From: Aquimarina acroporae
GTDB taxonomy: Bacteria; Bacteroidota; Bacteroidia; Flavobacteriales; Flavobacteriaceae
Reading direction: 5' to 3'
Assembly (NCBI RefSeq): GCF_023195925.1
Contig: NZ_JALPRE010000006.1
Location: 434,001-498,000, forward strand
Length of the DNA stretch: 64,000 nt
A program made the position numbers and the translations under genes. Each line of letters starts with the position of its first letter. Positions within the stretch are counted from its first letter, which is position 1. Under the pieces are notes generated by a model. The model saw only the letters and a list, made by a program, of their open reading frames with translations, was not told the DNA's origin and made no database searches. Positions 1 through 64,000 of this stretch are shown here, one piece after another.

Positions 1-558
1 ATCATATTTTCCGCCGGTAACCTGGACTCCTTGATCTGTGTTTTTGTTATAGTAAATATGTTGTATATTTTCTCCTTCTCTGAATAAATAAAGAGGATGA
101 AGAAAAGCAGACTCTTTTATATTGTAAGGGTTAAATAAGCATTTTGGTAAGTTTCGATACATTATTTCTGTTTCAAGTTTAAAAGGATGACCATTGATTT
201 CCTTATTTATTAAACCTTCAGAAAAAGTCATTTTAATTGTCGGATAATCATCTTCATTTTCACTGTTTTTTAAAAATGGAGAAACAGGTATTTTCAGCAT
301 GTAATCAAAAGGTACGCTTGTTTTTTTAGCTTTTAATAGATCTGAATATTCATAATCTATCCCCATTGTTATAGCACCTCTAAAATTTTGCAAATGAAAC
401 TTACAATTTACATGATAATCACCATTATTGGATTGTTTTAACTCTTCAAGAAATTTAATATAAATCATATAAAAGGTACCGATATATTCAGTTGCTATAA
501 TAGGTTGCCATTCATTTAATTTTTTTGGTTTTAGATTAAATCTTAAATTTTCATGCAT
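1..558 (-). CDS. Unknown protein, 3' end beyond the left edge
   Basis: The minus strand is open from an ATG at 558 (MHENLRFNLKPKK) to the window edge, giving 186 codons without a stop. The start lies 4 bases after the stop of the cysteine-protease gene, so the two are almost certainly co-transcribed. I do not recognise the family. There is no signal peptide or membrane segment in the visible part, which alternates hydrophobic and polar residues like a beta-rich protein. A second ATG two bases downstream is out of frame and stops after three codons. By context it could be a partner, substrate or immunity-type protein of the protease, but that is inference only. Confidence 0.75.
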   Translation of the reverse strand, partial: MHENLRFNLKPKKLNEWQPIIATEYIGTFYMIYIKFLEELKQSNNGDYHVNCKFHLQNFRGAITMGIDYEYSDLLKAKKTSVPFDYMLKIPVSPFLKNSENEDDYPTIKMTFSEGLINKEINGHPFKLETEIMYRNLPKCLFNPYNIKESAFLHPLYLFREGENIQHIYYNKNTDQGVQVTGGKYD

Positions 559-562
559 AATA

Positions 563-1633
563 TTAGACTTTTCGATTATTATTTAGTTTTAATGATTCTG
601 CCTTTGGAAATTTTATCATTGATTCTTCGAAGCTTTCATATGAATACCATTTTTTTTCTATTTTATAGTCAGAGGGGAAATGAAAAGGATATACTTCTGG
701 ATTATCTAAATCATTTGAAATCAAAATTTTAGTTTGATATATTGGTAAAAACAATATCTTTTGATTGAAAGGTTTAACGTTTCTTTGAAAAAATTCTTCG
801 GAAATAGTTTTGTCAATTGGTTCAGTGGAGGAGCTTCTAAAATAAATCTCATTGGCGCACTCAATACGCTTAGTTTTTTTTATTTTAAAAAAACCGAAAT
901 CGGAAAGATTTTTTCCTTCTATTGCAGGATAATAATCAATTAGTGCATCATTATTAATAAGTTGCTCTCTTTTTGGAAACACATTGAATAAGAATGTAGG
1001 GATACCAAATTCTTTGAAAGAATTTTCGATAACTTCTTTTGGTACATCAAAGGAGTTTTCTACACTTAAGTCATACTCTTTTAGTTTTATTTTTTCCGTT
1101 TGTTTAAAGGTGATACTCCAGAGGTTAACGCACGAATAATCTTCAAATGTAAAATTGTTTTCATCAAATTTTTCGAAATAAGTAGTGCCTAGACCAGGAT
1201 CAAAGATTAATAGATAATTTGTTGTGTCACAATATCCATAACCCATTACAAGAACCAAATGCCCCATATTTGAGCTGGTTTTAAGAGCTAAAAGTAATGG
1301 AGCTTTATTCTTGTTCAAACTTTTTACGTAAAATTCAAAATTGTTAAGTTTATTAAGATGATTTTCGCAAAGTATTTGATGTTTTTGAAAGAAAGGTACA
1401 ATACATTCTTCGTATATCGGGATATTGTAATTATTTTGATAGTCTTCTTCGTCATTAATTAAAAAACATTGATCATTTCTATAATCTTTGACAAGCTCAT
1501 TTTGGTCTATAAAGTCTTGTCCATCACTATCCGTATGGCGTAACATTTGGATACATGCTGCCCAGCATAAATGAGAATTTCTTGGTTGTACAAAAAGTTT
1601 TAAATTTTGTAATGCATAGAGTTTTTTTGACAT
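563..1633 (-). CDS. Papain/C39-like cysteine protease, 356 aa
   Basis: The N-terminal half looks like a papain-like cysteine peptidase of the C39_2/C70 (AvrRpt2-like) type. Q16 precedes the nucleophile motif CWAAC (C23-C27), with Cys23 the likely nucleophile. GHLVLVMGY supplies His125 and the FDPG segment supplies Asp145. The remaining 180 or so residues match nothing I recognise. There is no signal peptide and no double-glycine exporter domain, so the enzyme is either cytoplasmic or delivered by an unrecognised route. It heads a two-gene leftward unit. Fold assignment rests on motif order only, and substrate and function are unknown. Confidence 0.7.
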   Translation of the reverse strand: MSKKLYALQNLKLFVQPRNSHLCWAACIQMLRHTDSDGQDFIDQNELVKDYRNDQCFLINDEEDYQNNYNIPIYEECIVPFFQKHQILCENHLNKLNNFEFYVKSLNKNKAPLLLALKTSSNMGHLVLVMGYGYCDTTNYLLIFDPGLGTTYFEKFDENNFTFEDYSCVNLWSITFKQTEKIKLKEYDLSVENSFDVPKEVIENSFKEFGIPTFLFNVFPKREQLINNDALIDYYPAIEGKNLSDFGFFKIKKTKRIECANEIYFRSSSTEPIDKTISEEFFQRNVKPFNQKILFLPIYQTKILISNDLDNPEVYPFHFPSDYKIEKKWYSYESFEESMIKFPKAESLKLNNNRKV

Positions 1634-1695
1634 GACATTGAAGTTATTTAGTTATTCCAAAACTCTCAAAAAAGAACATACCTATCCATACCCAA

Positions 1696-1756
1696 TACAG
1701 GGTAATATTTTCTTTTCTGAGAAAAGACCCTGTACTCAAAACCTTTGATGTTTTGA
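1696..1756. other. Two consecutive inverted repeats
   Basis: Upstream of the protease gene are two hairpins in a row. The first pairs TACAGGGT (1696-1703) with ACCCTGTA (1727-1734) and contains an inner CTTTTC/GAAAAG stem. The second pairs TCAAAAC (1736-1742) with GTTTTGA (1750-1756). Neither is followed by a clean T-run, so they are not convincing intrinsic terminators. They could be operators or leader structures of the protease transcript, or weak 3' structures of the small membrane gene that ends at 1797. Confidence 0.4.
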
Positions 1757-1796
1757 ATACTAATATTTTAACGATTGATAACTAGGGGTATACGGT

Positions 1797-1988
1797 TTAC
1801 TCGGGCTGTAAATATATTTTCAACGCGAACAACACGAAAATAAAGATAATAAAACCGATCAATATAAAAAGACTGCCCTTGTAATATTTGCTATGTAGCG
1901 TACGGTCCTTGCGATAGCTAAAAATCATGAGTAAAATAAACGCTACAACAAAACATCCTGCAAATATTAACTGGCCCTGACTGAACAT
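1797..1988 (-). CDS. Small two-TM membrane protein, 63 aa
   Basis: This 63-residue protein has two hydrophobic helices (about residues 8-24 and 40-58) separated by a basic loop (SYRKDRTLHSKYYK). The positive-inside rule puts the loop in the cytoplasm. The layout is that of small conserved membrane proteins of flavobacteria. No function is assigned. It is divergent from the MazG-like gene, with only 44 bases between them, so the two promoters must lie in that gap. Confidence 0.65.
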   Translation of the reverse strand: MFSQGQLIFAGCFVVAFILLMIFSYRKDRTLHSKYYKGSLFILIGFIIFIFVLFALKIYLQPE

Positions 1989-2032
1989 AAATTGTTATTT
2001 TTACCGCAAAGATAATCTATAAAAACATACCG

Positions 2033-2419
2033 ATGAAAGATAAAATTGCTGCGGTTCAAGAATTTCATACTGCTTTTAAATTGGGTTATAAAAATGAACC
2101 TATTGCAGATTTGGGAGAAGCAAAAAATAAACTTCGATTTAATCTGATGAAAGAAGAAAATGAAGAATATTTTGAAGCGGCACAGGATAACGATTTAGTT
2201 GAAGTGGCAGATGCTTTGGGAGATATGCTTTACATCTTATGTGGTACCATCATAGAACATGGTATGCAACATAAAATAGAAGAAGTGTTTAACGAGATTC
2301 AACGAAGTAATATGAGTAAACTGGGAGAAGATGGACAGCCTATTTATCGGGAGGACGGTAAAGTGCTCAAGGGCCCGAATTACTTTAAACCGAATATCAA
2401 AGAAATACTAGATAAGTAA
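2033..2419 (+). CDS. MazG-like nucleoside triphosphate pyrophosphohydrolase
   Basis: This 128-residue all-alpha NTP pyrophosphatase probably hydrolyses a nucleoside triphosphate to the monophosphate and PPi in the cytoplasm. The metal-binding pattern of the family is visible: an EENEE helix (about residues 41-45) followed by the EVADALGD helix (about 57-64). The C-terminal segment (SKLGEDGQPIYREDGKVLKG) is typical of the bacterial clade related to HisE/MazG. It is monocistronic and ends at a strong bidirectional terminator shared with ilvE. House-cleaning of non-canonical nucleotides is the usual role; substrate preference cannot be read from sequence. Confidence 0.8.
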   Translation: MKDKIAAVQEFHTAFKLGYKNEPIADLGEAKNKLRFNLMKEENEEYFEAAQDNDLVEVADALGDMLYILCGTIIEHGMQHKIEEVFNEIQRSNMSKLGEDGQPIYREDGKVLKGPNYFKPNIKEILDK

Positions 2420-2428
2420 CTAAAAAAA

Positions 2429-2458
2429 ACTCCGGATTGTTATTCCGGAGTTTTTTTT
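2429..2458. terminator. Bidirectional intrinsic terminator
   Basis: ACTCCGGA (2429-2436) pairs perfectly with TCCGGAGT (2444-2451) across a 7-base loop. It has T-runs on the right and an A-run on the left. It serves both the MazG-like gene and the convergent ilvE. Confidence 0.92.
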
Positions 2459-2470
2459 AGTTTGTAGGCA

Positions 2471-3547
2471 TTATACTTTATATCTCCATCCAAATGGGTC
2501 TTCAGATTTATTATACTGTATATCCATCAATGCTTTTTTGAAGAAAGAAGCATATGGGCTTTCTTGTTTTTCAATTTCGTAATGTTCACCTTTATATCCA
2601 AAAGCCTTTATTGGGCTCACCACAGCAGCGGTTCCAGCACCAAAAATTTCTTTTAGACTTCCATTTTTAGCGGCTTCAACGATCTCACTAACCTTAACCG
2701 GTCGTACATCTACTTTTATACCTTCTTTTTCTGCAATAGCTATAAGGCTTTTACGAGTAACCCCATCTAGTATACGATCACTTACTGGTGCAGTAAGTAA
2801 GGTGTCGTTTATTCTAAAAAATACATTCATCGTTCCGGCTTCTTCCATATACTCATGCGTATTAGAATCTGTCCAGATTACTTGTTGATATCCTTGTTCT
2901 TTGGCAAGTTTAGTAGGATAAAACTGCCCAGCATAATTTCCTGCTGCTTTAGCATATCCAAAACCTCCATTGGCAGATCGACTAAACTTTTCTGCAACCA
3001 ATACGCTTACATCTCCACTATAATAAGATTGTGCCGGGGAGCAAATTATCATGAATTTATATTCATCAGCTTCAGAAGCAGATACACTTGCTTGCGTTGC
3101 AATTACAAACGGACGAATATATAAGGAATTACCATATCCAGGTTTAATCCACGCATCCTCTAGTTTTAATAGTGTATTTAACCCTTCAAAGAAAAATTCC
3201 TCTGGAAATTCTGGTATTGCAAGACGTTCAGAAGATTTGTTGATTCGATTAAAATTTTCGTCTGGTCGAAATAAGAAGGTGTCTCCTTGATCATCTTTAT
3301 ACGCTTTCATACCTTCAAAAACAGCTTGGCCATAATGAAATACACGAGCAGATGGGTCTAAGGTTAAAGGTCCATAAGGGACAATTTTTGGAGATTTCCA
3401 TTCTCCATCGGCATAGTCACAGACAAACATATGATCTGTAAATATTTTTCCGAAATTAAGATTTTCAAAATCTACTTGTCCAATTTTAGATTCACTTACC
3501 TGCAAAATTTCTATCTGCTGTGAGACGGTGTTTTTCATTCTATTCAT
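2471..3547 (-). CDS. ilvE: Branched-chain amino acid aminotransferase
   Basis: A class IV PLP aminotransferase that interconverts leucine, isoleucine and valine with their 2-oxo acids, using 2-oxoglutarate/glutamate. The PLP lysine is Lys200 in YAKAAGNYAG. The class IV signature EYMEEAGTMNVFF follows, and GYGNSLYIRPF and VSDRILDGVTR are typical BCAT segments. Its 358 residues match the BCAT-II-like enzymes of Bacteroidota. The ATG at 3547 is used; a second Met three codons later is possible. A candidate -7 element for its promoter lies at 3643-3650 on this strand. Confidence 0.95.
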   Translation of the reverse strand: MNRMKNTVSQQIEILQVSESKIGQVDFENLNFGKIFTDHMFVCDYADGEWKSPKIVPYGPLTLDPSARVFHYGQAVFEGMKAYKDDQGDTFLFRPDENFNRINKSSERLAIPEFPEEFFFEGLNTLLKLEDAWIKPGYGNSLYIRPFVIATQASVSASEADEYKFMIICSPAQSYYSGDVSVLVAEKFSRSANGGFGYAKAAGNYAGQFYPTKLAKEQGYQQVIWTDSNTHEYMEEAGTMNVFFRINDTLLTAPVSDRILDGVTRKSLIAIAEKEGIKVDVRPVKVSEIVEAAKNGSLKEIFGAGTAAVVSPIKAFGYKGEHYEIEKQESPYASFFKKALMDIQYNKSEDPFGWRYKV

Positions 3548-3642
3548 TTTTTAGTGATCAAACTAATTTTATAACCAAGACATCTTTCTGTATGATTTAC
3601 GGTAGAAATAATTAAAATTATTTACAATAGTTATAAAGTACA

Positions 3643-3650
3643 CAAAAATA
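3643..3650 (-). promoter_or_regulatory. Candidate -7 element for ilvE
   Basis: On the minus strand this reads TATTTTTG, a full match to the Bacteroidota TAnnTTTG element. It lies about 95 bases upstream of the ilvE start. No clear TTTG box sits at the ideal distance. Confidence 0.4.
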
Positions 3651-3720
3651 CCCTTTTCTGATGAAATAGGAATTCTCAAAATGTGTATTTTTAGCAACTG
3701 ATAACAATAATTATAAAATA

Positions 3721-4224
3721 ATGAACAAAAACATATTTTTTTTAACAGTATTGGTGGTTTTATTTGCTGGTTGTTCAGATAAAAAGAAAGATTCTTTTGC
3801 AATTGATGAGACTTTGTTAAAAGAGTATGATGATTTTGGTGCAAAAATTTCTTCTGGTGAAGTGTTGTATGCAGATTTGATATCTGAGAAGTATGAAAAC
3901 ATGACACCTGGTGATACGGTAGATATTGCTTTTACAGGCACAGTGAATGCTGTTTGTAAAGCAAAGGGATGTTGGATGAAAATTGCCCTTAATGATGGAA
4001 AAGAAACCATGGTGAAATTTAAAGATTATGGTTTTTTTGTACCAAAAGACATAGAAAATGATACTGTTATTGTGAGAGGAAAAGCTTTTGTAAGCGAAAT
4101 GTCTGTAGAAGATCAACGTCACTTTGCAAGTGATGCAGGAAAAAGTGAAGCTGAAATAACAGCAATAACCCAACCTAAAAAGACATATTCTCTTGTTGCG
4201 GATGGTGTACTCGTAAAAAAATGA
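3721..4224 (+). CDS. DUF4920 lipoprotein
   Basis: This 167-residue lipoprotein has the lipobox LFAGC with Cys18 as lipid attachment site, so it is periplasmic or on a membrane face. The body fits DUF4920, with the hallmark segment CKAKGCWMKI and a small OB-like beta barrel. The two cysteines of that segment are conserved in the family and may bind a metal or form a disulfide. Its TGA overlaps the ATG of mnmD in an ATGA junction, implying translational coupling despite unrelated functions. Molecular role is unknown. Confidence 0.8.
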   Translation: MNKNIFFLTVLVVLFAGCSDKKKDSFAIDETLLKEYDDFGAKISSGEVLYADLISEKYENMTPGDTVDIAFTGTVNAVCKAKGCWMKIALNDGKETMVKFKDYGFFVPKDIENDTVIVRGKAFVSEMSVEDQRHFASDAGKSEAEITAITQPKKTYSLVADGVLVKK

Positions 4225-4916
4225 TGAAGAAAAACCTAAAACGTGAAATCATTACAACGGGCGACGGTTCTTCAACTATTCATTTGCCTGATATTAATGA
4301 ACAATACCATTCTAGGCATGGCGCTATAAATGAAGCCAAACATGTGTTTATTAAGGAAGGTTTTGATCATGTTTTAAATACATCATCTTCTGAAACACTT
4401 GATATCCTAGAGATTGGTTTTGGAACCGGTTTAAACGCTTTTATTACTTTTTTAGAGGCTGAAAAAGTAAAACAAAAAGTTAACTATGTTGGAGTAGAGG
4501 CATATCCAGTTTCTTTAGAAGAAGCGCAGCTTATGAACTACCCAGAAACATTGCAAGTTGCTGAGCAAAAGAAAATTTTTGATGTATTGCATCAGAATGA
4601 ATGGGAAACTTCTCAAATTATTTCTAACAATTTTTCCTGTACCAAAAGACAACAGTTTTTTTCAGAAATAGAAGATGTAAGCAGCTTTAATTTGATTTAT
4701 TTTGATGCTTTTGGAGCTAGGGTGCAACCAGAGTTGTGGACAGTGAGGATTTTTCAAAAAATGTATAAAGCATTGAAGATTAATGGAGTGTTGGTTACAT
4801 ATTCGGCCAAAGGAAGTGTACGGCGAGCTATGAAAGAAGTGGGTTTTGATGTTGAAAGACTACCCGGCCCACCTGGTAAAAGAGAAATGTTAAGAGCAAC
4901 AAAGCTTGTTAACTAG
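4221..4916 (+). CDS. mnmD: tRNA (mnm5s2U34) methyltransferase MnmD
   Basis: An SAM-dependent methyltransferase that makes the final methyl transfer of mnm5s2U at the wobble position of tRNAs. It corresponds to the N-terminal domain of MnmC as a stand-alone protein. Visible motifs are YHSRHGAINEAKHVFI, the SAM loop EIGFGTGLNA (about residue 64), the catalytic-region DAFGARVQPELW, TYSAKGSVRRAM, and the terminal LPGPPGKREM. The 231-residue length fits MnmD without the oxidase domain. Its start overlaps the DUF4920 stop by 4 bases. Confidence 0.9.
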   Translation: MMKKNLKREIITTGDGSSTIHLPDINEQYHSRHGAINEAKHVFIKEGFDHVLNTSSSETLDILEIGFGTGLNAFITFLEAEKVKQKVNYVGVEAYPVSLEEAQLMNYPETLQVAEQKKIFDVLHQNEWETSQIISNNFSCTKRQQFFSEIEDVSSFNLIYFDAFGARVQPELWTVRIFQKMYKALKINGVLVTYSAKGSVRRAMKEVGFDVERLPGPPGKREMLRATKLVN

Positions 4917-5012
4917 ATACCATACCAATCTGTAATGAACGACTGTTAAACCTATAATAAAGAGATAGGTTTTGTAATAGAGCGATAGTATTTTGCATAA
5001 AAAGAAAAAGAA

Positions 5013-5918
5013 ATGAAGGTTCTAATTACTGGTGCAACCGGCATGATTGGCCAGGAAATTGTTAAACTTTGTCACCAGGCAAATATTGATGTGCATTACC
5101 TTACCACAAGACAAGGCAAAATACAAGATACCGAAGACTATCGAGGCTTTCTTTGGAATCCCAAACAGAATGAAATTGATGTTAACTGTTTTAATGGTGT
5201 TGAGGTAATTATCCATTTAGTGGGGGCAACTGTGGCCAAACGATGGACTTCAAAGTATAAAAAAGAAATACTTGAAAGTAGAACTGTTTCAACGCGTTTA
5301 CTTCTAAATGCGCTTAGGGATAATGATCATACCGTTCGTCATGTGATTTCTGCTAGTGCCATAGGTATTTATCCAGATTCTTTTCAAAATTATTATATGG
5401 AAGATTCTCCTGAAAGAGATTTAGGTTTTTTGGGCGAAGTAGTACAAAAATGGGAAAGTTCTGTATTAGAGTTTGGAGAATTAGGTATAGATACGAGTCT
5501 TCTTCGCATTGGTTTGGTTCTTTCTGAAAAGGGTGGGGCGTTTCCGAAAATGAAAAATCCGATTAAATTAGGTTTCGGAGCTGTTTTTGGAAATGGTAAA
5601 CAATGGCAAAGTTGGATTCATGTAGAAGATTTGGCCCATATGTTTTTACATGTTTTGAAAGAAGAACTAATAGGAGTTTTTAATGCTGTTGCTCCCAATC
5701 CTGTTTCCAACAAAAAGCTTACCTATGCTATTGCAAAAAGATTAAACAAAAGAATTATTCTACCAGGAGTTCCAAGACTTACATTGAAAATGATTTTAGG
5801 AGAAATGCACATATTGTTGTTTTCGAGCCAACGAGTATGTAGCGATAAAATTTCGAAGTCTGGTTTTGAGTTTAAATACGATAATATAACTTCTGCAATA
5901 CATGCGTTAATACCATAA
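5013..5918 (+). CDS. TIGR01777-type NAD(P)-dependent epimerase (YfcH/SDR39U1)
   Basis: An atypical extended short-chain dehydrogenase. The Rossmann motif GATGMIG (residues 7-13) starts the protein. VEVIIHLVGATVAKRWT and SSAIGIYPDS follow, the latter with the SDR-family tyrosine region. The C-terminal DUF1731-like part (GVPRLTLKMILGEMHILLFSSQRV) is characteristic of the YfcH/SDR39U1 family. The substrate is unknown. It lies 96 bases after mnmD and ends at a hairpin. Confidence 0.88.
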   Translation: MKVLITGATGMIGQEIVKLCHQANIDVHYLTTRQGKIQDTEDYRGFLWNPKQNEIDVNCFNGVEVIIHLVGATVAKRWTSKYKKEILESRTVSTRLLLNALRDNDHTVRHVISASAIGIYPDSFQNYYMEDSPERDLGFLGEVVQKWESSVLEFGELGIDTSLLRIGLVLSEKGGAFPKMKNPIKLGFGAVFGNGKQWQSWIHVEDLAHMFLHVLKEELIGVFNAVAPNPVSNKKLTYAIAKRLNKRIILPGVPRLTLKMILGEMHILLFSSQRVCSDKISKSGFEFKYDNITSAIHALIP

Positions 5919-5920
5919 AA

Positions 5921-5950
5921 AAGACCGATTTTCTATAATCGGCCTTCTTG
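5921..5950. terminator. Probable terminator between convergent genes
   Basis: AAGACCGATT (5921-5930) pairs with AATCGGCCTT (5937-5946) with one mismatch. It is A-rich on the left and moderately T-rich on the right. It lies between the epimerase and the convergent YceI gene. Confidence 0.65.
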
Positions 5951-5971
5951 TCTTATTATCTAAACTTGTTC

Positions 5972-6643
5972 TTAGATTGTAGGATTCGCTTTAATCTCTA
6001 GTTTTAATTCAATGTCATCGTTAATAAACTTATCCCCAAGGTTGTCAAACAATGATTTTGAAGCATAGTTCACTCCCCATTCTGTTCTATTTATGGTAAA
6101 TACGTCACTTGTGATAGTCACTCCATTATCATCAGCAGAAATATTTGCTGGGAAAGATACATTTTTGGTAATTCCTTTTATAGTCAGATTTCCTGCAATG
6201 GTGGTCCCTTCTTCAGTTTCAGTAACAGCCGTGATTTCAAATGCAGCTGTTGGGAACTTCGCAACATTAAAAAAGTGATCTTCAGTCTTTTCACCTTCTC
6301 CTTTTAAGTGGCCTTCAAGGCTTGCTTTCTCATCTCCTTCCAAATCGGTTACTGTTATAGAATTCATATCTATCGTGAAAGACCCATTTAACACTTTACC
6401 GTTTTCTGTTTTAACATCTCCACCTTTAAGATTGATGGTGCCAGAATGCTGTCCAGTAGGTTTTTTACCAGTCCAGTAAATTAAGCTATTATTATCAACA
6501 GCATAAGATAACGCAGAAGCTGGTGCTTCTCTCACTTTTACTTCTTCCTTTGCTTCAGCTTCATTTTTCTGTTCTTTTTTACAAGATATTGAGGCTACTA
6601 GCATAAAGCACATTGCGGCTATAAAGGTTAATTTGGTTTTCAT
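5972..6643 (-). CDS. YceI-family lipoprotein
   Basis: A 223-residue lipoprotein with lipobox VASISC (Cys21) and an acidic, Ala/Glu-rich linker to about residue 40. A YceI-like lipocalin-type beta barrel follows. Family segments seen are VDNNSLIYWTGKKPTGQHSG, LEGHLKGEGEKTEDHFFNVAKFPTA, GNLTIKGITK and the terminal DDIELKLEI. Members bind isoprenoid or amphiphilic ligands in the periplasm; here the ligand is unknown. It is monocistronic and divergent from grpE. Confidence 0.88.
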   Translation of the reverse strand: MKTKLTFIAAMCFMLVASISCKKEQKNEAEAKEEVKVREAPASALSYAVDNNSLIYWTGKKPTGQHSGTINLKGGDVKTENGKVLNGSFTIDMNSITVTDLEGDEKASLEGHLKGEGEKTEDHFFNVAKFPTAAFEITAVTETEEGTTIAGNLTIKGITKNVSFPANISADDNGVTITSDVFTINRTEWGVNYASKSLFDNLGDKFINDDIELKLEIKANPTI

Positions 6644-6726
6644 AAGTATATTTTTAGATTATAGTTGAACTCAAAATTATTTCATTTAAAAAACAAACCT
6701 CTTAAAAATATCTAAAAATATTACGG

Positions 6727-6767
6727 TGACATTATGACATTAATTCAAAAATGGCAGTACTTTTGCT
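6727..6767 (+). promoter_or_regulatory. Sigma-54-like promoter with tandem TGACATTA repeat upstream of grpE
   Basis: TGGCA (6752-6756) and TTGC (6763-6766) place GG and GC exactly 10 bases apart, the -24/-12 geometry of sigma-54 promoters. Two perfect head-to-tail copies of TGACATTA (6727-6734, 6735-6742) lie just upstream. TACTTTTG (6758-6765) also matches the Bacteroidota -7 element, but no -33 TTTG lies at the right distance. Confidence 0.5.
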
Positions 6768-6803
6768 ACTTCAAAATCAAAACTTATAAAAGGTACACGT
6801 TAC

Positions 6804-7349
6804 ATGAGTAAGAAAAATAAAAATACTGAAGATGTAAAAGATCAAGTAGAAGAAGGACTTGATACGGCTCAGGTTGAAGAAAAAGAAGCAGAGGAAGTAG
6901 ATGTTGAAGCGCAGTTAAAAGAAGAGCTGGAAAAAGAAAAAGATAAATTTTTGAGACTCTTTGCAGAGTTTGAAAACTATAAAAGGCGTACTTCAAAAGA
7001 GCGTATAGAATTATTTAAGACAGCTAGTCAGGATGTATTACAATCTATGCTACCAGTTTTGGATGATTTCGATAGAGCATCAAAGGAAATTGAAAAATCT
7101 GAAGACAAAGAACTGATTAAAGGAGTTGAGCTTATTCATAATAAACTTAAAGAAACCTTAAAAGGAAAAGGGCTTGAGGAAATAGAAGTTAACGCGGGAG
7201 ATACTTTTAATGCTGATGATCATGAAGCTATTACTCAAATACCTGCACCAAGTGAGGATCTTAAGGGTAAAATCGTAGATGTTATAGAAAAAGGCTATAA
7301 GCTAGGGGAAAAAGTAATTCGTTTTCCTAAGGTTGTAACCGGACAATAA
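6804..7349 (+). CDS. grpE: Nucleotide exchange factor GrpE
   Basis: The DnaK nucleotide-exchange factor, a cytoplasmic homodimer. A highly charged acidic N-terminal extension (residues 1-45) leads into the long dimerisation coiled coil ([24 protein letters not shown] begins at about 37). The C-terminal beta domain contains [14 protein letters not shown] and the family signature [24 protein letters not shown]. It precedes dnaJ by 7 bases and forms a grpE-dnaJ heat-shock operon; dnaK is not in the window. Confidence 0.96.
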
Positions 7350-7356
7350 AAAAGGT

Positions 7357-8466
7357 ATGAAGGAAGATTTTTATGATATATTAGGAGTGAGTAAAAATGC
7401 TAGCGAAGCCGAAATTAAAAAGGCATATCGTAAAAAAGCAATAGAGTTCCACCCTGATAAGAATCCTGGAGACACAACTGCAGAAGAAAAGTTTAAGAAA
7501 GCGGCAGAAGCCTATGAAGTCTTAAGTGATCCAGATAAAAAGGCACGTTATGATCAATTTGGTCATCAGGCTTTTGAAGGCGGCGGCTTCGGCGGTGGCG
7601 GTGGTATGAATATGGATGACATATTTAGCCAGTTTGGAGATATTTTTGGAGGAGGTTTTAGCGGTTTCGGTGGTTTTGGTGGCGGAGGCAGACAACGCCG
7701 TGTAAAAGGAAGTAATCTTCGAATTCGAGTAAAACTTTCTCTGGAGGAAATAGCCAACGGAGTTGAGAAAAAGATAAAAGTAAAGCGTAAAGTTCAAGCC
7801 AAAGGTACTACCTACAAGACATGTACTACATGTAATGGAAGCGGTCAGGTAACAAGAGTTACAAATACCATTTTGGGTAGAATGCAAACTGCTACTACCT
7901 GTCCAGCCTGTGGTGGTGCAGGACAAATGATCGATCACCGACCAGCAGATGCAGATGCACAGGGATTAAAGGTTTCAGAAGAAACTGTGAGTATAAAAAT
8001 TCCAGCAGGAGTAGAAGATGGTATGCAACTTAAAGTATCTGGCAAAGGTAATGAAGCTCCTGGTAATGGTGTAGCAGGAGATCTTTTGGTAGCTATAGAA
8101 GAGCTTGATCATCCAGAATTACAAAGAGAAGGTAATAACCTACATTTTGATTTGTATGTTAGTTTTTCTGAAGCTGCCTTAGGAACATCAAGAGAGATTG
8201 ATACAGTATCGGGTAAAGTGCGTATCAAAATAGAAGAAGGAGTACAAAGTGGAAAAATATTAAGATTAAGAGGAAAAGGAATCCCTAGTCTTAATGGGTA
8301 CGGTAAAGGAGATTTACTAGTACATGTTAATGTTTGGACTCCTAAAACATTGAATAAAGAACAAAGAGAATTTTTCGAAAAAATGGCCAAAGATGATCAT
8401 TTTAAACCAAACCCAGATAGTGGTGAGAAGTCATTTTTTGAAAAGGTGAAAGATATGTTTTCTTAA
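7357..8466 (+). CDS. dnaJ: Chaperone DnaJ with a reduced zinc-binding region
   Basis: The J-domain co-chaperone of DnaK. The J domain (1-65) carries HPD at 32-34, and a Gly/Phe-rich linker spans about 72-112. The zinc region contains only two CxxCxGxG motifs (Cys156/159 and Cys182/185), whereas the canonical protein has four, so one zinc centre rather than two is expected. The two C-terminal beta domains and dimerisation tail (ending [11 protein letters not shown]) are intact. I recall this reduction as a feature of flavobacterial DnaJ, not damage. It is transcribed with grpE. Confidence 0.95.
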
Positions 8467-8532
8467 TAAAAACAATTGTTTGTTAACGCAGCAATCAATT
8501 GCTTTTTATTAACTTTTGATTAGGAAAAATTT

Positions 8533-8634
8533 GTATATTTGGAAAATCACTAGCGCATTTAGTGATAATTTTTCTTTTTCATAGCAATTTTTTTCCCATC
8601 CTTAATACTTGTATTTAGGGTGGGTTTTGTTTTT
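8533..8634 (+). ncRNA. Candidate small RNA, about 88 nt
   Basis: A perfect TAnnTTTG element (TATATTTG, 8533-8540) is followed seven bases later by a stem at 8547-8565, and then by a strong intrinsic terminator ending at 8634. This is the arrangement of a free-standing small RNA of about 8547-8634. The alternative is two successive terminators of the grpE-dnaJ transcript. No family was recognised. Confidence 0.35.
8595..8634 (+). terminator. Strong intrinsic terminator
   Basis: CCCATCCT (8595-8602) pairs with AGGGTGGG (8617-8624) with one G-T pair, and an inner AATAC/GTATT stem extends it to 13 pairs around a TT loop. TTTTGTTTTT follows. Confidence 0.9.
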
Positions 8635-8769
8635 ATAATGAAGACTATTCTAAAATAATCAAACTTCTTATGGTCATACACAGAAATATGTAAACTTAAT
8701 TAGTAAAAGTTTTTAAGTTTTTGTATCATTCGACTTTCTAATGAATCACAACGTATTATTGTACCAAAT

Positions 8770-9699
8770 ATGACTAATCTATTAGAAGTGCAACATGCAT
8801 CAAAACGCTTTGGAAGTTTTACTGCATTGCATGATGTGTCTATTCAAGTCCCACAAGGAAGTATTTTTGGGTTGTTGGGGCCCAATGGGGCAGGTAAGAC
8901 AACCTTAATAAGGATTGTAAATCAAATAACACTTCCAGATCAAGGAGCTGTTTATCTGGATGGAGAACCATTACACAAAGAACATATTAAAGATATTGGC
9001 TATTTGCCCGAAGAAAGAGGGCTTTATAAGTCAATGAAGGTTGGAGAACAAGCGCTATATCTAGCTCAATTAAAAGGGTTAAGTAAAAAAGAAGCAAAGG
9101 AAAGGCTAAAATATTGGTTTGATAAGTTTGAAATAACTCATTGGTGGAATAAAAAAATACAAGAACTGTCTAAGGGAATGGCTCAAAAAGTACAGTTTAT
9201 TGTTACGGTATTGCACCGTCCCAAACTCTTAATATTTGACGAGCCTTTTAGTGGTTTTGATCCCATTAATGCAAATATTATAAAAGATGAAATTCTACAG
9301 TTGCGTGATGAAGGAGCAACAGTGATTTTTTCCACACATCGTATGGAGAGTGTAGAAGAGTTATGTGATCATATTGCTTTAATTAATAAGTCCAAAAAAA
9401 TTCTAGAAGGGAAGGTTTCAGATATCAAACGAGAATTTAAAACCAATACCTACGAAGTAGGACTTATAGCAGAAAATAATGACGCACTTTTTGCCGAGTT
9501 AACCGATAAATTCGATGTTGGACCTGCAGATTTTAAAACCATCGATGACCAATTAAAACTTAAAATCACCCTAGATAAAAATACACCTTCAAATGAGTTT
9601 CTTGGTTTCTTATCGAGTAAAGCTCAGGTAATGAGATTTAATGAGGTGATTCCAACGGTTAATGAGATATTTATAAAAACGATCACAGAGAATGAGTAA
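8770..9699 (+). CDS. ABC transporter ATPase, NatA-like
   Basis: The cytoplasmic ATPase of an ABC-2 type exporter. Walker A is GPNGAGKTT (about 38-46), the signature is LSKGMAQKV, Walker B is LLIFDEPFSGFDP, and the switch His lies in IFSTHRMES. The C-terminal extension after about residue 215 resembles the DUF4162 domain of NatA/YhaQ-type ATPases. Its 3' end overlaps the permease gene by 8 bases. It is probably a sodium- or drug-extruding NatAB-type system; the substrate cannot be inferred. Confidence 0.9.
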   Translation: MTNLLEVQHASKRFGSFTALHDVSIQVPQGSIFGLLGPNGAGKTTLIRIVNQITLPDQGAVYLDGEPLHKEHIKDIGYLPEERGLYKSMKVGEQALYLAQLKGLSKKEAKERLKYWFDKFEITHWWNKKIQELSKGMAQKVQFIVTVLHRPKLLIFDEPFSGFDPINANIIKDEILQLRDEGATVIFSTHRMESVEELCDHIALINKSKKILEGKVSDIKREFKTNTYEVGLIAENNDALFAELTDKFDVGPADFKTIDDQLKLKITLDKNTPSNEFLGFLSSKAQVMRFNEVIPTVNEIFIKTITENE

Positions 9700-11002
9700 C
9701 CTTAAACTAATTATCCAAAGAGAGTTCATAGCACGAGTGCGCAATAGAACATTTGTCGTGATGACTTTTTTAAGTCCGTTGATCATGGTCGGTATGATTT
9801 CATTAATCACTTGGCTGGCGACCTTAAATAATGATGAGGTCAGGGAGATAGCCTATTTTGATGAAACAGGCATGTTTGCCAAAGATTTTAAGGATTCAGA
9901 AAATATCGATTATGTAGATTACAGCCAATTAACGTTAAATGATGCTAAGGATTCTGTGATCATTAAAAAATTATACGGACTGCTCTATATACCTAAAAAA
10001 CAATCGAATAAGGAGCTGGCAGAATCGATACAATTTTATGCAGAAGAAGCGCCAAATGTTGGTGTGCTTAGTAGTATTGAGAAGATTATAGCTGCTAAGA
10101 TTACCAATCAGAATTTTGAAAGTAAAGGGTTAGATCTTAGTACTATAGAAAATGCCAAGGCCCAAGTAAATATCTCAATTGAGAATTTTTCGGGAGAAAA
10201 AACATCCAAAATTACTAACTATGTAAAAATGTTCTTTGGAGGAGCGGCAGGTTATTTCTTAATGATGTTCATTATTATTTATGGGAACATGGTAATGAGA
10301 TCTGTAATTGAAGAAAAAGCAAATAGAATTATAGAGATTATTATTTCTTCAGTAAAACCTCTACAGTTAATGATGGGGAAAATTTTAGGAACTTCATTTG
10401 CTGGAATTTTACAGTTTATCATTTGGGTAATCCTGGGAGGTGTTTTGCTTACAGTAGGTGTTGTTTTTTTAGGAATAGATGTAGATCAAAGTAATATGCA
10501 AGACGCTCTTAAAGTGGTAGAAGAAACTCAAGGAGTAACAATGGCAAATTTTGCCGAGGTACTGGTTGAGATTAATAAACTTCCTTTAGGAGCATTGGTT
10601 CTCGCTTTTTTTGTGTATTTCGTAGGGGGGTATTTCTTATATAGTTCTATATATGCAGCAATTGGTGCAGCTGTAGATAGCGAAACCGACTCACAACAAT
10701 TTATGCTGCCTATTATTTTACCCTTAATGCTAGGTATATATGTGGGGTTCTTTTCTGTAATAGAAAATCCTCATGGAACGGTTTCTACGGTATTTTCGAT
10801 GATTCCTCTCACGTCACCTATCGTAATGCTTATGAGGATACCTTTTGGAGTGAATTGGTGGGAAGTCGTGATCTCAATTTTTCTCTTATTTGGAAGTATT
10901 ATATTTATGATCTGGTTGGCCGGAAAAATATATCGAGTAGGTATATTGATGTACGGTAAAAAACCAAGTTATAAGGAGTTATTTAAATGGTTAAAATATT
11001 AG
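9692..11002 (+). CDS. ABC-2 type permease, NatB-like
   Basis: A 436-residue membrane subunit partnering the upstream ATPase. One N-terminal TM helix (about 20-40) is followed by a large extracytoplasmic domain (about 41-180) and then five or so TM helices in the C-terminal half. EEKANRIIEIIISSVKPLQLMMGKILG is the typical ABC-2 coupling segment. It overlaps the ATPase by 8 bases and is followed after 6 bases by an MscS-type channel gene, suggesting a three-gene unit. Confidence 0.88.
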   Translation: MSNLKLIIQREFIARVRNRTFVVMTFLSPLIMVGMISLITWLATLNNDEVREIAYFDETGMFAKDFKDSENIDYVDYSQLTLNDAKDSVIIKKLYGLLYIPKKQSNKELAESIQFYAEEAPNVGVLSSIEKIIAAKITNQNFESKGLDLSTIENAKAQVNISIENFSGEKTSKITNYVKMFFGGAAGYFLMMFIIIYGNMVMRSVIEEKANRIIEIIISSVKPLQLMMGKILGTSFAGILQFIIWVILGGVLLTVGVVFLGIDVDQSNMQDALKVVEETQGVTMANFAEVLVEINKLPLGALVLAFFVYFVGGYFLYSSIYAAIGAAVDSETDSQQFMLPIILPLMLGIYVGFFSVIENPHGTVSTVFSMIPLTSPIVMLMRIPFGVNWWEVVISIFLLFGSIIFMIWLAGKIYRVGILMYGKKPSYKELFKWLKY

Positions 11003-11008
11003 TCAATA

Positions 11009-11905
11009 ATGATAATTCAGGAAGGTACAGTAGAGAAGAAAGTAAGAGGATTAATTCCTGATGAGGTTGAGAAGCCTTTGAATGAATTTCTCAATTTTGA
11101 AATTTTTCATTTTGGAACAGATGAGCATCCCATGGTGCTTACAGTGGGACTTTTACTTTTTGTAATTATTATTTTGATTGGGACATCCTTCCTCATAAGG
11201 ATGATTAAGAAAATTTTTACCAGAAAATTACGTAAGGAAGACCAACGGAAATTTGAATCTGTATTTTCCTTTTTGAAATATGTCGTATATATCGCGGTCC
11301 TTTTTGGAGCATTAGATGGCATAGGTTTTAATATTACAGGAATATTTGCCGCTTCTGCTGCATTATTGGTGGGTGTTGGTCTTGCACTTCAGACTTTTAT
11401 ACAAGATATTTTGTCGGGTGTTTTCATTTTTGTCGACAAAACTGTACTGGTAGGAGATATTATCGAGATAGAAGATAAAGTAGGGCGTGTAGAAGAAATC
11501 AAACTTAGAACCACAAGAGCGGTTACTATAGATAATAAAGTATTGATTATTCCGAATCATAAATACATGTCTTCTTCGGTATATAACTGGACACAAAATG
11601 GTTCGCTTACCAGAGAGTCGGTGAGCGTTGGAGTAGCATATGGTAGTGATACTCAATTGGTGAAAGATTTGTTGATTCAGGCTGCTTTATCCAATTCACA
11701 TGTTTTAAAAGACCCAGCTCCTATCGTTCTTTTTACAGATTTTGGCGATAGTTCTTTAAACTTTAAATTAGTATTTACAATAAATGACAGTTTTCAGGGA
11801 GCCATACCCAAAAGTGAAATAAGATTTGAAATAGATAGGTTATTTAGAGAAAATAACATTACAATACCATTCCCACAACGGGAGGTTACCATTTTGAAAG
11901 AATAA
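11009..11905 (+). CDS. MscS-family mechanosensitive channel
   Basis: A small-conductance mechanosensitive channel of 298 residues. It has three TM helices (about 45-67, 83-103 and 107-140). The pore-lining third helix is Gly/Ala-rich (FAASAALLVGVGLALQTF) and leads into ILSGVFIFVDKTVLVGD, the typical TM3-beta domain join. The C-terminal alpha/beta cage ends NNITIPFPQREV, a strongly conserved MscS tail. It protects cells against hypo-osmotic shock by releasing solutes from the inner membrane. Confidence 0.93.
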   Translation: MIIQEGTVEKKVRGLIPDEVEKPLNEFLNFEIFHFGTDEHPMVLTVGLLLFVIIILIGTSFLIRMIKKIFTRKLRKEDQRKFESVFSFLKYVVYIAVLFGALDGIGFNITGIFAASAALLVGVGLALQTFIQDILSGVFIFVDKTVLVGDIIEIEDKVGRVEEIKLRTTRAVTIDNKVLIIPNHKYMSSSVYNWTQNGSLTRESVSVGVAYGSDTQLVKDLLIQAALSNSHVLKDPAPIVLFTDFGDSSLNFKLVFTINDSFQGAIPKSEIRFEIDRLFRENNITIPFPQREVTILKE

Positions 11906-11947
11906 AATATAAGATATCGAAGAAATAATAACATATACGCCCCATAG

Positions 11948-12847
11948 ATGAGAACAAAAGATTTGATACTGTTTTGTCTTTGCTTTTGTTCCTGTTGTTA
12001 TCTCAGATGTCAGGATACAGACTTGGCTAGAGTAGAATATGCCTATATTCCTCAAAGCGAAAGCGATAATGTATATAGCAGAATTAGGGTTTCGGCAAAT
12101 TACCCTATTAAAATGAGTACCGAGGGTAGCTATGTTGTGATTTCTGCACAATACCGATATAACAACTTAGAACTTAATGATGGATTGCTGTTCGAGGATT
12201 TAGGAGATTTTAATGCATTTCAAACCTTTGGATTAGAATTGGGATATACCTTCAAAATGAAAAATAACTGGAGGTTTGGCACAAAATTAGGAGCACAGAT
12301 ATCTTCGAATTTTGAGGGATCGGGTATAAAGGGCGATGACTTCAGGTATACAGGGTCGGTCTACTTTGTAAAAAGTTATAAAAATAAACAAGCTCCAAAG
12401 ACCGCCAGATTGATTTTGGGGTTACGATATACCACTCCCGCCAGTATAAATTTTCCACTCCCAATAATAAACTACTTTAAAAGATTTCATCAAAACTGGT
12501 CATATTCTGTAGGTACTCCAAAAACAAATATCAAATATTTTTTTAATGAGAAAAATACGCTTCAGGCTTTTGTAGGTTTAGATAGGTTTTATGGTAATTT
12601 GCAGAATAACAGAATGTTTATTGATGCAAATGGAGAAGCAAAATTAGCAGAAAATGCCTCAATGCTTAATGTAATTGGAGCTTTGGGGTACGAATATTAT
12701 TTTACGGAACACTTATTGTTCTACACATATGCAGGATATACATTAAGTAATGAAATTCGCTTACGAGATGGAGATCAAGAAAACGTATTGACAATTAATA
12801 ATGACAATACGTTCTATTTTCGTAGTGGTATAAAATTAAAAATATAA
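11948..12847 (+). CDS. DUF6268-like outer-membrane beta-barrel protein
   Basis: A 299-residue exported protein. The N-terminus is a signal peptide with a Cys-rich core. The rest is a run of amphipathic strands with aromatic girdle residues and a final strand ending YFRSGIKLKI, as in outer-membrane barrels. It fits the DUF6268 barrels of Bacteroidota. Its stop codon and the start of the response-regulator gene share one base, so the two are translationally linked. Confidence 0.7.
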   Translation: MRTKDLILFCLCFCSCCYLRCQDTDLARVEYAYIPQSESDNVYSRIRVSANYPIKMSTEGSYVVISAQYRYNNLELNDGLLFEDLGDFNAFQTFGLELGYTFKMKNNWRFGTKLGAQISSNFEGSGIKGDDFRYTGSVYFVKSYKNKQAPKTARLILGLRYTTPASINFPLPIINYFKRFHQNWSYSVGTPKTNIKYFFNEKNTLQAFVGLDRFYGNLQNNRMFIDANGEAKLAENASMLNVIGALGYEYYFTEHLLFYTYAGYTLSNEIRLRDGDQENVLTINNDNTFYFRSGIKLKI

Positions 12848-14010
12848 TGGCAAAGATATTAGTAATAGAAGACGAATCGGCAATTAGAAGAGTACTGGTG
12901 AAAATTTTATCAGAAGAGAGTGATAAATATGAAGTTTTTGAAGCCGAAGATGGTCTTTCAGGGATAGAAAAAATAAAGAATGACGATTTTGATTTAATAC
13001 TTTGTGATATTAAGATGCCTAAGATGGACGGAGTAGAGGTACTGGAAGCCGTTAAAAAAATAAAACCAGAAATACCGATTGTTATGATTTCTGGTCATGG
13101 TGATCTTGATACTGCGGTGAATACTATGAGATTAGGGGCATTCGATTATATTTCGAAGCCACCAGATTTGAATAGATTATTGAATACGGTTCGCAATGCC
13201 TTAGATAGAAAAGAATTAGTTGTGGAAAATAAGAGGCTGAAAAAGAAAGTCTCTAAGAACTATGAAATGATCGGGGAATCAAAAGCTATTTCCGATATCA
13301 AAGAAATTATAGAGAAAGTTGCGGCAACCGATGCCAGAGTATTAATAACAGGTCCCAATGGAACAGGTAAAGAACTTGTGGCCCATTGGATTCACCAAAA
13401 AAGTGATCGTTCTTCCGGTCCTATGATAGAGGTGAATTGTGCTGCAATTCCGGGAGAGCTTATAGAAAGTGAACTTTTTGGTCACGTAAAAGGAGCTTTT
13501 ACATCGGCAAATAAAGACCGAGCGGGTAAATTTGAAGCGGCAAACGGAGGAACTATTTTTCTAGATGAGATAGGTGATATGAGTCTTTCTGCACAGGCAA
13601 AAGTGTTACGAGCACTTCAAGAGAATAAAATTCAGCGAGTAGGTAGTGATAAAGACATAAAGGTAAATGTTCGTGTAGTAGCAGCTACCAATAAAGATCT
13701 TAAAAAAGAGATTGCCGACAATAAATTTAGAGAAGATTTATATCATAGATTGGCGGTGATTCTTGTTAAAGTACCAGCTTTAAACGATCGCAGGGAAGAT
13801 ATCCCATTATTAGTAGAATATTTTGCTAAGAAAATTGCAGATGAGCAAGGTTCTCCGGTAAAATCCTTTTCAGATAAGGCAATCAAACAACTACAACAGT
13901 ACGATTGGACAGGAAATATTCGTGAATTGCGTAATGTCGTAGAACGATTAATAATTTTAGGAGGAAAAGATGTTAGTGAAGAGGATGTCAAACTTTTTGC
14001 AGCAAAATAA
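12847..14010 (+). CDS. Sigma-54-type response regulator lacking the HTH domain
   Basis: An NtrC-family regulator of 387 residues. The receiver domain (1-120) has phospho-acceptor Asp54 in LCDIKMPKMDG and Lys104 in the YISKPP segment. The AAA+ domain (about 140-375) has Walker A GPNGTGKE (169-176), Walker B GGTIFLDEI (234-242) and the WTGNIRELRN sensor II. The sigma-54 contact loop reads GAFTSA (216-221), not GAFTGA. The protein stops right after the AAA+ domain, without the C-terminal Fis-type DNA-binding helix-turn-helix, so it may act from solution or through a partner. No sensor kinase gene is adjacent. Confidence 0.9.
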   Translation: MAKILVIEDESAIRRVLVKILSEESDKYEVFEAEDGLSGIEKIKNDDFDLILCDIKMPKMDGVEVLEAVKKIKPEIPIVMISGHGDLDTAVNTMRLGAFDYISKPPDLNRLLNTVRNALDRKELVVENKRLKKKVSKNYEMIGESKAISDIKEIIEKVAATDARVLITGPNGTGKELVAHWIHQKSDRSSGPMIEVNCAAIPGELIESELFGHVKGAFTSANKDRAGKFEAANGGTIFLDEIGDMSLSAQAKVLRALQENKIQRVGSDKDIKVNVRVVAATNKDLKKEIADNKFREDLYHRLAVILVKVPALNDRREDIPLLVEYFAKKIADEQGSPVKSFSDKAIKQLQQYDWTGNIRELRNVVERLIILGGKDVSEEDVKLFAAK

Positions 14011-14089
14011 AGGAAGATTGTAAGGTTTAGAATTTGTTTTACGACTTTTTTAAGACGTTATTTTCCGTTAAGAGTAAGGGAGACCCCAT

Positions 14090-14614
14090 ATGATGAAGAG
14101 GATACAATTAATACTAGTACTGTTATTTTGTGTACATACTGCAGTAGCCCAGTATGACCCAGGTGCTGTAAATTACGGTTTCGTTGGAATCAAAAGTTTT
14201 GGTTTGCAAAATGAAGTAGGAGTAGGGGCCAGGGTAGAGTATGCTTTTAACTGTTATACTACTTTTATTGGCGAATACAATCGCTCTTTTTCGGTCGGTG
14301 ACGAAGAGGAATATGAAGGTTTTAATGAGCTTGCTTTTGGAGTAAATCTTATCCTTTTTAATTGGTATCCAACTACAATTACTGCCGGGATGAGTTATGT
14401 TGGAAATGATTCTGATTTTTTTGAAGAAATTGAAGACGAAGCTTTTTTAGGTTTTAGGACAGGGAATTTTAATCACGGTGCGCAAATTAAGTTGAGGGCA
14501 CTCCATCAAGTGTCTATACCGGTCCATATCTTTGCTGAACTCAATATAAAGAGTCTAGGAAGACGATATGATACTTTTCTTATCGGATTTAGCTATGATT
14601 TTAATGCTTGGTAA
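14090..14614 (+). CDS. Small outer-membrane beta-barrel protein
   Basis: A 174-residue protein with a signal peptide ending TAVAQ (about residue 20). A series of amphipathic strands follows, with a terminal aromatic strand (IGFSYDFNAW) as expected for an 8-stranded outer-membrane barrel. I do not recognise a family. It lies 79 bases after the response regulator and may be part of the same unit. Confidence 0.65.
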   Translation: MMKRIQLILVLLFCVHTAVAQYDPGAVNYGFVGIKSFGLQNEVGVGARVEYAFNCYTTFIGEYNRSFSVGDEEEYEGFNELAFGVNLILFNWYPTTITAGMSYVGNDSDFFEEIEDEAFLGFRTGNFNHGAQIKLRALHQVSIPVHIFAELNIKSLGRRYDTFLIGFSYDFNAW

Positions 14615-14704
14615 CACCAAAAAGTATTCAGCCATTTAATCTTAACAACGGTGTAGTTATCGCCAGAAAACAAAACTATATTTCAAACAAATATAAAACT
14701 TTAG

Positions 14705-14712
14705 TATCTTTC
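14705..14712 (+). promoter_or_regulatory. Candidate promoter for the PPK2 gene
   Basis: TATCTTTC matches the -7 element at seven of eight positions' worth of consensus (last base differs). A TTTC lies 20 bases upstream in the -33 position. Confidence 0.35.
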
Positions 14713-14734
14713 GAAGTATAACACAAATCACAAT

Positions 14735-15613
14735 ATGAAGACGATACATCACCAAGATTTTAGAGTTGATAACCCAGTTGAGTTATCAAAAATATCTACT
14801 ACCTATGATCTAAATGAAAGCGAGAAAAAAGTAGAGAAAGAGTTAGAAAAGGTACGCGAAAAACTTGGGGAGCTTCAGGATACCTTATATGCACACAATA
14901 AATATGCAGTTCTTGTATGTCTACAAGGAATGGATACCGCCGGTAAAGATAGTTTAATAAGAGAGGTGTTTAAAGACTTTAATACACGAGGTATTATCGT
15001 TCATAGTTTTAAAGTTCCTACAGATCTAGAATTAGGACACGATTATCTATGGAGACATTATATCGCCTTGCCACAAAGAGGTAAGTTCGGAGTCTTTAAT
15101 CGAACGCACTATGAAAATGTATTGGTAACCAGAGTGCATCCAGAATATATTATGAGTGAGAATATCCCACATATCAATACAGTAGAAGATATCAACGATG
15201 AATTTTGGGATTCACGTTTTGAACAAATTAGGAATTTTGAAAAGCACATCGCCCAAAACGGAACATTAATTTATAAGTTTTATTTACATCTTTCCAAAGA
15301 AGAACAAAAGAATAGATTACTTAGAAGACTCGAAAAAAAAGAAAAGAACTGGAAATTTTCTGCTGGAGATCTTAAAGAACGTAAACTTTGGGATAAGTAT
15401 CAGGAGTGTTATCAAGATGCTATAAATAGAACCTCGGTTTCACATGCCCCATGGTATATTATTCCTGCAGATGATAAACCCACTGCGAGATATATTGTGG
15501 CAAAAACACTTTATGATTCACTTAAAGAATATGAGGATATTCAAGAACCTGAACTAGATGAAAAAACAAAATCTAATTTAGATTTATACAAACAACAGTT
15601 AGAAAATGAATAA
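14735..15613 (+). CDS. ppk2: PPK2-family polyphosphate kinase
   Basis: A polyphosphate:nucleotide phosphotransferase that uses polyphosphate to phosphorylate nucleotides, or the reverse. Walker A is GMDTAGKDS (65-73), and the Walker B region of the family is FNRTHYENVL (121-130). The lid region is rich in Arg and Lys (NRLLRRLEKKEKNWKFS). The 292-residue length and DLELGHDYLWRHYIALP segment fit the class that acts on nucleoside mono- and diphosphates. It is cytoplasmic and monocistronic. The exact nucleotide preference is not visible. Confidence 0.9.
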   Translation: MKTIHHQDFRVDNPVELSKISTTYDLNESEKKVEKELEKVREKLGELQDTLYAHNKYAVLVCLQGMDTAGKDSLIREVFKDFNTRGIIVHSFKVPTDLELGHDYLWRHYIALPQRGKFGVFNRTHYENVLVTRVHPEYIMSENIPHINTVEDINDEFWDSRFEQIRNFEKHIAQNGTLIYKFYLHLSKEEQKNRLLRRLEKKEKNWKFSAGDLKERKLWDKYQECYQDAINRTSVSHAPWYIIPADDKPTARYIVAKTLYDSLKEYEDIQEPELDEKTKSNLDLYKQQLENE

Positions 15614-15670
15614 AGTTATAAGCTCACTCTAAAAAGTATGTGAGATCAATGACTGAATATAACAAAAGCT

Positions 15671-17059
15671 ATGTTAAGAAAAATAACCCCTGTTTTAATT
15701 GCGATACTTTGTTTAAGTGGATATGCTCAAAACAATGTCAAAGAAGACTCTACTATAATTAAGAAGTTATATACCACTTCGCTTGTAAATGGAAAAAGTT
15801 ATGAGTGGTTAGACTATTTGTCCAATCAAATTGGAGGTAGACTTTCAGGGTCGATCAATGCACAAAAGGCAGTAGAATGGGGGGAAAAGGAACTAAAAGA
15901 ACTTGGAATAGATAAAGTTTGGCTACAGTCGGTAATGGTACCAAAATGGACCAGGGGTGTTACCGAATTTGCTTATATAGAAACAGAACCAGGAAAGACA
16001 ACCAATGTTCCTATATGTGCCTTGGGAGGTTCTGTTCCCACTTCTATAGGTGGTATAAAAGCACCTATTATAGAGGTAAAAGGATTAGAAGATTTAAGAA
16101 AACTTGGATCTGATCAAATTGAAGGCAAGATTGTTTTTTATAATCGACCTATGCAGCCAGATTTAATTGAAACCTTTAGAGCGTATGGCGGTTGTGTAGA
16201 TCAACGCTATTCTGGAGCAGCAGAGGCAGCAAAATTTGGGGCAATTGCAGTAATCGTGCGCTCTATGAATTTAAGACTTGATGATTTTCCTCATACCGGA
16301 TCAATGAGTTATGGAGACCTTCCCAATAAGGATAAAATACCCGCGGCAGCTATTAGTACAAATGGGGCAGAGTTGTTAAGCTCTATGCTAAAACTAAATC
16401 CAAAAATAAAATTTCACATCAATATGAACTGTCGCAGTTGGAAGGATGTAGAATCGTTTAATGTTATTGGACAAATTACTGGTTCTAAATTTCCTAACGA
16501 GTATATGGTAGTAGGAGGGCATTTAGACTCTTGGGATTTGGGTGATGGTTCTCATGATGATGGAGCCGGAGTTGTACAATCTATGGAAGTATTGCGCCTA
16601 TTTAAAGAAATAGGATATAAACCCAAAAGATCTATTCGCGTAGTGCTATTTATGAATGAGGAAAATGGACTACGAGGGGGGCGAAAATATGCCAAAGTAG
16701 CACAAAATAAGGGAGAAAAGCACGTGTTTGCCTTAGAAAGTGATGCTGGAGGATTTACCCCCAGAGGATTTTCATTCGATTGTGATGATGCAAATTTCGA
16801 ACAAATAGAAAGTTGGAAATCATTGTTCGAACCGTACCTGGTTCACTACTTTGCCAAAGGGGGAAGTGGAGCAGATATTGGTCCCCTGAAAAATGATAAT
16901 ATTGTTTTGGCAGGTTTACGACCAGATTCACAACGGTATTTTGATTACCACCATGCCAAGAACGATACCTTTGATGCTGTAAACAAGCGAGAATTAGAAT
17001 TAGGAGCTGCCACTATGGCTAGTTTAATGTATCTTTTTGATAAGTACGGGGTGAAATAA
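15671..17059 (+). CDS. Secreted M28-family peptidase (carboxypeptidase Q-like)
   Basis: An exported zinc peptidase with a signal peptide ending GYAQ (residue 20). A PA-type insert lies at about 120-250 and the M28 catalytic domain at about 260-462. Zinc ligands and catalytic residues are recognisable: His284 and Asp286 in GGHLDSWD, Asp296/297 in SHDDGAG, Glu330/331 in MNEENG, Asp358, and His in DYHHAKND near the C-terminus. It probably acts as an aminopeptidase or dipeptidase in the periplasm or outside the cell. The next gene, also an exported peptidase, follows after 10 bases. Confidence 0.92.
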   Translation: MLRKITPVLIAILCLSGYAQNNVKEDSTIIKKLYTTSLVNGKSYEWLDYLSNQIGGRLSGSINAQKAVEWGEKELKELGIDKVWLQSVMVPKWTRGVTEFAYIETEPGKTTNVPICALGGSVPTSIGGIKAPIIEVKGLEDLRKLGSDQIEGKIVFYNRPMQPDLIETFRAYGGCVDQRYSGAAEAAKFGAIAVIVRSMNLRLDDFPHTGSMSYGDLPNKDKIPAAAISTNGAELLSSMLKLNPKIKFHINMNCRSWKDVESFNVIGQITGSKFPNEYMVVGGHLDSWDLGDGSHDDGAGVVQSMEVLRLFKEIGYKPKRSIRVVLFMNEENGLRGGRKYAKVAQNKGEKHVFALESDAGGFTPRGFSFDCDDANFEQIESWKSLFEPYLVHYFAKGGSGADIGPLKNDNIVLAGLRPDSQRYFDYHHAKNDTFDAVNKRELELGAATMASLMYLFDKYGVK

Positions 17060-17069
17060 CAAAAGTGCG

Positions 17070-17834
17070 ATGATAAAAAAGGTAATATTAGCTGTTTTAA
17101 TTATGTTCACCTATGCTAAAATTGTAGGTCAAGATAATAGCTCAATAACTACAAAACTGTTTGTCTATGGTGGGCAATTGAATAAACAATTTCTCAAGTA
17201 TACTGCTGAGCTTACAGGTAAAGAAAAACCAAAAATTATTTTTTTACCTACAGCTACCGGGGATAGTGATAGATATATTAATTACTGGTATGAGTTATGT
17301 TCAGATCTAGATATTGAACCACACGTGCTCAGGGTTTGGATTAATTCGTATAGGCAAAAAGAATCTTTTGAGAATGTACTCTTAAAAATGGATGCAATTA
17401 TAGTAGGAGGAGGGAACACTCTAAATATGTTGGCTATATGGAAGGCACAAGAAATAGATCAAGCGTTGAAAAAAGCATATAAAAAAGGGATAATTCTTGC
17501 TGGAGGAAGTGCAGGTTCTTTATGTTGGTTTAATGGAGGAACTACAGATTCCAGACCAAAAGAATTGAGTATTGTAAAGGGGTTAAGTTTTCTTGATTAT
17601 AGCCATTGTCCTCATTATCATTCTGAAGAATCAAGAAGACCATTATATCATAAAAACATTTTAACAGGAAAACTCGGTGATGGGTATGCTTGTGATGATA
17701 ATGCCGGTATTTTGTTTATAAATGATAAGGTGAAAGAAGCGGTAACGTTAGATGAACAAAGTAATTCATACTTTGTGTATAAAAATAATGGTAAGATAGA
17801 AGAGGAAAAAATTGAAGCGAAAATACTCAAATAA
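17070..17834 (+). CDS. Exported S51-family peptidase (cyanophycinase/peptidase E-like)
   Basis: A serine peptidase of the S51 family with a class I glutamine amidotransferase-like fold. The nucleophile Ser147 sits in the elbow AGGSAGS. GGGNTLNML (113-121) and the His-rich YSHCPHYHSEESRR (177-190) are typical. Unlike cytoplasmic peptidase E it begins with a hydrophobic signal sequence ending about residue 21. It is downstream of the M28 peptidase in a probable peptide-degrading operon. Asp-dipeptide or cyanophycin-type specificity is possible but not proven. Confidence 0.85.
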   Translation: MIKKVILAVLIMFTYAKIVGQDNSSITTKLFVYGGQLNKQFLKYTAELTGKEKPKIIFLPTATGDSDRYINYWYELCSDLDIEPHVLRVWINSYRQKESFENVLLKMDAIIVGGGNTLNMLAIWKAQEIDQALKKAYKKGIILAGGSAGSLCWFNGGTTDSRPKELSIVKGLSFLDYSHCPHYHSEESRRPLYHKNILTGKLGDGYACDDNAGILFINDKVKEAVTLDEQSNSYFVYKNNGKIEEEKIEAKILK

Positions 17835-17890
17835 CTAATTTTTTTCCTCAGAAAAGGATATTCAAAATGCTACTGACATAGGGTTGTCAC

Positions 17891-17898
17891 TATCTTTG
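17891..17898 (+). promoter_or_regulatory. Candidate -7 element
   Basis: TATCTTTG is a perfect TAnnTTTG match 27 bases before the start of the GNAT gene. No clear -33 box was found. Confidence 0.4.
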
Positions 17899-17924
17899 TT
17901 TTATTTGCTATAAATTATAGAATT

Positions 17925-18785
17925 ATGGTAACCTTTACAAACCTTGTCAATGTCCCAATATCTAAAGTTCATACTTGTTTTTTGGATGCTTTTTCTAATT
18001 ATGAAGTTCCTTTTAATATAACTCTGGCAGAATTAAAATATATGCTCGAAAGACGTGGGTGTAATTTCCAATTGTCTTATGGGGCATTTAACGAAGGTCT
18101 ACTGGTAGGTTTTGTGTTAAACGGGATCGGTAGTTGGAATGGTTTACATACAGCTTATGACACAGGTACAGGTGTTATTCCAAAGTTTCAAGGAAAAGGG
18201 ATTGCTAAAAAACTATTTGCATATGCGTTTGAAGATTTACAATCTAACGGAATAGAGCAGTATTTGTTAGAAGTCATCAAAACCAACACTAAAGCTGTAC
18301 GTTTATATAAAGAGCTTGGGCTTAACATCAGTAGAGAATTCGATTATTATGTGTTTTCAAAATCTAAGTTGAATAATTTTACTTCAAAAAATGAATTTGA
18401 TATCACGTTTGAAGAAATTTCAAACTTCTCAATGGATAGCTCAGAATCTTTTTACACTATTCAACCTTCTTGGCAAAATAATAAAGAATCCATAGAGAGA
18501 AAACGAGAAAATTTTACGTTTGTAAAAGCCTTGATAAATAAGACATTCGTTGGGTTCGGAATTATAGAAAAGCATACTGGAGATATTCCCCAAATAGCTA
18601 TTCATAAAGAATATAGAAAACAGGGGGTTGGAGAAAAATTAATGAGAGCATTGGCTGGATTTTCTACGTCAGAACAATTAAAAGTTATCAATATAGAAAA
18701 AGGATATGCTCCTTTTGAAAAACTCTTTAACAAACTCCAACTGGAACCGGGAAAAGGACAGTATGAAATGATTTTAAAATTTTAA
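17925..18785 (+). CDS. Tandem GNAT-domain N-acetyltransferase
   Basis: A 286-residue protein with two GNAT folds. The first carries the acetyl-CoA loop TGVIPKFQGKGIAKKLF (about 78-95). The second carries IHKEYRKQGVGEKLM (about 226-240). Both retain the Q/R-x-x-G-x-G/A signature, so both might bind acetyl-CoA. The substrate is unknown. The neighbouring PLP enzyme starts 10 bases downstream, so they probably form an operon. Confidence 0.88.
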   Translation: MVTFTNLVNVPISKVHTCFLDAFSNYEVPFNITLAELKYMLERRGCNFQLSYGAFNEGLLVGFVLNGIGSWNGLHTAYDTGTGVIPKFQGKGIAKKLFAYAFEDLQSNGIEQYLLEVIKTNTKAVRLYKELGLNISREFDYYVFSKSKLNNFTSKNEFDITFEEISNFSMDSSESFYTIQPSWQNNKESIERKRENFTFVKALINKTFVGFGIIEKHTGDIPQIAIHKEYRKQGVGEKLMRALAGFSTSEQLKVINIEKGYAPFEKLFNKLQLEPGKGQYEMILKF

Positions 18786-18795
18786 TAACAGCCAT

Positions 18796-20175
18796 ATGAA
18801 TACACTTCAAAGAAAGATGAAGCAGGATTTTGAAAGCAAAGCGTTATTTGACCAGGCTCGCTTGTATGCTTTTGAATATTTAGACAATATCGAAGATATG
18901 GATGTTTTTCCTTCAGAAAAGAATCTGGAAGGATTAAATCATTTTGATGTTCCTCTTCAACAGGACACTATCGATGCCAAAGAAGTAATACATGAATTAA
19001 ACACGTTTGGTGCTCCAGGAACAATTGCTCAGATTGGAGGAAAATATCATGGCTTTGTAAATGGAGGAGTGGTTCCCGCTTCTTTAGGAGCCAAATGGCT
19101 GTCTGATGTTTGGGATCAGTGTGGGGGCTTGTATTTAACATCTCCAGTAAATGCAAAATTAGAAGAAGTATGTGAAAGCTGGTTGAAAGATATTTTTGAT
19201 CTTCCAAAGGAAACTGTGGCAGGTTTTGTAAGTGGAACTTCTATGGCGAACTTATGCGGTTTGGCTGCGGCAAGATTTCAACTGCTTAAAAACTTGGGTT
19301 GGGATGTACACGAAAATGGATTAAATGGAGCTCCCAACCTTAGAATTTTGGCGCACCAGCAAGTACATGCAAGTGTTAAGAAAACACTCGCAATGCTTGG
19401 GTATGGGAAAAACAGTATAGAATGGTTAGAAGCAGATGATCAAGGGCGATTGGTGCTCGATGCATTACCAAAATTAGATAATAGTTGTCTGGTACTGCTA
19501 CAAGCGGGAAATGCAAATACAGGATCTTTTGATGACTTTGATACCGTATGTGATATAGCTAATGAAGTTGGTGCCTGGGTACATATTGATGGAGCATTTG
19601 GCCTATGGGCAAGAGCAACAAAAGCATTAGCATACTTAACAAAAGGTATGGAAAAAGCATCATCTTGGGCGGTTGATGGTCATAAAACTTTAAATACTCC
19701 GTATGATTCAGGTATTATAATGTGCCGTTACCCCGATGCAATGATAAGTGCGCTTCAGGCCTCTGGAGAATATATTATCTACAGTGAACAAAGAGACCCT
19801 CTTTTGTATACTCCAGAATTATCAAAACGTTCTAGAGCGATAGAGCTATGGGCTACTATGAAATACCTGGGTAAAGATGGAATCGACCAAATGGTTACTA
19901 CTTTTTATGAAAGAGCAAAACAACTAGCCACTGGTTTGGAAGAAATAGGATATCAAGTAATCAATGAGGTAGTGTTCAATCAGGTGCTAATCTCTTGTGG
20001 GAGCGAAGAAAATACTAAGAACGTCATAACATGCATTCAACAATCTGGAGAAGCTTGGTTGGGTGGTACTATTTGGCAAGGCAAACCAGCAATTCGTATA
20101 AGTATTTGCTCATGGATGACCAATGAAAAAGATATAGAGGATTTGATATCCCTTTTTGAAAAAGTCCGGAGTTAA
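18796..20175 (+). CDS. Group II PLP-dependent decarboxylase-like protein
   Basis: A fold-type I PLP enzyme of 459 residues resembling group II amino acid decarboxylases (aromatic-amino-acid and glutamate type). The PLP lysine is Lys297 in VDGHKTLN, Asp265 in HIDGAFG binds the pyridine nitrogen, and HQQVHASVKK supplies the stacking His. The C-terminal small domain ends with RISICSWMTNEKDIE. The amino acid substrate cannot be told. Its stop codon overlaps that of the convergent OmpA gene by four bases. Confidence 0.87.
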   Translation: MNTLQRKMKQDFESKALFDQARLYAFEYLDNIEDMDVFPSEKNLEGLNHFDVPLQQDTIDAKEVIHELNTFGAPGTIAQIGGKYHGFVNGGVVPASLGAKWLSDVWDQCGGLYLTSPVNAKLEEVCESWLKDIFDLPKETVAGFVSGTSMANLCGLAAARFQLLKNLGWDVHENGLNGAPNLRILAHQQVHASVKKTLAMLGYGKNSIEWLEADDQGRLVLDALPKLDNSCLVLLQAGNANTGSFDDFDTVCDIANEVGAWVHIDGAFGLWARATKALAYLTKGMEKASSWAVDGHKTLNTPYDSGIIMCRYPDAMISALQASGEYIIYSEQRDPLLYTPELSKRSRAIELWATMKYLGKDGIDQMVTTFYERAKQLATGLEEIGYQVINEVVFNQVLISCGSEENTKNVITCIQQSGEAWLGGTIWQGKPAIRISICSWMTNEKDIEDLISLFEKVRS

Positions 20176-21500
20176 ATTTTTACCAGTTCTACTCTGCGAT
20201 TCTTGGCTCTTCCGGCCGAGGTTTTATTATCACCAACAGGTTTTGTTTCGCCGTAGCCTTTAGATTCTAATCGCCCAGTAGGCACTTCATATTTTTTGAT
20301 AAGATATTCGCGTACTGCAGCAGATCGTTTTTCTGATAGAGTTTGGTTATACGCATCGTCACCTTGAGAATCTGTATGCCCTTCTATTCGAATTTTTAGA
20401 TGTGGGTTTGCTTTAAGCATTTGGGCAATTTGCGAAATTAAGGGATGGGATGAAGGTTTAATAATACTTTTGTTAGTGTCAAAATAGATGCCGTATAAAG
20501 TTATTTTTCCCTTGGTGTCAATAGTTTTTTTTATAAAATCTTTGTCTAAAGAAGAGGTGACAACATATGCAATTGGCGATAGTAATTGAGGGCCTAAGTC
20601 TGCATAAAAAAGCCTAGCCTGATAAGCACCTTTTGTAGAAGGAGCTTTTATGGTTAAAGTTCCACCGATCTTTGGGTTTAGATATTCATAATCAAGAAAT
20701 TCTTTGTAGTCATTTGGAGTAGCATCAGCTTTGAATAGCCCTATCCAGGCTCTGTCAGTTAGGTCCTTATGGCCAGTGTAGGATATAATGATATCTTCTT
20801 CAGGCTCATATTCCTTTTTGTTTAAAGAAAATCTAAGACCATCTAGTTTTAAAGCACCTATTCGAAAAGGAACTCTTTTTACTAATGCTCCAGGGTCTGC
20901 GGCATAAAATCTAAGCTCATAATCTCCAATGTTTTCAGGAGCACTAAGACGTAAAATATTTCCTTTCCTAGAAGTTACATATTCATAAGATATATAGGTG
21001 ATTTCATCTTTACTTGTTTTGGGGTCGAATATTCCAATCCATGCTTTTGGATTTAAAGTAAACGAACTTTCAATCTTAACATCGAATGGCTGTGAGGGTT
21101 TAATTTCTTTGGTTAGAATAGATAAAGTAACCAAATTAGGGTCAATAGACATCACATTCAAAGGAATTGATTTCAGTTCTTTTCCATATTCCTCTTCAAA
21201 TACCCGTAATTCATATGCACCTGGCTCAACAGGGGCTTCAAAATCGAAACTTGCAGATGTTTTTTCATTTATGTAGTGATAATTAATATAATTACTTGTA
21301 TTACCATGAGGAGTTGAAGCTTTAAAAAGACCGATCCAAGATCTCTGTGCCAAAGGAGAAGAAGTTTTAAAATTTGATTGAATAATCTCTCCAGTTAGAT
21401 AATCAGTTTTTTCTATGCTTACTGTTATTGTTCTTTGAGACCAGATAGCATTAGTCGTGCTTAATAGTATAAACAGAAATATCGAAAAATTGAGTTTCAT
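20172..21500 (-). CDS. OmpA-family protein with three WIGLF-type Ig-like repeats
   Basis: A 442-residue exported protein. A signal peptide (to about residue 21) is followed by three beta-sandwich repeats of roughly 95 residues (about 22-115, 120-217 and 222-316). Each contains a (S/A)WIG(L/I)F motif, a Y-I/L-x-Y-x-Y strand and a PGAYELR-like end. The C-terminal OmpA domain (about 330-442) has the peptidoglycan-binding pattern GHTDSQGDDAYNQTLSEKRS and NRRVELV. It is anchored to peptidoglycan with the repeats free in the periplasm or at the surface. The repeats recall eukaryotic SKICH-type Ig folds, as a resemblance only. Confidence 0.85.
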   Translation of the reverse strand: MKLNFSIFLFILLSTTNAIWSQRTITVSIEKTDYLTGEIIQSNFKTSSPLAQRSWIGLFKASTPHGNTSNYINYHYINEKTSASFDFEAPVEPGAYELRVFEEEYGKELKSIPLNVMSIDPNLVTLSILTKEIKPSQPFDVKIESSFTLNPKAWIGIFDPKTSKDEITYISYEYVTSRKGNILRLSAPENIGDYELRFYAADPGALVKRVPFRIGALKLDGLRFSLNKKEYEPEEDIIISYTGHKDLTDRAWIGLFKADATPNDYKEFLDYEYLNPKIGGTLTIKAPSTKGAYQARLFYADLGPQLLSPIAYVVTSSLDKDFIKKTIDTKGKITLYGIYFDTNKSIIKPSSHPLISQIAQMLKANPHLKIRIEGHTDSQGDDAYNQTLSEKRSAAVREYLIKKYEVPTGRLESKGYGETKPVGDNKTSAGRAKNRRVELVKI

Positions 21501-21619
21501 GATAGATGATTTGTAGAGATCCTAAACGAACTTATAAAAAATAAGTGAACTAAAATTTACTTTTTAGAATTGTTAGAGCTATTTTGAGTATTTGCAATTG
21601 AACAATGAGAACCTAGTAA

Positions 21620-21985
21620 TTAACAATCAAAATTGCCATTGCAAAATACGGCCATGTAAATAACAGAAAGAATGCCTACTAAGATGTTCAAAAGAGGTAA
21701 TGTTGCAAAAATAATTGATAAAAAATGTTTCTGTTTAGCAAATAGAATCCATCCTACTACAATACCAAAAACGGTAACAACAGGATAAGCAACTAGGCTT
21801 AATACCAAGATTATGGTAGGAGTGCTATCTTCTGATCCTGGGCTGTCAAACATCATGGGTGACATCATTATCATGGGTAAGGAGGGTAAAATCAAGATAC
21901 CGAATAATATACTGGTTACAATTAGATAGATACGGGTATTGTTTCTTTTTTTTGTTTGTTTTGAAGATGCTAAGTTTTCTGACAT
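21620..21985 (-). CDS. Three-TM membrane protein of unknown function
   Basis: A 121-residue integral membrane protein. The basic N-terminal tail (to about residue 17) is followed by three hydrophobic helices (about 18-42, 58-82 and 88-113). It has a Met-rich first loop (MIMMSPMMF) and a short Cys-containing C-terminus (FCNGNFDC). I do not recognise the family. It is transcribed alone, divergently from the MATE gene. Confidence 0.6.
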   Translation of the reverse strand: MSENLASSKQTKKRNNTRIYLIVTSILFGILILPSLPMIMMSPMMFDSPGSEDSTPTIILVLSLVAYPVVTVFGIVVGWILFAKQKHFLSIIFATLPLLNILVGILSVIYMAVFCNGNFDC

Positions 21986-22022
21986 AATACGGGTATAGAA
22001 CGTTAAATATACGATAAGAATA

Positions 22023-22052
22023 TTTTAGTTTTCTATAGTTCTAATACCTTTG
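22023..22052 (+). promoter_or_regulatory. Promoter of the MATE transporter gene
   Basis: TTTT (22023-22026), 18 bases, then TACCTTTG (22045-22052) fits the Bacteroidota consensus. The predicted transcription start is about 13 bases before the ATG. Confidence 0.55.
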
Positions 22053-22071
22053 CGAGTTCAAAATCTGAAAA

Positions 22072-23442
22072 ATGCTTTACCAATACACTAAAGAATTTCG
22101 ATACAACCTTAAGTTGGCGGCTCCTGTGATGATGGGTATGATTGGTCATACTTTAGTTGCGTTGGTCGATAATATTATGGTAGGGCAATTGGGAACTGCT
22201 GAATTGGCAGCGGTCTCATTAGGGAATAGCTTTATGTTTATAGCAATGTCCTTAGGGATTGGTTTTTCTACTGCAATTACACCACTTGTTGCCGAAGCTG
22301 ATGGCGAGAATAATTTTAAAAATGGTAAATCTGCTTTTAAGCATGGGTTGTTTTTATGTACTACCCTTGGTATTATACTGTTTCTTCTAATTCTTTTGGC
22401 GAAACCTTTAATGTATTTGATGAACCAGCCCGAAGAGGTAGTAACATTAGCAATGCCTTATTTAGATTTGGTGGCTTTTTCATTAGTTCCATTAATAAGT
22501 TTTCAAGCGTTAAAACAGTTTTCAGATGGTTTGTCGATGACCAAATATCCCATGTATGCTACGCTAATAGCTAATTTGGTTAACGTAGTATTAAATTACC
22601 TTTTGATTTTTGGAAAATTTGGTTTTCCGCAAATGGGAATTGTTGGCGCCGCCGTAGGAACTTTGGTTTCCAGAATAGTAATGATTATTTTCCTTTGGAT
22701 ATTCCTAAAACAAAAGGAAAAATCTACGGCATACGTTACACAAATTAAACTTTTCGTTTTAGAAAATAAGATGTTGAAGAAAATACTAGCTCTTGGTTTT
22801 CCTTCGGCCTTACAAATGTTTTTTGAGGTGGCTATTTTTACTGCGGCGATATGGTTATCTGGTATTTTAGGTAAAAATCCTCAAGCAGCAAATCAAATAG
22901 CATTAAATCTCTCATCTATGACATTTATGGTGGCCATGGGATTGAGTGTAGCAGCGATGGTTCGGGTAGGAAACCAGAAGGGTTTACTCAGATTTGAAGA
23001 TTTAAGAAGAATAGCCATTTCTATTTTTCTATTAGCATTTTTAATAGCTACGGTATTTGCTTTAATTTTTGTTGTTTGTAATGAACTATTACCAATGATT
23101 TATTTAGATGTAAATGATGCAGAAAATCTTGCAGATACAAATGAAGTAATTGGTATTGCAGCCAAACTCTTAATTATAGCTGCGTTATTTCAAATATCTG
23201 ACGCAATTCAGGTAACGGTTTTGGGAGCGCTCCGGGGACTTCAAGATGTTAAGATCCCTACCTTTATCACATTTATCGCTTATTGGGTAGTAGGTTTTCC
23301 AATTAGTTACTATTTAGGATTATATACCGAATATAAAAGTTCTGGGATATGGATAGGACTTCTGGCGGGTTTAACTACTTCGGCATTGTTATTGTACTTT
23401 AGGTTCAATAAGTTAACCAAAGATTTAGTAAAAAAAGGTTGA
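22072..23442 (+). CDS. MATE-family multidrug efflux transporter
   Basis: A 456-residue inner-membrane antiporter with about 12 TM helices in two six-helix lobes. It probably exports cationic drugs or metabolites against a sodium or proton gradient. The N-lobe begins KLAAPVMMGMIGHTLVALVDNIMVGQLGTAELAAVSLGN, whose pattern (NIMVGQLGT) is the MATE hallmark; the C-lobe has GLSVAAMVRVGNQKG. NorM-type size and layout. It is monocistronic with its own promoter. Confidence 0.93.
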   Translation: MLYQYTKEFRYNLKLAAPVMMGMIGHTLVALVDNIMVGQLGTAELAAVSLGNSFMFIAMSLGIGFSTAITPLVAEADGENNFKNGKSAFKHGLFLCTTLGIILFLLILLAKPLMYLMNQPEEVVTLAMPYLDLVAFSLVPLISFQALKQFSDGLSMTKYPMYATLIANLVNVVLNYLLIFGKFGFPQMGIVGAAVGTLVSRIVMIIFLWIFLKQKEKSTAYVTQIKLFVLENKMLKKILALGFPSALQMFFEVAIFTAAIWLSGILGKNPQAANQIALNLSSMTFMVAMGLSVAAMVRVGNQKGLLRFEDLRRIAISIFLLAFLIATVFALIFVVCNELLPMIYLDVNDAENLADTNEVIGIAAKLLIIAALFQISDAIQVTVLGALRGLQDVKIPTFITFIAYWVVGFPISYYLGLYTEYKSSGIWIGLLAGLTTSALLLYFRFNKLTKDLVKKG

Positions 23443-23493
23443 TTTTTAATTTAAGAACCTTGGAAAATACGTTTTTTTCGTATCTAACGTTTA

Positions 23494-23524
23494 TTGGGTA
23501 TTAACGAATAATTAACTATCTTTC
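23494..23524 (+). promoter_or_regulatory. Candidate promoter of the OmpA-like gene
   Basis: TTGG (23494-23497), 19 bases, then TATCTTTC (23517-23524). Spacing is ideal, with one mismatch in each box. Confidence 0.45.
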
Positions 23525-23545
23525 CAAAAAAACAGAATACAAAAA

Positions 23546-24631
23546 ATGAGAGTCCCAAATTCTAAATTTTGTCTACTGCTGGCAGTTCTTGTTATTGCCG
23601 TTACACAAAGTAGCATTGCTCAAAACTTCGAGCATAGTAAAAATCAGAATCTAATTCCCAATCCAAGTTTTGAAAATGTAGATACCTCTGTTAAGAGAAT
23701 GGATATGGAAATGAAAAACTTTGGGATTATTAAAGATTGGAAGCCTGCAATTAATTCTCCCGATGTCCACCACCCTCAATTAGAATTAGTACGATTTGTG
23801 CATAAATCGCCAAATTTTTTAAATCAATTTGGAGCTCAAGAGCCTAAAACTGGAGAAGGTAAGGTAGGGATGTACATTGCTGGAGGAGAATACAAGGAAG
23901 GAGTAACTGCAAAATTGAAAAAACCTCTTGGAGCAGGTAAATATTATTATTTTCATATGTATGTTTCTTTAGGTGAAGGAATTTCAAATTCTTGCACCTC
24001 TTCGATTGGAGGGTATTTTAGTGCCCGAAGTCCTAAAATAACAATCACTTCAAAATTACCATTACATGTTGAATCTTCTAAATTGGTTTGTAATACCAAG
24101 GGTTGGACAAAGGTATGCGGGGTGTACCGTGCAAAAGGAACCGAAAAGTATCTATCTCTTGGTTATTTTGGGGATGATCCTAGAGGAAAATCAGTAAAAG
24201 GAGGAGCATACGATACAGGATATTATTTTGTAGATGATGTGTTGCTTATGGAGATGAGAACTCCCAAAAACCTGGTTGCAGGACAAGTTTGTGATATGGC
24301 TTTAGATTTTAAGCCGATTGAATTTCTTGTAGGTGAAAGTGAAGCCTATACTGAGATTCAGAAAGCATTAGACTCATATATTCAATATGTGACTATATTT
24401 AAAGTGAATTCTGTTAAGATTATTGGTCATGCTGATGACGCTGGGTCTACCTTTGAAAACGAAATTATGTCAGCAGTGAGGGCCAGTAATGTAAAAAAGT
24501 ACATGATAGAAAAAGGGGTAGACGAGTCCTTAATCGAAATTGTTGCTTCTGGAGATACAGATCCTTTAGAAGCAGAGGGAACAAATCTTGATCCAGAATC
24601 AAACAACAGGGTAGAAATTAAAATAGAGTAA
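23546..24631 (+). CDS. OmpA-family outer-membrane protein with N-terminal carbohydrate-binding-like domain
   Basis: A 361-residue exported protein with a signal peptide ending SIAQ (about residue 26). The N-terminal domain (about 35-235) begins NLIPNPSFEN and contains GYYFVDDVLL, a jelly-roll pattern seen at the start of many flavobacterial OmpA proteins. The C-terminal OmpA-like domain (about 265-361) has IIGHADDAG and NNRVEIKIE. The C-terminal domain probably binds peptidoglycan and the N-terminal domain is a possible ligand module. It is monocistronic. Confidence 0.85.
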   Translation: MRVPNSKFCLLLAVLVIAVTQSSIAQNFEHSKNQNLIPNPSFENVDTSVKRMDMEMKNFGIIKDWKPAINSPDVHHPQLELVRFVHKSPNFLNQFGAQEPKTGEGKVGMYIAGGEYKEGVTAKLKKPLGAGKYYYFHMYVSLGEGISNSCTSSIGGYFSARSPKITITSKLPLHVESSKLVCNTKGWTKVCGVYRAKGTEKYLSLGYFGDDPRGKSVKGGAYDTGYYFVDDVLLMEMRTPKNLVAGQVCDMALDFKPIEFLVGESEAYTEIQKALDSYIQYVTIFKVNSVKIIGHADDAGSTFENEIMSAVRASNVKKYMIEKGVDESLIEIVASGDTDPLEAEGTNLDPESNNRVEIKIE

Positions 24632-24698
24632 TTCTATCTTTATACTGGTTTCCTTGTAAAAAGGTGATACCTTTGAGGAGTAATTCTAAGTATACCAT

Positions 24699-24926
24699 AT
24701 GAGTTTTCCGAAATTTTTGTTAGGAGATAATACCGATTTCCCCGAGGCTATTTTTGTAATTCATACTGAATTTCCAAGATTTATTATTAATCTGGAAAAT
24801 GATGAGGTAGAATGGCTTGAGGAGTTTGATAAAAGTGATGAAAAAGAATTGCAGGAAGAAGCTAATAGTCTTTTTCAAGCTGCGAATGATTTTTATGATC
24901 GGGAGATTGAACGATATGATGAGTAA
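24699..24926 (+). CDS. Small acidic conserved protein, 75 aa
   Basis: A soluble 75-residue protein, very rich in Glu and Asp, with no export signal. The start MSFPKFLLGDNTDFPEAIFVIHT and the segment DDEVEWLEEFD-like NDEVEWLEEFD look like a small conserved flavobacterial family. No function is known to me. It lies 25 bases before the PAP2 gene, so it is probably co-transcribed. Confidence 0.7.
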   Translation: MSFPKFLLGDNTDFPEAIFVIHTEFPRFIINLENDEVEWLEEFDKSDEKELQEEANSLFQAANDFYDREIERYDE

Positions 24927-24951
24927 GATTCAAGATAATCTACAATAACTT

Positions 24952-25527
24952 ATGGAAGAACTTATAGAGCTGGATAAAGACCTTTTTTTGTACCTCAATA
25001 ATTTGGGTACAGTTACCTGGGATGGTTTTTGGTTGTTTATGACCGAGAAGTTATATCAAATTCCTCTCTATCTTGTGTTGCTGTATTTTTTCTATAAGTA
25101 TTTTGGTATTCGAGGTACTATAGTTACCTTGGTTGTTGTGGCAACACTTATAGCCGCTTCAGATCAATTATCTAATCTTTTTAAAAATGTACTATTCATG
25201 AGGCCAAGACCATGTCGTGCGGATGGTGTAGCAGAGTTTACTCGTTTTATTGCCGAAAGATGTGGTAGGCATGGATATTTTTCTGCCCATGCGGCTAGCT
25301 CAATGGCTTTAGCATTTTTTACTGGGCTTACCTTACAAAAGCATCTTAAATATATTTTTCCGTTTATGGTCGTATGGTCTGTTGTCGTAAGCTATAGTAG
25401 AATTTATGTAGGGGTTCATTACCCAGGTGATATAGTAACCGGTATGGCGATAGGAATTTTACTTGGTTTAGGTGCTCATAAACTTCACAGTGTTCTTATA
25501 AAGAAATATGGTGAAGTAAGAAGTTAA
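24952..25527 (+). CDS. PAP2-family membrane phosphatase
   Basis: A 191-residue inner-membrane phosphatase with five or so TM helices. The three PAP2 motifs are complete: KNVLFMRPRP (about 78-87), YFSAHAASSMA (about 109-119) and SRIYVGVHYPGD (about 144-155). Likely substrates are undecaprenyl pyrophosphate or lipid phosphates on the periplasmic face. The ORF overlaps the stop codon of the convergent BCCT gene by four bases. Confidence 0.9.
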   Translation: MEELIELDKDLFLYLNNLGTVTWDGFWLFMTEKLYQIPLYLVLLYFFYKYFGIRGTIVTLVVVATLIAASDQLSNLFKNVLFMRPRPCRADGVAEFTRFIAERCGRHGYFSAHAASSMALAFFTGLTLQKHLKYIFPFMVVWSVVVSYSRIYVGVHYPGDIVTGMAIGILLGLGAHKLHSVLIKKYGEVRS

Positions 25528-27032
25528 ACTCTGTTTTTTCTAAAATCCCTGATAAACAATACAATCATTACTACCATAAGTAAAGAAAATGGTAGAGAAG
25601 TGATGATAAGTAGTTTTTGCATTGCGATAAGCACATTGATATCTGTTTTAGCGTTCCCTAATAAGATAATACCAATAGAGAAAATTGTAAGAATGATACT
25701 CCACAGGAATCGATGTTTTTTCGAGGGTTCTGCTTTTCCGTTATCTGTAAACATACTTAATACAAAAATTGCAGAGTCTAAAGAGGTTACCAAAAAACTA
25801 ATAAGTAGCAGGATGGTAAGTGTATTTATAAAACCTTGAAAAGGGTAGTTTTCAAAAAACACAAAAATAGAAGTGAATACATTATCAAATTGCCCTTGAT
25901 AAGCACCAAGATTTTCGATAATGCCAAAAGCAGATTGCCCAAATGTTGTGAACCAGAAAAATGTGCCCAAAGATGGTATAAGAAGCACTCCCAATATTAC
26001 TTCTCGTAGGGAGCGACCTTTTGAAATTCGTGCGATGAAAATCCCTGTAAAAGGAGCCCAAGCTAACCAAAAAGCCCAATAATAATAGGTCCAATCCGTT
26101 AAAAACTTCTCTCCGGGGTTATAATCCCCATAGGCAAGACTTAGCGGAATAAAATCTATGAAATAATGAAATATAGAAGAAAAAAACTGGCTAATTATGG
26201 CAATAATATCACTTTGTAAAAACACAAATACTAGTAATCCAACAGTTATGTAAATATTCCATGTGGAAATAATTTTGATACCCTTATTTACTCCTCGGTA
26301 TACAGAAATGAAGGCCAGTAAAGAAATTAGGATAAGTACTAAAATGGTACCTTTTAGCCCAAAATCTTCTTGTAGTAAATGGGTGAGTCCTCCTTCAATT
26401 TGAGTGGTGCCCAAGCCAATAGCTGCTACCAACCCAAAAACGGTAGTTAAAATAGCAAGTATATCGATACTGCCAAAAATTACATTTCTTGGAATTTTTT
26501 GAGTCACCAGATTTTCTATAGAAGAGAATGCACTGCTGGATAATACTTTTTTAGATTGTACAAAAAGATAATAGCCTACCGTGATGGCAAAAATGGCATA
26601 AAATGCCCAAGCCGTGAAACCCCATTGGTAAAAAGTATATTCTAAGGCAATAGTAGCATTATCTGAATTACTAGAAATAGGAGGGTTGTTTATCATGTAA
26701 ACTGGCTCCTGAACTGCTCTTAGAAGTATTCCTGCTCCCATACCTGCACTGTAAAGCATGGATATCCATGCTAGCCTAGAAAATTCAGGACTATCGTCTG
26801 GTTTTCCTAATTTTCGCTTTCCCCATTTAGATAGAGCAAGAACTATTAGTAACAATACACATATTAGGCCAAGCCATAAATAAAACCGTCCGAATCGTTG
26901 ACGAATGTAAATGGAAAAGGATTCTATTCCGTTATAGGTTTCTAAAGTAAAAAAGTATAAAAAAAATGAGAAGAAAAGCAATATACCGAGAGAAATATAA
27001 AGTAAACTATTTTTACTGTTTTTTGATTTCAT
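25524..27032 (-). CDS. BCCT-family transporter
   Basis: A 502-residue betaine/carnitine/choline-type transporter with about 12 TM helices. The GMGAGILL segment of TM3 and the aromatic box region WTYYYWAFWLAWAPFTGIF are characteristic. It imports quaternary amines, probably coupled to sodium or protons, usually for osmoprotection. There is no long C-terminal osmosensory tail, so transport may be constitutive rather than osmotically gated. It is monocistronic. No obvious promoter consensus was found upstream. Confidence 0.92.
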   Translation of the reverse strand: MKSKNSKNSLLYISLGILLFFSFFLYFFTLETYNGIESFSIYIRQRFGRFYLWLGLICVLLLIVLALSKWGKRKLGKPDDSPEFSRLAWISMLYSAGMGAGILLRAVQEPVYMINNPPISSNSDNATIALEYTFYQWGFTAWAFYAIFAITVGYYLFVQSKKVLSSSAFSSIENLVTQKIPRNVIFGSIDILAILTTVFGLVAAIGLGTTQIEGGLTHLLQEDFGLKGTILVLILISLLAFISVYRGVNKGIKIISTWNIYITVGLLVFVFLQSDIIAIISQFFSSIFHYFIDFIPLSLAYGDYNPGEKFLTDWTYYYWAFWLAWAPFTGIFIARISKGRSLREVILGVLLIPSLGTFFWFTTFGQSAFGIIENLGAYQGQFDNVFTSIFVFFENYPFQGFINTLTILLLISFLVTSLDSAIFVLSMFTDNGKAEPSKKHRFLWSIILTIFSIGIILLGNAKTDINVLIAMQKLLIITSLPFSLLMVVMIVLFIRDFRKNRV

Positions 27033-27382
27033 AGAAATTGTTTTATCTCACCTTGTAATGCCATCAGTGGTCATACGATTAATGTGATGTCTATAAATGT
27101 CCAAAAAGTTTTAAAACCAACCTAAAAAAAAAGTAAAGTTTTAATTGTTTTAACAAGTAAAAAAGCCAAAAAATAATTTCATTTTTAAACTCTTTTTATG
27201 CAAAATTTCATTTTTTTTAGTTAGACTTGTATAGGCATTTCGAACTAGAAATGTTATTGCTCCCAATTTCAAAATTACTTGGGATAGGTTAGAAATAAAC
27301 GTCCCAAGGTTTGTATTTCGAAAAGGCGATTATGTATTTATTTTACTTCTTTAAGAATATGTAACTAACTAAACCTGCAACC
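27033..27382. other. 350-base gene-free interval with alternative hairpins
   Basis: An AT-rich divergent intergenic region. Three elements lie in the half nearer the 94-aa gene: TCCCAA (27261-27266), CTTGGGA (27278-27284) and TCCCAAG (27302-27308). The middle one can pair with either flank, so two mutually exclusive hairpins are possible. A TTTG at 27310-27313 has no convincing -7 partner. Nothing else was recognised. Confidence 0.5.
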
Positions 27383-27667
27383 ATGAGAAGAGTAATTGTT
27401 GATTATAAAAAGCTTGATAAAAACATTTTGAACCTTCTTGTAGAAAAGTTTCCGGATGGATATGCCGATAAAGACGTTATTTCTTTCAAAAATCATCGTA
27501 ATGAAGCGATAGAAGCTCTTGAGGTAAAAACTACAGATACTATTTATTTGGTAAAAATAAGTAAGAGGCTAGCAGATACTATGGAGAGTTTTGATGAAGA
27601 AAATTCTACAGCAGAAATACCCAATGGTGTCAGCAAAGATCAGGTAGGAGACTTCGGGGATAAATAG
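27383..27667 (+). CDS. Conserved small protein, 94 aa
   Basis: A soluble 94-residue protein beginning MRRVIVDYKKLDKNILNLL. It has a mixed alpha/beta N-terminal part and a disordered acidic C-terminus (about 72-94). There is no signal peptide or known motif. It resembles small conserved flavobacterial proteins, but I cannot name a family. The long upstream leader with switch-like repeats suggests that it is regulated after transcription. Confidence 0.65.
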   Translation: MRRVIVDYKKLDKNILNLLVEKFPDGYADKDVISFKNHRNEAIEALEVKTTDTIYLVKISKRLADTMESFDEENSTAEIPNGVSKDQVGDFGDK

Positions 27668-27849
27668 TAGAATGGTATTTCATAAAAGATAAAGTGTTAA
27701 TAAGTGTTTTTTATTTGTTATTTTTAGTACTTGTGTTTTGATTTTCAATGCATAACAGTATTAAAATCTCAAGCACCTAAAGGGGAAAAAAAGGTGTAAA
27801 GAGATGACTTGGTGTTTTTACAGGTATGTGTAAATAACCAAGGGGACAA

Positions 27850-29121
27850 ATGGAATATATGAAGTTAAAGGGAAGTTTTTTACTTATATTTTTTATAGGA
27901 GTACAGTTTTACGGCCAATCTGAAGATAGTGTTAATAATTCCACCTTTTTTGTTGCACCAGAATTTTTGGTGGGAAAGACGATGGAAGCAAATACTGGTT
28001 TTCCTGAAACCAAATTACAAAAATCTCTTTTTTTAAGTTTAGGAACACATAACACAACATTAAACCAGCAATGGGCATCTGAGTTAGGTTTCCCAAAAAC
28101 AGGAGTTTCAATAGGAGTTACAGATTTTGGAAATACTGAAATGGTCGGAATGGCATATAGTGTAATGCCCTTTGTAGAGTTTGGACTTTTTAGAAAAAAG
28201 ACTGATAATTGGAATGTCAATATTGGTATGGGAGCTGCATATATCGATACTCAGTTTGATGCCGAAATCAATCCATCCAATTTAGCAGTAACTACAGATA
28301 TAAATTGGGCTTTTAGGTCATTTGTGTATTACAAGGTTTTGGATAAATCAACCATAGATTTTCATTTAGGACTGGGGTATTCGCACTTTTCAAATGGTCA
28401 TACAAAACTACCAAACCAAGGGTTGAATTCATTTTCGGTAAGTTTATCGTCACGTATAGGTAGAGAAAGTGAAATTGCAGATATAAGAACAGGTAGTAAA
28501 CTAAAAAAGAAAAATAGATATTTAGAAAACTATTTTTCTTTCCGAAGTGGAATTGGGCAAAATGTACTATCTCGGGTTTTTAATGATAAGAAAGAAGTCT
28601 ATTCTGCTGCTTTTTCTGGGGGTAAAATTATAAATCGTACGTTTAAATTTGGCGGAGGTGCATATTATAGATTTTATGAACATTATTATGATCATATTAA
28701 TGAAAATGGACAATTGATCAATGAACAAGTTCCTGAGTATCGAGAGAATCCATATCGCTACGCTACCAACTTTGGTTTTTTTGGCAGTACAGAATTATTG
28801 ATAGGACATGTAGGTATCGAATTTGACCTAGGGATCAATATATACAAACCTTTTTACAAAATAGATTGGCAGCTAAGTCAGGGATATTTCTACAATAATG
28901 AATATACCACTTTGGGAGAGATAGATTGGTATTTTGAAGTTAAAAGGACGGTGTCAAGTAGACTGGGAATAAAATATTACGTAATCAATACATTTAAATC
29001 TCCAAAAAACAATTTGTTTCTAGCAGCAAATATTAACGCTAATCTAGGGCAAGCCGATTTTTCTGAAGTTAGTTTGGGATATACATATCGGTTTAACTTA
29101 AGAGAAAAGATCAGACAATAA
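27850..29121 (+). CDS. PagL-like acyloxyacyl hydrolase, double-length
   Basis: An exported outer-membrane protein of 423 residues with a signal peptide ending FYGQ. The PagL-type active-site pattern is GYSHFSNGHTKLPNQGLNS (about 176-194): the HxSN motif and the downstream residues of lipid A 3-O-deacylases. PagL itself is about 170-190 residues; here a second barrel-like half of about 200 residues follows. The ATG at 27850 is 5 bases after AAGGGG; an ATG at 27859 would give a tidier signal peptide. It may remove acyl chains from lipid A. Confidence 0.7.
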   Translation: MEYMKLKGSFLLIFFIGVQFYGQSEDSVNNSTFFVAPEFLVGKTMEANTGFPETKLQKSLFLSLGTHNTTLNQQWASELGFPKTGVSIGVTDFGNTEMVGMAYSVMPFVEFGLFRKKTDNWNVNIGMGAAYIDTQFDAEINPSNLAVTTDINWAFRSFVYYKVLDKSTIDFHLGLGYSHFSNGHTKLPNQGLNSFSVSLSSRIGRESEIADIRTGSKLKKKNRYLENYFSFRSGIGQNVLSRVFNDKKEVYSAAFSGGKIINRTFKFGGGAYYRFYEHYYDHINENGQLINEQVPEYRENPYRYATNFGFFGSTELLIGHVGIEFDLGINIYKPFYKIDWQLSQGYFYNNEYTTLGEIDWYFEVKRTVSSRLGIKYYVINTFKSPKNNLFLAANINANLGQADFSEVSLGYTYRFNLREKIRQ

Positions 29122-29124
29122 ATT

Positions 29125-30201
29125 TTACTTTTCTTTATTTAAGTCCAATAAATATCTTGCAGCAGCAAATGGTGTTACTTTATGAAGTAGCATAGCTTCA
29201 ATTTGGGCTTCAATTTCAGTTTTTACTTTAGGGTGGTTGTAAAAGTTAGCTTTTAGTTGCTCTTCTATAGTTTGTAATAACCAAAATTTATTTTGTTGGA
29301 TTCTGTTTTCTGTGAAAAACCCGTTTTTTGAAGTAGTATCTAAATAATTTTCTATAAGATTCCACACTTCATCTATCCCATTATTTTCAATAGCACTGCA
29401 TGTTAACACTTGTGGGGACCAACTGCTTTTGGCCAAAGGGTATAAGTGTAAAGCCTTACGAAATTGATTTTTGGCTTCTCTTGCTCTTTTAACATTATCG
29501 CCATCTGCTTTATTGATAATAATTGCGTCTGCCATTTCTATGATCCCTCTTTTGATACCTTGTAATTCATCTCCGGCTCCGGCAAGTTTTAAAAGTAAGA
29601 AAAAGTCAACCATACTATGCACTGCGGTTTCGCTTTGTCCAACACCCACAGTTTCAATAATGATAACATCATATCCGGCTGCTTCACAAAGTATGATAGA
29701 TTCTCTAGTCTTTTGCGCAACACCGCCAAGAGATTTTCCCGAGGGAGAAGGCCTAATAAATGCTTTTGGAGATCTTACTAGCGATTCCATTCTAGTCTTG
29801 TCTCCTAATATACTTCCTTGTGAGACAGAGCTACTGGGATCTACAGCGAGTACTGCCACTTTTTTGCCATTGTCAATGAGAACTTTACCAAAGGTTTCGA
29901 TAAATGTACTTTTTCCAACCCCTGGTACTCCCGTAATTCCAATTCTAACCGAATTGTTAGAGTGCGGTAAGCATTTTTCGATAAGTTCTTGAGCTTTGCC
30001 AAAATGATCAGGTTGAGTACTTTCGATCAAAGTAATACCTTTACTCAACGCAGGAGTGTCACCATTTATAATAGCTTTAAAAATGGTATCGATAGAAATA
30101 TTTTTTTGTTGTAGCTTTTTGAACCTACTTATCGCAGCACTAGTCGTGCTAGTCGGAACTTTAAACGAAGCGTCTGTATGTTTTGATTTATTGTCTGGCA
30201 C
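29125..30201 (-). CDS. meaB: Methylmalonyl-CoA mutase-associated GTPase MeaB
   Basis: A G3E-family GTPase chaperone that protects and reloads adenosylcobalamin in methylmalonyl-CoA mutase. Walker A is GVPGVGKST (91-99), followed by VLAVDPSSSVSQGSILGDKTRM, the IIIETVGVGQSE switch II region, and NKADGDN for guanine recognition. The 358-residue length is normal. The mutase itself is not in the window, but a PduO-type adenosyltransferase is (45007-45582). It is convergent with the PagL-like gene, with 3 bases between stops. Confidence 0.93.
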   Translation of the reverse strand: MPDNKSKHTDASFKVPTSTTSAAISRFKKLQQKNISIDTIFKAIINGDTPALSKGITLIESTQPDHFGKAQELIEKCLPHSNNSVRIGITGVPGVGKSTFIETFGKVLIDNGKKVAVLAVDPSSSVSQGSILGDKTRMESLVRSPKAFIRPSPSGKSLGGVAQKTRESIILCEAAGYDVIIIETVGVGQSETAVHSMVDFFLLLKLAGAGDELQGIKRGIIEMADAIIINKADGDNVKRAREAKNQFRKALHLYPLAKSSWSPQVLTCSAIENNGIDEVWNLIENYLDTTSKNGFFTENRIQQNKFWLLQTIEEQLKANFYNHPKVKTEIEAQIEAMLLHKVTPFAAARYLLDLNKEK

Positions 30202-30277
30202 AAAATTACTTTAAAGCAAAGTTATAAATTCCTTTTATGAATTAGTATAGAAAAACAGGAGTATTGGCTGAGATTAT

Positions 30278-30841
30278 TCAACTACTAATTTTTATAGGAA
30301 TTGCAATAGCCGTTCGATCCCAGGCCATATACATTATAGTAAAGCCATTTGCATTTTGGAAATAAATAGAAAATTGCTCAACGATATTTAATAGAGGTTG
30401 TGTGGGAACTTCTACTACAAGTGCATCATGTTTAGAATCTCTTTTCGCTTTACCATCCTTGAAATCTACACCCCAATTATACGTTTTTGAATTAAAAATA
30501 ATTTTCCAAGAATCTTTATTGGGGATAGTCCAAAGTGTATACGTTCCAGCTTTTAATATAGTTCCATCTACTAATATATCTTTATCACAAGTAAAAGTAG
30601 TAGCTTCATTCGCACCTGTTCTCCATACTTCACCATATGGAACTAAATCTCCGAAAATTATCCTCTCTTTTTTGAAAGGGCGATTATAAAACACAGAGAA
30701 ATTGGTATCTTGTCCAATATGAGTTATAGTTTCTTCCGGACTATGTTTTTTTGTATTATGTTTCAGCAACAATAAGCCAGAGTATCCTAAGATGAAAAGT
30801 CCCACCAATACAATTACTATACGTTTCAATGATTTTGACAT
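30278..30841 (-). CDS. DUF2911 protein with N-terminal membrane anchor
   Basis: A 187-residue protein with one N-terminal TM helix (about 8-26) and a periplasmic DUF2911 domain. Family segments are FYNRPFKKERIIFG, PYGEVWRTGANEAT, LKAGTYTLWTIP and WGVDF. The domain is a beta sandwich of unknown function, common in Bacteroidota, often with a lipobox; here the anchor looks uncleaved. It lies 76 bases upstream of meaB on the same strand and may be co-transcribed. Confidence 0.85.
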   Translation of the reverse strand: MSKSLKRIVIVLVGLFILGYSGLLLLKHNTKKHSPEETITHIGQDTNFSVFYNRPFKKERIIFGDLVPYGEVWRTGANEATTFTCDKDILVDGTILKAGTYTLWTIPNKDSWKIIFNSKTYNWGVDFKDGKAKRDSKHDALVVEVPTQPLLNIVEQFSIYFQNANGFTIMYMAWDRTAIAIPIKISS

Positions 30842-30916
30842 AAAAAATTAAAACATAAATATAGTCTTTTAAGTATTACGTTTTTTGATAATATCTAAAA
30901 TTAAATGCTCTTTTGG

Positions 30917-31144
30917 TTATTTAATGACTTGTGTGATATTCATCACATTTATAGCGCAGGTGTTTCTGAAAGTTACCAGAACTTTGGTTATAGATTCTGG
31001 TAAATTCTTACTTTCTATTAGCTGGTCAATACGTTGTATTAGGTTATTGGTACAACGTACGTTTTTTGATAATAAGTTGATAATATCATCTACATCTTTG
31101 TCTTCATATTTTTGGGGGTCATAGTATTTATTTAATCTTTGCAT
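30917..31144 (-). CDS. Possible small helical protein, 75 aa
   Basis: The ORF encodes a soluble alpha-helical protein beginning MQRLNKYYDPQKYEDKDVDDIINLLSK. There is no known motif, export signal or clear ribosome-binding site. It is favoured over the overlapping plus-strand ORF because its composition resembles a normal cytoplasmic protein. It sits directly upstream of, and divergent from, the first ECF sigma operon. It may be spurious. Confidence 0.45.
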   Translation of the reverse strand: MQRLNKYYDPQKYEDKDVDDIINLLSKNVRCTNNLIQRIDQLIESKNLPESITKVLVTFRNTCAINVMNITQVIK

Positions 31145-31283
31145 GGTTAAATAAGTGTTGATTAATTAATAAAAGTGTTATAAATAGTATTTGTAATCTT
31201 CAAAAACTTACTTTTTAGGTAGTTAAAAATTTATTAATTATTTGATATTCAGTTATTTGTTGTTTCTGTATGGATTTTATGCA

Positions 31284-31291
31284 TAATTTTG
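31284..31291 (+). promoter_or_regulatory. Candidate -7 element of the first ECF sigma operon
   Basis: TAATTTTG matches TAnnTTTG fully and lies 92 bases before the sigma-factor start. TTTC lies 17 bases upstream as a weak -33 box. Confidence 0.35.
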
Positions 31292-31382
31292 CAACATCTA
31301 GGTATGGGAAATCGTCTATATAAATGAATAAGATTTAAGACCGTTTTTAAATAATAATCACTAACCAAAAAGTTATTCAAGT

Positions 31383-31928
31383 TTGTTACAAAGCGAGCTA
31401 ATAGAACAATGTAGGGCCAATGATCGCAGAGCGCAGATGAAACTGTACAATAAGTACTGTGATGGTATGTATTATGTGGCTTTAAGGTTCCTCAAAGATC
31501 CTTTCGAGGCAGAGGAAGCTATGCAGGAATCTTTCATTAAAGCTTTTACCAGATTACATCAATTTACAGGTGATGTAACTTTTGGCGCCTGGCTCAAGCG
31601 GATTGTAATAAATAAGAGTATAGATATGCTGAAAGCGAAGAAGATGAATATGGTTGCAATAAATGAACAAGTGATGACGACGGTAGAAGAACAAAACGAC
31701 TGGTCTGTATCAGATTCGGTAACGGTAGAAGAAGTAAAAAAAGCAATAGAGCGATTACCAGAAAAGTATAAATATGCAGTGATGCTGTTTTTGATTGAAG
31801 GGTATGACCATAATGAAATAAGTGAGATATTAGATATCACCCCGGTAGCTTCAAGAACTTTGGTGCACCGAGGAAAAAAACAACTTCAGGATCAACTAAA
31901 ACATTTGAAAGATGGCACAAGATATTAG
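31383..31928 (+). CDS. ECF-type RNA polymerase sigma factor (first module)
   Basis: A 181-residue sigma-70 family factor of the extracytoplasmic-function class. The region 2 helix is LYNKYCDGMYYVALRFLKDPFEAEEAMQESFIKAF (about 22-56); region 4 has RLPEKYKYAVMLFLIEGYDHNEISEIL (about 121-147) and a helix-turn-helix ending ASRTLVHRGKKQL. The start is a TTG: the frame has no ATG or GTG between the upstream TAA (31362) and this codon, and MLQSELIEQC is a normal N-terminus for the family. It overlaps the partner gene by 17 bases. Confidence 0.93.
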   Translation: MLQSELIEQCRANDRRAQMKLYNKYCDGMYYVALRFLKDPFEAEEAMQESFIKAFTRLHQFTGDVTFGAWLKRIVINKSIDMLKAKKMNMVAINEQVMTTVEEQNDWSVSDSVTVEEVKKAIERLPEKYKYAVMLFLIEGYDHNEISEILDITPVASRTLVHRGKKQLQDQLKHLKDGTRY

Positions 31929-32526
31929 AGAGCTATTAAAACAGGATAGAGCTTTGCCTTCAGAGAGAATAAAGGAAGGACATGAGGCTCGTTTTATGGC
32001 AAGACTTGAGAAAGAGCTTCCCAAGAAAGCGAAAAAGAGTTTCAACTATGGATGGCTTAAAATTGCTGCCAGTGTAGCAATAGTATTTACCATTTCTATG
32101 TTTACTTTCAATCAGTTTAATGGTGCCGATACCGTAAGCACAGATGTTGTTGATACTGAGACTACAGATTTGAAAGACGGAACGGTTGTTTTAACCAAAC
32201 AATCTTCTCCCTTGGCTGAGATATCTCCAGAATATGAAAAAGTAGAAAATTACTTACTAACTAGTATAAAGTTTCAACTATCTGAGATTACTGTAGATGA
32301 TAAAAACAGAGAGTTGGTTGAGAGTTTTAAAATACGTCTGAATAATTTAGATAGAGAATATCAAAATCTTAGTAAAGAACTTATCGAAGTAGGTCCTAAT
32401 ATTGAAAGTGTAGAAGCTATGATGGAGAATTTAACCTTAAGGCTTTCTCTGCTTAATAGACTGAAAGATAAACTTAAAGAATTAGAAAAAATTGAGAATG
32501 AAAGTTACGATGAAATACAAGCTTAA
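31912..32526 (+). CDS. Membrane-bound sigma-factor partner, possible anti-sigma
   Basis: A 204-residue single-pass membrane protein. A cytoplasmic part of about 45 residues (MAQDIRELLKQDRALPSERI...) leads into one TM helix (about 47-66). An extracytoplasmic domain with a helical coiled coil follows (about 110-200). It overlaps the sigma gene by 17 bases, and the size and topology fit an anti-sigma factor, but no canonical zinc anti-sigma motif is present. In Bacteroidota such genes are usual next to ECF factors. Anti-sigma function is inference. Confidence 0.7.
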   Translation: MAQDIRELLKQDRALPSERIKEGHEARFMARLEKELPKKAKKSFNYGWLKIAASVAIVFTISMFTFNQFNGADTVSTDVVDTETTDLKDGTVVLTKQSSPLAEISPEYEKVENYLLTSIKFQLSEITVDDKNRELVESFKIRLNNLDREYQNLSKELIEVGPNIESVEAMMENLTLRLSLLNRLKDKLKELEKIENESYDEIQA

Positions 32527-33883
32527 TGTTGTAGCATTGGTCATGGGTATTTCTTGTGTTGGTCTTTTTGCGCAGGACAGACAAGAAAAGCTGAATGAAA
32601 GGCTTACCGTGAATCCTGATGTTAACGTAAACCTTAATACAAGTCATACCAATATTGTTTTTGAAACATGGAACAAGAATGAAATTGGTGTAGAAGCTTA
32701 TATTGAGGGAGCTAATCTTACCGATGAAAATAGTAGAAGGATATTAGATAGTTGGCAGCTAGAAATATTGGGAGATGATCAAAACATAACCATTACGTCG
32801 GCAGCAGGTAATTTATGGACCGGAAAAGTAACAGCTTCAAATATAACTATGACTAAAGAAGAGTTACAGAGGTTGAGTCCGGCAATAGCAGATATGTTGG
32901 GGCCAATAATGGAGAATATTGCTAATAATCCTATGCCTAGTGCACTTCCAGAAAATCTTTCCAACGTAACTTTAGAAAACAAAAAATACAGCAAAGAAGA
33001 AGAGAAGTATATTCAACAATGGGAGAATCAAATACGAGAGAAGTTTAGTGAGGAAATAGAGCAAGGAAAACAAAAATTGGCCAATCAAATTCAAGGTAAG
33101 ACTACTCCTACATCGGGTCAAATGGAAATACGTCTCGATACTTGGGGAGCACAGTATGGAAAGCAAATGGAGGCGTGGGCTTCACAATTGGTAAGAGATA
33201 TTCAAAACCAGCAGAAGGGAACGGCCAATGTAACAGTATATCAATATAGTGCTCAACGATCAAATGTAGGTAACAATACTAGTAAGATTATTAAGATAAA
33301 GATGCCAAAACGGGCAAATCTGAAAATGAATGTACGACATGGTGCGGTTCAATTACCTGAACTTGCAAGTAATGTGAAGGCTTCATTATCGCACACAAAA
33401 CTTTCTGCCAATGTAGTGGAGGGAAATCAAACCTACATAAAAGCTTCGTATTCACCTGTGTATGTAAAACAATGGAACAATGGTAAGTTGGTGGTGAACT
33501 ATGTAAAGAATTGCAGAATTCAAAACGCTAAGAACCTTTTGGTAAATGCTGATTCTAGTAACATTTTTATTCAACAACTAGATGAGAATGGTGCGATTTC
33601 TGCAAGTTTCGGAATGATCACTATAGCAAATTTGGGAAAATCCTTCACTACTTTGGATCTAGCAGTACAGAATAGTGACTTTAAACTGAAATTACCTGAA
33701 TCTGCATTCAATTTGTCATATAGTGGGGCTCAAAGTTTAATATCATTACCTAAAACTCTTGAGATAAACAGTAGAAAGAATTTTGGAAATGTATTCATCA
33801 ACGGATATCAAGATACACGTAGTACAGAAAACTTAATAACTATCAATGCAAAGTATAGTGAAGTAGTATTACATAAAAATTAG
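32510..33883 (+). CDS. Exported DUF4097-like beta-strand protein of the sigma operon
   Basis: A 457-residue exported protein with a signal peptide ending GLFAQ. Its C-terminal half is repetitive beta strands (SASFGMITIANLGKSFTTLD and similar) as in DUF4097-type solenoid or adhesin-like proteins, and a helical middle (about 155-230) is rich in Gln and Glu. An in-frame ATG at 32492 exists, but MKYKLNVVALVMGIS from 32510 gives a normal signal peptide. It overlaps the anti-sigma-like gene and is probably the output or sensor of this module. Confidence 0.72.
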   Translation: MKYKLNVVALVMGISCVGLFAQDRQEKLNERLTVNPDVNVNLNTSHTNIVFETWNKNEIGVEAYIEGANLTDENSRRILDSWQLEILGDDQNITITSAAGNLWTGKVTASNITMTKEELQRLSPAIADMLGPIMENIANNPMPSALPENLSNVTLENKKYSKEEEKYIQQWENQIREKFSEEIEQGKQKLANQIQGKTTPTSGQMEIRLDTWGAQYGKQMEAWASQLVRDIQNQQKGTANVTVYQYSAQRSNVGNNTSKIIKIKMPKRANLKMNVRHGAVQLPELASNVKASLSHTKLSANVVEGNQTYIKASYSPVYVKQWNNGKLVVNYVKNCRIQNAKNLLVNADSSNIFIQQLDENGAISASFGMITIANLGKSFTTLDLAVQNSDFKLKLPESAFNLSYSGAQSLISLPKTLEINSRKNFGNVFINGYQDTRSTENLITINAKYSEVVLHKN

Positions 33884-33912
33884 TTTTTCATAATAATTGT
33901 AGTGTTAATTAT

Positions 33913-33949
33913 AAAAAAGCTTCATTGACTTGGTCAATGGGGCTTTTTT
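33913..33949 (+). terminator. Terminator of the first ECF operon
   Basis: An A-run and GC (33913-33920), two wobble pairs and CATTGAC (33923-33929) pair with GTCAATG (33933-33939) and the terminal GC plus T-run (to 33949) around a three-base loop. Confidence 0.9.
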
Positions 33950-34176
33950 AGTTTGTTAGCATTTTTTTTACAATTGCTTAACAATAAAAACGTACGAAGA
34001 TACGTTGCATCGTGTTTTTTGTCCTGTTAATACTGCTTTTTATCTGCTTTTTTAAGTAAACGTTGAATGTAAGATGTTGCTAATCAGAATTTTGTGTTTT
34101 ATTTTAACTTATTTTAGCTTTTTTTGTGTCTTTTATCGAAAATCAAAACCATTTGATCTAAAAGTCTGTCTTTTAG

Positions 34177-34222
34177 TTTGTTTAACAGTTATTTAATAAT
34201 ATTATTGTATGGTTAAACCGTA
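34177..34222 (+). promoter_or_regulatory. Promoter of repeat-protein gene 1 with start-site hairpin
   Basis: TTTG (34177-34180), 19 bases, TATTATTG (34200-34207) is one mismatch from the consensus. TATGGT-TAA-ACCGTA (34208-34222) forms an inverted repeat at the expected start of transcription. Spacing, boxes and hairpin are all repeated upstream of the paralogue at 39231, which supports function. Confidence 0.7.
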
Positions 34223-34260
34223 ACAACAAACTCACAAACCATTAATAAAATAGTATTAAA

Positions 34261-34899
34261 ATGAAATTAATTACATGTTTTTTTGGCTTGCTTTTATTTA
34301 TCAACAGTTATGCTGGTGATGGAGAAAAATTAGAAGTGGAGCAAGATGGACTTGTTGTTGTGGTATTAGATTTTGAAGAAGGAGATAAGATCAAATTATT
34401 CGAGATCGAAACAGGAGATCATGTTTTGTCAAAAACTCATGGTCAGATAGATTTAAGTCAATTACCAATAGGGGCATATTTGTTAGAAAATAACGAAGGA
34501 AGGTCAATTGTAATTGAGCGTTTAGAAGAAGGGTTAAATGTTGATGGTGCTATTACTGCAATACACAATGATTTTCTTTTAGAAAGAGATAGCAAACGAG
34601 TGATGATGCCTGCAGAAATAGATGTAGAACAAGAATATATGCATTATTATGATAATGCAGAAACCAATCTTTTAGCTATAGAGCGAGAAGGTGATATGAT
34701 TACCGTTGTTGATTTTGAAGAAGGTGATAAAATCAAGTTATTTGAAGTGAAAAATACAGTACATATTTTAACAAAGACTTCTAATTTTGTTGATCTTAGT
34801 CAGTTACCAGCTGGAGTTTATGTTTTAGAGAACAGTAAAGGGGACTCTGTAGTTGTAGAAAAGTTTTATGACAAGGATCAAGTAGCAGACATGCATTAA
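34261..34899 (+). CDS. Secreted protein with two T9SS-sorting-like modules (paralogue 1)
   Basis: A 212-residue exported acidic protein. A signal peptide (1 to about 18) is followed by two repeats of about 66 residues (24-89 and 138-203) joined by a roughly 48-residue acidic linker. Each repeat contains DFEEGDKIKLFE and DLSQLPxGxYxLEN, ending in a Val-rich strand (SIVIERLEE, SVVVEKFYD). The DLSxLPxGxYxL...VVVEK pattern closely resembles the end of a type A type IX secretion C-terminal sorting domain, but with no cargo and no PNP start motif. Function is unknown; the paralogue is at 39231-39866. Confidence 0.85.
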   Translation: MKLITCFFGLLLFINSYAGDGEKLEVEQDGLVVVVLDFEEGDKIKLFEIETGDHVLSKTHGQIDLSQLPIGAYLLENNEGRSIVIERLEEGLNVDGAITAIHNDFLLERDSKRVMMPAEIDVEQEYMHYYDNAETNLLAIEREGDMITVVDFEEGDKIKLFEVKNTVHILTKTSNFVDLSQLPAGVYVLENSKGDSVVVEKFYDKDQVADMH

Positions 34900-34926
34900 A
34901 TAATATTCGCCATAATATTTTTATAG

Positions 34927-34954
34927 CCTACCTGGAAACGGGTAGGTTTTTTTT
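34927..34954 (+). terminator. Terminator of repeat-protein gene 1
   Basis: CCTACC (34927-34932) pairs with GGTAGG (34941-34946) across an 8-base loop and is followed by eight T. Confidence 0.9.
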
Positions 34955-35114
34955 ATTCTGTAATTCTGTGCTGGAAAAGTATAGATATGTTTTTAAGCGT
35001 TTTAGTATAGTTCTGGGATCTCTTTATTTTACTTAAAGTAGTGTTTCGTATTGATATACTTGTTTTTAATTTAAAAGATGAATTCTAAAAAAAATATGAA
35101 GATAATATGGATAC

Positions 35115-35140
35115 AAAAAAAGAGGTGCATAAAGCACCTC
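35115..35140 (-). terminator. Terminator of the DUF6249-like gene
   Basis: On the minus strand GAGGTGC-TTTAT-GCACCTC (35140 down to 35122) is followed by seven T. Confidence 0.9.
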
Positions 35141-35163
35141 GATGGTTTGTACTAAAGATAGAT

Positions 35164-35511
35164 TTATTTGTCTAAATTTTTGGTCATGTTAAATCCAACA
35201 AATAATCCTGCGCCGGCCATTAGGAATATAGTTCCTGGTTCAGCAATATGGTCTTTAACGCCAATTACTTCAGTTAATATTCCTGCCAAGAAAATGCCAA
35301 GTCCAATTCCCATTAATAAAAGAGATAAGTTTAGTACAAGAACTTTCCAAATAGGAGTAACTCTTTTTTCCTTACTGCTATAAAAAATAGAAGCGTCTGC
35401 ACCTTTTTCAATAAGAGCCATACGTTCTTTGTTTCTTGCAGAAATGAATAGGTAATAGATTCCGAAAAGAACTCCAAAAATAGCAGGTAAAATAATTACT
35501 TCAGATCCCAT
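35164..35511 (-). CDS. DUF6249-like membrane protein
   Basis: A 115-residue protein with three hydrophobic helices (about 5-22, 54-76 and 92-110). The first loop contains ARNKERMALIEKGADASIF, a segment typical of DUF6249-type membrane proteins of Bacteroidota. These commonly lie beside ECF sigma genes, as here: the gene is divergent from the second sigma factor, with 149 bases between. It may be a target or a modulator of that factor. Function is unknown. Confidence 0.72.
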   Translation of the reverse strand: MGSEVIILPAIFGVLFGIYYLFISARNKERMALIEKGADASIFYSSKEKRVTPIWKVLVLNLSLLLMGIGLGIFLAGILTEVIGVKDHIAEPGTIFLMAGAGLFVGFNMTKNLDK

Positions 35512-35551
35512 GTTATAAATTTTTATAGGTTAATACTGTTCGTTTTTCTTC

Positions 35552-35653
35552 TATGACGATAGATAGTTTTGGTTGGTTACAAAAAAGTGTAAAAATATAT
35601 TTTGTAATTTTTGGAGAGAAATGTGTAACCATTTTCAATTTGTGATCGTCATA
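35552..35653. repeat. Separated 9-bp inverted repeat around the second ECF promoter region
   Basis: TATGACGAT (35552-35560) and ATCGTCATA (35645-35653) are perfect inverted copies, 84 bases apart, within the 149-base divergent interval. They bracket the likely promoter of the sigma gene and could be operators or form a long-range stem in the leader. Confidence 0.4.
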
Positions 35654-35660
35654 CCCGTAA

Positions 35661-36248
35661 ATGAACCATCAACCAGATCAATATTACATAGATCAAGTAT
35701 TAGAAGGAAATGTGAATGCGTTTTCTGTACTTGTAGAGAAATACCAAAGTTTGGTATATACCGTTGTATATCGAGTGGTTAAAAATAAAGAAATAGCAGA
35801 GGAGGTAGCTCAAGATACTTTTGTAAAGGCCTTTAGGTCGTTACAAAAATATAGAGGAGAAGCCAAGTTCTCTACGTGGTTATATACCATAGCATATAGA
35901 AAAAGTTTGGATGCGATTAAATCTAACAAGCGTATAATGACTTCAGAATTAATAGAAGAGATTAATGAGGGAGAAATAGAATTAGTTACAGATGCACTTA
36001 ATTATTTACAGGTCAAAGAAAGAAAACAAATAATAGCAGATAGTATTTTAAAGTTGCCTGAAGAGGAAGCGGCTATAGTTACACTTTATTATTTTGATGA
36101 AAAAAGTATAAAAGAAATTGTCGAAATCATTGGTTTATCACAAGATAATGTGAAAATTAAACTATATCGAAGTAGAAAAAAGCTATATTCGATATTGAAA
36201 AATTACATTTCGCCAGAAATCAGTAGTAAAAATGGAACAGCGATTTAG
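35661..36248 (+). CDS. ECF-type RNA polymerase sigma factor (second module)
   Basis: A 195-residue sigma-70 family ECF factor. Region 2 includes VLVEKYQSLVYTVVYRVVKNKEIAEEVAQDTFVKAF (about 20-55) and FSTWLYTIAYRKSLD. Region 4 includes LPEEEAAIVTLYYFDEKSIKEI and a helix-turn-helix ending NVKIKLYRSRKKL. The start ATG follows an in-frame gap and MNHQPDQYYIDQVLEG is a normal N-terminus. It overlaps its membrane partner by 17 bases. Confidence 0.93.
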   Translation: MNHQPDQYYIDQVLEGNVNAFSVLVEKYQSLVYTVVYRVVKNKEIAEEVAQDTFVKAFRSLQKYRGEAKFSTWLYTIAYRKSLDAIKSNKRIMTSELIEEINEGEIELVTDALNYLQVKERKQIIADSILKLPEEEAAIVTLYYFDEKSIKEIVEIIGLSQDNVKIKLYRSRKKLYSILKNYISPEISSKNGTAI

Positions 36249-36624
36249 AGATATTCAAAAATTAGTTAAAGAAGCTGGTTTAGAAAACCCTTCTCCTAGT
36301 TTTCTTAGTAATGTGATGAACCAAGTAGAAACTTCTGTTTCAAAAGATACTATAGTATATAAACCTCTTATCTCCAAAAAGGGATGGATAATAGTCTTAC
36401 TTACTGTTTCGGTTCTTATTGGAGCTTTGTTTCTGTTGTATAACGGCGAATCAGTTTTCAATAAAGTAAACTTTCCTTTTGATTATTTTATCAAATTTGA
36501 AAATCCGCTATCAGGCATCAATTTTACAAAAACCACTACCTACGCGATTGTTTTTTTAGCACTATTGTTTTTTGTGCAAATAGGATTCCTTAAAAAGAGA
36601 ATAGATAAGAATTTTGCGGTATAA
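36232..36624 (+). CDS. Two-TM partner of the second sigma factor, possible anti-sigma
   Basis: A 130-residue protein with a cytoplasmic N-terminus of about 45 residues (MEQRFRDIQKLVKEAGLENPSPSFLSNVM...) and two TM helices (about 48-69 and 101-120). The overlap of 17 bases with the sigma gene implies translational coupling. Its topology would let the N-terminal part bind the sigma factor at the membrane. No canonical anti-sigma motif is visible, so the role rests on context. Confidence 0.7.
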   Translation: MEQRFRDIQKLVKEAGLENPSPSFLSNVMNQVETSVSKDTIVYKPLISKKGWIIVLLTVSVLIGALFLLYNGESVFNKVNFPFDYFIKFENPLSGINFTKTTTYAIVFLALLFFVQIGFLKKRIDKNFAV

Positions 36625-36713
36625 AACATATTATGGTGTCATATCGTTAAAATATTTTTAAAACTGCAATACATTCTCTATTTTACATAAGGAATTAATT
36701 AAGCAAACTTAGT

Positions 36714-38042
36714 ATGCAAAAAAGGATATGTGTTATTGGGGCAGGACCAAGTGGTATAACTGCGCTTAAAAATCTAAAAGACAAAAACCTTGATGTAGTA
36801 TGTTATGATCGTAATAATGAAGTAGGAGGTAATTGGATTTATTCAGAAAATGAAAGCCATTCTAGTGTTTTCGACACTACACATATTATAAGTTCTAAAA
36901 CGCTATCCCAATACGAAGATTTTACATTTGAAGATTTTGATCCTACCGTAGCAGATTACCCTTCTCATGATGAATTGAGAAGATATTTTCAGGAATATGC
37001 AAAACATTTTGGTTTGTATACTCATATAGAGTTTAACACGGTTGTGCAAAATTGCAAAAGAGTAGCGAAGAATAAATGGGAAGTTACGATCTTACAAAAT
37101 AACAAAGAAGTTGTAGAGACCTTTACTGATCTGGTGGTTTGTAATGGACATCACTCTGTTCCAAGAATGCCAGAATATCCTGGTACTTTTGATGGGGCAT
37201 TTATTCATTCACATAATTATAAAAAGGCTGCGCCTTTTGCTAATCAAAGAGTATTGGTCATTGGGGGCGGTAACTCTGCATGCGATGTGGCGGTAGAAAC
37301 AAGTAGAGTAAGTGCAAAAACCAGTATTAGTTGGCGAAGAGGATATCGAATTATACCCAAATTCTTTTTTGGAATACCTTCAGATATAGTTGGTGCAAGA
37401 TCTGCATGGCTACCGGTAAAAATAAGAAGTTGGCTTAATGACAAATTGCTAAACATTATGTTGGGCAAAAATAAACTATATGGCTTGCAAGAGGTGAAGA
37501 CAAAGTTTGGAGAAACGCACCCAACAATAAACGATGAATTACTCTATAAGATTCGACATGGTAAAGTTCATCCTAAAGTCGATATAGAAAAATTAGAAGG
37601 AGAGGTTGTACATTTTAAAGATGGGACTACAGAGCATGTAGATGTTATTATTGCCTGTACAGGATATGTTCTTAAGCATTCCTTTTTTGATGAATCATTT
37701 GTAGACTATAGCGATGGTCCTGTTCCGTTATATTTAAAAATGTTTCACCCAGAGTATCACGATTTGTTTTTTGTAGGGATGTTCCAGCCTTTGGGCTGTA
37801 TTTGGCCTGGCTCGGAGTTACAAAGTAAAATTTTGGCCAATTATTTAGCAGGAGATTGGCGAATGCCTTCAAACATTAAAAAATTATGTGAAAGAGAAGT
37901 GACACATCCACATTATAAGCAAATAAATACTCCTAGGCACACTATTACAGTTGATTATCATATTTTTAGAAAAGCTCTTTTAAAACAATTACCCAAACAA
38001 TGGGTGTCTAAAGAACCTGTGGTTATGGATCAAAGTGCATAA
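36714..38042 (+). CDS. Flavin-containing (class B) monooxygenase
   Basis: A 442-residue NAD(P)H- and FAD-dependent oxygenase. The FAD-binding Rossmann motif is GAGPSG (9-14). The FMO signature FDGAFIHSHNYK (159-170) is complete, and the NADPH-binding GGGNSA is at 184-189. These enzymes oxygenate nucleophilic N or S atoms, for example trimethylamine; substrate here is unknown. It is monocistronic and cytoplasmic, lying between the second sigma module and an M23 peptidase gene. Confidence 0.9.
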   Translation: MQKRICVIGAGPSGITALKNLKDKNLDVVCYDRNNEVGGNWIYSENESHSSVFDTTHIISSKTLSQYEDFTFEDFDPTVADYPSHDELRRYFQEYAKHFGLYTHIEFNTVVQNCKRVAKNKWEVTILQNNKEVVETFTDLVVCNGHHSVPRMPEYPGTFDGAFIHSHNYKKAAPFANQRVLVIGGGNSACDVAVETSRVSAKTSISWRRGYRIIPKFFFGIPSDIVGARSAWLPVKIRSWLNDKLLNIMLGKNKLYGLQEVKTKFGETHPTINDELLYKIRHGKVHPKVDIEKLEGEVVHFKDGTTEHVDVIIACTGYVLKHSFFDESFVDYSDGPVPLYLKMFHPEYHDLFFVGMFQPLGCIWPGSELQSKILANYLAGDWRMPSNIKKLCEREVTHPHYKQINTPRHTITVDYHIFRKALLKQLPKQWVSKEPVVMDQSA

Positions 38043-38122
38043 CTATAAAGTTTGAAGTTATTCATGCAAAGCTTTTTTTATATTTACTGTCAGTTTCGTA
38101 ATGTTTAGTTCATATTGTGTCA

Positions 38123-38812
38123 ATGACAGATTTTAATTTTTCTAAATTCGTAGAGGAGTTGTCCTCAGATTTTATTCCGGTAGTATCCTCTAAATTCTCT
38201 AAAGAACAATATATCCCCATAGATTTATCTGAATCTAATGTAAGCCTAGATACTTTTGATGTGTCTTCTTCTAAAGCATTTGAGGCTTATGTAGTTGATT
38301 ATCTTAATAAGAATAATGCCAAAGTGGCCTATGGGGGATATCATGAACCCAGAGGTATTTATAGACGCAGTAAGCATTTTAATGACGGTGACATTGCAGA
38401 GGAACGTAATATTCATCTAGGCCTAGATCTTTGGTGTGATGCAGGTACAGAAATACTCTCTCCATTGGATGGAGAAATACATAGTTTTAAAAATAATAAC
38501 AACTATGGCGATTACGGGCCTACCATTATATTAAAACACCATATTAGAGGAGTTGAGTTCTACACGCTTTATGGTCATTTAAGTACAGCATCTATTTCAG
38601 GATTAAATATGGGAGATGTTGTAAAGGCTGGTGATGTTATTGCAATACTTGGAGATGCTTCGGTAAATGGAGATTATGCTCCACATCTGCATTTTCAAAT
38701 TATAAAAGATTTAGAAGGTAATGTAGGCGATTATCCCGGGGTTTCTAGTAGAGAGGAGTTGAATAAATATAAATATAACTGCCCTAATCCTAATTTACTT
38801 CTTAATATCTAA
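38123..38812 (+). CDS. M23-family metallopeptidase without a signal peptide
   Basis: A LytM/M23 zinc endopeptidase fold of 229 residues. The ligands are His98 and Asp102 in HLGLD and the pair in PHLH (188-190), with His152 in YGHLS as the catalytic partner. The N-terminal 70 residues are helical and unfamiliar. There is no signal peptide or TM helix. A GTG two codons upstream (38117) is an alternative start, but neither start gives an export signal. The sequence around GGYHEPRGIYRRSKHF resembles the M23 domains fused to class III aminotransferases rather than cell-wall hydrolases. Confidence 0.82.
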   Translation: MTDFNFSKFVEELSSDFIPVVSSKFSKEQYIPIDLSESNVSLDTFDVSSSKAFEAYVVDYLNKNNAKVAYGGYHEPRGIYRRSKHFNDGDIAEERNIHLGLDLWCDAGTEILSPLDGEIHSFKNNNNYGDYGPTIILKHHIRGVEFYTLYGHLSTASISGLNMGDVVKAGDVIAILGDASVNGDYAPHLHFQIIKDLEGNVGDYPGVSSREELNKYKYNCPNPNLLLNI

Positions 38813-39230
38813 GTTTATTCATTTAATTGGTGACCTTTACTCACATACGCAGAGCCTCTGCAATACATAAAAGTTATCGTATCCAATTGCACCCTTAGTA
38901 AAACAATGGTAATCAATAGACATTTTTTGAAAGATGCAATTGGTTTCTTAGATAGTTTCTTTTAGATATTACCTTGAAATTAAGGGGATTAAGGTGTCAG
39001 AATAACTGTTTTTTGTGTTTTTAATCGATTCATAGTTGCCTTTTAACCTAAACTTAAATTTTTAAAGCATTGATAATCAATGTTTTATGTTTTATTATTT
39101 GCATTTTTGGTATTTTAACGAAAATTAACAGGTTTTGGTCTAAAAGACTGATAATTAGTTGGTAGCATAATTATTTAATCCTATCATTGTATGGTGAAAC
39201 CGTAGTTTTACAATCAAAAAGCCCCAAATT
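38813..39230. other. 418-base interval with a long-range inverted repeat and the paralogue promoter
   Basis: It holds a GCAGA/TCTGC hairpin (about 38850-38862) just after the M23 gene. CCAATTGCA (38883-38891) and TGCAATTGG (38935-38943) are perfect inverted copies 43 bases apart. From about 39090 a block resembles the one upstream of the gene at 34261, with TCTAAAAGACTG at 39139-39150 and a promoter at 39159-39189. No ORF was recognised. Confidence 0.65.
39159..39204 (+). promoter_or_regulatory. Promoter of repeat-protein gene 2 with start-site hairpin
   Basis: TTGG (39159-39162), 19 bases, TATCATTG (39182-39189), then the inverted repeat TATGGT-GAA-ACCGTA (39190-39204). All distances match those upstream of the paralogue, including 21 bases between the TCTAAAAGnCTG motif's last base and the position corresponding to the next box region. 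Confidence 0.68.
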
Positions 39231-39866
39231 ATGAAAGCGACTACACTATTAATTACACTATTTTTATCGGTATCGATTTTTGGTATGGAGGATGATAATC
39301 TTACCATTCAACAAGAAGGACTTATTATCGAAGTTGTAGATTTTGAAGAAGGAGATAAGTTAAAGTTGTTCGAAGTTGAAACAGGTGATCATATTTTATC
39401 TAAATCTTATTCTCGTATCGATCTTAGTCAATTACCAATCGGATCTTATTTATTAGAAAACAATAGAGGAAAGTCTATCGTTATCGATCGTCTTGAAGAA
39501 GAATTAATGATTGATGGAGCTGTTTTTGCTCAGGAAGAAAACTTTTTGGTAGAAGATGCCGAAATGAGTAATGAGGTAGTAAATGAAAATACCGAAGAGG
39601 AGTTCGTAGCACAATATCTTAACCCACAGAAGAATGTATTAGATATTCAGAGAGAGGGAGATGTTATTACTGTTGTAGATTTTGCAGAAGGAGATAAATT
39701 AAAATTATTTGAAGTTAAAGATACGGTACATGTTTTATCTAAAACTACAAATGTGATCGACTTAAGTCAATTACCGGTAGGAGTTTACCTATTAGAAAAC
39801 AGTAATGGGGATGCAGTAGTTGTAGAGAAATATACAGAAACTCAAAATAATATTACAGACCTATAG
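39231..39866 (+). CDS. Secreted protein with two T9SS-sorting-like modules (paralogue 2)
   Basis: A 211-residue acidic exported protein, paralogue of the one at 34261-34899. A signal peptide (1 to about 18) precedes repeats at 24-89 and 137-202, separated by an acidic linker that is much less conserved. Repeat cores are DFEEGDKLKLFE, DFAEGDKLKLFE and DLSQLPxGxYLLEN. First repeats of the two proteins are closer to each other than to the second repeats, so the internal duplication came before the gene duplication. No catalytic motif is visible. A structural or surface role is likely but unproven. Confidence 0.85.
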   Translation: MKATTLLITLFLSVSIFGMEDDNLTIQQEGLIIEVVDFEEGDKLKLFEVETGDHILSKSYSRIDLSQLPIGSYLLENNRGKSIVIDRLEEELMIDGAVFAQEENFLVEDAEMSNEVVNENTEEEFVAQYLNPQKNVLDIQREGDVITVVDFAEGDKLKLFEVKDTVHVLSKTTNVIDLSQLPVGVYLLENSNGDAVVVEKYTETQNNITDL

Positions 39867-39926
39867 GATTGTTCATCCTTTAGGGCTTTTTGAAAAAACG
39901 TCATAGTAGTTAGTAAATAATACAGG

Positions 39927-39954
39927 AACCGGTTCATTATGAATCGGTTTTTTT
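39927..39954 (+). terminator. Terminator of repeat-protein gene 2
   Basis: AACCGGTTC (39927-39935) pairs with GAATCGGTT (39941-39949) with one G-T pair, followed by a T-run. Confidence 0.88.
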
Positions 39955-40050
39955 AGTAATAATAGATGTATTGATAAAACAATTTTATCATTTTTTTTAA
40001 TTTTAATGCACAGAATTATGATGTATTGTTTTTTTATGTATATTTATTCT

Positions 40051-40389
40051 ATGTATTCAAAAGAACTATTAAAAGGAACCCTATCGGTTATTGTGTTAAA
40101 TATCCTTGCAGAGAATGGTCGCATGTATGGGTATGAAATTTTTCAACAGGTAAAAGAACGTTCAGGTGGAAAGATTTTACTAAAGGATGGGTCTTTATAT
40201 CCGGCTCTTCAAAAAATGAGAAAAGAAGGTCTATTGTCATGTGAAGAAATATATATAGGGAAAAGGGTGAGAAAGTATTATGCCCTCACCAAAAAAGGAA
40301 AGGAGAAGAAAGCTTCTTATGTAGAAGAACTGAAAGATTTTATAGAAACACTGAATAAGGTTATTTTTCCTGAATTTGGAACGATATGA
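40051..40389 (+). CDS. PadR-family transcriptional regulator
   Basis: A 112-residue winged-helix regulator. MYSKELLKGTLSVIVLNIL begins the PadR fold, GRMYGYEI is the recognition region and LKDGSLYPALQKMRKEGLL is the family signature. An in-frame ATG at 40006 would add 15 hydrophobic residues not seen in the family, so 40051 is preferred. It overlaps the following membrane gene by four bases (ATGA). PadR genes next to membrane proteins with HAAS-like domains commonly control them. Confidence 0.9.
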   Translation: MYSKELLKGTLSVIVLNILAENGRMYGYEIFQQVKERSGGKILLKDGSLYPALQKMRKEGLLSCEEIYIGKRVRKYYALTKKGKEKKASYVEELKDFIETLNKVIFPEFGTI

Positions 40390-40994
40390 GACTAAATGAA
40401 GAACAGCTATATAGTATTCAGCATTTTGTTGACTCTCAGGGGTTAAAACATAAGGATTTAAGAGATGATATCCTGGATCACTTATGTTGCGCCGTAGATA
40501 GCGAATTAAGGAGAGGGAAACCTTTTAAACAATCGTTTGATGAAGCTATTAAAGAATTAGCTCCTAACGGTTTAATTGATTTAGAGCGTAAAACATTTTT
40601 TTTATTAAACTATAAACGAATAATTATGATGAAAAAATTGATGTATTTAATAGGCTTTATAGGTTCATTTTCATTAACAATTGGTGTAACATTTAAGTTG
40701 TTACTTTATCCTGGGGCGAACCTGTTTTTTATGATTGGATTTATTACGTTATTGTTGGTGTTTGTCCCAATGTTAACCTTTGATATGTATAAGGTTACTA
40801 TTGCTCGAGCTTTTTCAGAAAGGCTAAAAATCATTTTGGGCTGTGTCGCTGCAATAATAACTGGATTTGCTGGTGTGTTTAAGCTTTTAGAGTTACAAGG
40901 AGTTAGTATTTTGCTACTAGCCGGAGCTTTTGTTTTTGCAGTTGGTTTTTTGCCATTTTTGTTTTTTACAATGTATAAAAAGTCCATAGCCTAA
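40386..40994 (+). CDS. HAAS-like N-terminal domain with four TM helices
   Basis: A 202-residue protein. The N-terminal helical domain (1-70; DLRDDILDHLCCAVDSELRRGKPF and SFDEAIKEL) resembles the HAAS/DUF1700-type domain seen beside PadR regulators. Four hydrophobic helices follow (about 82-100, 108-128, 143-162 and 170-190). The cytoplasmic N-terminal part probably interacts with PadR or a signal protein. The two genes are translationally coupled, which makes a two-component PadR/membrane unit likely. Confidence 0.75.
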   Translation: MRLNEEQLYSIQHFVDSQGLKHKDLRDDILDHLCCAVDSELRRGKPFKQSFDEAIKELAPNGLIDLERKTFFLLNYKRIIMMKKLMYLIGFIGSFSLTIGVTFKLLLYPGANLFFMIGFITLLLVFVPMLTFDMYKVTIARAFSERLKIILGCVAAIITGFAGVFKLLELQGVSILLLAGAFVFAVGFLPFLFFTMYKKSIA

Positions 40995-41007
40995 CGAGGT
41001 AATAAAA

Positions 41008-41059
41008 TATCGATATAAAAAACCTGGAGGTATTTCTCTCCAGGTTTTTTATATCGATA
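41008..41059. terminator. Bidirectional terminator with a 22-bp perfect stem
   Basis: Positions 41008-41029 and 41038-41059 are perfect inverted copies around an 8-base loop. The core AACCTGGAG/CTCCAGGTT has A/T-runs on either side, serving both the PadR operon and the convergent secA. The stem continues through the runs into a TATCGATA-like end. Confidence 0.92.
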
Positions 41060-41074
41060 AGATGCTATGTATTC

Positions 41075-44000
41075 TTATTCGTTATTTATAAGTACCCATT
41101 CTCCTTTTTCAATTAATGGAATAGCCTGCTTGTATTTAAGTGTTTTATTCTCTCCACTCATAACGTGTTTAATGGTAACACGGTCGTTACGTCCTATTTT
41201 TGGTTGTTCTCGTACAATGGTTTCAGTAACCTGAGGCCTCTGTTGAGTTTGTCCAGCTGCTCTATTCATAGCAGCACGCTCATCCATATTTGGAATTTCC
41301 TCTTTAGATGTTTCAAGGTTTTCTTTTCTTCTTACCTGACGAGCTTCAGAGATATCTTGAGTATTACCTGTAGGTAATTCACCTTTAAATAAGAAAGAAA
41401 TTACATCTTTATTAACTTCCTCTATCATTGCTTTAAATAACTCAAAAGCTTCAAACTTATAAATTAATAAAGGATCTTTTTGCTCATGAACCGCCAACTG
41501 TACACTTTGTTTTAGTTCGTCCATTTTACGTAAATGCGTTTTCCAAGCATCATCTATAATGGCAAGTGTGATATTTTTCTCAAAATCTGTAATTAACTGC
41601 TTTCCTTCCGATTCATAGGCCTTTTGAAGATTAGTAGCTACATTTAAGCTTTTAACTCCATCAGTAAAAGGAACAAGAATTCTTTCATAATTACTCGAAG
41701 GATCCTCGTATACTTGTTTAATTACCGGAAAGGCCATCTCTGCATTACGCTTCATTTTATCCTGATAATGCTCATAAGCAGCTTTGTAAATCTCCCCCGC
41801 AATCTTTTGAGCATCCATTTTTTCGAATTCTTCAGCAGTAATTGGGCTGCTCATCGAAAAGTAACGAATAAGTTCGAATTCAAAGTTCTTAAAGTCTTGA
41901 GCTACTTTGTTGCTTTCGGCAATAACTTCAGAAGTATCATAGATCATATTAGCTAGATCTACACGTAAACGCTCGCCAAATAATGCGTGATAACGGCGTT
42001 TATAAACTACCTCACGTTGAGCGTTCATTACGTCATCATATTCTAGTAATCGTTTACGAACACCAAAGTTATTTTCTTCTACTTTTTTCTGAGCTCTTTC
42101 TATAGACTTGGTAATCATAGAATGTTGAATAACTTCACCTTCCTGTAGCCCCATTCTGTCCATCATTTTTGCGATACGCTCAGATCCAAAAAGACGCATT
42201 AAATTATCTTCAAGCGAAACGTAGAATTGAGAACTACCAGGGTCTCCTTGTCGTCCTGAACGACCACGCAACTGGCGGTCTACACGACGTGAATCATGAC
42301 GCTCTGTACCAATAATTGCTAAACCACCAGCGGCCTTAACCTCGTCAGATAACTTAATATCCGTTCCACGACCTGCCATATTGGTAGCAATAGTTACCAT
42401 ACCTGTTTTTCCAGCTTCGGCAACGATATCTGCTTCTTTCTTATGTAACTTAGCATTAAGTACATTGTGAGGTATCTTGCGAATAGTTAACATTCTACCC
42501 AATAATTCAGATATTTCTACAGATGTAGTACCAATAAGCACTGGTCTTCCTGCTTTAGATAATTCGGTTACTTCATCAATTACAGCATTGTATTTCTCTC
42601 TTTTGGTTTTGTATACCAAATCTTCTCTGTCAAATCTAGCGATTGGTCTGTTTGTAGGTATTTCTACTACATCCAGCTTATAGATTTCCCATAATTCACC
42701 TGCTTCAGTAACCGCAGTACCTGTCATACCGGATAACTTTCGGTACATTCTGAAATAATTTTGTAAAGTTACTGTGGCAAATGTCTGGGTAGCATCTTCA
42801 ATTTTTACATTTTCCTTAGCTTCGATCGCTTGATGCAGTCCATCACTATATCTACGACCGTCCATAATACGGCCGGTTTGCTCATCGACAATTTTTACTT
42901 TATTGTCCATTACAACATATTCTACGTCTTTTTCGAACAATGAATATGCTTTAAGAAGCTGGCGTAATGTGTGAATACGCTCACTTTTTACACTATACTC
43001 TCTAAAAAGATCTTCTTTCTTTTCAGCTTCTTCTTCTTTTGATAATTCTAAGTCTTCGATTTTAGCGATTTCCATCCCTATCTGGGGTAATACAAAGAAA
43101 TCGGGATTATCTTTTCCAGATAAATATTCTACTCCTTTATCGGTGAGATCTATCTGATTGTTTTTTTCTTCAATTACGTAGTACAGATCAGCATCTATCT
43201 TATGCATTTCACGATTGTTATCTTGCATGTAGAAGTTTTCTGTTTTCTGAAGTAATTGTTTTACACCTTCTTCACTCAAAAACTTGATTAAAGCTTTGTT
43301 TTTTGGAATACCTCGATATACCTGAAGTAATTTAAATCCACCTTCTTTAGTGTCCCCTTCTTTAATGAGTTTTTTTGCTTCGGCAAGTACTGTAGTCAGG
43401 AGTTTTTGCTGTACCGATACAACGTCTGCAATTTTTGGCTTTAATTCATCAAACTCGTGAATATCTCCTTTAGGAATTGGACCAGATATGATTAAAGGCG
43501 TTCTTGCATCATCAATTAATACCGAGTCTACTTCATCAATAATAGCATAATTATGTGGTCTCTGTACAAGATCTTCTGGTGCATGAGACATATTATCTCT
43601 TAAGTAGTCGAAACCAAATTCGTTATTGGTTCCGTAGGTAATGTCTGCATTGTAGGCTGCTCTACGTTCAGCAGAGTTAGGTCTGTGGTTGTCAATACAA
43701 TCAACAGTAAGCCCGTGAAACTGAAATAAAGGTGCCATCCATTCGCTATCTCGACGAGCTAGGTAGTCATTTACTGTAACCAGATGAACCCCATTTCCAG
43801 AAAGTGCGTTAAGATATACTGGGAGTGTTGCAACTAGCGTTTTTCCTTCTCCCGTCTGCATCTCGGCTATTTTACCTTCATGCATTGCGACACCACCAAT
43901 TAACTGCACGTCGTAGTGAATCATATCCCATTTTACCTCTTTACCTGCAGCATCCCAACTAGTTGACCAAATAGCTTTATCATTATCAAGTGTTACATAA

Positions 44001-44434
44001 TCTTTGGTTCCAGAAAGCTCACGATCATAGCTAGAAGCACTTACTTCAATAGTTTCATTATTGGCAAATCTTTTTGCCGTTTCTTTTACTACGGCATAAG
44101 CTTCTGGGAGGATATCATTTAAAGCTTTTTCGGTGATTTCGTAAGCCTCGTCTTTCAGTTTATCAATTTGACCATAGATATCTTCTTTTTTGTCAATATC
44201 TTCAGTGTTATTCGCATCTTCTTTAAGTTGCTCTATTTTAGTATTGATTTCTGCTCGTGCGTCGTTAATTTGCTTTTTGAACATTTCTGTTTTTGCACGT
44301 AGCTCATCATCCGATAACCCTTCGAGAGCTTTTCCAGCTTTTTTAATCAATTCAACTTTAGGCTGAATTTCTTTTATATCTTTTTTGGATTTGTCTCCAA
44401 CAAATACTTTAAGTACAGAATCTAAAATTCCCAT
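41075..44434 (-). CDS. secA: Preprotein translocase ATPase SecA
   Basis: The 1119-residue motor of the Sec translocon. Walker A is MQTGEGKTL (about 192-200), Walker B contains DEVDSVLID, and motif GRGTDIKL lies in the second nucleotide fold. The protein has an N-proximal coiled insertion (about 60-110) and a preprotein cross-linking region larger than in E. coli SecA (901 residues). The C-terminus ends [19 protein letters not shown]... and lacks the usual CxCxSGxxxxxCxH zinc motif that binds SecB in other phyla. Both traits are familiar for Bacteroidota. Confidence 0.97.
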
Positions 44435-44603
44435 AATTAATGGTTATGTGTGTTTACTGAGATTTTGATAGTAACCAGTGCTATTTAATTACACAATGGT
44501 AAAATCCCAGCATGGGGATTGCTTATTTATCTCAAGACCCATTGGGTCAACATTATACAATGCTTTTAAGGTTTAAAAACCTCAAAAGAAGCGTAATTTA
44601 CGC

Positions 44604-44630
44604 AAAAAAAAAGCCTCTTGCGAGACTTTT
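44604..44630 (-). terminator. Terminator of the DUF2795 gene
   Basis: On the minus strand GTCTC-GCAA-GAGGC (44626 down to 44613) forms a five-pair stem with one G-T, followed by nine T. Confidence 0.8.
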
Positions 44631-44649
44631 AGTACTATTTCAATTTTTT

Positions 44650-44871
44650 TTAATATTCATCCTCATTCCAAAGATAATCTTCGTCTGTAGGATAGTCTGG
44701 CCATATTTCTTCTATAGAGTCATAAGAGTCTCCTTCATCTTCAATTGCCTGTAGATTTTCTACAACCTCCAGAGGTGCTCCAGTACGAATTGCATAATCT
44801 ATTAATTCGTCTTTTGTAGCTGGCCAAGGTGCATCACTTAAATATGATGCTAATTCTAAAGTCCAATACAT
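44650..44871 (-). CDS. DUF2795-family protein, 73 aa
   Basis: A soluble 73-residue acidic protein. MYWTLELASYLSDAPWPATKDELIDYAIRTGAPLEVVENLQ matches DUF2795, a short helical domain related to PRC-like and stress-associated proteins. An acidic tail (about 45-73) ends in DEDYLWNEDEY. It lies upstream of secA on the same strand, with a terminator between. Function is unknown. The overlapping plus-strand ORF is a shadow. Confidence 0.85.
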   Translation of the reverse strand: MYWTLELASYLSDAPWPATKDELIDYAIRTGAPLEVVENLQAIEDEGDSYDSIEEIWPDYPTDEDYLWNEDEY

Positions 44872-45006
44872 ATGTTTACTGGTTTAATTTTTTGCAAAAA
44901 TAATTTTTTAGTTTAAAAAGTCAAGTAAAAAATTAATTATTTAAACAATAATTATAAGAACGTGATTTTCTGAGACTTTCCCTTATTAATTTCTCAGTTA
45001 GAAAAA

Positions 45007-45582
45007 TTATGAATTCTTTGTCGGAATCCATTTTACTTCTTCCGCTTTCAAATCGAGGGACAATTTTCGTGCCAGCACAAAAAGATAGTCAGATAGTCGG
45101 TTTAAATACTGCAGTGTTGTAGCTTCAAAAGGCTCTATTTCAAAGAGAGCAGTTGCCAAACGTTCGGCTCTTCGGCATACGCAACGTGCAATATGACAGA
45201 ATGACACGGTTTGGTGTCCTCCAGGCAAAACAAAATGAGTCATTGGGGGTAATAATTCATTCATTCGATCAATTTCATTTTCCAGAATTTCAATATCAAC
45301 GTTGTTAATAGTGGGAATGTTTAATCGTTTTTTACCACTTTTTAAAATTGCTTTTTCAGGATCTGTTGCCAAAACGGCTCCTACAGTAAATAATTTATCT
45401 TGAATATCGATAAGTGTTTTTTTGCTTAGCTCATCGATTTTTTGATCCCTAATAAGTCCAATGTGGGAGTTTAATTCATCAACTGTACCATAGCTATCAA
45501 TCCTTATATGGTGTTTTGGGACTCTTGTGCCTCCAAATAAAGCCGTTGTACCTTTGTCACCAGTTTTGGTATATATTTTCAT
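45007..45582 (-). CDS. PduO-type cob(I)alamin adenosyltransferase
   Basis: A 191-residue ATP:cob(I)alamin adenosyltransferase that makes adenosylcobalamin. The N-terminal ATP-binding stretch KIYTKTGDKGTTALFGG, the segment YGTVDELNSHIG, and the active-site helix CHIARCVCRRAERL (about 130-143) define the PduO class. With meaB at 29125-30201 it supports a B12-dependent mutase in this genome. Its start ATG overlaps the TGA of an upstream 57-residue membrane protein gene (ATGA). Confidence 0.93.
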   Translation of the reverse strand: MKIYTKTGDKGTTALFGGTRVPKHHIRIDSYGTVDELNSHIGLIRDQKIDELSKKTLIDIQDKLFTVGAVLATDPEKAILKSGKKRLNIPTINNVDIEILENEIDRMNELLPPMTHFVLPGGHQTVSFCHIARCVCRRAERLATALFEIEPFEATTLQYLNRLSDYLFVLARKLSLDLKAEEVKWIPTKNS

Positions 45583-45752
45583 TGGTTGTTTTTTTCTTTT
45601 TTGTCAAAATAGTTTTTTTTGAAATTTCGCTTTTTGCGACCGTATAATTTGTTTTTGTTTCGTTTCGTATTCCAGGAAACAAGAGCGAATAACACAGCGA
45701 TTCCGATAATCATCAGAATAAGCTGGGTTTCTTCAGAAAGAGAATCAAACAT
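45579..45752 (-). CDS. Small single-pass membrane protein, 57 aa
   Basis: A 57-residue ORF too short for most gene callers. It begins MFDSLSEETQLILMIIGIAV, with one TM helix (about 11-27) and a very basic cytoplasmic tail (SWNTKRNKNKLYGRKKRNFK). The stop TGA overlaps the ATG of the adenosyltransferase, which supports real translation. The composition is that of conserved single-TM flavobacterial proteins. Function is unknown. Confidence 0.7.
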   Translation of the reverse strand: MFDSLSEETQLILMIIGIAVLFALVSWNTKRNKNKLYGRKKRNFKKNYFDKKEKNNQ

Positions 45753-45843
45753 TATCTTTACTTTTAAGGTAAAAGTAGAAAAATGGTTTTAAATGCTTGT
45801 AATAAGTGAGGGGTATTTGTGAAGTTATATCCGGTAAAAATGT

Positions 45844-45851
45844 TAAATTTG
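45844..45851 (+). promoter_or_regulatory. Candidate -7 element of recR
   Basis: TAAATTTG matches the consensus and ends 7 bases before the recR ATG, so a transcript from it would have almost no leader. TTTG at 45816-45819 is 24 bases upstream, rather far for a -33 box. Confidence 0.35.
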
Positions 45852-45858
45852 TGGCGCT

Positions 45859-46479
45859 ATGGAATTCTCTTCAAAGTTATTAGAAAATGCAGTTTATGAA
45901 ATGTCTCAATTGCCGGGTATAGGCAAAAGGACTGCTTTACGATTGGTACTTCATTTATTAAGACAGCCAGAAACACAAACAGAACACTTAACCCAAGCTT
46001 TAGGAACATTAAGGAAAGATATTAATTTTTGTAAAAAATGTCATAGTATTAGCGATACCGAGATATGTGATATATGTAGCAATCCAAATAGGATTCAAGA
46101 TGTTATATGTGTAGTTGAAGACATTAGAGATGTAATGGCTATAGAAAGCACAGGACAATATAGAGGTTTGTATCATGTTTTAGGAGGTAAGATTAGTCCA
46201 TTAGATGGTATTGGTCCTCAAGATCTAACTATTGGTTCTTTGGTAGATAAAGTAAAAACAGGAGCAGTTAAAGAGCTGATATTTGCTTTAAGCGCAACTA
46301 TGGAAGGAGATACTACAAATTTTTACATTTACAGACAATTGGAGGGGATGTCTGTTAAAACATCTACAATCGCAAGAGGTATTGGAGTTAATGATGAATT
46401 GGAGTATGCAGACGAGGTAACGCTTGGAAGAAGTATTGTAAATAGAATTCCTTTTGAAAATGCCCTAAAAAACTCTTAA
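45859..46479 (+). CDS. recR: Recombination mediator RecR
   Basis: A 206-residue recombinational repair protein that loads RecA with RecO and RecF. The N-terminal helix-hairpin-helix contains [12 protein letters not shown] (18-29). The zinc finger uses Cys58, Cys61, Cys70 and Cys73. The Toprim domain (about 80-175) begins [15 protein letters not shown]. The C-terminal Walker-B-like [16 protein letters not shown] is intact. Confidence 0.96.
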
Positions 46480-46506
46480 TTTTCCAAAAATTAAAGAGAA
46501 TTCCTT

Positions 46507-47634
46507 CTGAAATTATCAGTTATCATAGTAAGTTATAATGTTCAATATTTTTTAGAACAATGTTTGCTTAGCCTTCGAGAGGCTATATCTTCATTAGACT
46601 CAGAAATTATTGTTGTTGATAATTGTTCGTCTGATGATAGTGTGCAATTAGTTAAGGAACACTTTTCTAAGGTTATTCTTATAGAAAACAAAATAAATAA
46701 TGGTTTCGCTAGTGCAAATAACCAAGGAGCAGAAGTGGCGACTGGCGAATATATTTGTTTCCTAAATCCAGATACTATTGTAGGGCATTCGACCTTTACA
46801 AGGTTAATGAGATCGGCAGAACAGCTACCTCATTTGGGCATTGTTGGGCCTAAACTTATAAGTGGAACTGGTGATTATCTTAGCGAGAGTAAGCGTAATA
46901 TTCCATCTCCATTAACTTCATTTAGAAGACTGTTTGGAATTAACTTAGGGTATGTGAAAAATTACTATGCAGATCATATAAGTGACAATGGTATCGGTGA
47001 TGTAGATGTGTTGGTAGGAGCTTTTATGATGCTAAAAAAGAAAGCATTTATACAAGCAGGAGGTTTTGATGATGATTACTTTATGTATGGCGAGGATATA
47101 GATTTGTCGTATAAGATCAAAAAAAATGGATTATTAAACTATTATATAGGGAATATAGTAGCGGTACATTATAGAGGAGAGAGTACAGATAGGAATGCGG
47201 TTTACGTAAAACGATTTTATAATGCCATGCGTTTGTTTTACAAAAAACACTTTAGAAGTAATGTTATTTTAGATGTTATGGTCTCTACCGGAATTCGTAT
47301 TGTGTCTTTTTTTCAGTCGTTTAAAAACTTTGATAAAAGAAATAGGAAAATTGATAGTTATTTTTTGTTGTCTGATAATGAGAGATTTAGAGGGTTTTTA
47401 GAGGTCGAATTACAACAAAAAGTGGTAATGTTTTCTGTAATAAAAGCTGAAGATTTGGGAGATAGTAATATCGAGATTATCTTTGATAACGATTTTATGA
47501 CCTTTGAAGATATTATAGATCAAATGCAGCTTTTGAAAAAGAAGAATGTTACCTTTAAGATTCGACCCAAAAATTGTAATTACATTTTAGGGAGCAATTT
47601 TAGTGATGGAAAAGGAGAGGTTATAGTATTTTAA
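46507..47634 (+). CDS. GT2 glycosyltransferase with CTG start
   Basis: A family 2 glycosyltransferase, rhamnosyltransferase-like, of about 375 residues. The GT-A fold is clear: LSVIIVSYNV at the N-terminus, VVDNCSSDDS, GFASANNQG and the nucleotide-metal segment FLNPDT, then FDDDYFMYGEDIDLSYK. A TTG at 46564 would delete the first beta strand. The frame extends back to a TAA at 46492 with no ATG, GTG or TTG upstream of the strand, so CTG at 46507 (MKLSVIIV) is the best start. It follows recR by 27 bases. The acceptor is unknown; O-antigen or exopolysaccharide is likely. Confidence 0.88.
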   Translation: MKLSVIIVSYNVQYFLEQCLLSLREAISSLDSEIIVVDNCSSDDSVQLVKEHFSKVILIENKINNGFASANNQGAEVATGEYICFLNPDTIVGHSTFTRLMRSAEQLPHLGIVGPKLISGTGDYLSESKRNIPSPLTSFRRLFGINLGYVKNYYADHISDNGIGDVDVLVGAFMMLKKKAFIQAGGFDDDYFMYGEDIDLSYKIKKNGLLNYYIGNIVAVHYRGESTDRNAVYVKRFYNAMRLFYKKHFRSNVILDVMVSTGIRIVSFFQSFKNFDKRNRKIDSYFLLSDNERFRGFLEVELQQKVVMFSVIKAEDLGDSNIEIIFDNDFMTFEDIIDQMQLLKKKNVTFKIRPKNCNYILGSNFSDGKGEVIVF

Positions 47635-47724
47635 ATAAACTTTAATAGAGAAAAACTAATATTAAAGCTTTATTTTAATTAAATTCGCAAAAAATTTAAC
47701 TTATAAACACTTTGGATTAAGAAT

Positions 47725-49068
47725 ATGGCAAAATTTGAGCTTAAACTTCCAAAAATGGGTGAGAGTGTTGCAGAGGCAACAATAACAACTTGGTTAAAAG
47801 AAGTTGGAGATACTATTGAACTAGATGATGCAGTGGTAGAAATTGCTACAGATAAGGTAGATAGTGAGGTACCTAGTGAGGTAGAAGGAGTGCTTGTTGA
47901 AAAGCTTTTCGAAGTTGATGATGTGGTACAAGTAGGTCAAACTATTGCTGTTATTGAAACCGAAGGAGATGTAGTAGAGGTTTCTGGTCCATCAGAAACA
48001 GTTATAAAAAACGAGGAAGCTCCAAAAGAAGCTGTGGTACTTGAGACTCAAGTAGCCGATGTTGTGGAGGCTGTTGCTGAAGGTGCTGCCGTAGATTTTT
48101 CGGGGAGTTCTAAGTTTTATTCACCGTTAGTGAAAAACATAGCTTCTGCCGAGGGAATTTCAGTAGAAGAACTTGATGCACTTACAGGTACAGGAAAAGA
48201 TGGTCGGGTTACCAAAAACGATATTCTCCAATTTGTAGAAGATCGTAAAAACGGAAAAGTATCTGCACCTGTACAGCCAGTTAAAGCAGTGGTAAAAGCA
48301 GCTCCGGCTGCTCCTAAAAAGGAGGTTTCTCAAAAACCTGCTCCTGTGGTGGCTTCTGGAGAAGATGAAATCATAGAAATGACTAGGATGGGTAAACTTA
48401 TTGCTCATCATATGGTAGATTCGGTACAGACTTCAGCGCATGTACAATCTTTTATTGAAGCAGATGTAACCAATATTTGGAACTGGAGAAAAAAGGTGAA
48501 AGGAGATTTTATGAAACGCGAAGGAGAGAATCTTACTTTTACACCAATCTTTATGGAAGCTGTTGCAAAGGCGCTTAAAGATTTTCCGATGATGAATATT
48601 TCTGTTTCAGGAGATACAATAATTAAAAAGAAAAATATTAACCTAGGTATGGCTGCGGCATTACCAGACGGGAACCTGATTGTTCCCGTTATAAAGAATG
48701 CAGACCAATTAAATATGGTTGGAATGACCAAAGCTGTTAATGATTTAGCTAATAGAGCTCGTAATAATCAATTAAAGCCTGATGATATTCAAAATGGAAC
48801 ATATACAGTTACCAATGTAGGAACCTTTGGTAGTATAATGGGGACACCAATTATCAACCAGCCTCAAGTAGGTATCTTAGCGTTAGGTGCTATTCGAAAA
48901 GTTCCTGCTGTAATTGAGACTCCAGAAGGAGATTTTATCGGGATTCGATATAAAATGTTTTTGTCACATTCTTATGATCATAGAGTGGTTAACGGAGCGT
49001 TAGGAGGACAATTTGTACAGCGCGTAAAAGATTACTTAGAAGCGTTTGATGTGAATAGAGAGATCTAG
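47725..49068 (+). CDS. Dihydrolipoamide acyltransferase E2 of a 2-oxo acid dehydrogenase
   Basis: A 447-residue E2 component that transfers acyl groups from lipoyl to CoA. One lipoyl domain (1-78) has Lys44 in the ATDKVDSEV turn. A flexible Val/Glu-rich linker, a peripheral subunit-binding domain (about 130-170; IASAEGISVEELDALTGTGKDGRVTKNDI) and another Ala/Pro linker follow. The catalytic domain (about 215-447) ends with SHSYDHRVVNGA. The sequence resembles branched-chain or 2-oxoglutarate type E2s; E1 and E3 genes are not adjacent. Confidence 0.9.
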   Translation: MAKFELKLPKMGESVAEATITTWLKEVGDTIELDDAVVEIATDKVDSEVPSEVEGVLVEKLFEVDDVVQVGQTIAVIETEGDVVEVSGPSETVIKNEEAPKEAVVLETQVADVVEAVAEGAAVDFSGSSKFYSPLVKNIASAEGISVEELDALTGTGKDGRVTKNDILQFVEDRKNGKVSAPVQPVKAVVKAAPAAPKKEVSQKPAPVVASGEDEIIEMTRMGKLIAHHMVDSVQTSAHVQSFIEADVTNIWNWRKKVKGDFMKREGENLTFTPIFMEAVAKALKDFPMMNISVSGDTIIKKKNINLGMAAALPDGNLIVPVIKNADQLNMVGMTKAVNDLANRARNNQLKPDDIQNGTYTVTNVGTFGSIMGTPIINQPQVGILALGAIRKVPAVIETPEGDFIGIRYKMFLSHSYDHRVVNGALGGQFVQRVKDYLEAFDVNREI

Positions 49069-49093
49069 AAAATAAACTAAAACCTATTGTAAG

Positions 49094-49123
49094 AACCTCG
49101 TAGTACAACTACGAGGTTTTTTT
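49094..49123 (+). terminator. Terminator of the E2 gene
   Basis: AACCTCGTAGT (49094-49104) and ACTACGAGGTT (49108-49118) form an 11-pair perfect stem with a 3-base loop and a T-run. Confidence 0.93.
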
Positions 49124-49221
49124 GTGGACAAAGTGTTTGATTTAAAAGATGTTGTAAATATTTGTTCAATTTAAATAACTTTTATATTTTTGAGGTGTAC
49201 TAGATAACTAATACACTAGAT

Positions 49222-50073
49222 ATGATTCAAATAAGAGGTTTAAAATTTCATTATCCTAAAAGCAGAGTGGTGCTTAATGATATTTCATTGGATTTCAGTT
49301 CTGGTAATATTTATGGGCTGTTTGGTGAAAATGGAGAAGGGAAAAGTACACTTATAAAATTAATGGCGGGTCTGCTTTTTCCGAAAAAAGGATATTGCCA
49401 AATGTCTAACAATGATCTCTCAAAAAGAAGAATAGAAGATATGCGAGAGGTGTTTATGGTGCCCGAAGATTTTGAATTGCCTAGTTTAAGTATTCATAAG
49501 TTTGAAAAAATAAACGCTCCTTTTTACCCTAAGTTTTCTCAAGATCAATTCTATGATTTAATACGGGAATTCAAGCTTTCGCCGCAAGAAAACCTTTCTG
49601 CGTTGTCTTTTGGGCAAAAGAAAAAAGTTCTTATTGCTTTTGGGGTTTCTGCAAACACTAGTTTGTTGTTATTGGATGAGCCAACTAATGGTTTAGATAT
49701 ACCTTCCAAAAGTCAGTTTAGAAAAATAATGGCTTCTGCAGTAGATGAAGGTAAATGTATTGTGATTTCAACGCATCAAGTAAGAGATTTACATAGTCTT
49801 ATTAATCATGTTGTGATTTTGGGGCAATCTAAAGTTGTATTCGATCAGCCTTTTTCTTCGATTTCTGAAAAGCTTTGGTTTGGTAGGGCGAAGCAGGATA
49901 GGCAGGATCAAATTATATATACCGAACCTTCTTTTGGTAGCAGAGCCGTCCTTGAAAGATTAGATCAGGAGGAAACAGAGGTAGATTTAGAGTTACTATT
50001 TAATGCGGTAGTGAGTAATCCGGAGAGAATTAATAACGTGGTAAAAGGTAAGATGCATGGCACAGTCATTTAA
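49222..50073 (+). CDS. ABC transporter ATPase of a YtrA-type operon
   Basis: A 283-residue ABC ATPase. Walker A is GENGEGKST (35-43), the signature region is LSFGQKKKV and Walker B is LLLLDEPTNGLD, with the switch His in VISTHQVRD. It is in an operon with a permease and a GntR/YtrA-type regulator. In this class the exporters usually answer cell-wall-active compounds or handle membrane stress. It overlaps the permease by 17 bases. Confidence 0.9.
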   Translation: MIQIRGLKFHYPKSRVVLNDISLDFSSGNIYGLFGENGEGKSTLIKLMAGLLFPKKGYCQMSNNDLSKRRIEDMREVFMVPEDFELPSLSIHKFEKINAPFYPKFSQDQFYDLIREFKLSPQENLSALSFGQKKKVLIAFGVSANTSLLLLDEPTNGLDIPSKSQFRKIMASAVDEGKCIVISTHQVRDLHSLINHVVILGQSKVVFDQPFSSISEKLWFGRAKQDRQDQIIYTEPSFGSRAVLERLDQEETEVDLELLFNAVVSNPERINNVVKGKMHGTVI

Positions 50074-50815
50074 TATAAAAAGAGTAAGTAGTCTTATGTA
50101 TAGGAACTTAGTTCTTCTTAGAGGAGCTATAATCACCACCTTGTTGGTGGCTGGTGGTCTTATTTTGGTTGCTACACTATTAAGTATTCGCGGAGATTAT
50201 GTGGTAAAATCTAATGAGTTTATAGGGGTGTTCTCAGTACTGTTTTTATCAATAGGGTTATTATTTACTTTTGCGATTTTTAGAGAAATGCATAGTGGTA
50301 AGTCAAGTTACTTTTATTTTTTACTACCAGTTACAGCATTAGAAAGAGTAATAGCAGCATGGTTATTGTCCAACGTTATTTATATTATTGTATTTACATT
50401 TTTTGCATTTGTAATTGGACAAATAGCAATTTTACTTTGTAGTTTTTCTCCTAGTACCGGTATACACTTTTTACCCATATTTTCTGAAACGTTTTGGACG
50501 GTGGTCAAATTTTATTTTTTCGTTCAACCTGCATTTCTTCTCGGAGCTGTGGTGTTTTCAAAAAATAGAATTGGTAAAACCTTATTAGCGGCAATAGTGG
50601 TGTTTTTTTGTGTTTTTATATACAATCTCATACTATGTTTTGCATTTACGGGAGGGGCTTTCGATGTATTTACATCCGACCCATTCTCTACAGATGCATT
50701 CGATTTGGCAACAAAAGATGTCTCTGGAATAGGAGCGTTTCTGTTTAGTCTCGTATTTGGCCCTATGATGCTTTTGGTAACTTATTTTAGAATAACAGAA
50801 AAGGAGATACGATAA
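50057..50815 (+). CDS. ABC transporter membrane subunit
   Basis: A 252-residue protein with six hydrophobic helices, no ATPase motifs and an ABC-2-like layout. FREMHSGKSSYFYFLLPVTALERVIAAWL is the conserved cytoplasmic loop segment between helices 2 and 3. It starts inside the ATPase gene (17-base overlap) and its stop shares a base with the regulator start. It is the membrane half of the exporter. Confidence 0.85.
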   Translation: MAQSFNIKRVSSLMYRNLVLLRGAIITTLLVAGGLILVATLLSIRGDYVVKSNEFIGVFSVLFLSIGLLFTFAIFREMHSGKSSYFYFLLPVTALERVIAAWLLSNVIYIIVFTFFAFVIGQIAILLCSFSPSTGIHFLPIFSETFWTVVKFYFFVQPAFLLGAVVFSKNRIGKTLLAAIVVFFCVFIYNLILCFAFTGGAFDVFTSDPFSTDAFDLATKDVSGIGAFLFSLVFGPMMLLVTYFRITEKEIR

Positions 50816-51195
50816 TGGATTTTGATAATGGCAAGCCTATCTATCTGCAAATTGTAGATTTCTTTTATGAGAATATTCTTATAAGGAAATGGCAGGAAAA
50901 TGAGAGGATACCTTCTGTGCGAGAGGTTGCTGTTACCGTTGAAGTAAATCCGAATACAGCAATACGAGCGTTTAACCATTTACAAGAACAAGAGGTGATC
51001 TATAACAAAAGAGGAATTGGGTATTTCGTCTCAGAAAAAGGATATGATACTGTTCTGGAGATTAAGAAAAAAGAATTTATGGGTGTAAAATTACCTAATA
51101 TATTTAAAGAAATGATGCTCTTAGATGTAGAGTTTGAAGAAGTAAAACACTCTTATGACGAGTATGTTAAAAATGTAAATGATGAGAAAAAGTAA
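50815..51195 (+). CDS. GntR-family regulator, YtrA subfamily
   Basis: A 126-residue winged-helix regulator. KPIYLQIVDFFYENIL opens the domain, RIPSVREVAVTVEVNPNTAIRAFNHLQEQ is the helix-turn-helix, and YNKRGIGYFV is the wing. The short C-terminal helix (about 80-126) is the YtrA-type dimerisation region rather than an effector domain. It overlaps the permease by one base and the next gene by 17. It probably represses this operon. Confidence 0.9.
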   Translation: MDFDNGKPIYLQIVDFFYENILIRKWQENERIPSVREVAVTVEVNPNTAIRAFNHLQEQEVIYNKRGIGYFVSEKGYDTVLEIKKKEFMGVKLPNIFKEMMLLDVEFEEVKHSYDEYVKNVNDEKK

Positions 51196-51727
51196 TTTAG
51201 TTTTAATAATTGCCGTTGCAGTTTTAGCATTTTTCTTTTTGGCGTTTCAAGCTATTATGCATGATTATATCGATAAGGTAGACAGAAGAAAAGTGGTATC
51301 TGATTTTAAAGAAGAGATACGAACCGTTTCGTCTTTTAAAAGAATATATAATAGTCAGGATGCAACAATTTATTTTACTCAAGATAGTATTACTACCATA
51401 AAAATTAAAGGACCCGAAACATACATCTCTAAGGTCAAAATTAGAGTCGTTGGTGATACTCTTTTTATTGATAAGACACCAGAAATTAGGAAAAAAGATA
51501 GTGTAAAGATATTTATTTCTAATCCAGGTTTAATAGAAATTGATATGAGTTCGGGAACAATGTTTGAAACTGTTCATCAAGTTTTGGGAGATAAGATAGA
51601 ATTGCATTTTAGTAATGCGAGTAAAGGATATCTCGATTTGTCCTATAAGTCGGTAAAATGCAAGGCGGTTTCAGATTCAAAAGTCAACATAAAAGGGAAT
51701 TCTAATCATATAGATTTCACAAATTAA
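51179..51727 (+). CDS. Exported GIN-domain-like protein
   Basis: A 182-residue protein with one N-terminal TM or signal segment (about 8-25) and a beta-rich body. The pattern of short strands (IELHFSNASKGYLDLSYKSVKCKAVSDS) is like the right-handed beta helix of GIN/DUF2807 domains. Tandem ATGs at 51179 and 51182 are both possible starts. It is coupled to the GntR gene by a 17-base overlap. GIN-like proteins often end such operons in Bacteroidota; function is unknown. Confidence 0.72.
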   Translation: MMRKSNLVLIIAVAVLAFFFLAFQAIMHDYIDKVDRRKVVSDFKEEIRTVSSFKRIYNSQDATIYFTQDSITTIKIKGPETYISKVKIRVVGDTLFIDKTPEIRKKDSVKIFISNPGLIEIDMSSGTMFETVHQVLGDKIELHFSNASKGYLDLSYKSVKCKAVSDSKVNIKGNSNHIDFTN

Positions 51728-51800
51728 ATCAATTACAACTGAAGAAATATGGAAACGAACAGAAAGTAGTTAAATCATCATCAATCAATCTTAATCATTA

Positions 51801-51818
51801 ATCAAAAAACGAACAGTT
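51801..51818 (+). repeat. Recurrent leader motif, copy 1
   Basis: ATCAAAAAAC followed by GAACAGTT lies immediately upstream of the ATG at 51819. Near-identical leaders precede the next two genes (52331-52347 and 53042-53057). Confidence 0.5.
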
Positions 51819-52271
51819 ATGAACTTCGAAAAGAGCATGGCAATAATGCCAAATGAGCAGTATCATACTGCCAAAAAGATATCCAAATTTAAAAGTTGCG
51901 CAATGCGATTTGTGTATCTTATAACCTTTGTAGCGCTAGGGTATGATGTGTGGTCAGAAATCATAAATCCAAGTGAAACCTGGGGCACCTATGATGGAGT
52001 AGTTTATAGTTTTTGGGCTGGCTACGCATTGCTGATGGGGCTTGGTATACGATACCCGTTAAAGATGTTGCCCTTATTATTACTTCAATTAAGCTATAAA
52101 TCTATTTGGTTACTAGGTATTTATCTTCCTTTGAGTCTATCTGGAAGATTAGATGAAGGTGTCGAGGGGTTTTTAACACCTTTTTTGATTGCTGTACCAC
52201 TAGATGTAATAGCAATTCCTTGGAAGTATACTTATGAGAATTATATAAAACGACTTTTTTGGGTTAAGTAA
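51819..52271 (+). CDS. Membrane protein of unknown function, 150 aa
   Basis: A 150-residue protein with about four hydrophobic segments (about 28-45, 60-78, 83-105 and 118-140). It starts with a short amphipathic N-terminus (MNFEKSMAIMPNEQYHTAKK). I recognise no family. It is 91 bases after the GIN-like gene and shares its leader motif with the next two membrane-protein genes, so it is probably in the same regulon. Confidence 0.65.
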   Translation: MNFEKSMAIMPNEQYHTAKKISKFKSCAMRFVYLITFVALGYDVWSEIINPSETWGTYDGVVYSFWAGYALLMGLGIRYPLKMLPLLLLQLSYKSIWLLGIYLPLSLSGRLDEGVEGFLTPFLIAVPLDVIAIPWKYTYENYIKRLFWVK

Positions 52272-52330
52272 TAGGCTTATATCCATATACAGAGGTTTGA
52301 ACATACAGTAGTTCAAACCGGAAATCATCA

Positions 52331-52347
52331 ATCAAAAAACGAATATT
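52331..52347 (+). repeat. Recurrent leader motif, copy 2
   Basis: ATCAAAAAAC plus GAATATT directly precedes the ATG at 52348. The seven bases after the motif differ from copy 1 by few changes. Confidence 0.5.
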
Positions 52348-53025
52348 ATGAATTTAAATCCTAAAATAGGAAGGGTATTGGGTTGCCTTTTTTTAACTCA
52401 ATTTGTATTGGGTGTTTTAATAAACTTTCATTTATTAGGCCCAGTAATCTACGATAAAGATTTCTTGGCGATAGCCTCTTCTCAGTCCAATATAGTAATT
52501 ACAGCGGTATTACTTGCAGTGGTATTAAGTGGTTTTGGTTTTTGGGCTGCACTGCTATTAAAACCATTTTTCTCGATCTACAAAAATTCTTTAGCACTTT
52601 GGTATCTAGGTTTTAGTATTATAGGTTTTGCTATCACCTTGGTAGATAATACTGTTGTACTTTCTATTCTGTCTGTAAGTAACGATTACGTGCAAGCTCA
52701 TGATTCAGATACAAAACTGCTAAAGGGTTTTGGTAATCTAATTCTTGATATGAGGGGTTGGGTACACATGATGGATATGCTCGTTGGAGGAATATCTATG
52801 ATGATCTTGTATTATGGGTTTTGCCAAACAAAGCTTGTCCCTGGTCTTTTATCTATTCTGGGGTGTGCAGCAACTTTGGTCATGTTGGGTAATGTGCTCT
52901 GGTCTATTTATGGTACAGGATCAATGACACTTTACCTTCCTGTTGGGTTAATGCAAATAGCAATTGCGTTTTGGCTAATTATAAAAGGTTTTACTCTTAA
53001 GAAACTAGTTCCAGATACCGTATAA
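52348..53025 (+). CDS. DUF4386 membrane protein
   Basis: A 225-residue protein with six or so TM helices. GRVLGCLFLTQFVLGVLINF, the segment GPVIYDKDFL and LWYLGFSIIGFAITLVDN fit DUF4386. The family has no known biochemical role. It lies between two other membrane proteins, each carrying the same leader motif, in a downstream extension of the YtrA-type operon. Confidence 0.82.
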   Translation: MNLNPKIGRVLGCLFLTQFVLGVLINFHLLGPVIYDKDFLAIASSQSNIVITAVLLAVVLSGFGFWAALLLKPFFSIYKNSLALWYLGFSIIGFAITLVDNTVVLSILSVSNDYVQAHDSDTKLLKGFGNLILDMRGWVHMMDMLVGGISMMILYYGFCQTKLVPGLLSILGCAATLVMLGNVLWSIYGTGSMTLYLPVGLMQIAIAFWLIIKGFTLKKLVPDTV

Positions 53026-53041
53026 AAATTCATCATTAACA

Positions 53042-53057
53042 ATCAAAAAACAAAATT
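53042..53057 (+). repeat. Recurrent leader motif, copy 3
   Basis: ATCAAAAAAC plus AAAATT directly precedes the ATG at 53058. Confidence 0.5.
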
Positions 53058-53729
53058 ATGCAAACGATAAATAAAACAATTCAATTTGGAGAATTCGTAG
53101 AGGGATATACTATTCCTGTTTTAAACGAAAGAGAAATAAGAGCAGCAGCTGGAGTTTTATTTCTGCTTATGCTTATTTCGATACTCATAGTCGTTTTTAC
53201 AGGTGATTTTACCATGCTCAAATATGCAGTTACTATTTTTCTTACCGATATTATGATTAGGGTTTTAATAAATCCTAAGTTTTCCCCATTTCTTATTTTA
53301 GGTAGGCTAATGGTTCGTAATCAAGTGCCAGAATATGTGGGAGCACCTCAAAAGAAATTTGCTTGGAAAATTGGTTTGATACTATCTGCAACTATATTCA
53401 TACTTTCTAATGTGATCAACTCCTACGGACCCGTTACGGCACTTATTTGCTTAATATGTCTGGTATTTTTGTTTTGGGAAACAGCTTTTGGTATTTGTTT
53501 GGGTTGTAAGTTTTATAGCATCTTTTATAAAGATAAGGTACAATATTGCCCAGGGGAGGTTTGTGAAAGAAAAGATAGGCAAAACATACAAAAAACGTCT
53601 CGAATACAACTTATGATTGTTTTAGGGTTCATTTTTTATATAGTGATCATGGTAATGCTTCTGCAAGATGTTTATACAGAAGACCCTAGAGACTTATGGG
53701 ATATCATTCAGGGAACAGCAGAAAAATAA
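53058..53729 (+). CDS. DUF4395 membrane protein
   Basis: A 223-residue protein with about four TM helices (about 28-46, 50-68, 98-116 and 120-140, with a further one near 180-200). LNEREIRAAAGVLFLLMLIS at the start and PKFSPFLILGRLMVRNQVPEYVGAPQKKFAWKIG are typical of DUF4395. A loop with Cys residues (GICLGCKFY, CPGEVC) is conserved in the family and could bind metal or form disulfides. Function is unknown. Its stop is two bases before the start of the class V enzyme. Confidence 0.85.
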   Translation: MQTINKTIQFGEFVEGYTIPVLNEREIRAAAGVLFLLMLISILIVVFTGDFTMLKYAVTIFLTDIMIRVLINPKFSPFLILGRLMVRNQVPEYVGAPQKKFAWKIGLILSATIFILSNVINSYGPVTALICLICLVFLFWETAFGICLGCKFYSIFYKDKVQYCPGEVCERKDRQNIQKTSRIQLMIVLGFIFYIVIMVMLLQDVYTEDPRDLWDIIQGTAEK

Positions 53730-53731
53730 TT

Positions 53732-55240
53732 ATGGAGCATTATTTTTCTAAATATCACAAAGGTATTATTGGTCAATACCACAGTATAAAAACTCCTTAT
53801 CATGATGCTATTAGGGTCATTTATGCTGATTGGACAGCCAGTGGGAGGATGTATGGCCCCATAGAAGAACGTATGCAGAAAGACTTTTATCCGCTTGTTG
53901 CCAATACTCATACTGATACCAATTATACTGGATCTGCAATGACTTATGCCTATCATAAGGCACAACAGATTGTTAAGGATTGTGTGAATGCGGGGACTAA
54001 AGATGTACTTATTTCTTCAAATTCTGGTATGACTGGAGTAATCAATAAGTTTCAGCGTATTTTGGGGTTGCGCATCCCAGAACGGTTTAAAAATCAAATT
54101 AAATTATCAGAAGAGGATCGCCCTGTGATTTTTATTTCTCATATGGAACACCATTCTAATCAAACTTCTTGGTTAGAAACTATTGCAGATGTGATCATTG
54201 TGCCTCCCGATGACACTGGTTTGGTATCGGTTGATAAATTTGAAGAAGTAATACGCCTATATATTCATCGTAAAACAAAAATTGTTGCGATAACAGCTTG
54301 TTCCAATGTTACTGGGATAATAACTCCATATCTTGAAATAGCAGAATTAATTCATAAATATAATGGTTTATGTTTTGTAGACTTCGCTTGTGCAGCACCG
54401 TATATTAGAATTGATATGCATCCCGATGATAGTAACGGAAGATACTTTGATGCAATTTATTTTTCAGGTCACAAGTTTTTGGGAGGTCCTGGTACTACAG
54501 GTGTATTAGTTTTTAATCATAAATTATATAATAATTTGGTGCCTGATGTTTCTGGAGGAGGCACGGTATCCTGGACAAACCCTTGGGGAGGGCATAAATA
54601 CCTACAGAATATTGAAGAAAGAGAAGATGGGGGCACTCCTGCATTTCTCCAAACAATTAAGTTGGCTATGTGTATGCGTCTCAAGGAAGAGATGAATGTA
54701 AGTCATATTCAAAAGAGGGAAATAGATATTTTGGAAATGATATGGGAAACCCTGAATGCTATTCCAAATTTATATGTTTTAGGAGAACAACATAAGGATA
54801 GGTTGGGTGTAATTTCCTTTTATATTGAAGATTTGCATTATAATCTTGGGGTTAAATTATTGAATGATAGATTTGGAATACAGACAAGGGGAGGGTGTTC
54901 TTGTGCAGGAACCTATGGGCATTTTTTACTTAATGTAACTCAGGAAAAATCTAGAGTTATTACTGACCAGATTGATAAAGGGGACTATACAAATAAACCA
55001 GGGTGGATTCGTATGTCTATACATCCTACGCATACGACTGAGGAAGTAGCATTTATTTTGAATGCTATAAAACAATTAGCGCAGCATCATAAAGAGTGGA
55101 AAAAAGATTATCATATAGATTTGATGAAAGGAGTTATAGCACATCAAAATGAAGTGGCTGCATTAGAGATGAAATGGGAGATAGATAGTAGTCTTACGGG
55201 TAAATTTGTTAAAAATGCTGAGTCCTATCGTCTATGGTAA
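53732..55240 (+). CDS. Class V PLP enzyme, cysteine desulfurase-like
   Basis: A 502-residue fold-type I PLP enzyme of the class V group. Lys248 in FSGHKFLGGPG is the PLP lysine, DFACAAPY (217-224) binds the cofactor, and the cysteine motif GGCSCAG (387-393) resembles the active-site loop of SufS/Csd enzymes. The N-terminus IYADWTASGR is also typical. An upstream in-frame ATG (53696) lies inside the DUF4395 gene and would add 12 unconserved residues, so 53732 is used. The sulfur or amine substrate is not known. Confidence 0.85.
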   Translation: MEHYFSKYHKGIIGQYHSIKTPYHDAIRVIYADWTASGRMYGPIEERMQKDFYPLVANTHTDTNYTGSAMTYAYHKAQQIVKDCVNAGTKDVLISSNSGMTGVINKFQRILGLRIPERFKNQIKLSEEDRPVIFISHMEHHSNQTSWLETIADVIIVPPDDTGLVSVDKFEEVIRLYIHRKTKIVAITACSNVTGIITPYLEIAELIHKYNGLCFVDFACAAPYIRIDMHPDDSNGRYFDAIYFSGHKFLGGPGTTGVLVFNHKLYNNLVPDVSGGGTVSWTNPWGGHKYLQNIEEREDGGTPAFLQTIKLAMCMRLKEEMNVSHIQKREIDILEMIWETLNAIPNLYVLGEQHKDRLGVISFYIEDLHYNLGVKLLNDRFGIQTRGGCSCAGTYGHFLLNVTQEKSRVITDQIDKGDYTNKPGWIRMSIHPTHTTEEVAFILNAIKQLAQHHKEWKKDYHIDLMKGVIAHQNEVAALEMKWEIDSSLTGKFVKNAESYRLW

Positions 55241-55265
55241 AATAAGAATTGGTATAGATACATGG

Positions 55266-56444
55266 CTAACCTCTGAACAAAAAGAATCTATCTTTCATGT
55301 TTTCAATTTCTGAGTTTTTATTGGTCACAATATAATCTATAGCTTCTTTGGTGAATTTTTTGCCTTTTTGGGTTAATGAGACAATTTCATTATCTATAGT
55401 GATCATATTATTTTTTAGCGCCAATTCTAAAACTGATTTCGATTGTACTTTTTGCCAGTTAATATGTTCATTTAAATGTTTTACATGTCTTTCTTCTTTT
55501 TCTTTATGATTTCCGAGATGTAATAGAAAAGTAAGTAATGAAACTTCTATACGTTGTTGTTTTTGACGATACAGTACAGAAAGTAGCCCTTTATTGGGGG
55601 CGAATAGGTAAACCATCAAAAATACCACGCCTAAAACGGTGGTCATAGAACCAGATATAGAAGCGTCTAAACCATGTGCTACCCAATATCCGGTAATTGC
55701 ACTTCCTACGCCAAAAATAACAGCAAGTAAGAGCATTTTCTTGAGATCGTTGGTGAGCAAATAAGCGGTTGCTGCAGGAGCAATCATAAGGGCAATTACC
55801 AAAATGGCTCCAACGGCATCAAAAGCTCCAACAGTAGTTATAGATGAAACTGTCATTAACCCGTAATGAATTACAACTGGAGAAAGACCAAGCGCAGAGG
55901 CTAAACCAGCATCAAACGTACTTACTTTTAATTCCTTAAAAAATGCAAGAAGTAGCCCTAAGGTAATTAATAATATTGTTCCGATAATCCATAAGGATTT
56001 TGGGCCTAAATCAAATTCTCCTATGTTGAGTCTGTCAAAAGGTGCAAAAGCAAGTTCTCCAAGTAAAACAGCGTCTACATCTAGATGCACGTCGTTGGCG
56101 TTTTTTGCAATTAACAATATTCCAATGCTAAAGAGTACCGGGAATACCAATCCTATAGCGGTATCTTCTTTTACTAAGCCTGTTTTTTGAATAAACTCTA
56201 CCAAGACTACTGTTAAGACCCCACTAGCTGCTGCTAGAATAATTAAAAGGGGAGAGGATAAATCTTGTGTAACAAAAAAACCAATCACGATGCCGGGTAA
56301 TATAGAGTGACTTATGGCATCGGTGATTAAAGCCATTTTACGCAAAACCAGAAAAGTTCCGGGTATGGCGCAGGCCATAGCCACCAAACTTGCAATTAAT
56401 TGTATTTCAATTTGTGCACTACTCATCTTCCTCTGCTTTAACAA
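55266..56444 (-). CDS. Metal ABC permease 2 with C-terminal winged-helix domain
   Basis: A 392-residue ABC-3 family permease (TroC/MntB type) with eight or nine TM helices in the first 290 residues. LRKMALITDAISHSILPGIVIGFF and the segment FDAVGAILVIALMIAPAATAYLL are typical. The last 90 or so residues form a soluble domain (ELALKNNMITIDNEIVSLTQKGKKFTKEAIDYI) resembling a DtxR-type winged helix. It overlaps permease 1 by 26 bases and is last in the operon. Confidence 0.88.
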   Translation of the reverse strand: MLKQRKMSSAQIEIQLIASLVAMACAIPGTFLVLRKMALITDAISHSILPGIVIGFFVTQDLSSPLLIILAAASGVLTVVLVEFIQKTGLVKEDTAIGLVFPVLFSIGILLIAKNANDVHLDVDAVLLGELAFAPFDRLNIGEFDLGPKSLWIIGTILLITLGLLLAFFKELKVSTFDAGLASALGLSPVVIHYGLMTVSSITTVGAFDAVGAILVIALMIAPAATAYLLTNDLKKMLLLAVIFGVGSAITGYWVAHGLDASISGSMTTVLGVVFLMVYLFAPNKGLLSVLYRQKQQRIEVSLLTFLLHLGNHKEKEERHVKHLNEHINWQKVQSKSVLELALKNNMITIDNEIVSLTQKGKKFTKEAIDYIVTNKNSEIENMKDRFFLFRG

Positions 56445-57552
56445 GTTGGTTGTATAGGTTGGCTGCGGTATGAAATCCAGAGGCGGTCATTGACCACATA
56501 TTTCCATGAACTTTTATGTAATTTTTATCTTCAAGTTTTTGAAGTGATTTTCGAGTAAAACCTTGAAAATTGTTAAGAATTTTTATAGCATGTGGATGAG
56601 AAATATCTTCATGTGTACTCGCAATATCATACATAAAAGAAAGTGTCTTATGCAGTTGAAGATCGTTTCGGTTTTTTCTAAAACGAATTTCTCTGAATAG
56701 TAAGCCTCTACCTGGTGAAAACACAAATGAAATTAAGACAAATGCTCCGGCTACCAATACAATTACAGGTCCCGTCGATAGGTTGTTATGGCTTGCACTT
56801 ATGGCAGTACCCAGAACACCAGAAGATGCTCCAAAAATAGCAGCTAAAATAACCATTATAGCAAGGTTATTTGTCCACTGTCTTGCTGCAGCAGCCGGTG
56901 CTAATAACATGGCACTCATTAATACAACTCCAACTGTTTGTAACCCCAGTACAATAGCTACTACAATAAAGGTAGTAATTAAAATGTCTAAGAATTTAGT
57001 ATTGAAACCTAAGGTTTTTGTATACTCTGGATCAAAGAGTAATAGTTTTAATTCTTTCCAAAACAATAAAAGAATAACCAAACTTATTCCGGTTACTATA
57101 ATCATTAACCATACATCGCTTTCGAGAAGTGTTGCTGCTTGTCCAAAAAGGTAGCTTTCTAAGCCCGCTTGATTAGCATTTGGTTGCTTTTGAATGTAGG
57201 TTAATAGTAACATTCCAAACCCAAAGAACAATGATAAAATAAGGCCAAGGGCAGTATCTGATTTAAGATGTGTTTTACGCGTTATACCACGAATCCAGAA
57301 TGTACCAATTAAACCACTTACAAGTGCACCTAGTAGAAACGCAGCACTATTTTTGGTACCAAGAACTAAAAAGGCAATGGCGATACCTGGTAGTGCCGCA
57401 TGTGAAATAGCGTCACCTAACAGGCTTTGTTTACGTAGTACGGCAAAACTTCCTAGCATTCCACAAATTGCACCAAGAATAGCCGTGCCCAATGTTATCG
57501 TTCGCAACGTATAATCGGTAAAAACAAGTTCTATGTATTCTTGAAGATCCAT
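56419..57552 (-). CDS. Metal ABC permease 1 with C-terminal winged-helix domain
   Basis: A 377-residue ABC-3 permease. LRKQSLLGDAISHAALPGIAIAFL and MSAMLLAPAAAARQWTN are family hallmarks, with eight or nine TM helices up to about residue 285. A cytoplasmic C-terminal extension (FTRKSLQKLEDKNYIKVHGNMWSMTASGF...) looks like a winged helix. It probably forms a heterodimer with permease 2 to import manganese, zinc or iron. Confidence 0.88.
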   Translation of the reverse strand: MDLQEYIELVFTDYTLRTITLGTAILGAICGMLGSFAVLRKQSLLGDAISHAALPGIAIAFLVLGTKNSAAFLLGALVSGLIGTFWIRGITRKTHLKSDTALGLILSLFFGFGMLLLTYIQKQPNANQAGLESYLFGQAATLLESDVWLMIIVTGISLVILLLFWKELKLLLFDPEYTKTLGFNTKFLDILITTFIVVAIVLGLQTVGVVLMSAMLLAPAAAARQWTNNLAIMVILAAIFGASSGVLGTAISASHNNLSTGPVIVLVAGAFVLISFVFSPGRGLLFREIRFRKNRNDLQLHKTLSFMYDIASTHEDISHPHAIKILNNFQGFTRKSLQKLEDKNYIKVHGNMWSMTASGFHTAANLYNQLVKAEEDE

Positions 57553-57556
57553 AGTA

Positions 57557-58294
57557 TTATTGTTTTATACTTACTTTATAATTAATTCCGTAAGTTTTGG
57601 TGAGGTTATCATCGTTAAAAATGTCTTTCACCGGTCCTGTGGCAATCTTTTTTACATTTAGAAAAGTTACCCAATCAAAATATTCGGGTACTGTTTGTAG
57701 ATCATGATGAACCACTATAACAGTCTTTCCAGCCTTTCTAAGCTCCTTCAAGATATTAATAATAGCTTTTTCAGTAGTAGCATCTACCCCTTGAAAAGGT
57801 TCGTCCATAAAATAAATTGATGCATTTTGGACCAATGCTCTAGCTAGGAATATACGTTGTTGTTGTCCTCCAGACAATTGACTAATCTGTCTATGCTTAA
57901 ATGATAACATTCCAACTTTCTCCAGTGCTTCAAGCGCAGCTTTTTTTTCTTTTTGACCTGGTCTTTTAATCCACCCTAGGCTGCCGTAGGTTCCCATCAT
58001 GACCACATCTAATGCTGTGGTAGGGAAATCCCAGTCTACACTCCCTTTTTGAGGGACATAAGCTACTAGTGAACGCTGTTTCTTGTAAGATTTTCCATAG
58101 ATTTTAGTGCTTCCGGCAATGGGTTTTATAATATCTAAAATTGATTTGATCAAAGTTGATTTTCCTGCTCCATTTGGTCCTACAATTGCCATAAGCACCC
58201 CTTCGGGAATAGCTAAGTCGATATCCCATAGTACCGGCTTGTAATTGTAGGCAACCGTTAAATCATCTATTTGAACAGCAATTTTTTCTTCCAT
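57557..58294 (-). CDS. Metal ABC transporter ATPase
   Basis: The 245-residue cytoplasmic ATPase of the metal importer. Walker A is GPNGAGKST (about 38-46), the signature LSGGQQQRI, Walker [13 protein letters not shown] and the switch HHD in VVHHDLQT. These belong to the MntA/ZnuC class. It lies between the binding protein (stop/start sharing one base) and permease 1 (4-base gap). Confidence 0.95.
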
Positions 58295-59211
58295 TACTTC
58301 AATGCATTTATAATCGTATTTACATTATAGTCAAACATTCCGATATACGTTCCTTCATTAGTTCCAGGGTTTCCCAACGCGTCAGAAAATAAGGTGCCTC
58401 CAATAGTTACCTGATGGTTTTTAGAAGCTACTGCTGCTTGCAAGGCTTCAATGGTGCGTTTAGGAACCGAACTTTCTACAAAAATGGCCTTCACTTTTTT
58501 CTCTATAATAAAATTGGCAAGTTTTTGGACATCTTGAACACCAGCTTCTGTTGCTGTTGAAAGCCCTTGTAAACCAACTACTTCAAAGTTATATGCTTTT
58601 CCAAAATAACTGAACGCATCATGTGCCGTAACCAAAATTCTTTTTTCTTTAGGAAGCGTAGCGATGGTTCTTTCTAACTGTGTTTCTAATGCTTCTAATT
58701 TCGAAAGATAGTTTTTTCCATTTGTTTCAAAAACTACAGAGTTTTTAGGATCAGCAACAGATAATTGTTTTATAACATATTCGGTAATTATCTTCCAATT
58801 ATTAACACTAAACCATACATGGGGGTCATAATTTGAAGCGAAATAATCAGACCCTATAAGGGTGCTTTTATCCAGACATGCACCAACAGGAATGGTTTTG
58901 ATATCTTGGCTTTCCATTTTTTCAAATACTTCTACCAGTTTTCCTTCCAGATGTAAGCCGTTATAAAATATAATATCTGCGTTAACCAGTTTATTCACAT
59001 CTCCTTCGCTAGCCTTATATAAATGGGGATCTACGCCGCTTCCCATTAACCCATTTACCTCGATAGTATCTCCTCCAATATTTTTTAACAGGTCTGTTAT
59101 CATTGAAGTGGTAGTTACTACATTTAGTTTTTGGTTTTCTTTTTTGACTCCCTTTTTACAGGAAAAAAGAGTCATAGAGATTAAAAAAAGTATCCCAAGT
59201 CTTTTGATCAT
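58294..59211 (-). CDS. TroA-type metal-binding lipoprotein
   Basis: The 305-residue solute-binding protein of a metal ABC importer, with lipobox TLFSC (Cys18). Candidate ligands are His63 (DPHLY), His131 (DPHVWF), His197 (AHDAF) and Asp277 (FSDALG), the H-H-H-D set of TroA. PsaA/MntC-type proteins have Glu at the third site, and the His-rich loop of ZnuA is absent. Zinc or manganese uptake is therefore likely. It is first gene of the operon, divergent from the DtxR-family regulator. Confidence 0.93.
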
Positions 59212-59245
59212 TTTATAAATTTTAGTCCTAATAAAATTTTATACA

Positions 59246-59287
59246 GTTAGAGGCTTAATTTTTTATGCTAACAATTACTTATCTAAC
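59246..59287. promoter_or_regulatory. GTTAG/CTAAC half-sites upstream of the metal operon
   Basis: GTTAG (59246-59250), CTAAC (59268-59272) and CTAAC (59283-59287) lie in front of the metal ABC operon. They repeat the half-site of the perfect palindrome at 59375-59390 and are candidate operators. Confidence 0.45.
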
Positions 59288-59317
59288 TTTCAAACTGCAT
59301 AGGTTGTTGTTTAATAC

Positions 59318-59347
59318 TTTGAAATTATATTAGGTTTAGTATTTTTG
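59318..59347 (+). promoter_or_regulatory. Promoter of the DtxR-family regulator
   Basis: TTTG (59318-59321), 18 bases, TATTTTTG (59340-59347) is a full match to the Bacteroidota consensus. An AATACT/AGTATT inverted repeat (59313-59318 with 59338-59343) spans it. Confidence 0.68.
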
Positions 59348-59374
59348 TTTTATTATTGAAGCAAAACTAAAAAA

Positions 59375-59390
59375 GTTAGCCATGACTAAC
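59375..59390. promoter_or_regulatory. Palindromic operator overlapping the regulator start codon
   Basis: GTTAG-CCATGA-CTAAC is a perfect inverted repeat with a 6-base centre that contains the ATG of the regulator gene. It resembles the half-sites of DtxR/IdeR-type iron boxes (TTAGGTTAG...). It is downstream of the promoter, as expected for an autorepression site. Confidence 0.55.
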
Positions 59391-60068
59391 AAATCAAATT
59401 CGAATAATTTAACAAAAAGCGAAGAGGACTATTTAAAAGCTCTTTTTCAGTTATTGGTAGAGGATAATTCGGTAAAAGTCGGTAATAACCAACTAGCCGA
59501 ATATCTAAAGGTCTCTCCGGCTTCTACAAATAATATGATCAAGAAGCTAAAAACAAAGGATTATGTAGTAAGTGAAAAATATGGAAAGTTAGAGCTAACC
59601 GAAGAGGGACGTGCCATAGCTGTTAAGCTAATTAGAAAGCATAGACTTTGGGAGACGTTTTTATATAATTATTTGAATTTTAGTTGGGACGAAGTACATG
59701 ATGTCGCAGAACAACTAGAACATATAAAATCCTATAAGTTAATTGATGAGTTGGATAGGTTTATGGATTTTCCTGAAAAGGATCCACATGGAGAACTCAT
59801 CCCAAATTCAAAAGGGGAGTATAAAGTGGTTCCTAAAATTACCTTATCTTCTTTGGAAGAAGGCGATGTCTGTAAACTAATATCTGTAAACGATGGTTCG
59901 GTTAATTTTTTGAGATTTGTCTCAGAAATAGGATTGGCCTTGAGTAGTGAAATTAAGATACTCGAGGTACGCGAATTTGATAAGTCAATTCGAATTGCAT
60001 TTAATGACACTATTGAAACGGTGACAAGAAAATTTGCAGATAATGTATTTGTAGAGAAGCTTATATAG
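59382..60068 (+). CDS. DtxR/MntR-family metal-dependent regulator
   Basis: A 228-residue regulator in three parts: winged-helix DNA-binding domain (about 8-70; LTKSEEDYLKALFQL, LKVSPASTNNMIKKLKTKDYV), metal-binding dimerisation domain (about 72-140; RKHRLWETFLYNYLNFSWDEVHDVAEQLEH, with His and Glu ligands) and a FeoA-like SH3 domain (about 155-228). The order and HRLWE...HDVAEQLEH motif are the DtxR pattern. It is divergent from the metal importer, which it probably represses when metal is plentiful. Confidence 0.93.
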   Translation: MTNKSNSNNLTKSEEDYLKALFQLLVEDNSVKVGNNQLAEYLKVSPASTNNMIKKLKTKDYVVSEKYGKLELTEEGRAIAVKLIRKHRLWETFLYNYLNFSWDEVHDVAEQLEHIKSYKLIDELDRFMDFPEKDPHGELIPNSKGEYKVVPKITLSSLEEGDVCKLISVNDGSVNFLRFVSEIGLALSSEIKILEVREFDKSIRIAFNDTIETVTRKFADNVFVEKLI

Positions 60069-60122
60069 TTTTTGTAAGTGTTAAAATAGTCATCGTCTAT
60101 AAGAATGTTAAAGAATTGAAGT

Positions 60123-60130
60123 TATCTTTG
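60123..60130 (+). promoter_or_regulatory. Candidate -7 element
   Basis: TATCTTTG, a perfect TAnnTTTG, lies 19 bases before the exonuclease start. Confidence 0.4.
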
Positions 60131-60149
60131 GTAATCACACAAATAATTT

Positions 60150-60929
60150 ATGGAGCTGAATTTGAAAAAACCGATATGTTTTTTTGATCTTGAAACTACC
60201 GGTGTCAATATTTCTAAAGATCGCATTGTAGAAATTTCTATTCTCAAAATATTTCCAAACGGAACCCAGGAAAGTAAAACTTGGTTAGTGAACCCTGAAA
60301 TGCCAATTCCTCCCGAAACAACTGCCGTTCATGGTATCGATGATGCTAAAGTTGCAAATGAACCTACATTCAAACAAATTGCAAACTTGGTGAGTGAGAT
60401 GATTAAAGGGTGTGATCTTGGAGGGTTTAACTCTAATCGATTCGATATTCCATTATTGGCAGAAGAATTATTGAGAGCAGGCCTTGACTTTGATATGAAA
60501 AATACTGTTGCCGTTGATGTGCAAACCATTTACCATAAAATGGAAAAGAGAACACTTTCTGCTGCATATAAATTTTATTGTGACAAAAATCTAGAAGATG
60601 CTCATTCTGCAGAGGCAGATACTATGGCTACTTACGAAGTGTTAAAGGCACAACTCGACAAATACCCAGAGTTAGAAAATGACACTAAGTTTTTGTCAGA
60701 ATTTAGTTCTAGAAAACAATTTGCAGATTTTGCTGGTTTTATCGCTTATGACGAAAATGGAAAAGAAGTGTTTTCATTTGGTAAGCATAAGGGAAAACTA
60801 GTTGAAAAAGTCATGGAAGAAGAACCTGGGTATTTTGGATGGATTCAAAATGCCGACTTTCCATTGTATACCAAAAAAGTGCTTACTGCGGTTCGACTTC
60901 GCAAATTAAACAATAGCCTGAACTTATAG
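60150..60929 (+). CDS. DEDDh 3'-5' exonuclease with ExoX-like C-terminus
   Basis: A 259-residue DnaQ-fold exonuclease. Catalytic residues are Asp13 and Glu15 in FFDLETTG, Asp99 in NSNRFDIP, and His152 and Asp157 in AHSAEADT. The C-terminal ~65 residues (FSFGKHKGKLVEKVMEEEPGYFGWI) resemble the ExoX-like C-terminal domain. It probably acts in DNA repair or proofreading. The next gene starts 21 bases downstream. Confidence 0.9.
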   Translation: MELNLKKPICFFDLETTGVNISKDRIVEISILKIFPNGTQESKTWLVNPEMPIPPETTAVHGIDDAKVANEPTFKQIANLVSEMIKGCDLGGFNSNRFDIPLLAEELLRAGLDFDMKNTVAVDVQTIYHKMEKRTLSAAYKFYCDKNLEDAHSAEADTMATYEVLKAQLDKYPELENDTKFLSEFSSRKQFADFAGFIAYDENGKEVFSFGKHKGKLVEKVMEEEPGYFGWIQNADFPLYTKKVLTAVRLRKLNNSLNL

Positions 60930-60950
60930 TATTCTTTTATTTTTTCAATT

Positions 60951-61562
60951 ATGAAGCTTATTTGCATTGGACGCAATTATACGGATCATATAGAAGAATT
61001 AGAAAATGAAAAACCCGTTGATCCAGTGGTTTTTTTGAAACCTGACACTTCTATTTTACTAAAAAAACAACCGTTTTTTATCCCAGATTTTTCTAATAAT
61101 ATACACCACGAGGTAGAGGTTCTGGTAAAAATTAAAAAATTGGGTAAATATATAGATAGAAAATTTGCTCATAAATATTATGATGAAATTGGTCTGGGAA
61201 TAGATTTTACGGCAAGAGATCTACAAAGTCAGCTTAAGGAAAAAGGCTTGCCTTGGGAAAAAGCAAAAGCTTTTGATGGAGCAGCAGTATTAGGTAAATG
61301 GGTATCTAAAGAAGAATTTTTAGATGTGAACGATATTAATTTTCGACTTGAGAAAAATGAAGAAATTGTTCAGCAAGGAAACACAAAACTGATGCTCTGG
61401 AAAATTGATGAACTTATCGAATATGTTTCACAGTTTTTTACCTTGAAGATCGGTGATATTATTTTCACGGGTACTCCTGCTGGAGTAGGGCAAGTAAAAA
61501 CAAATGATGTTTTGACCGGTTTTATCGAGGGACAAAAAATGTTCTCCATTAAAGTGAAGTAG
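60951..61562 (+). CDS. Fumarylacetoacetate hydrolase-family protein
   Basis: A 203-residue FAH-fold enzyme. The metal ligands are seen in HHEVEVLVKI (two Glu) and GIDFTARDLQ (Asp). KGLPWEKAKAFDGAAVLG and IIFTGTPAGVGQV complete the family. Short members act as acylpyruvate hydrolases or oxaloacetate decarboxylases. It is probably co-transcribed with the exonuclease without functional link. Confidence 0.9.
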   Translation: MKLICIGRNYTDHIEELENEKPVDPVVFLKPDTSILLKKQPFFIPDFSNNIHHEVEVLVKIKKLGKYIDRKFAHKYYDEIGLGIDFTARDLQSQLKEKGLPWEKAKAFDGAAVLGKWVSKEEFLDVNDINFRLEKNEEIVQQGNTKLMLWKIDELIEYVSQFFTLKIGDIIFTGTPAGVGQVKTNDVLTGFIEGQKMFSIKVK

Positions 61563-61573
61563 GGCAGGGAGCT

Positions 61574-62056
61574 TTAATCTAACTGTTCCAGAACTGATAA
61601 TAGTCTTTTGGGACTCATATATTCAAAATAACGTTTTCTGATATGGAATTGTTCATCCAAAAAAATAGTCGCGGGTAAAGAAAAAGGCTGTTTTTCTCGC
61701 GAAGCTAGTAATATTGGGATTTCATGTATAGCATTCCGGTTTTCTAAATAATTTCTATTGGTGAACACAGTACCATCAAAGTGAATGGTATCTGTGCTCT
61801 CTGCATTCATTTTAACTGCATAATAATCTTCATTGATTTTCTTCGCTATATTGGGTTTTGTGAAGACAGCACGATCCATTTTTTTGCAGTACGCACACCA
61901 ATCTGCATAAAAGCTAATCAGTACTTTCTTGGGCTTAATAGATAGGGAGTCATCTAACTGCTCAAAAGTAATCCATCTTACTTTTTCTTTTTGTTGTGAA
62001 TAAGCTTTAGATGTAACAATAAGAATGAATAGTATGATTTTAATGTATCTCATCAC
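61574..62056 (-). CDS. Exported thioredoxin-fold protein
   Basis: A 160-residue exported thioredoxin-like protein with a signal peptide ending KAYS (about residue 20). The CxxC active site is WCAYC (Cys54, Cys57), followed by KKMDRAVFTKPNIAKKINEDY as in DUF255/thioredoxin-like periplasmic proteins. It overlaps the TonB receptor gene by four bases, so the two are translationally coupled. The receptor plug carries a CxxC pair that this protein could oxidise or reduce. Confidence 0.87.
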   Translation of the reverse strand: MMRYIKIILFILIVTSKAYSQQKEKVRWITFEQLDDSLSIKPKKVLISFYADWCAYCKKMDRAVFTKPNIAKKINEDYYAVKMNAESTDTIHFDGTVFTNRNYLENRNAIHEIPILLASREKQPFSLPATIFLDEQFHIRKRYFEYMSPKRLLSVLEQLD

Positions 62057-64000
62057 TTATGCAATTTACCAAGTTTTATTCCTATAAAAAAGGTTCTTGG
62101 GCTACCTGGACCATAAATATAATCAGAATCCCGAAGTGGTCCGATATCGAAATCATCCTGATAACTATCGAATATGTTTTTAACACCTCCGCTAAATGTA
62201 ATCTGAAAGTTCTCTGAAATATCGGTATGGTATTCTAATTTCAAATTCAAATCGAAAAACGGATTTGTATCTATAAGATTTAAAAATCCGGTTTCACTTA
62301 CCACTCTGGGCACTGTCATATTTCCGGTATAAGTTCCTGTAAGATCCATATTAAAATGTTCTCCAGGTATCCAAGATGCATTTAGATATCCATAGGTGTT
62401 AGGGTTTCTCACAAACTCATCTACTACAACATCTGTTTCGTTAGTATTGGAGTCATCACTTTCAAAAAGTACTTGGTCTTCATCATAGCTAGCTTTTTGT
62501 ATGGTTCCTCCCAACTGAAATTGCCATTCTTTTGAAGGGGAGATTCCTATCTCAAAATTGGTTCCAAATACTTTGGCTCCTGATCCATTTCGCACTTCTT
62601 CTAGAATGGATCCGTTTTCAAGAACAGCTCCTGTGCTTACTAACGTAAATGGATCTTCAAGATCGGTGTAGAACCCTTCTAAAAGAAAATCCGTCTGCAT
62701 TTTACGTATATTTTTTGAATAGTTTAAAGAAGCTGTGTATGCATTAGAAAACTCGGTATCAAGATTTTCTGATAAAATCACAAATTGAGGTTCTCCACCA
62801 ACCGATGAAATATGTAAATCTTCATTAAAAGCTTGCGGTGCTCTAAAACCTCTAGCAAAACCACCTCGTAATTTTAGGCTTTTGAAAAGATTATACGATA
62901 GTGTAATTCTTGGGCTGAGCACTGTTTGGGTAATGGATGCATTTCTTGAGATACCTCCAATATTGTAATCGCCATCTACATTTACATGATCTAGTCGAGT
63001 TCCAACAAGTGCTGTAAAATTATCATTTGGTTTCCATTCGTATTGTACATAAGAGCCTACGGTATGTACTTGTTGGTCAATAAGACGATTGTATCCGGCA
63101 ATAATATCTTCTGTGTCACTAATGTTATATTCTGCTCCTATGGTGATAATATCATTGTTCTTAAGGTTATGAGTGAATTGAACTCCTGTAAGCAATGCTA
63201 AATCTTTGGTCACCCCATATGAATTTAATGCAAGTATACTGTCTTGTCGGGTACGAGAACCTCCCAAACCTCCATAATAACTATCTCTATCTGTATATTG
63301 TCCCGAGGTGTATACTGATAAATTATTAGTACCCTTTTTGTTTTCTACTTCGTATGTGATCCCTCCTAAAAAGGTATTATGGTCTAGTTCTTCTGTGATG
63401 TCGGTAAAATGGGGTGCAAGATTTAAACGATCTCCTCCTCGACGATATTCTTTTATAGTAGTTAGGTCAAGAGAAATTTTACTTCTGTCATTTGGTTTTA
63501 AGAAGGTTTTTAAACCAAAAGTAGTGTTTTCAAGGGTTGTTAATTCTGTAAAACCATCGTTATTAGCATCAAATTCTTCTCTGTCTCGGCTAAGTCCGAA
63601 TACCGTAATTCCCGACATTAAATCATCGCTTACCAGAGAGGCGTTAAAATTTAGAGTGCGGTCTGGAGTGTCTCCATCTATCAGTCCAAAGTAGGTTCCG
63701 ATTTCCCAAGTATTTAGTACAGGGTCTTTGGTTATGATGTTGATGGTTCCTGCTATAGCATTAGATCCATACAGTGCAGAGCCCCCACTTCTCACTACTT
63801 CTATACGTTCTACAATATTGGTAGGTATTTGTTCTAGTCCGTATACACTATTTAGAGCACTAAATACAGCTCGGCTGTTTATTAGAACTTGAGTGTAGCT
63901 TCCATCCAGGCCGTTGAGTCTTACCTGAGTAAATCCACAGTTTTGACAATTGTTTTCAACTCTTACCCCGGGAGAGTAGTTAAGTCCTTCAGAAATTGAA
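62053..64000 (-). CDS. TonB-dependent receptor, 5' end beyond the right edge
   Basis: The C-terminal 649 or so codons of an outer-membrane TonB-dependent receptor. The plug domain is visible in the last 200 bases (QVRLNGLDGSYTQVLINSRA, IPTNIVERIEVVRSG), followed by GGSALYGSNAIAGTINIIT and the 22-stranded barrel ending in a C-terminal aromatic strand (TFFIGIKLGK). ENNCQNCGFTQ in the plug has a CxxC pair. The frame stays open to the window edge; the true start lies outside. Substrate is unknown. Confidence 0.92.
   Translation of the reverse strand, partial: SISEGLNYSPGVRVENNCQNCGFTQVRLNGLDGSYTQVLINSRAVFSALNSVYGLEQIPTNIVERIEVVRSGGSALYGSNAIAGTINIITKDPVLNTWEIGTYFGLIDGDTPDRTLNFNASLVSDDLMSGITVFGLSRDREEFDANNDGFTELTTLENTTFGLKTFLKPNDRSKISLDLTTIKEYRRGGDRLNLAPHFTDITEELDHNTFLGGITYEVENKKGTNNLSVYTSGQYTDRDSYYGGLGGSRTRQDSILALNSYGVTKDLALLTGVQFTHNLKNNDIITIGAEYNISDTEDIIAGYNRLIDQQVHTVGSYVQYEWKPNDNFTALVGTRLDHVNVDGDYNIGGISRNASITQTVLSPRITLSYNLFKSLKLRGGFARGFRAPQAFNEDLHISSVGGEPQFVILSENLDTEFSNAYTASLNYSKNIRKMQTDFLLEGFYTDLEDPFTLVSTGAVLENGSILEEVRNGSGAKVFGTNFEIGISPSKEWQFQLGGTIQKASYDEDQVLFESDDSNTNETDVVVDEFVRNPNTYGYLNASWIPGEHFNMDLTGTYTGNMTVPRVVSETGFLNLIDTNPFFDLNLKLEYHTDISENFQITFSGGVKNIFDSYQDDFDIGPLRDSDYIYGPGSPRTFFIGIKLGKLHK

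Follow-up and report, generated by a model that had tools for sequence, protein, structure and literature searches.

Two paralogous genes, A and B, in the 64,000-nucleotide stretch of Aquimarina acroporae DNA analysed here (the window) raise the question of what remains of a secretion address label when it is encoded alone and in duplicate. An earlier note on this DNA described each product as a signal peptide followed by two repeats that resemble type A sorting domains of the type IX secretion system (T9SS), with neither cargo nor PNP motif. The ORF listing and the alignment bear out this architecture, each protein having a hydrophobic, signal-like N terminus followed by two modules (Table 1); Pfam and TIGR profile searches recognised no cargo domain, and the PNP motif is missing from both. 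The global alignment of A with B scores 597, whereas none of 200 shuffles exceeds 20. The repeat core, given as DFEEGDK, is DFAEGDK in module 2 of B.

Table 1. Positions in the window of genes A and B, their parts, upstream elements and conserved neighbours.
Feature	Positions	Strand	Basis
ECF sigma factor, anti-sigma-like protein and 463-aa protein; conserved neighbours upstream of A, outside the module family	31383..33883	+	
Second conserved upstream box of A, GATCTAAAAGTCTG	34155..34168	+	
Palindromic element upstream of A, TTGTATGGTTAAACCGTA	34205..34222	+	
Gene A, 212-aa exported protein: signal peptide and two CTD-like modules	34261..34899	+	ORF, PF18962, alignment, relatives
Gene A signal peptide, residues about 1-18	34261..34314	+	sequence; cleavage site inferred by eye
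Gene A module 1, residues 24-88, predicted seven-strand beta sandwich	34330..34524	+	AlphaFold model; VIA-align rows
Gene A module 2, residues 136-202, predicted seven-strand beta sandwich; best PF18962 stretch 147-202	34666..34866	+	profile and model
Second conserved upstream box of B, GGTCTAAAAGACTG	39137..39150	+	
Palindromic element upstream of B, TTGTATGGTGAAACCGTA	39187..39204	+	
Gene B, 211-aa paralogue of A	39231..39866	+	ORF, PF18962, alignment
Gene B signal peptide, residues about 1-18	39231..39284	+	sequence; cleavage site inferred by eye
Gene B module 1, residues 24-88	39300..39494	+	alignment
Gene B module 2, residues 135-201; best PF18962 stretch 131-200	39633..39833	+	profile and alignment

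The resemblance of A and B to T9SS type A sorting domains (CTDs) is real. Whole-protein PF18962 scores, which sum two stretches per protein, are 29.1 bits for A and 32.5 bits for B, above the cut-off of 27, and the predicted fold agrees; by single stretch in a search of the genome, module 2 of A scores 18.8 and module 2 of B 22.8, both below that cut-off. TIGR04183, suggested at the outset as a check, does match module 2, but its scores of 21.3 bits for A and 16.3 bits for B lie below its cut-off of 23. Across a genus-wide alignment of 28 family members, PF18962 is matched by all 28 at E 0.01 and is the sole family matched by all; at the same threshold TIGR04183 is matched by 22 and PF11589 (DUF3244) by none. 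Of four single-module paralogues, two match PF18962, with E values no better than 0.067. We also built a profile from the genome's own CTDs, comprising 30 distinct sorting domains left after removal of near-copies from 33 loci, themselves the best-scoring of 72 and 68 places listed in the genome. Against this profile A scores 28.4 bits and B 26.4 bits, with 7.6 bits as the best of 2000 shuffled copies. Comparison of the family's module profiles with the same CTD set gave 94.7% for module 2 and 89.8% for module 1, column-shuffled scores being less than half as high. By BLASTP, a canonical sorting domain of another genus matches B module 2 over 72 aa with 31 bits (E 2e-4, referring to a database of window ORFs only), and three other CTD-bearing proteins from other-genus loci have no match to A or B at E 0.1. 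Sequence searches of solved structures (with A and with profiles A2, A3 and A5) returned weak matches only, the best being to the C-terminal end of a lipase, PDB 7PZJ (E 0.0034).

Structure prediction, also suggested as a check, agrees with the profile matches. The AlphaFold model of residues 20-91 of A alone, with a mean pLDDT of 90.2, is a seven-strand sandwich, and module 2 of A is likewise predicted to adopt the seven-strand beta sandwich of T9SS type A sorting domains. The first four structural rows are DUF3244 and T9SS CTD structures.

How much of a sorting signal the modules retain can be read from a set of 76 homologue rows, of which 62 are distinct two-module proteins, 13 are short (two of these cut by a locus end) and one is a cargo protein set aside, compared with the 30 top-scoring CTDs of the same genome, a choice that favours the motifs. 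The PNP motif precedes module 2 in 0 of the 62 two-module proteins and is found in 27 of the 30 CTDs; on sequence, the B segment YLNPQKNVLDI may be a remnant of it. The glycine of loop b3-b4 is present in 3/62 second modules versus 30/30 CTDs and is missing from the second modules of A and B, while in every one of the 62 first modules a glycine is found one position later than in the CTD loop. This loop glycine matters for RgpB secretion, according to a published mutant study (PMC11285876). Near the C terminus, 61 of the 62 second modules retain a near-invariant lysine, as read from the strings (the exception being L095:1341); PMC10994853 describes the corresponding CTD lysine as contacting PorV. 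Beyond the last strand runs a tail of 10-14 aa in 55 of the 61 measured proteins, the other six being mis-parsed. We dropped this tail as proof against secretion because C-terminal extensions were tolerated by secretion in the published mutants, as reported in PMC11285876. The net charge is reversed, with means per 65 residues of −4.2 for second modules and −5.9 for first modules against +4.1 for the 30 CTDs (range 0 to 9); in their mature form the two-module proteins have a mean of −27 (range −33 to −17), and no other of the 64 window ORFs is as acidic as A or B. The evidence thus leans against a working sorting signal in module 2.

The modules also record how the two genes arose. Over 68 columns, A1 and B1 share 46 identities, A2 and B2 50, A1 and A2 35, and B1 and B2 39, so that the closer pair across the paralogues is the second modules and not, as the earlier note had it, the first. 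Its conclusion that the internal duplication came before the gene duplication nevertheless stands, because the second modules form one side of the module tree. In this midpoint-rooted tree of 131 modules and 63 columns, whose bootstrap had not fully settled, a branch with support 94/82 separates all 61 second-module rows from the rows of first modules and single modules; the 11 single-module rows group together (support 96/90), and B-type modules are nested among A-type modules. The family has therefore undergone one internal duplication and, later, a gene duplication. An ancestral single module would have been duplicated once within the gene, in Aquimarina or shortly before it arose; a further, local copying of the gene, upstream region included, would then have given B.

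Relatives of A and B were found, as the earlier note had proposed to look for, but only within Aquimarina in the genomes searched. The family is present in 52 of 66 Aquimarina genomes at E 1e-5, and in 50 of the 58 well-completed ones; three of the 52 (G008, G013 and G656) have the single-module form only, judged by match lengths. With at most 10 candidates scored per genome, a survey of 299 Flavobacteriaceae genomes at E 1e-6 found matches in two, both Aquimarina, and a survey of 296 genomes across the phylum found one, the window's own. Of 34 named family loci, 33 are from Aquimarina and the other from a MAG titled Bacteroidia bacterium. Literature searches on DUF3244, and on Aquimarina together with type IX secretion, turned up no account of the family. 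It is under purifying selection, with dN/dS of 0.05-0.17 in five pairs, two of which are rough (dS 1.6-2.1).

In 25 of 28 Aquimarina loci, which were chosen from family matches and include one (L057) counted with five ORFs between, the 463-aa protein and its ECF sigma genes have a family member downstream. In none of the 20 other-genus loci is the 463-aa protein followed by a gene recognisably like A, and we accordingly rejected an A-like gene as an old part of this operon. The gene in that place in L178 matches A weakly (E 0.044, 25% over 71 aa of 243), which we take as chance; the match in L170 lies elsewhere in the locus, in a cargo protein whose CTD is normal, and L173 gives a weak match at E 0.048. 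Given 25 linked loci among the 28 of Aquimarina and no A-like gene in the 20 of other genera, A probably joined an old neighbourhood, B being a later local copy. The 463-aa protein itself has relatives in 98 of 149 Flavobacteriaceae genomes and no Pfam match at E 0.01. Several species carry, just upstream of A, a single-module paralogue of about 99 aa (L088:672-971, L091:687-986, L092:697-996, L095:676-978 and others). In contrast to the strongly acidic A and B, these paralogues are basic, with charges of +3 to +8 in nine rows; G008 and G013 have acidic single-module forms (−5 and −9).

Both genes share their upstream elements with the rest of the family. The motifs TT[GA]T[AG][TCA]GG and [GA]TCTAAAA occur within 150 nt upstream of all 62 two-module genes, and the former is present in 1.75% of random windows; since these genes are related, this is conservation and not 62 independent events. 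The palindrome TAYGGTNNAACCRTAA has 10 occurrences (9 sites) in the genome and its reversed pattern none; the element of A is among the nine sites and that of B differs at the last base. A looser pattern gives 12 in the genome versus 6 in the control. By eye, several of the TACGGTAAAACCGTAA-like sites (G000, L196-L205) lie upstream of exported-looking proteins, and we regard these sites as a candidate regulon. No palindrome was found in the upstream regions examined of the 99-aa paralogue genes. The ECF sigma genes have, in most loci by eye, an element of their own, TTTGCAACA-N16-CGTCTWTA, with exceptions such as L062. The linked sigma factor is an unlikely regulator of A and B because this element, which its own genes mostly carry, was not seen upstream of either.

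What, then, do A and B do? They have the look of an address label for secretion put to new use as a free protein, duplicated, acidified, selected across a genus and set among conserved neighbours. We put at even odds the reading in which a sorting domain has become an acidic binding protein of the cell envelope and left its sorting role behind. A and B would then be Sec-exported, soluble and strongly acidic proteins of two Ig-like beta-sandwich modules of the T9SS CTD/DUF3244 fold, binding or shielding something in the periplasm or at the cell surface; the acidic surface would bind a cationic partner or divalent ions, and expression would be controlled, jointly with that of several other exported proteins, by whatever regulator reads the TACGGTAAAACCGTA palindrome. 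The main alternative is that each protein is a miniature T9SS cargo, in which module 2 is a working type A signal, recognised by PorV/SprA and cleaved by PorU, and module 1 with the linker is what it delivers. The higher score of module 2 than of module 1 against CTDs and the kept lysine fit this, as does a genome that encodes SprA (2763 bits) and in which 60 of the 72 listed PF18962 matches are above the cut-off, and the tail would be no obstacle if, as in the mutants of PMC11285876, extensions are tolerated. The lost PNP motif and loop glycine (gone in 59/62), the inverted charge, the TIGR04183 scores below cut-off and, for what it is worth, the tail itself make it rather unlikely. Annotators should note that a match to PF18962 need not mean a T9SS cargo; this genome by itself encodes several small proteins that are little more than a CTD.

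It is improbable, to a further degree, that the modules only share the fold of sorting domains and descend from an independent DUF3244-like or other Ig-like family. The DUF3244 structures 3SD2 and 3D33 do rank first for both module models, although T9SS CTDs come within about 1 Z of them, in effect a tie, and Foldseek lists the same two first for module 1; weak matches to PF16967 and PF17802 were seen, and just one of the four CTD-bearing proteins of other genera matches A or B by BLASTP at E 0.1. That one match, the canonical CTD aligned with B module 2, nonetheless speaks for common descent, and PF18962 is matched by every member of the genus-wide alignment and DUF3244 by none. DUF3244 and CTDs may moreover be related to each other, because a two-module family of Flavobacteriaceae, here called the L184 family, matches both. 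We consider it more doubtful still that A and B are decoys or regulators of the T9SS, free modules that bind PorV/SprA or basic cargo CTDs and so tune secretion. Their predicted fold and conserved lysine are those of PorV ligands, their charge is opposite to that of cargo CTDs, and many such cargoes are encoded in the genome; but the family is absent from 8 of 58 well-completed Aquimarina genomes, and DUF3244 relatives come from Bacteroides species that are not known to have a T9SS. A specific version, which we hold to be the least probable of all, would make A and B charge-inverted CTD homologues that, in the periplasm, bind basic cargo CTDs (or the PorV/SprA site); they would be a chaperone of secretion, or a brake on it, peculiar to the genus, with the basic 99-aa paralogue next to A as an antagonist in some species. 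Were a T9SS link shown, this would be the first free CTD homologue known to act on the T9SS.

Whichever function the acidic binding protein or its alternatives imply, the kind of protein is not new, and the earlier note's remark that it knew of no such described family is not supported. DUF3244 (PF11589; 3SD2, 3D33, 4G5A) is free-standing, an Ig-like sandwich without cargo that stands near the top of the structural lists. In their native form its members generally begin with a signal peptide. Each solved chain is one module of 86-99 residues, where A and B have two, and the fold predicted for A and B is that of the solved members although the PF11589 model matches none of the 28 family members. 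With the T9SS type A sorting domain, A and B share the PF18962 match, the seven predicted strands, the DLSxLPxGxY core and the C-terminal lysine; they differ in having no recognised cargo domain, two copies, no PNP motif, no module-2 loop glycine and an acidic charge. The same genome encodes two proteins, L180 (115 aa) and L183 (116 aa), that like A and B have a signal-like start, a CTD and little else, but have one module, and L180 retains PNP and ends as other CTDs do. The frames L180:968-1315, L183:976-1326 and L182:807-1244 encode scarcely anything beyond a signal peptide and a single sorting domain, and L179:974-1204, a 76-aa sorting-domain frame with no obvious signal peptide, lies beside a response-regulator-like gene.

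A further parallel in architecture is the L184 family. Its member in this genome (L184/L208, 195 aa) is a signal peptide and two sorting-domain-like modules without cargo, and relatives occur in 39 of 100 sampled Flavobacteriaceae genomes (this one included), with up to six matches per genome. Two-module DUF3244-like genes can be clustered: L212 (G069) has five matches within about 10 kb, and L217 (G139) six, five of them within about 5 kb. At E 0.01, DUF3244 is matched by 22 of 28 aligned members of the L184 family and Por_Secre_tail by 15. Like A and B, these proteins have a signal peptide, two CTD-like modules, no cargo and about 200 aa; unlike them, they are divergent, widespread and on average near neutral (+0.25 for the mature protein), although the end of L184 is also acidic (−4), and L184 passes the TIGR04183 cut-off (25 versus 23), which A and B do not. 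Comparison of the two family profiles gives 84% over 75 columns, signal peptide included, and A/B module 1 gives 83% over 17 columns with L184 module 1 and 1.3% with L184 module 2, which is only suggestive of kinship in sequence. Because the L184 family exists, small exported proteins that consist of this fold alone form a known, if little-studied, kind, and A and B are a genus-restricted variant of such cargo-free, paired sorting-domain-fold proteins.
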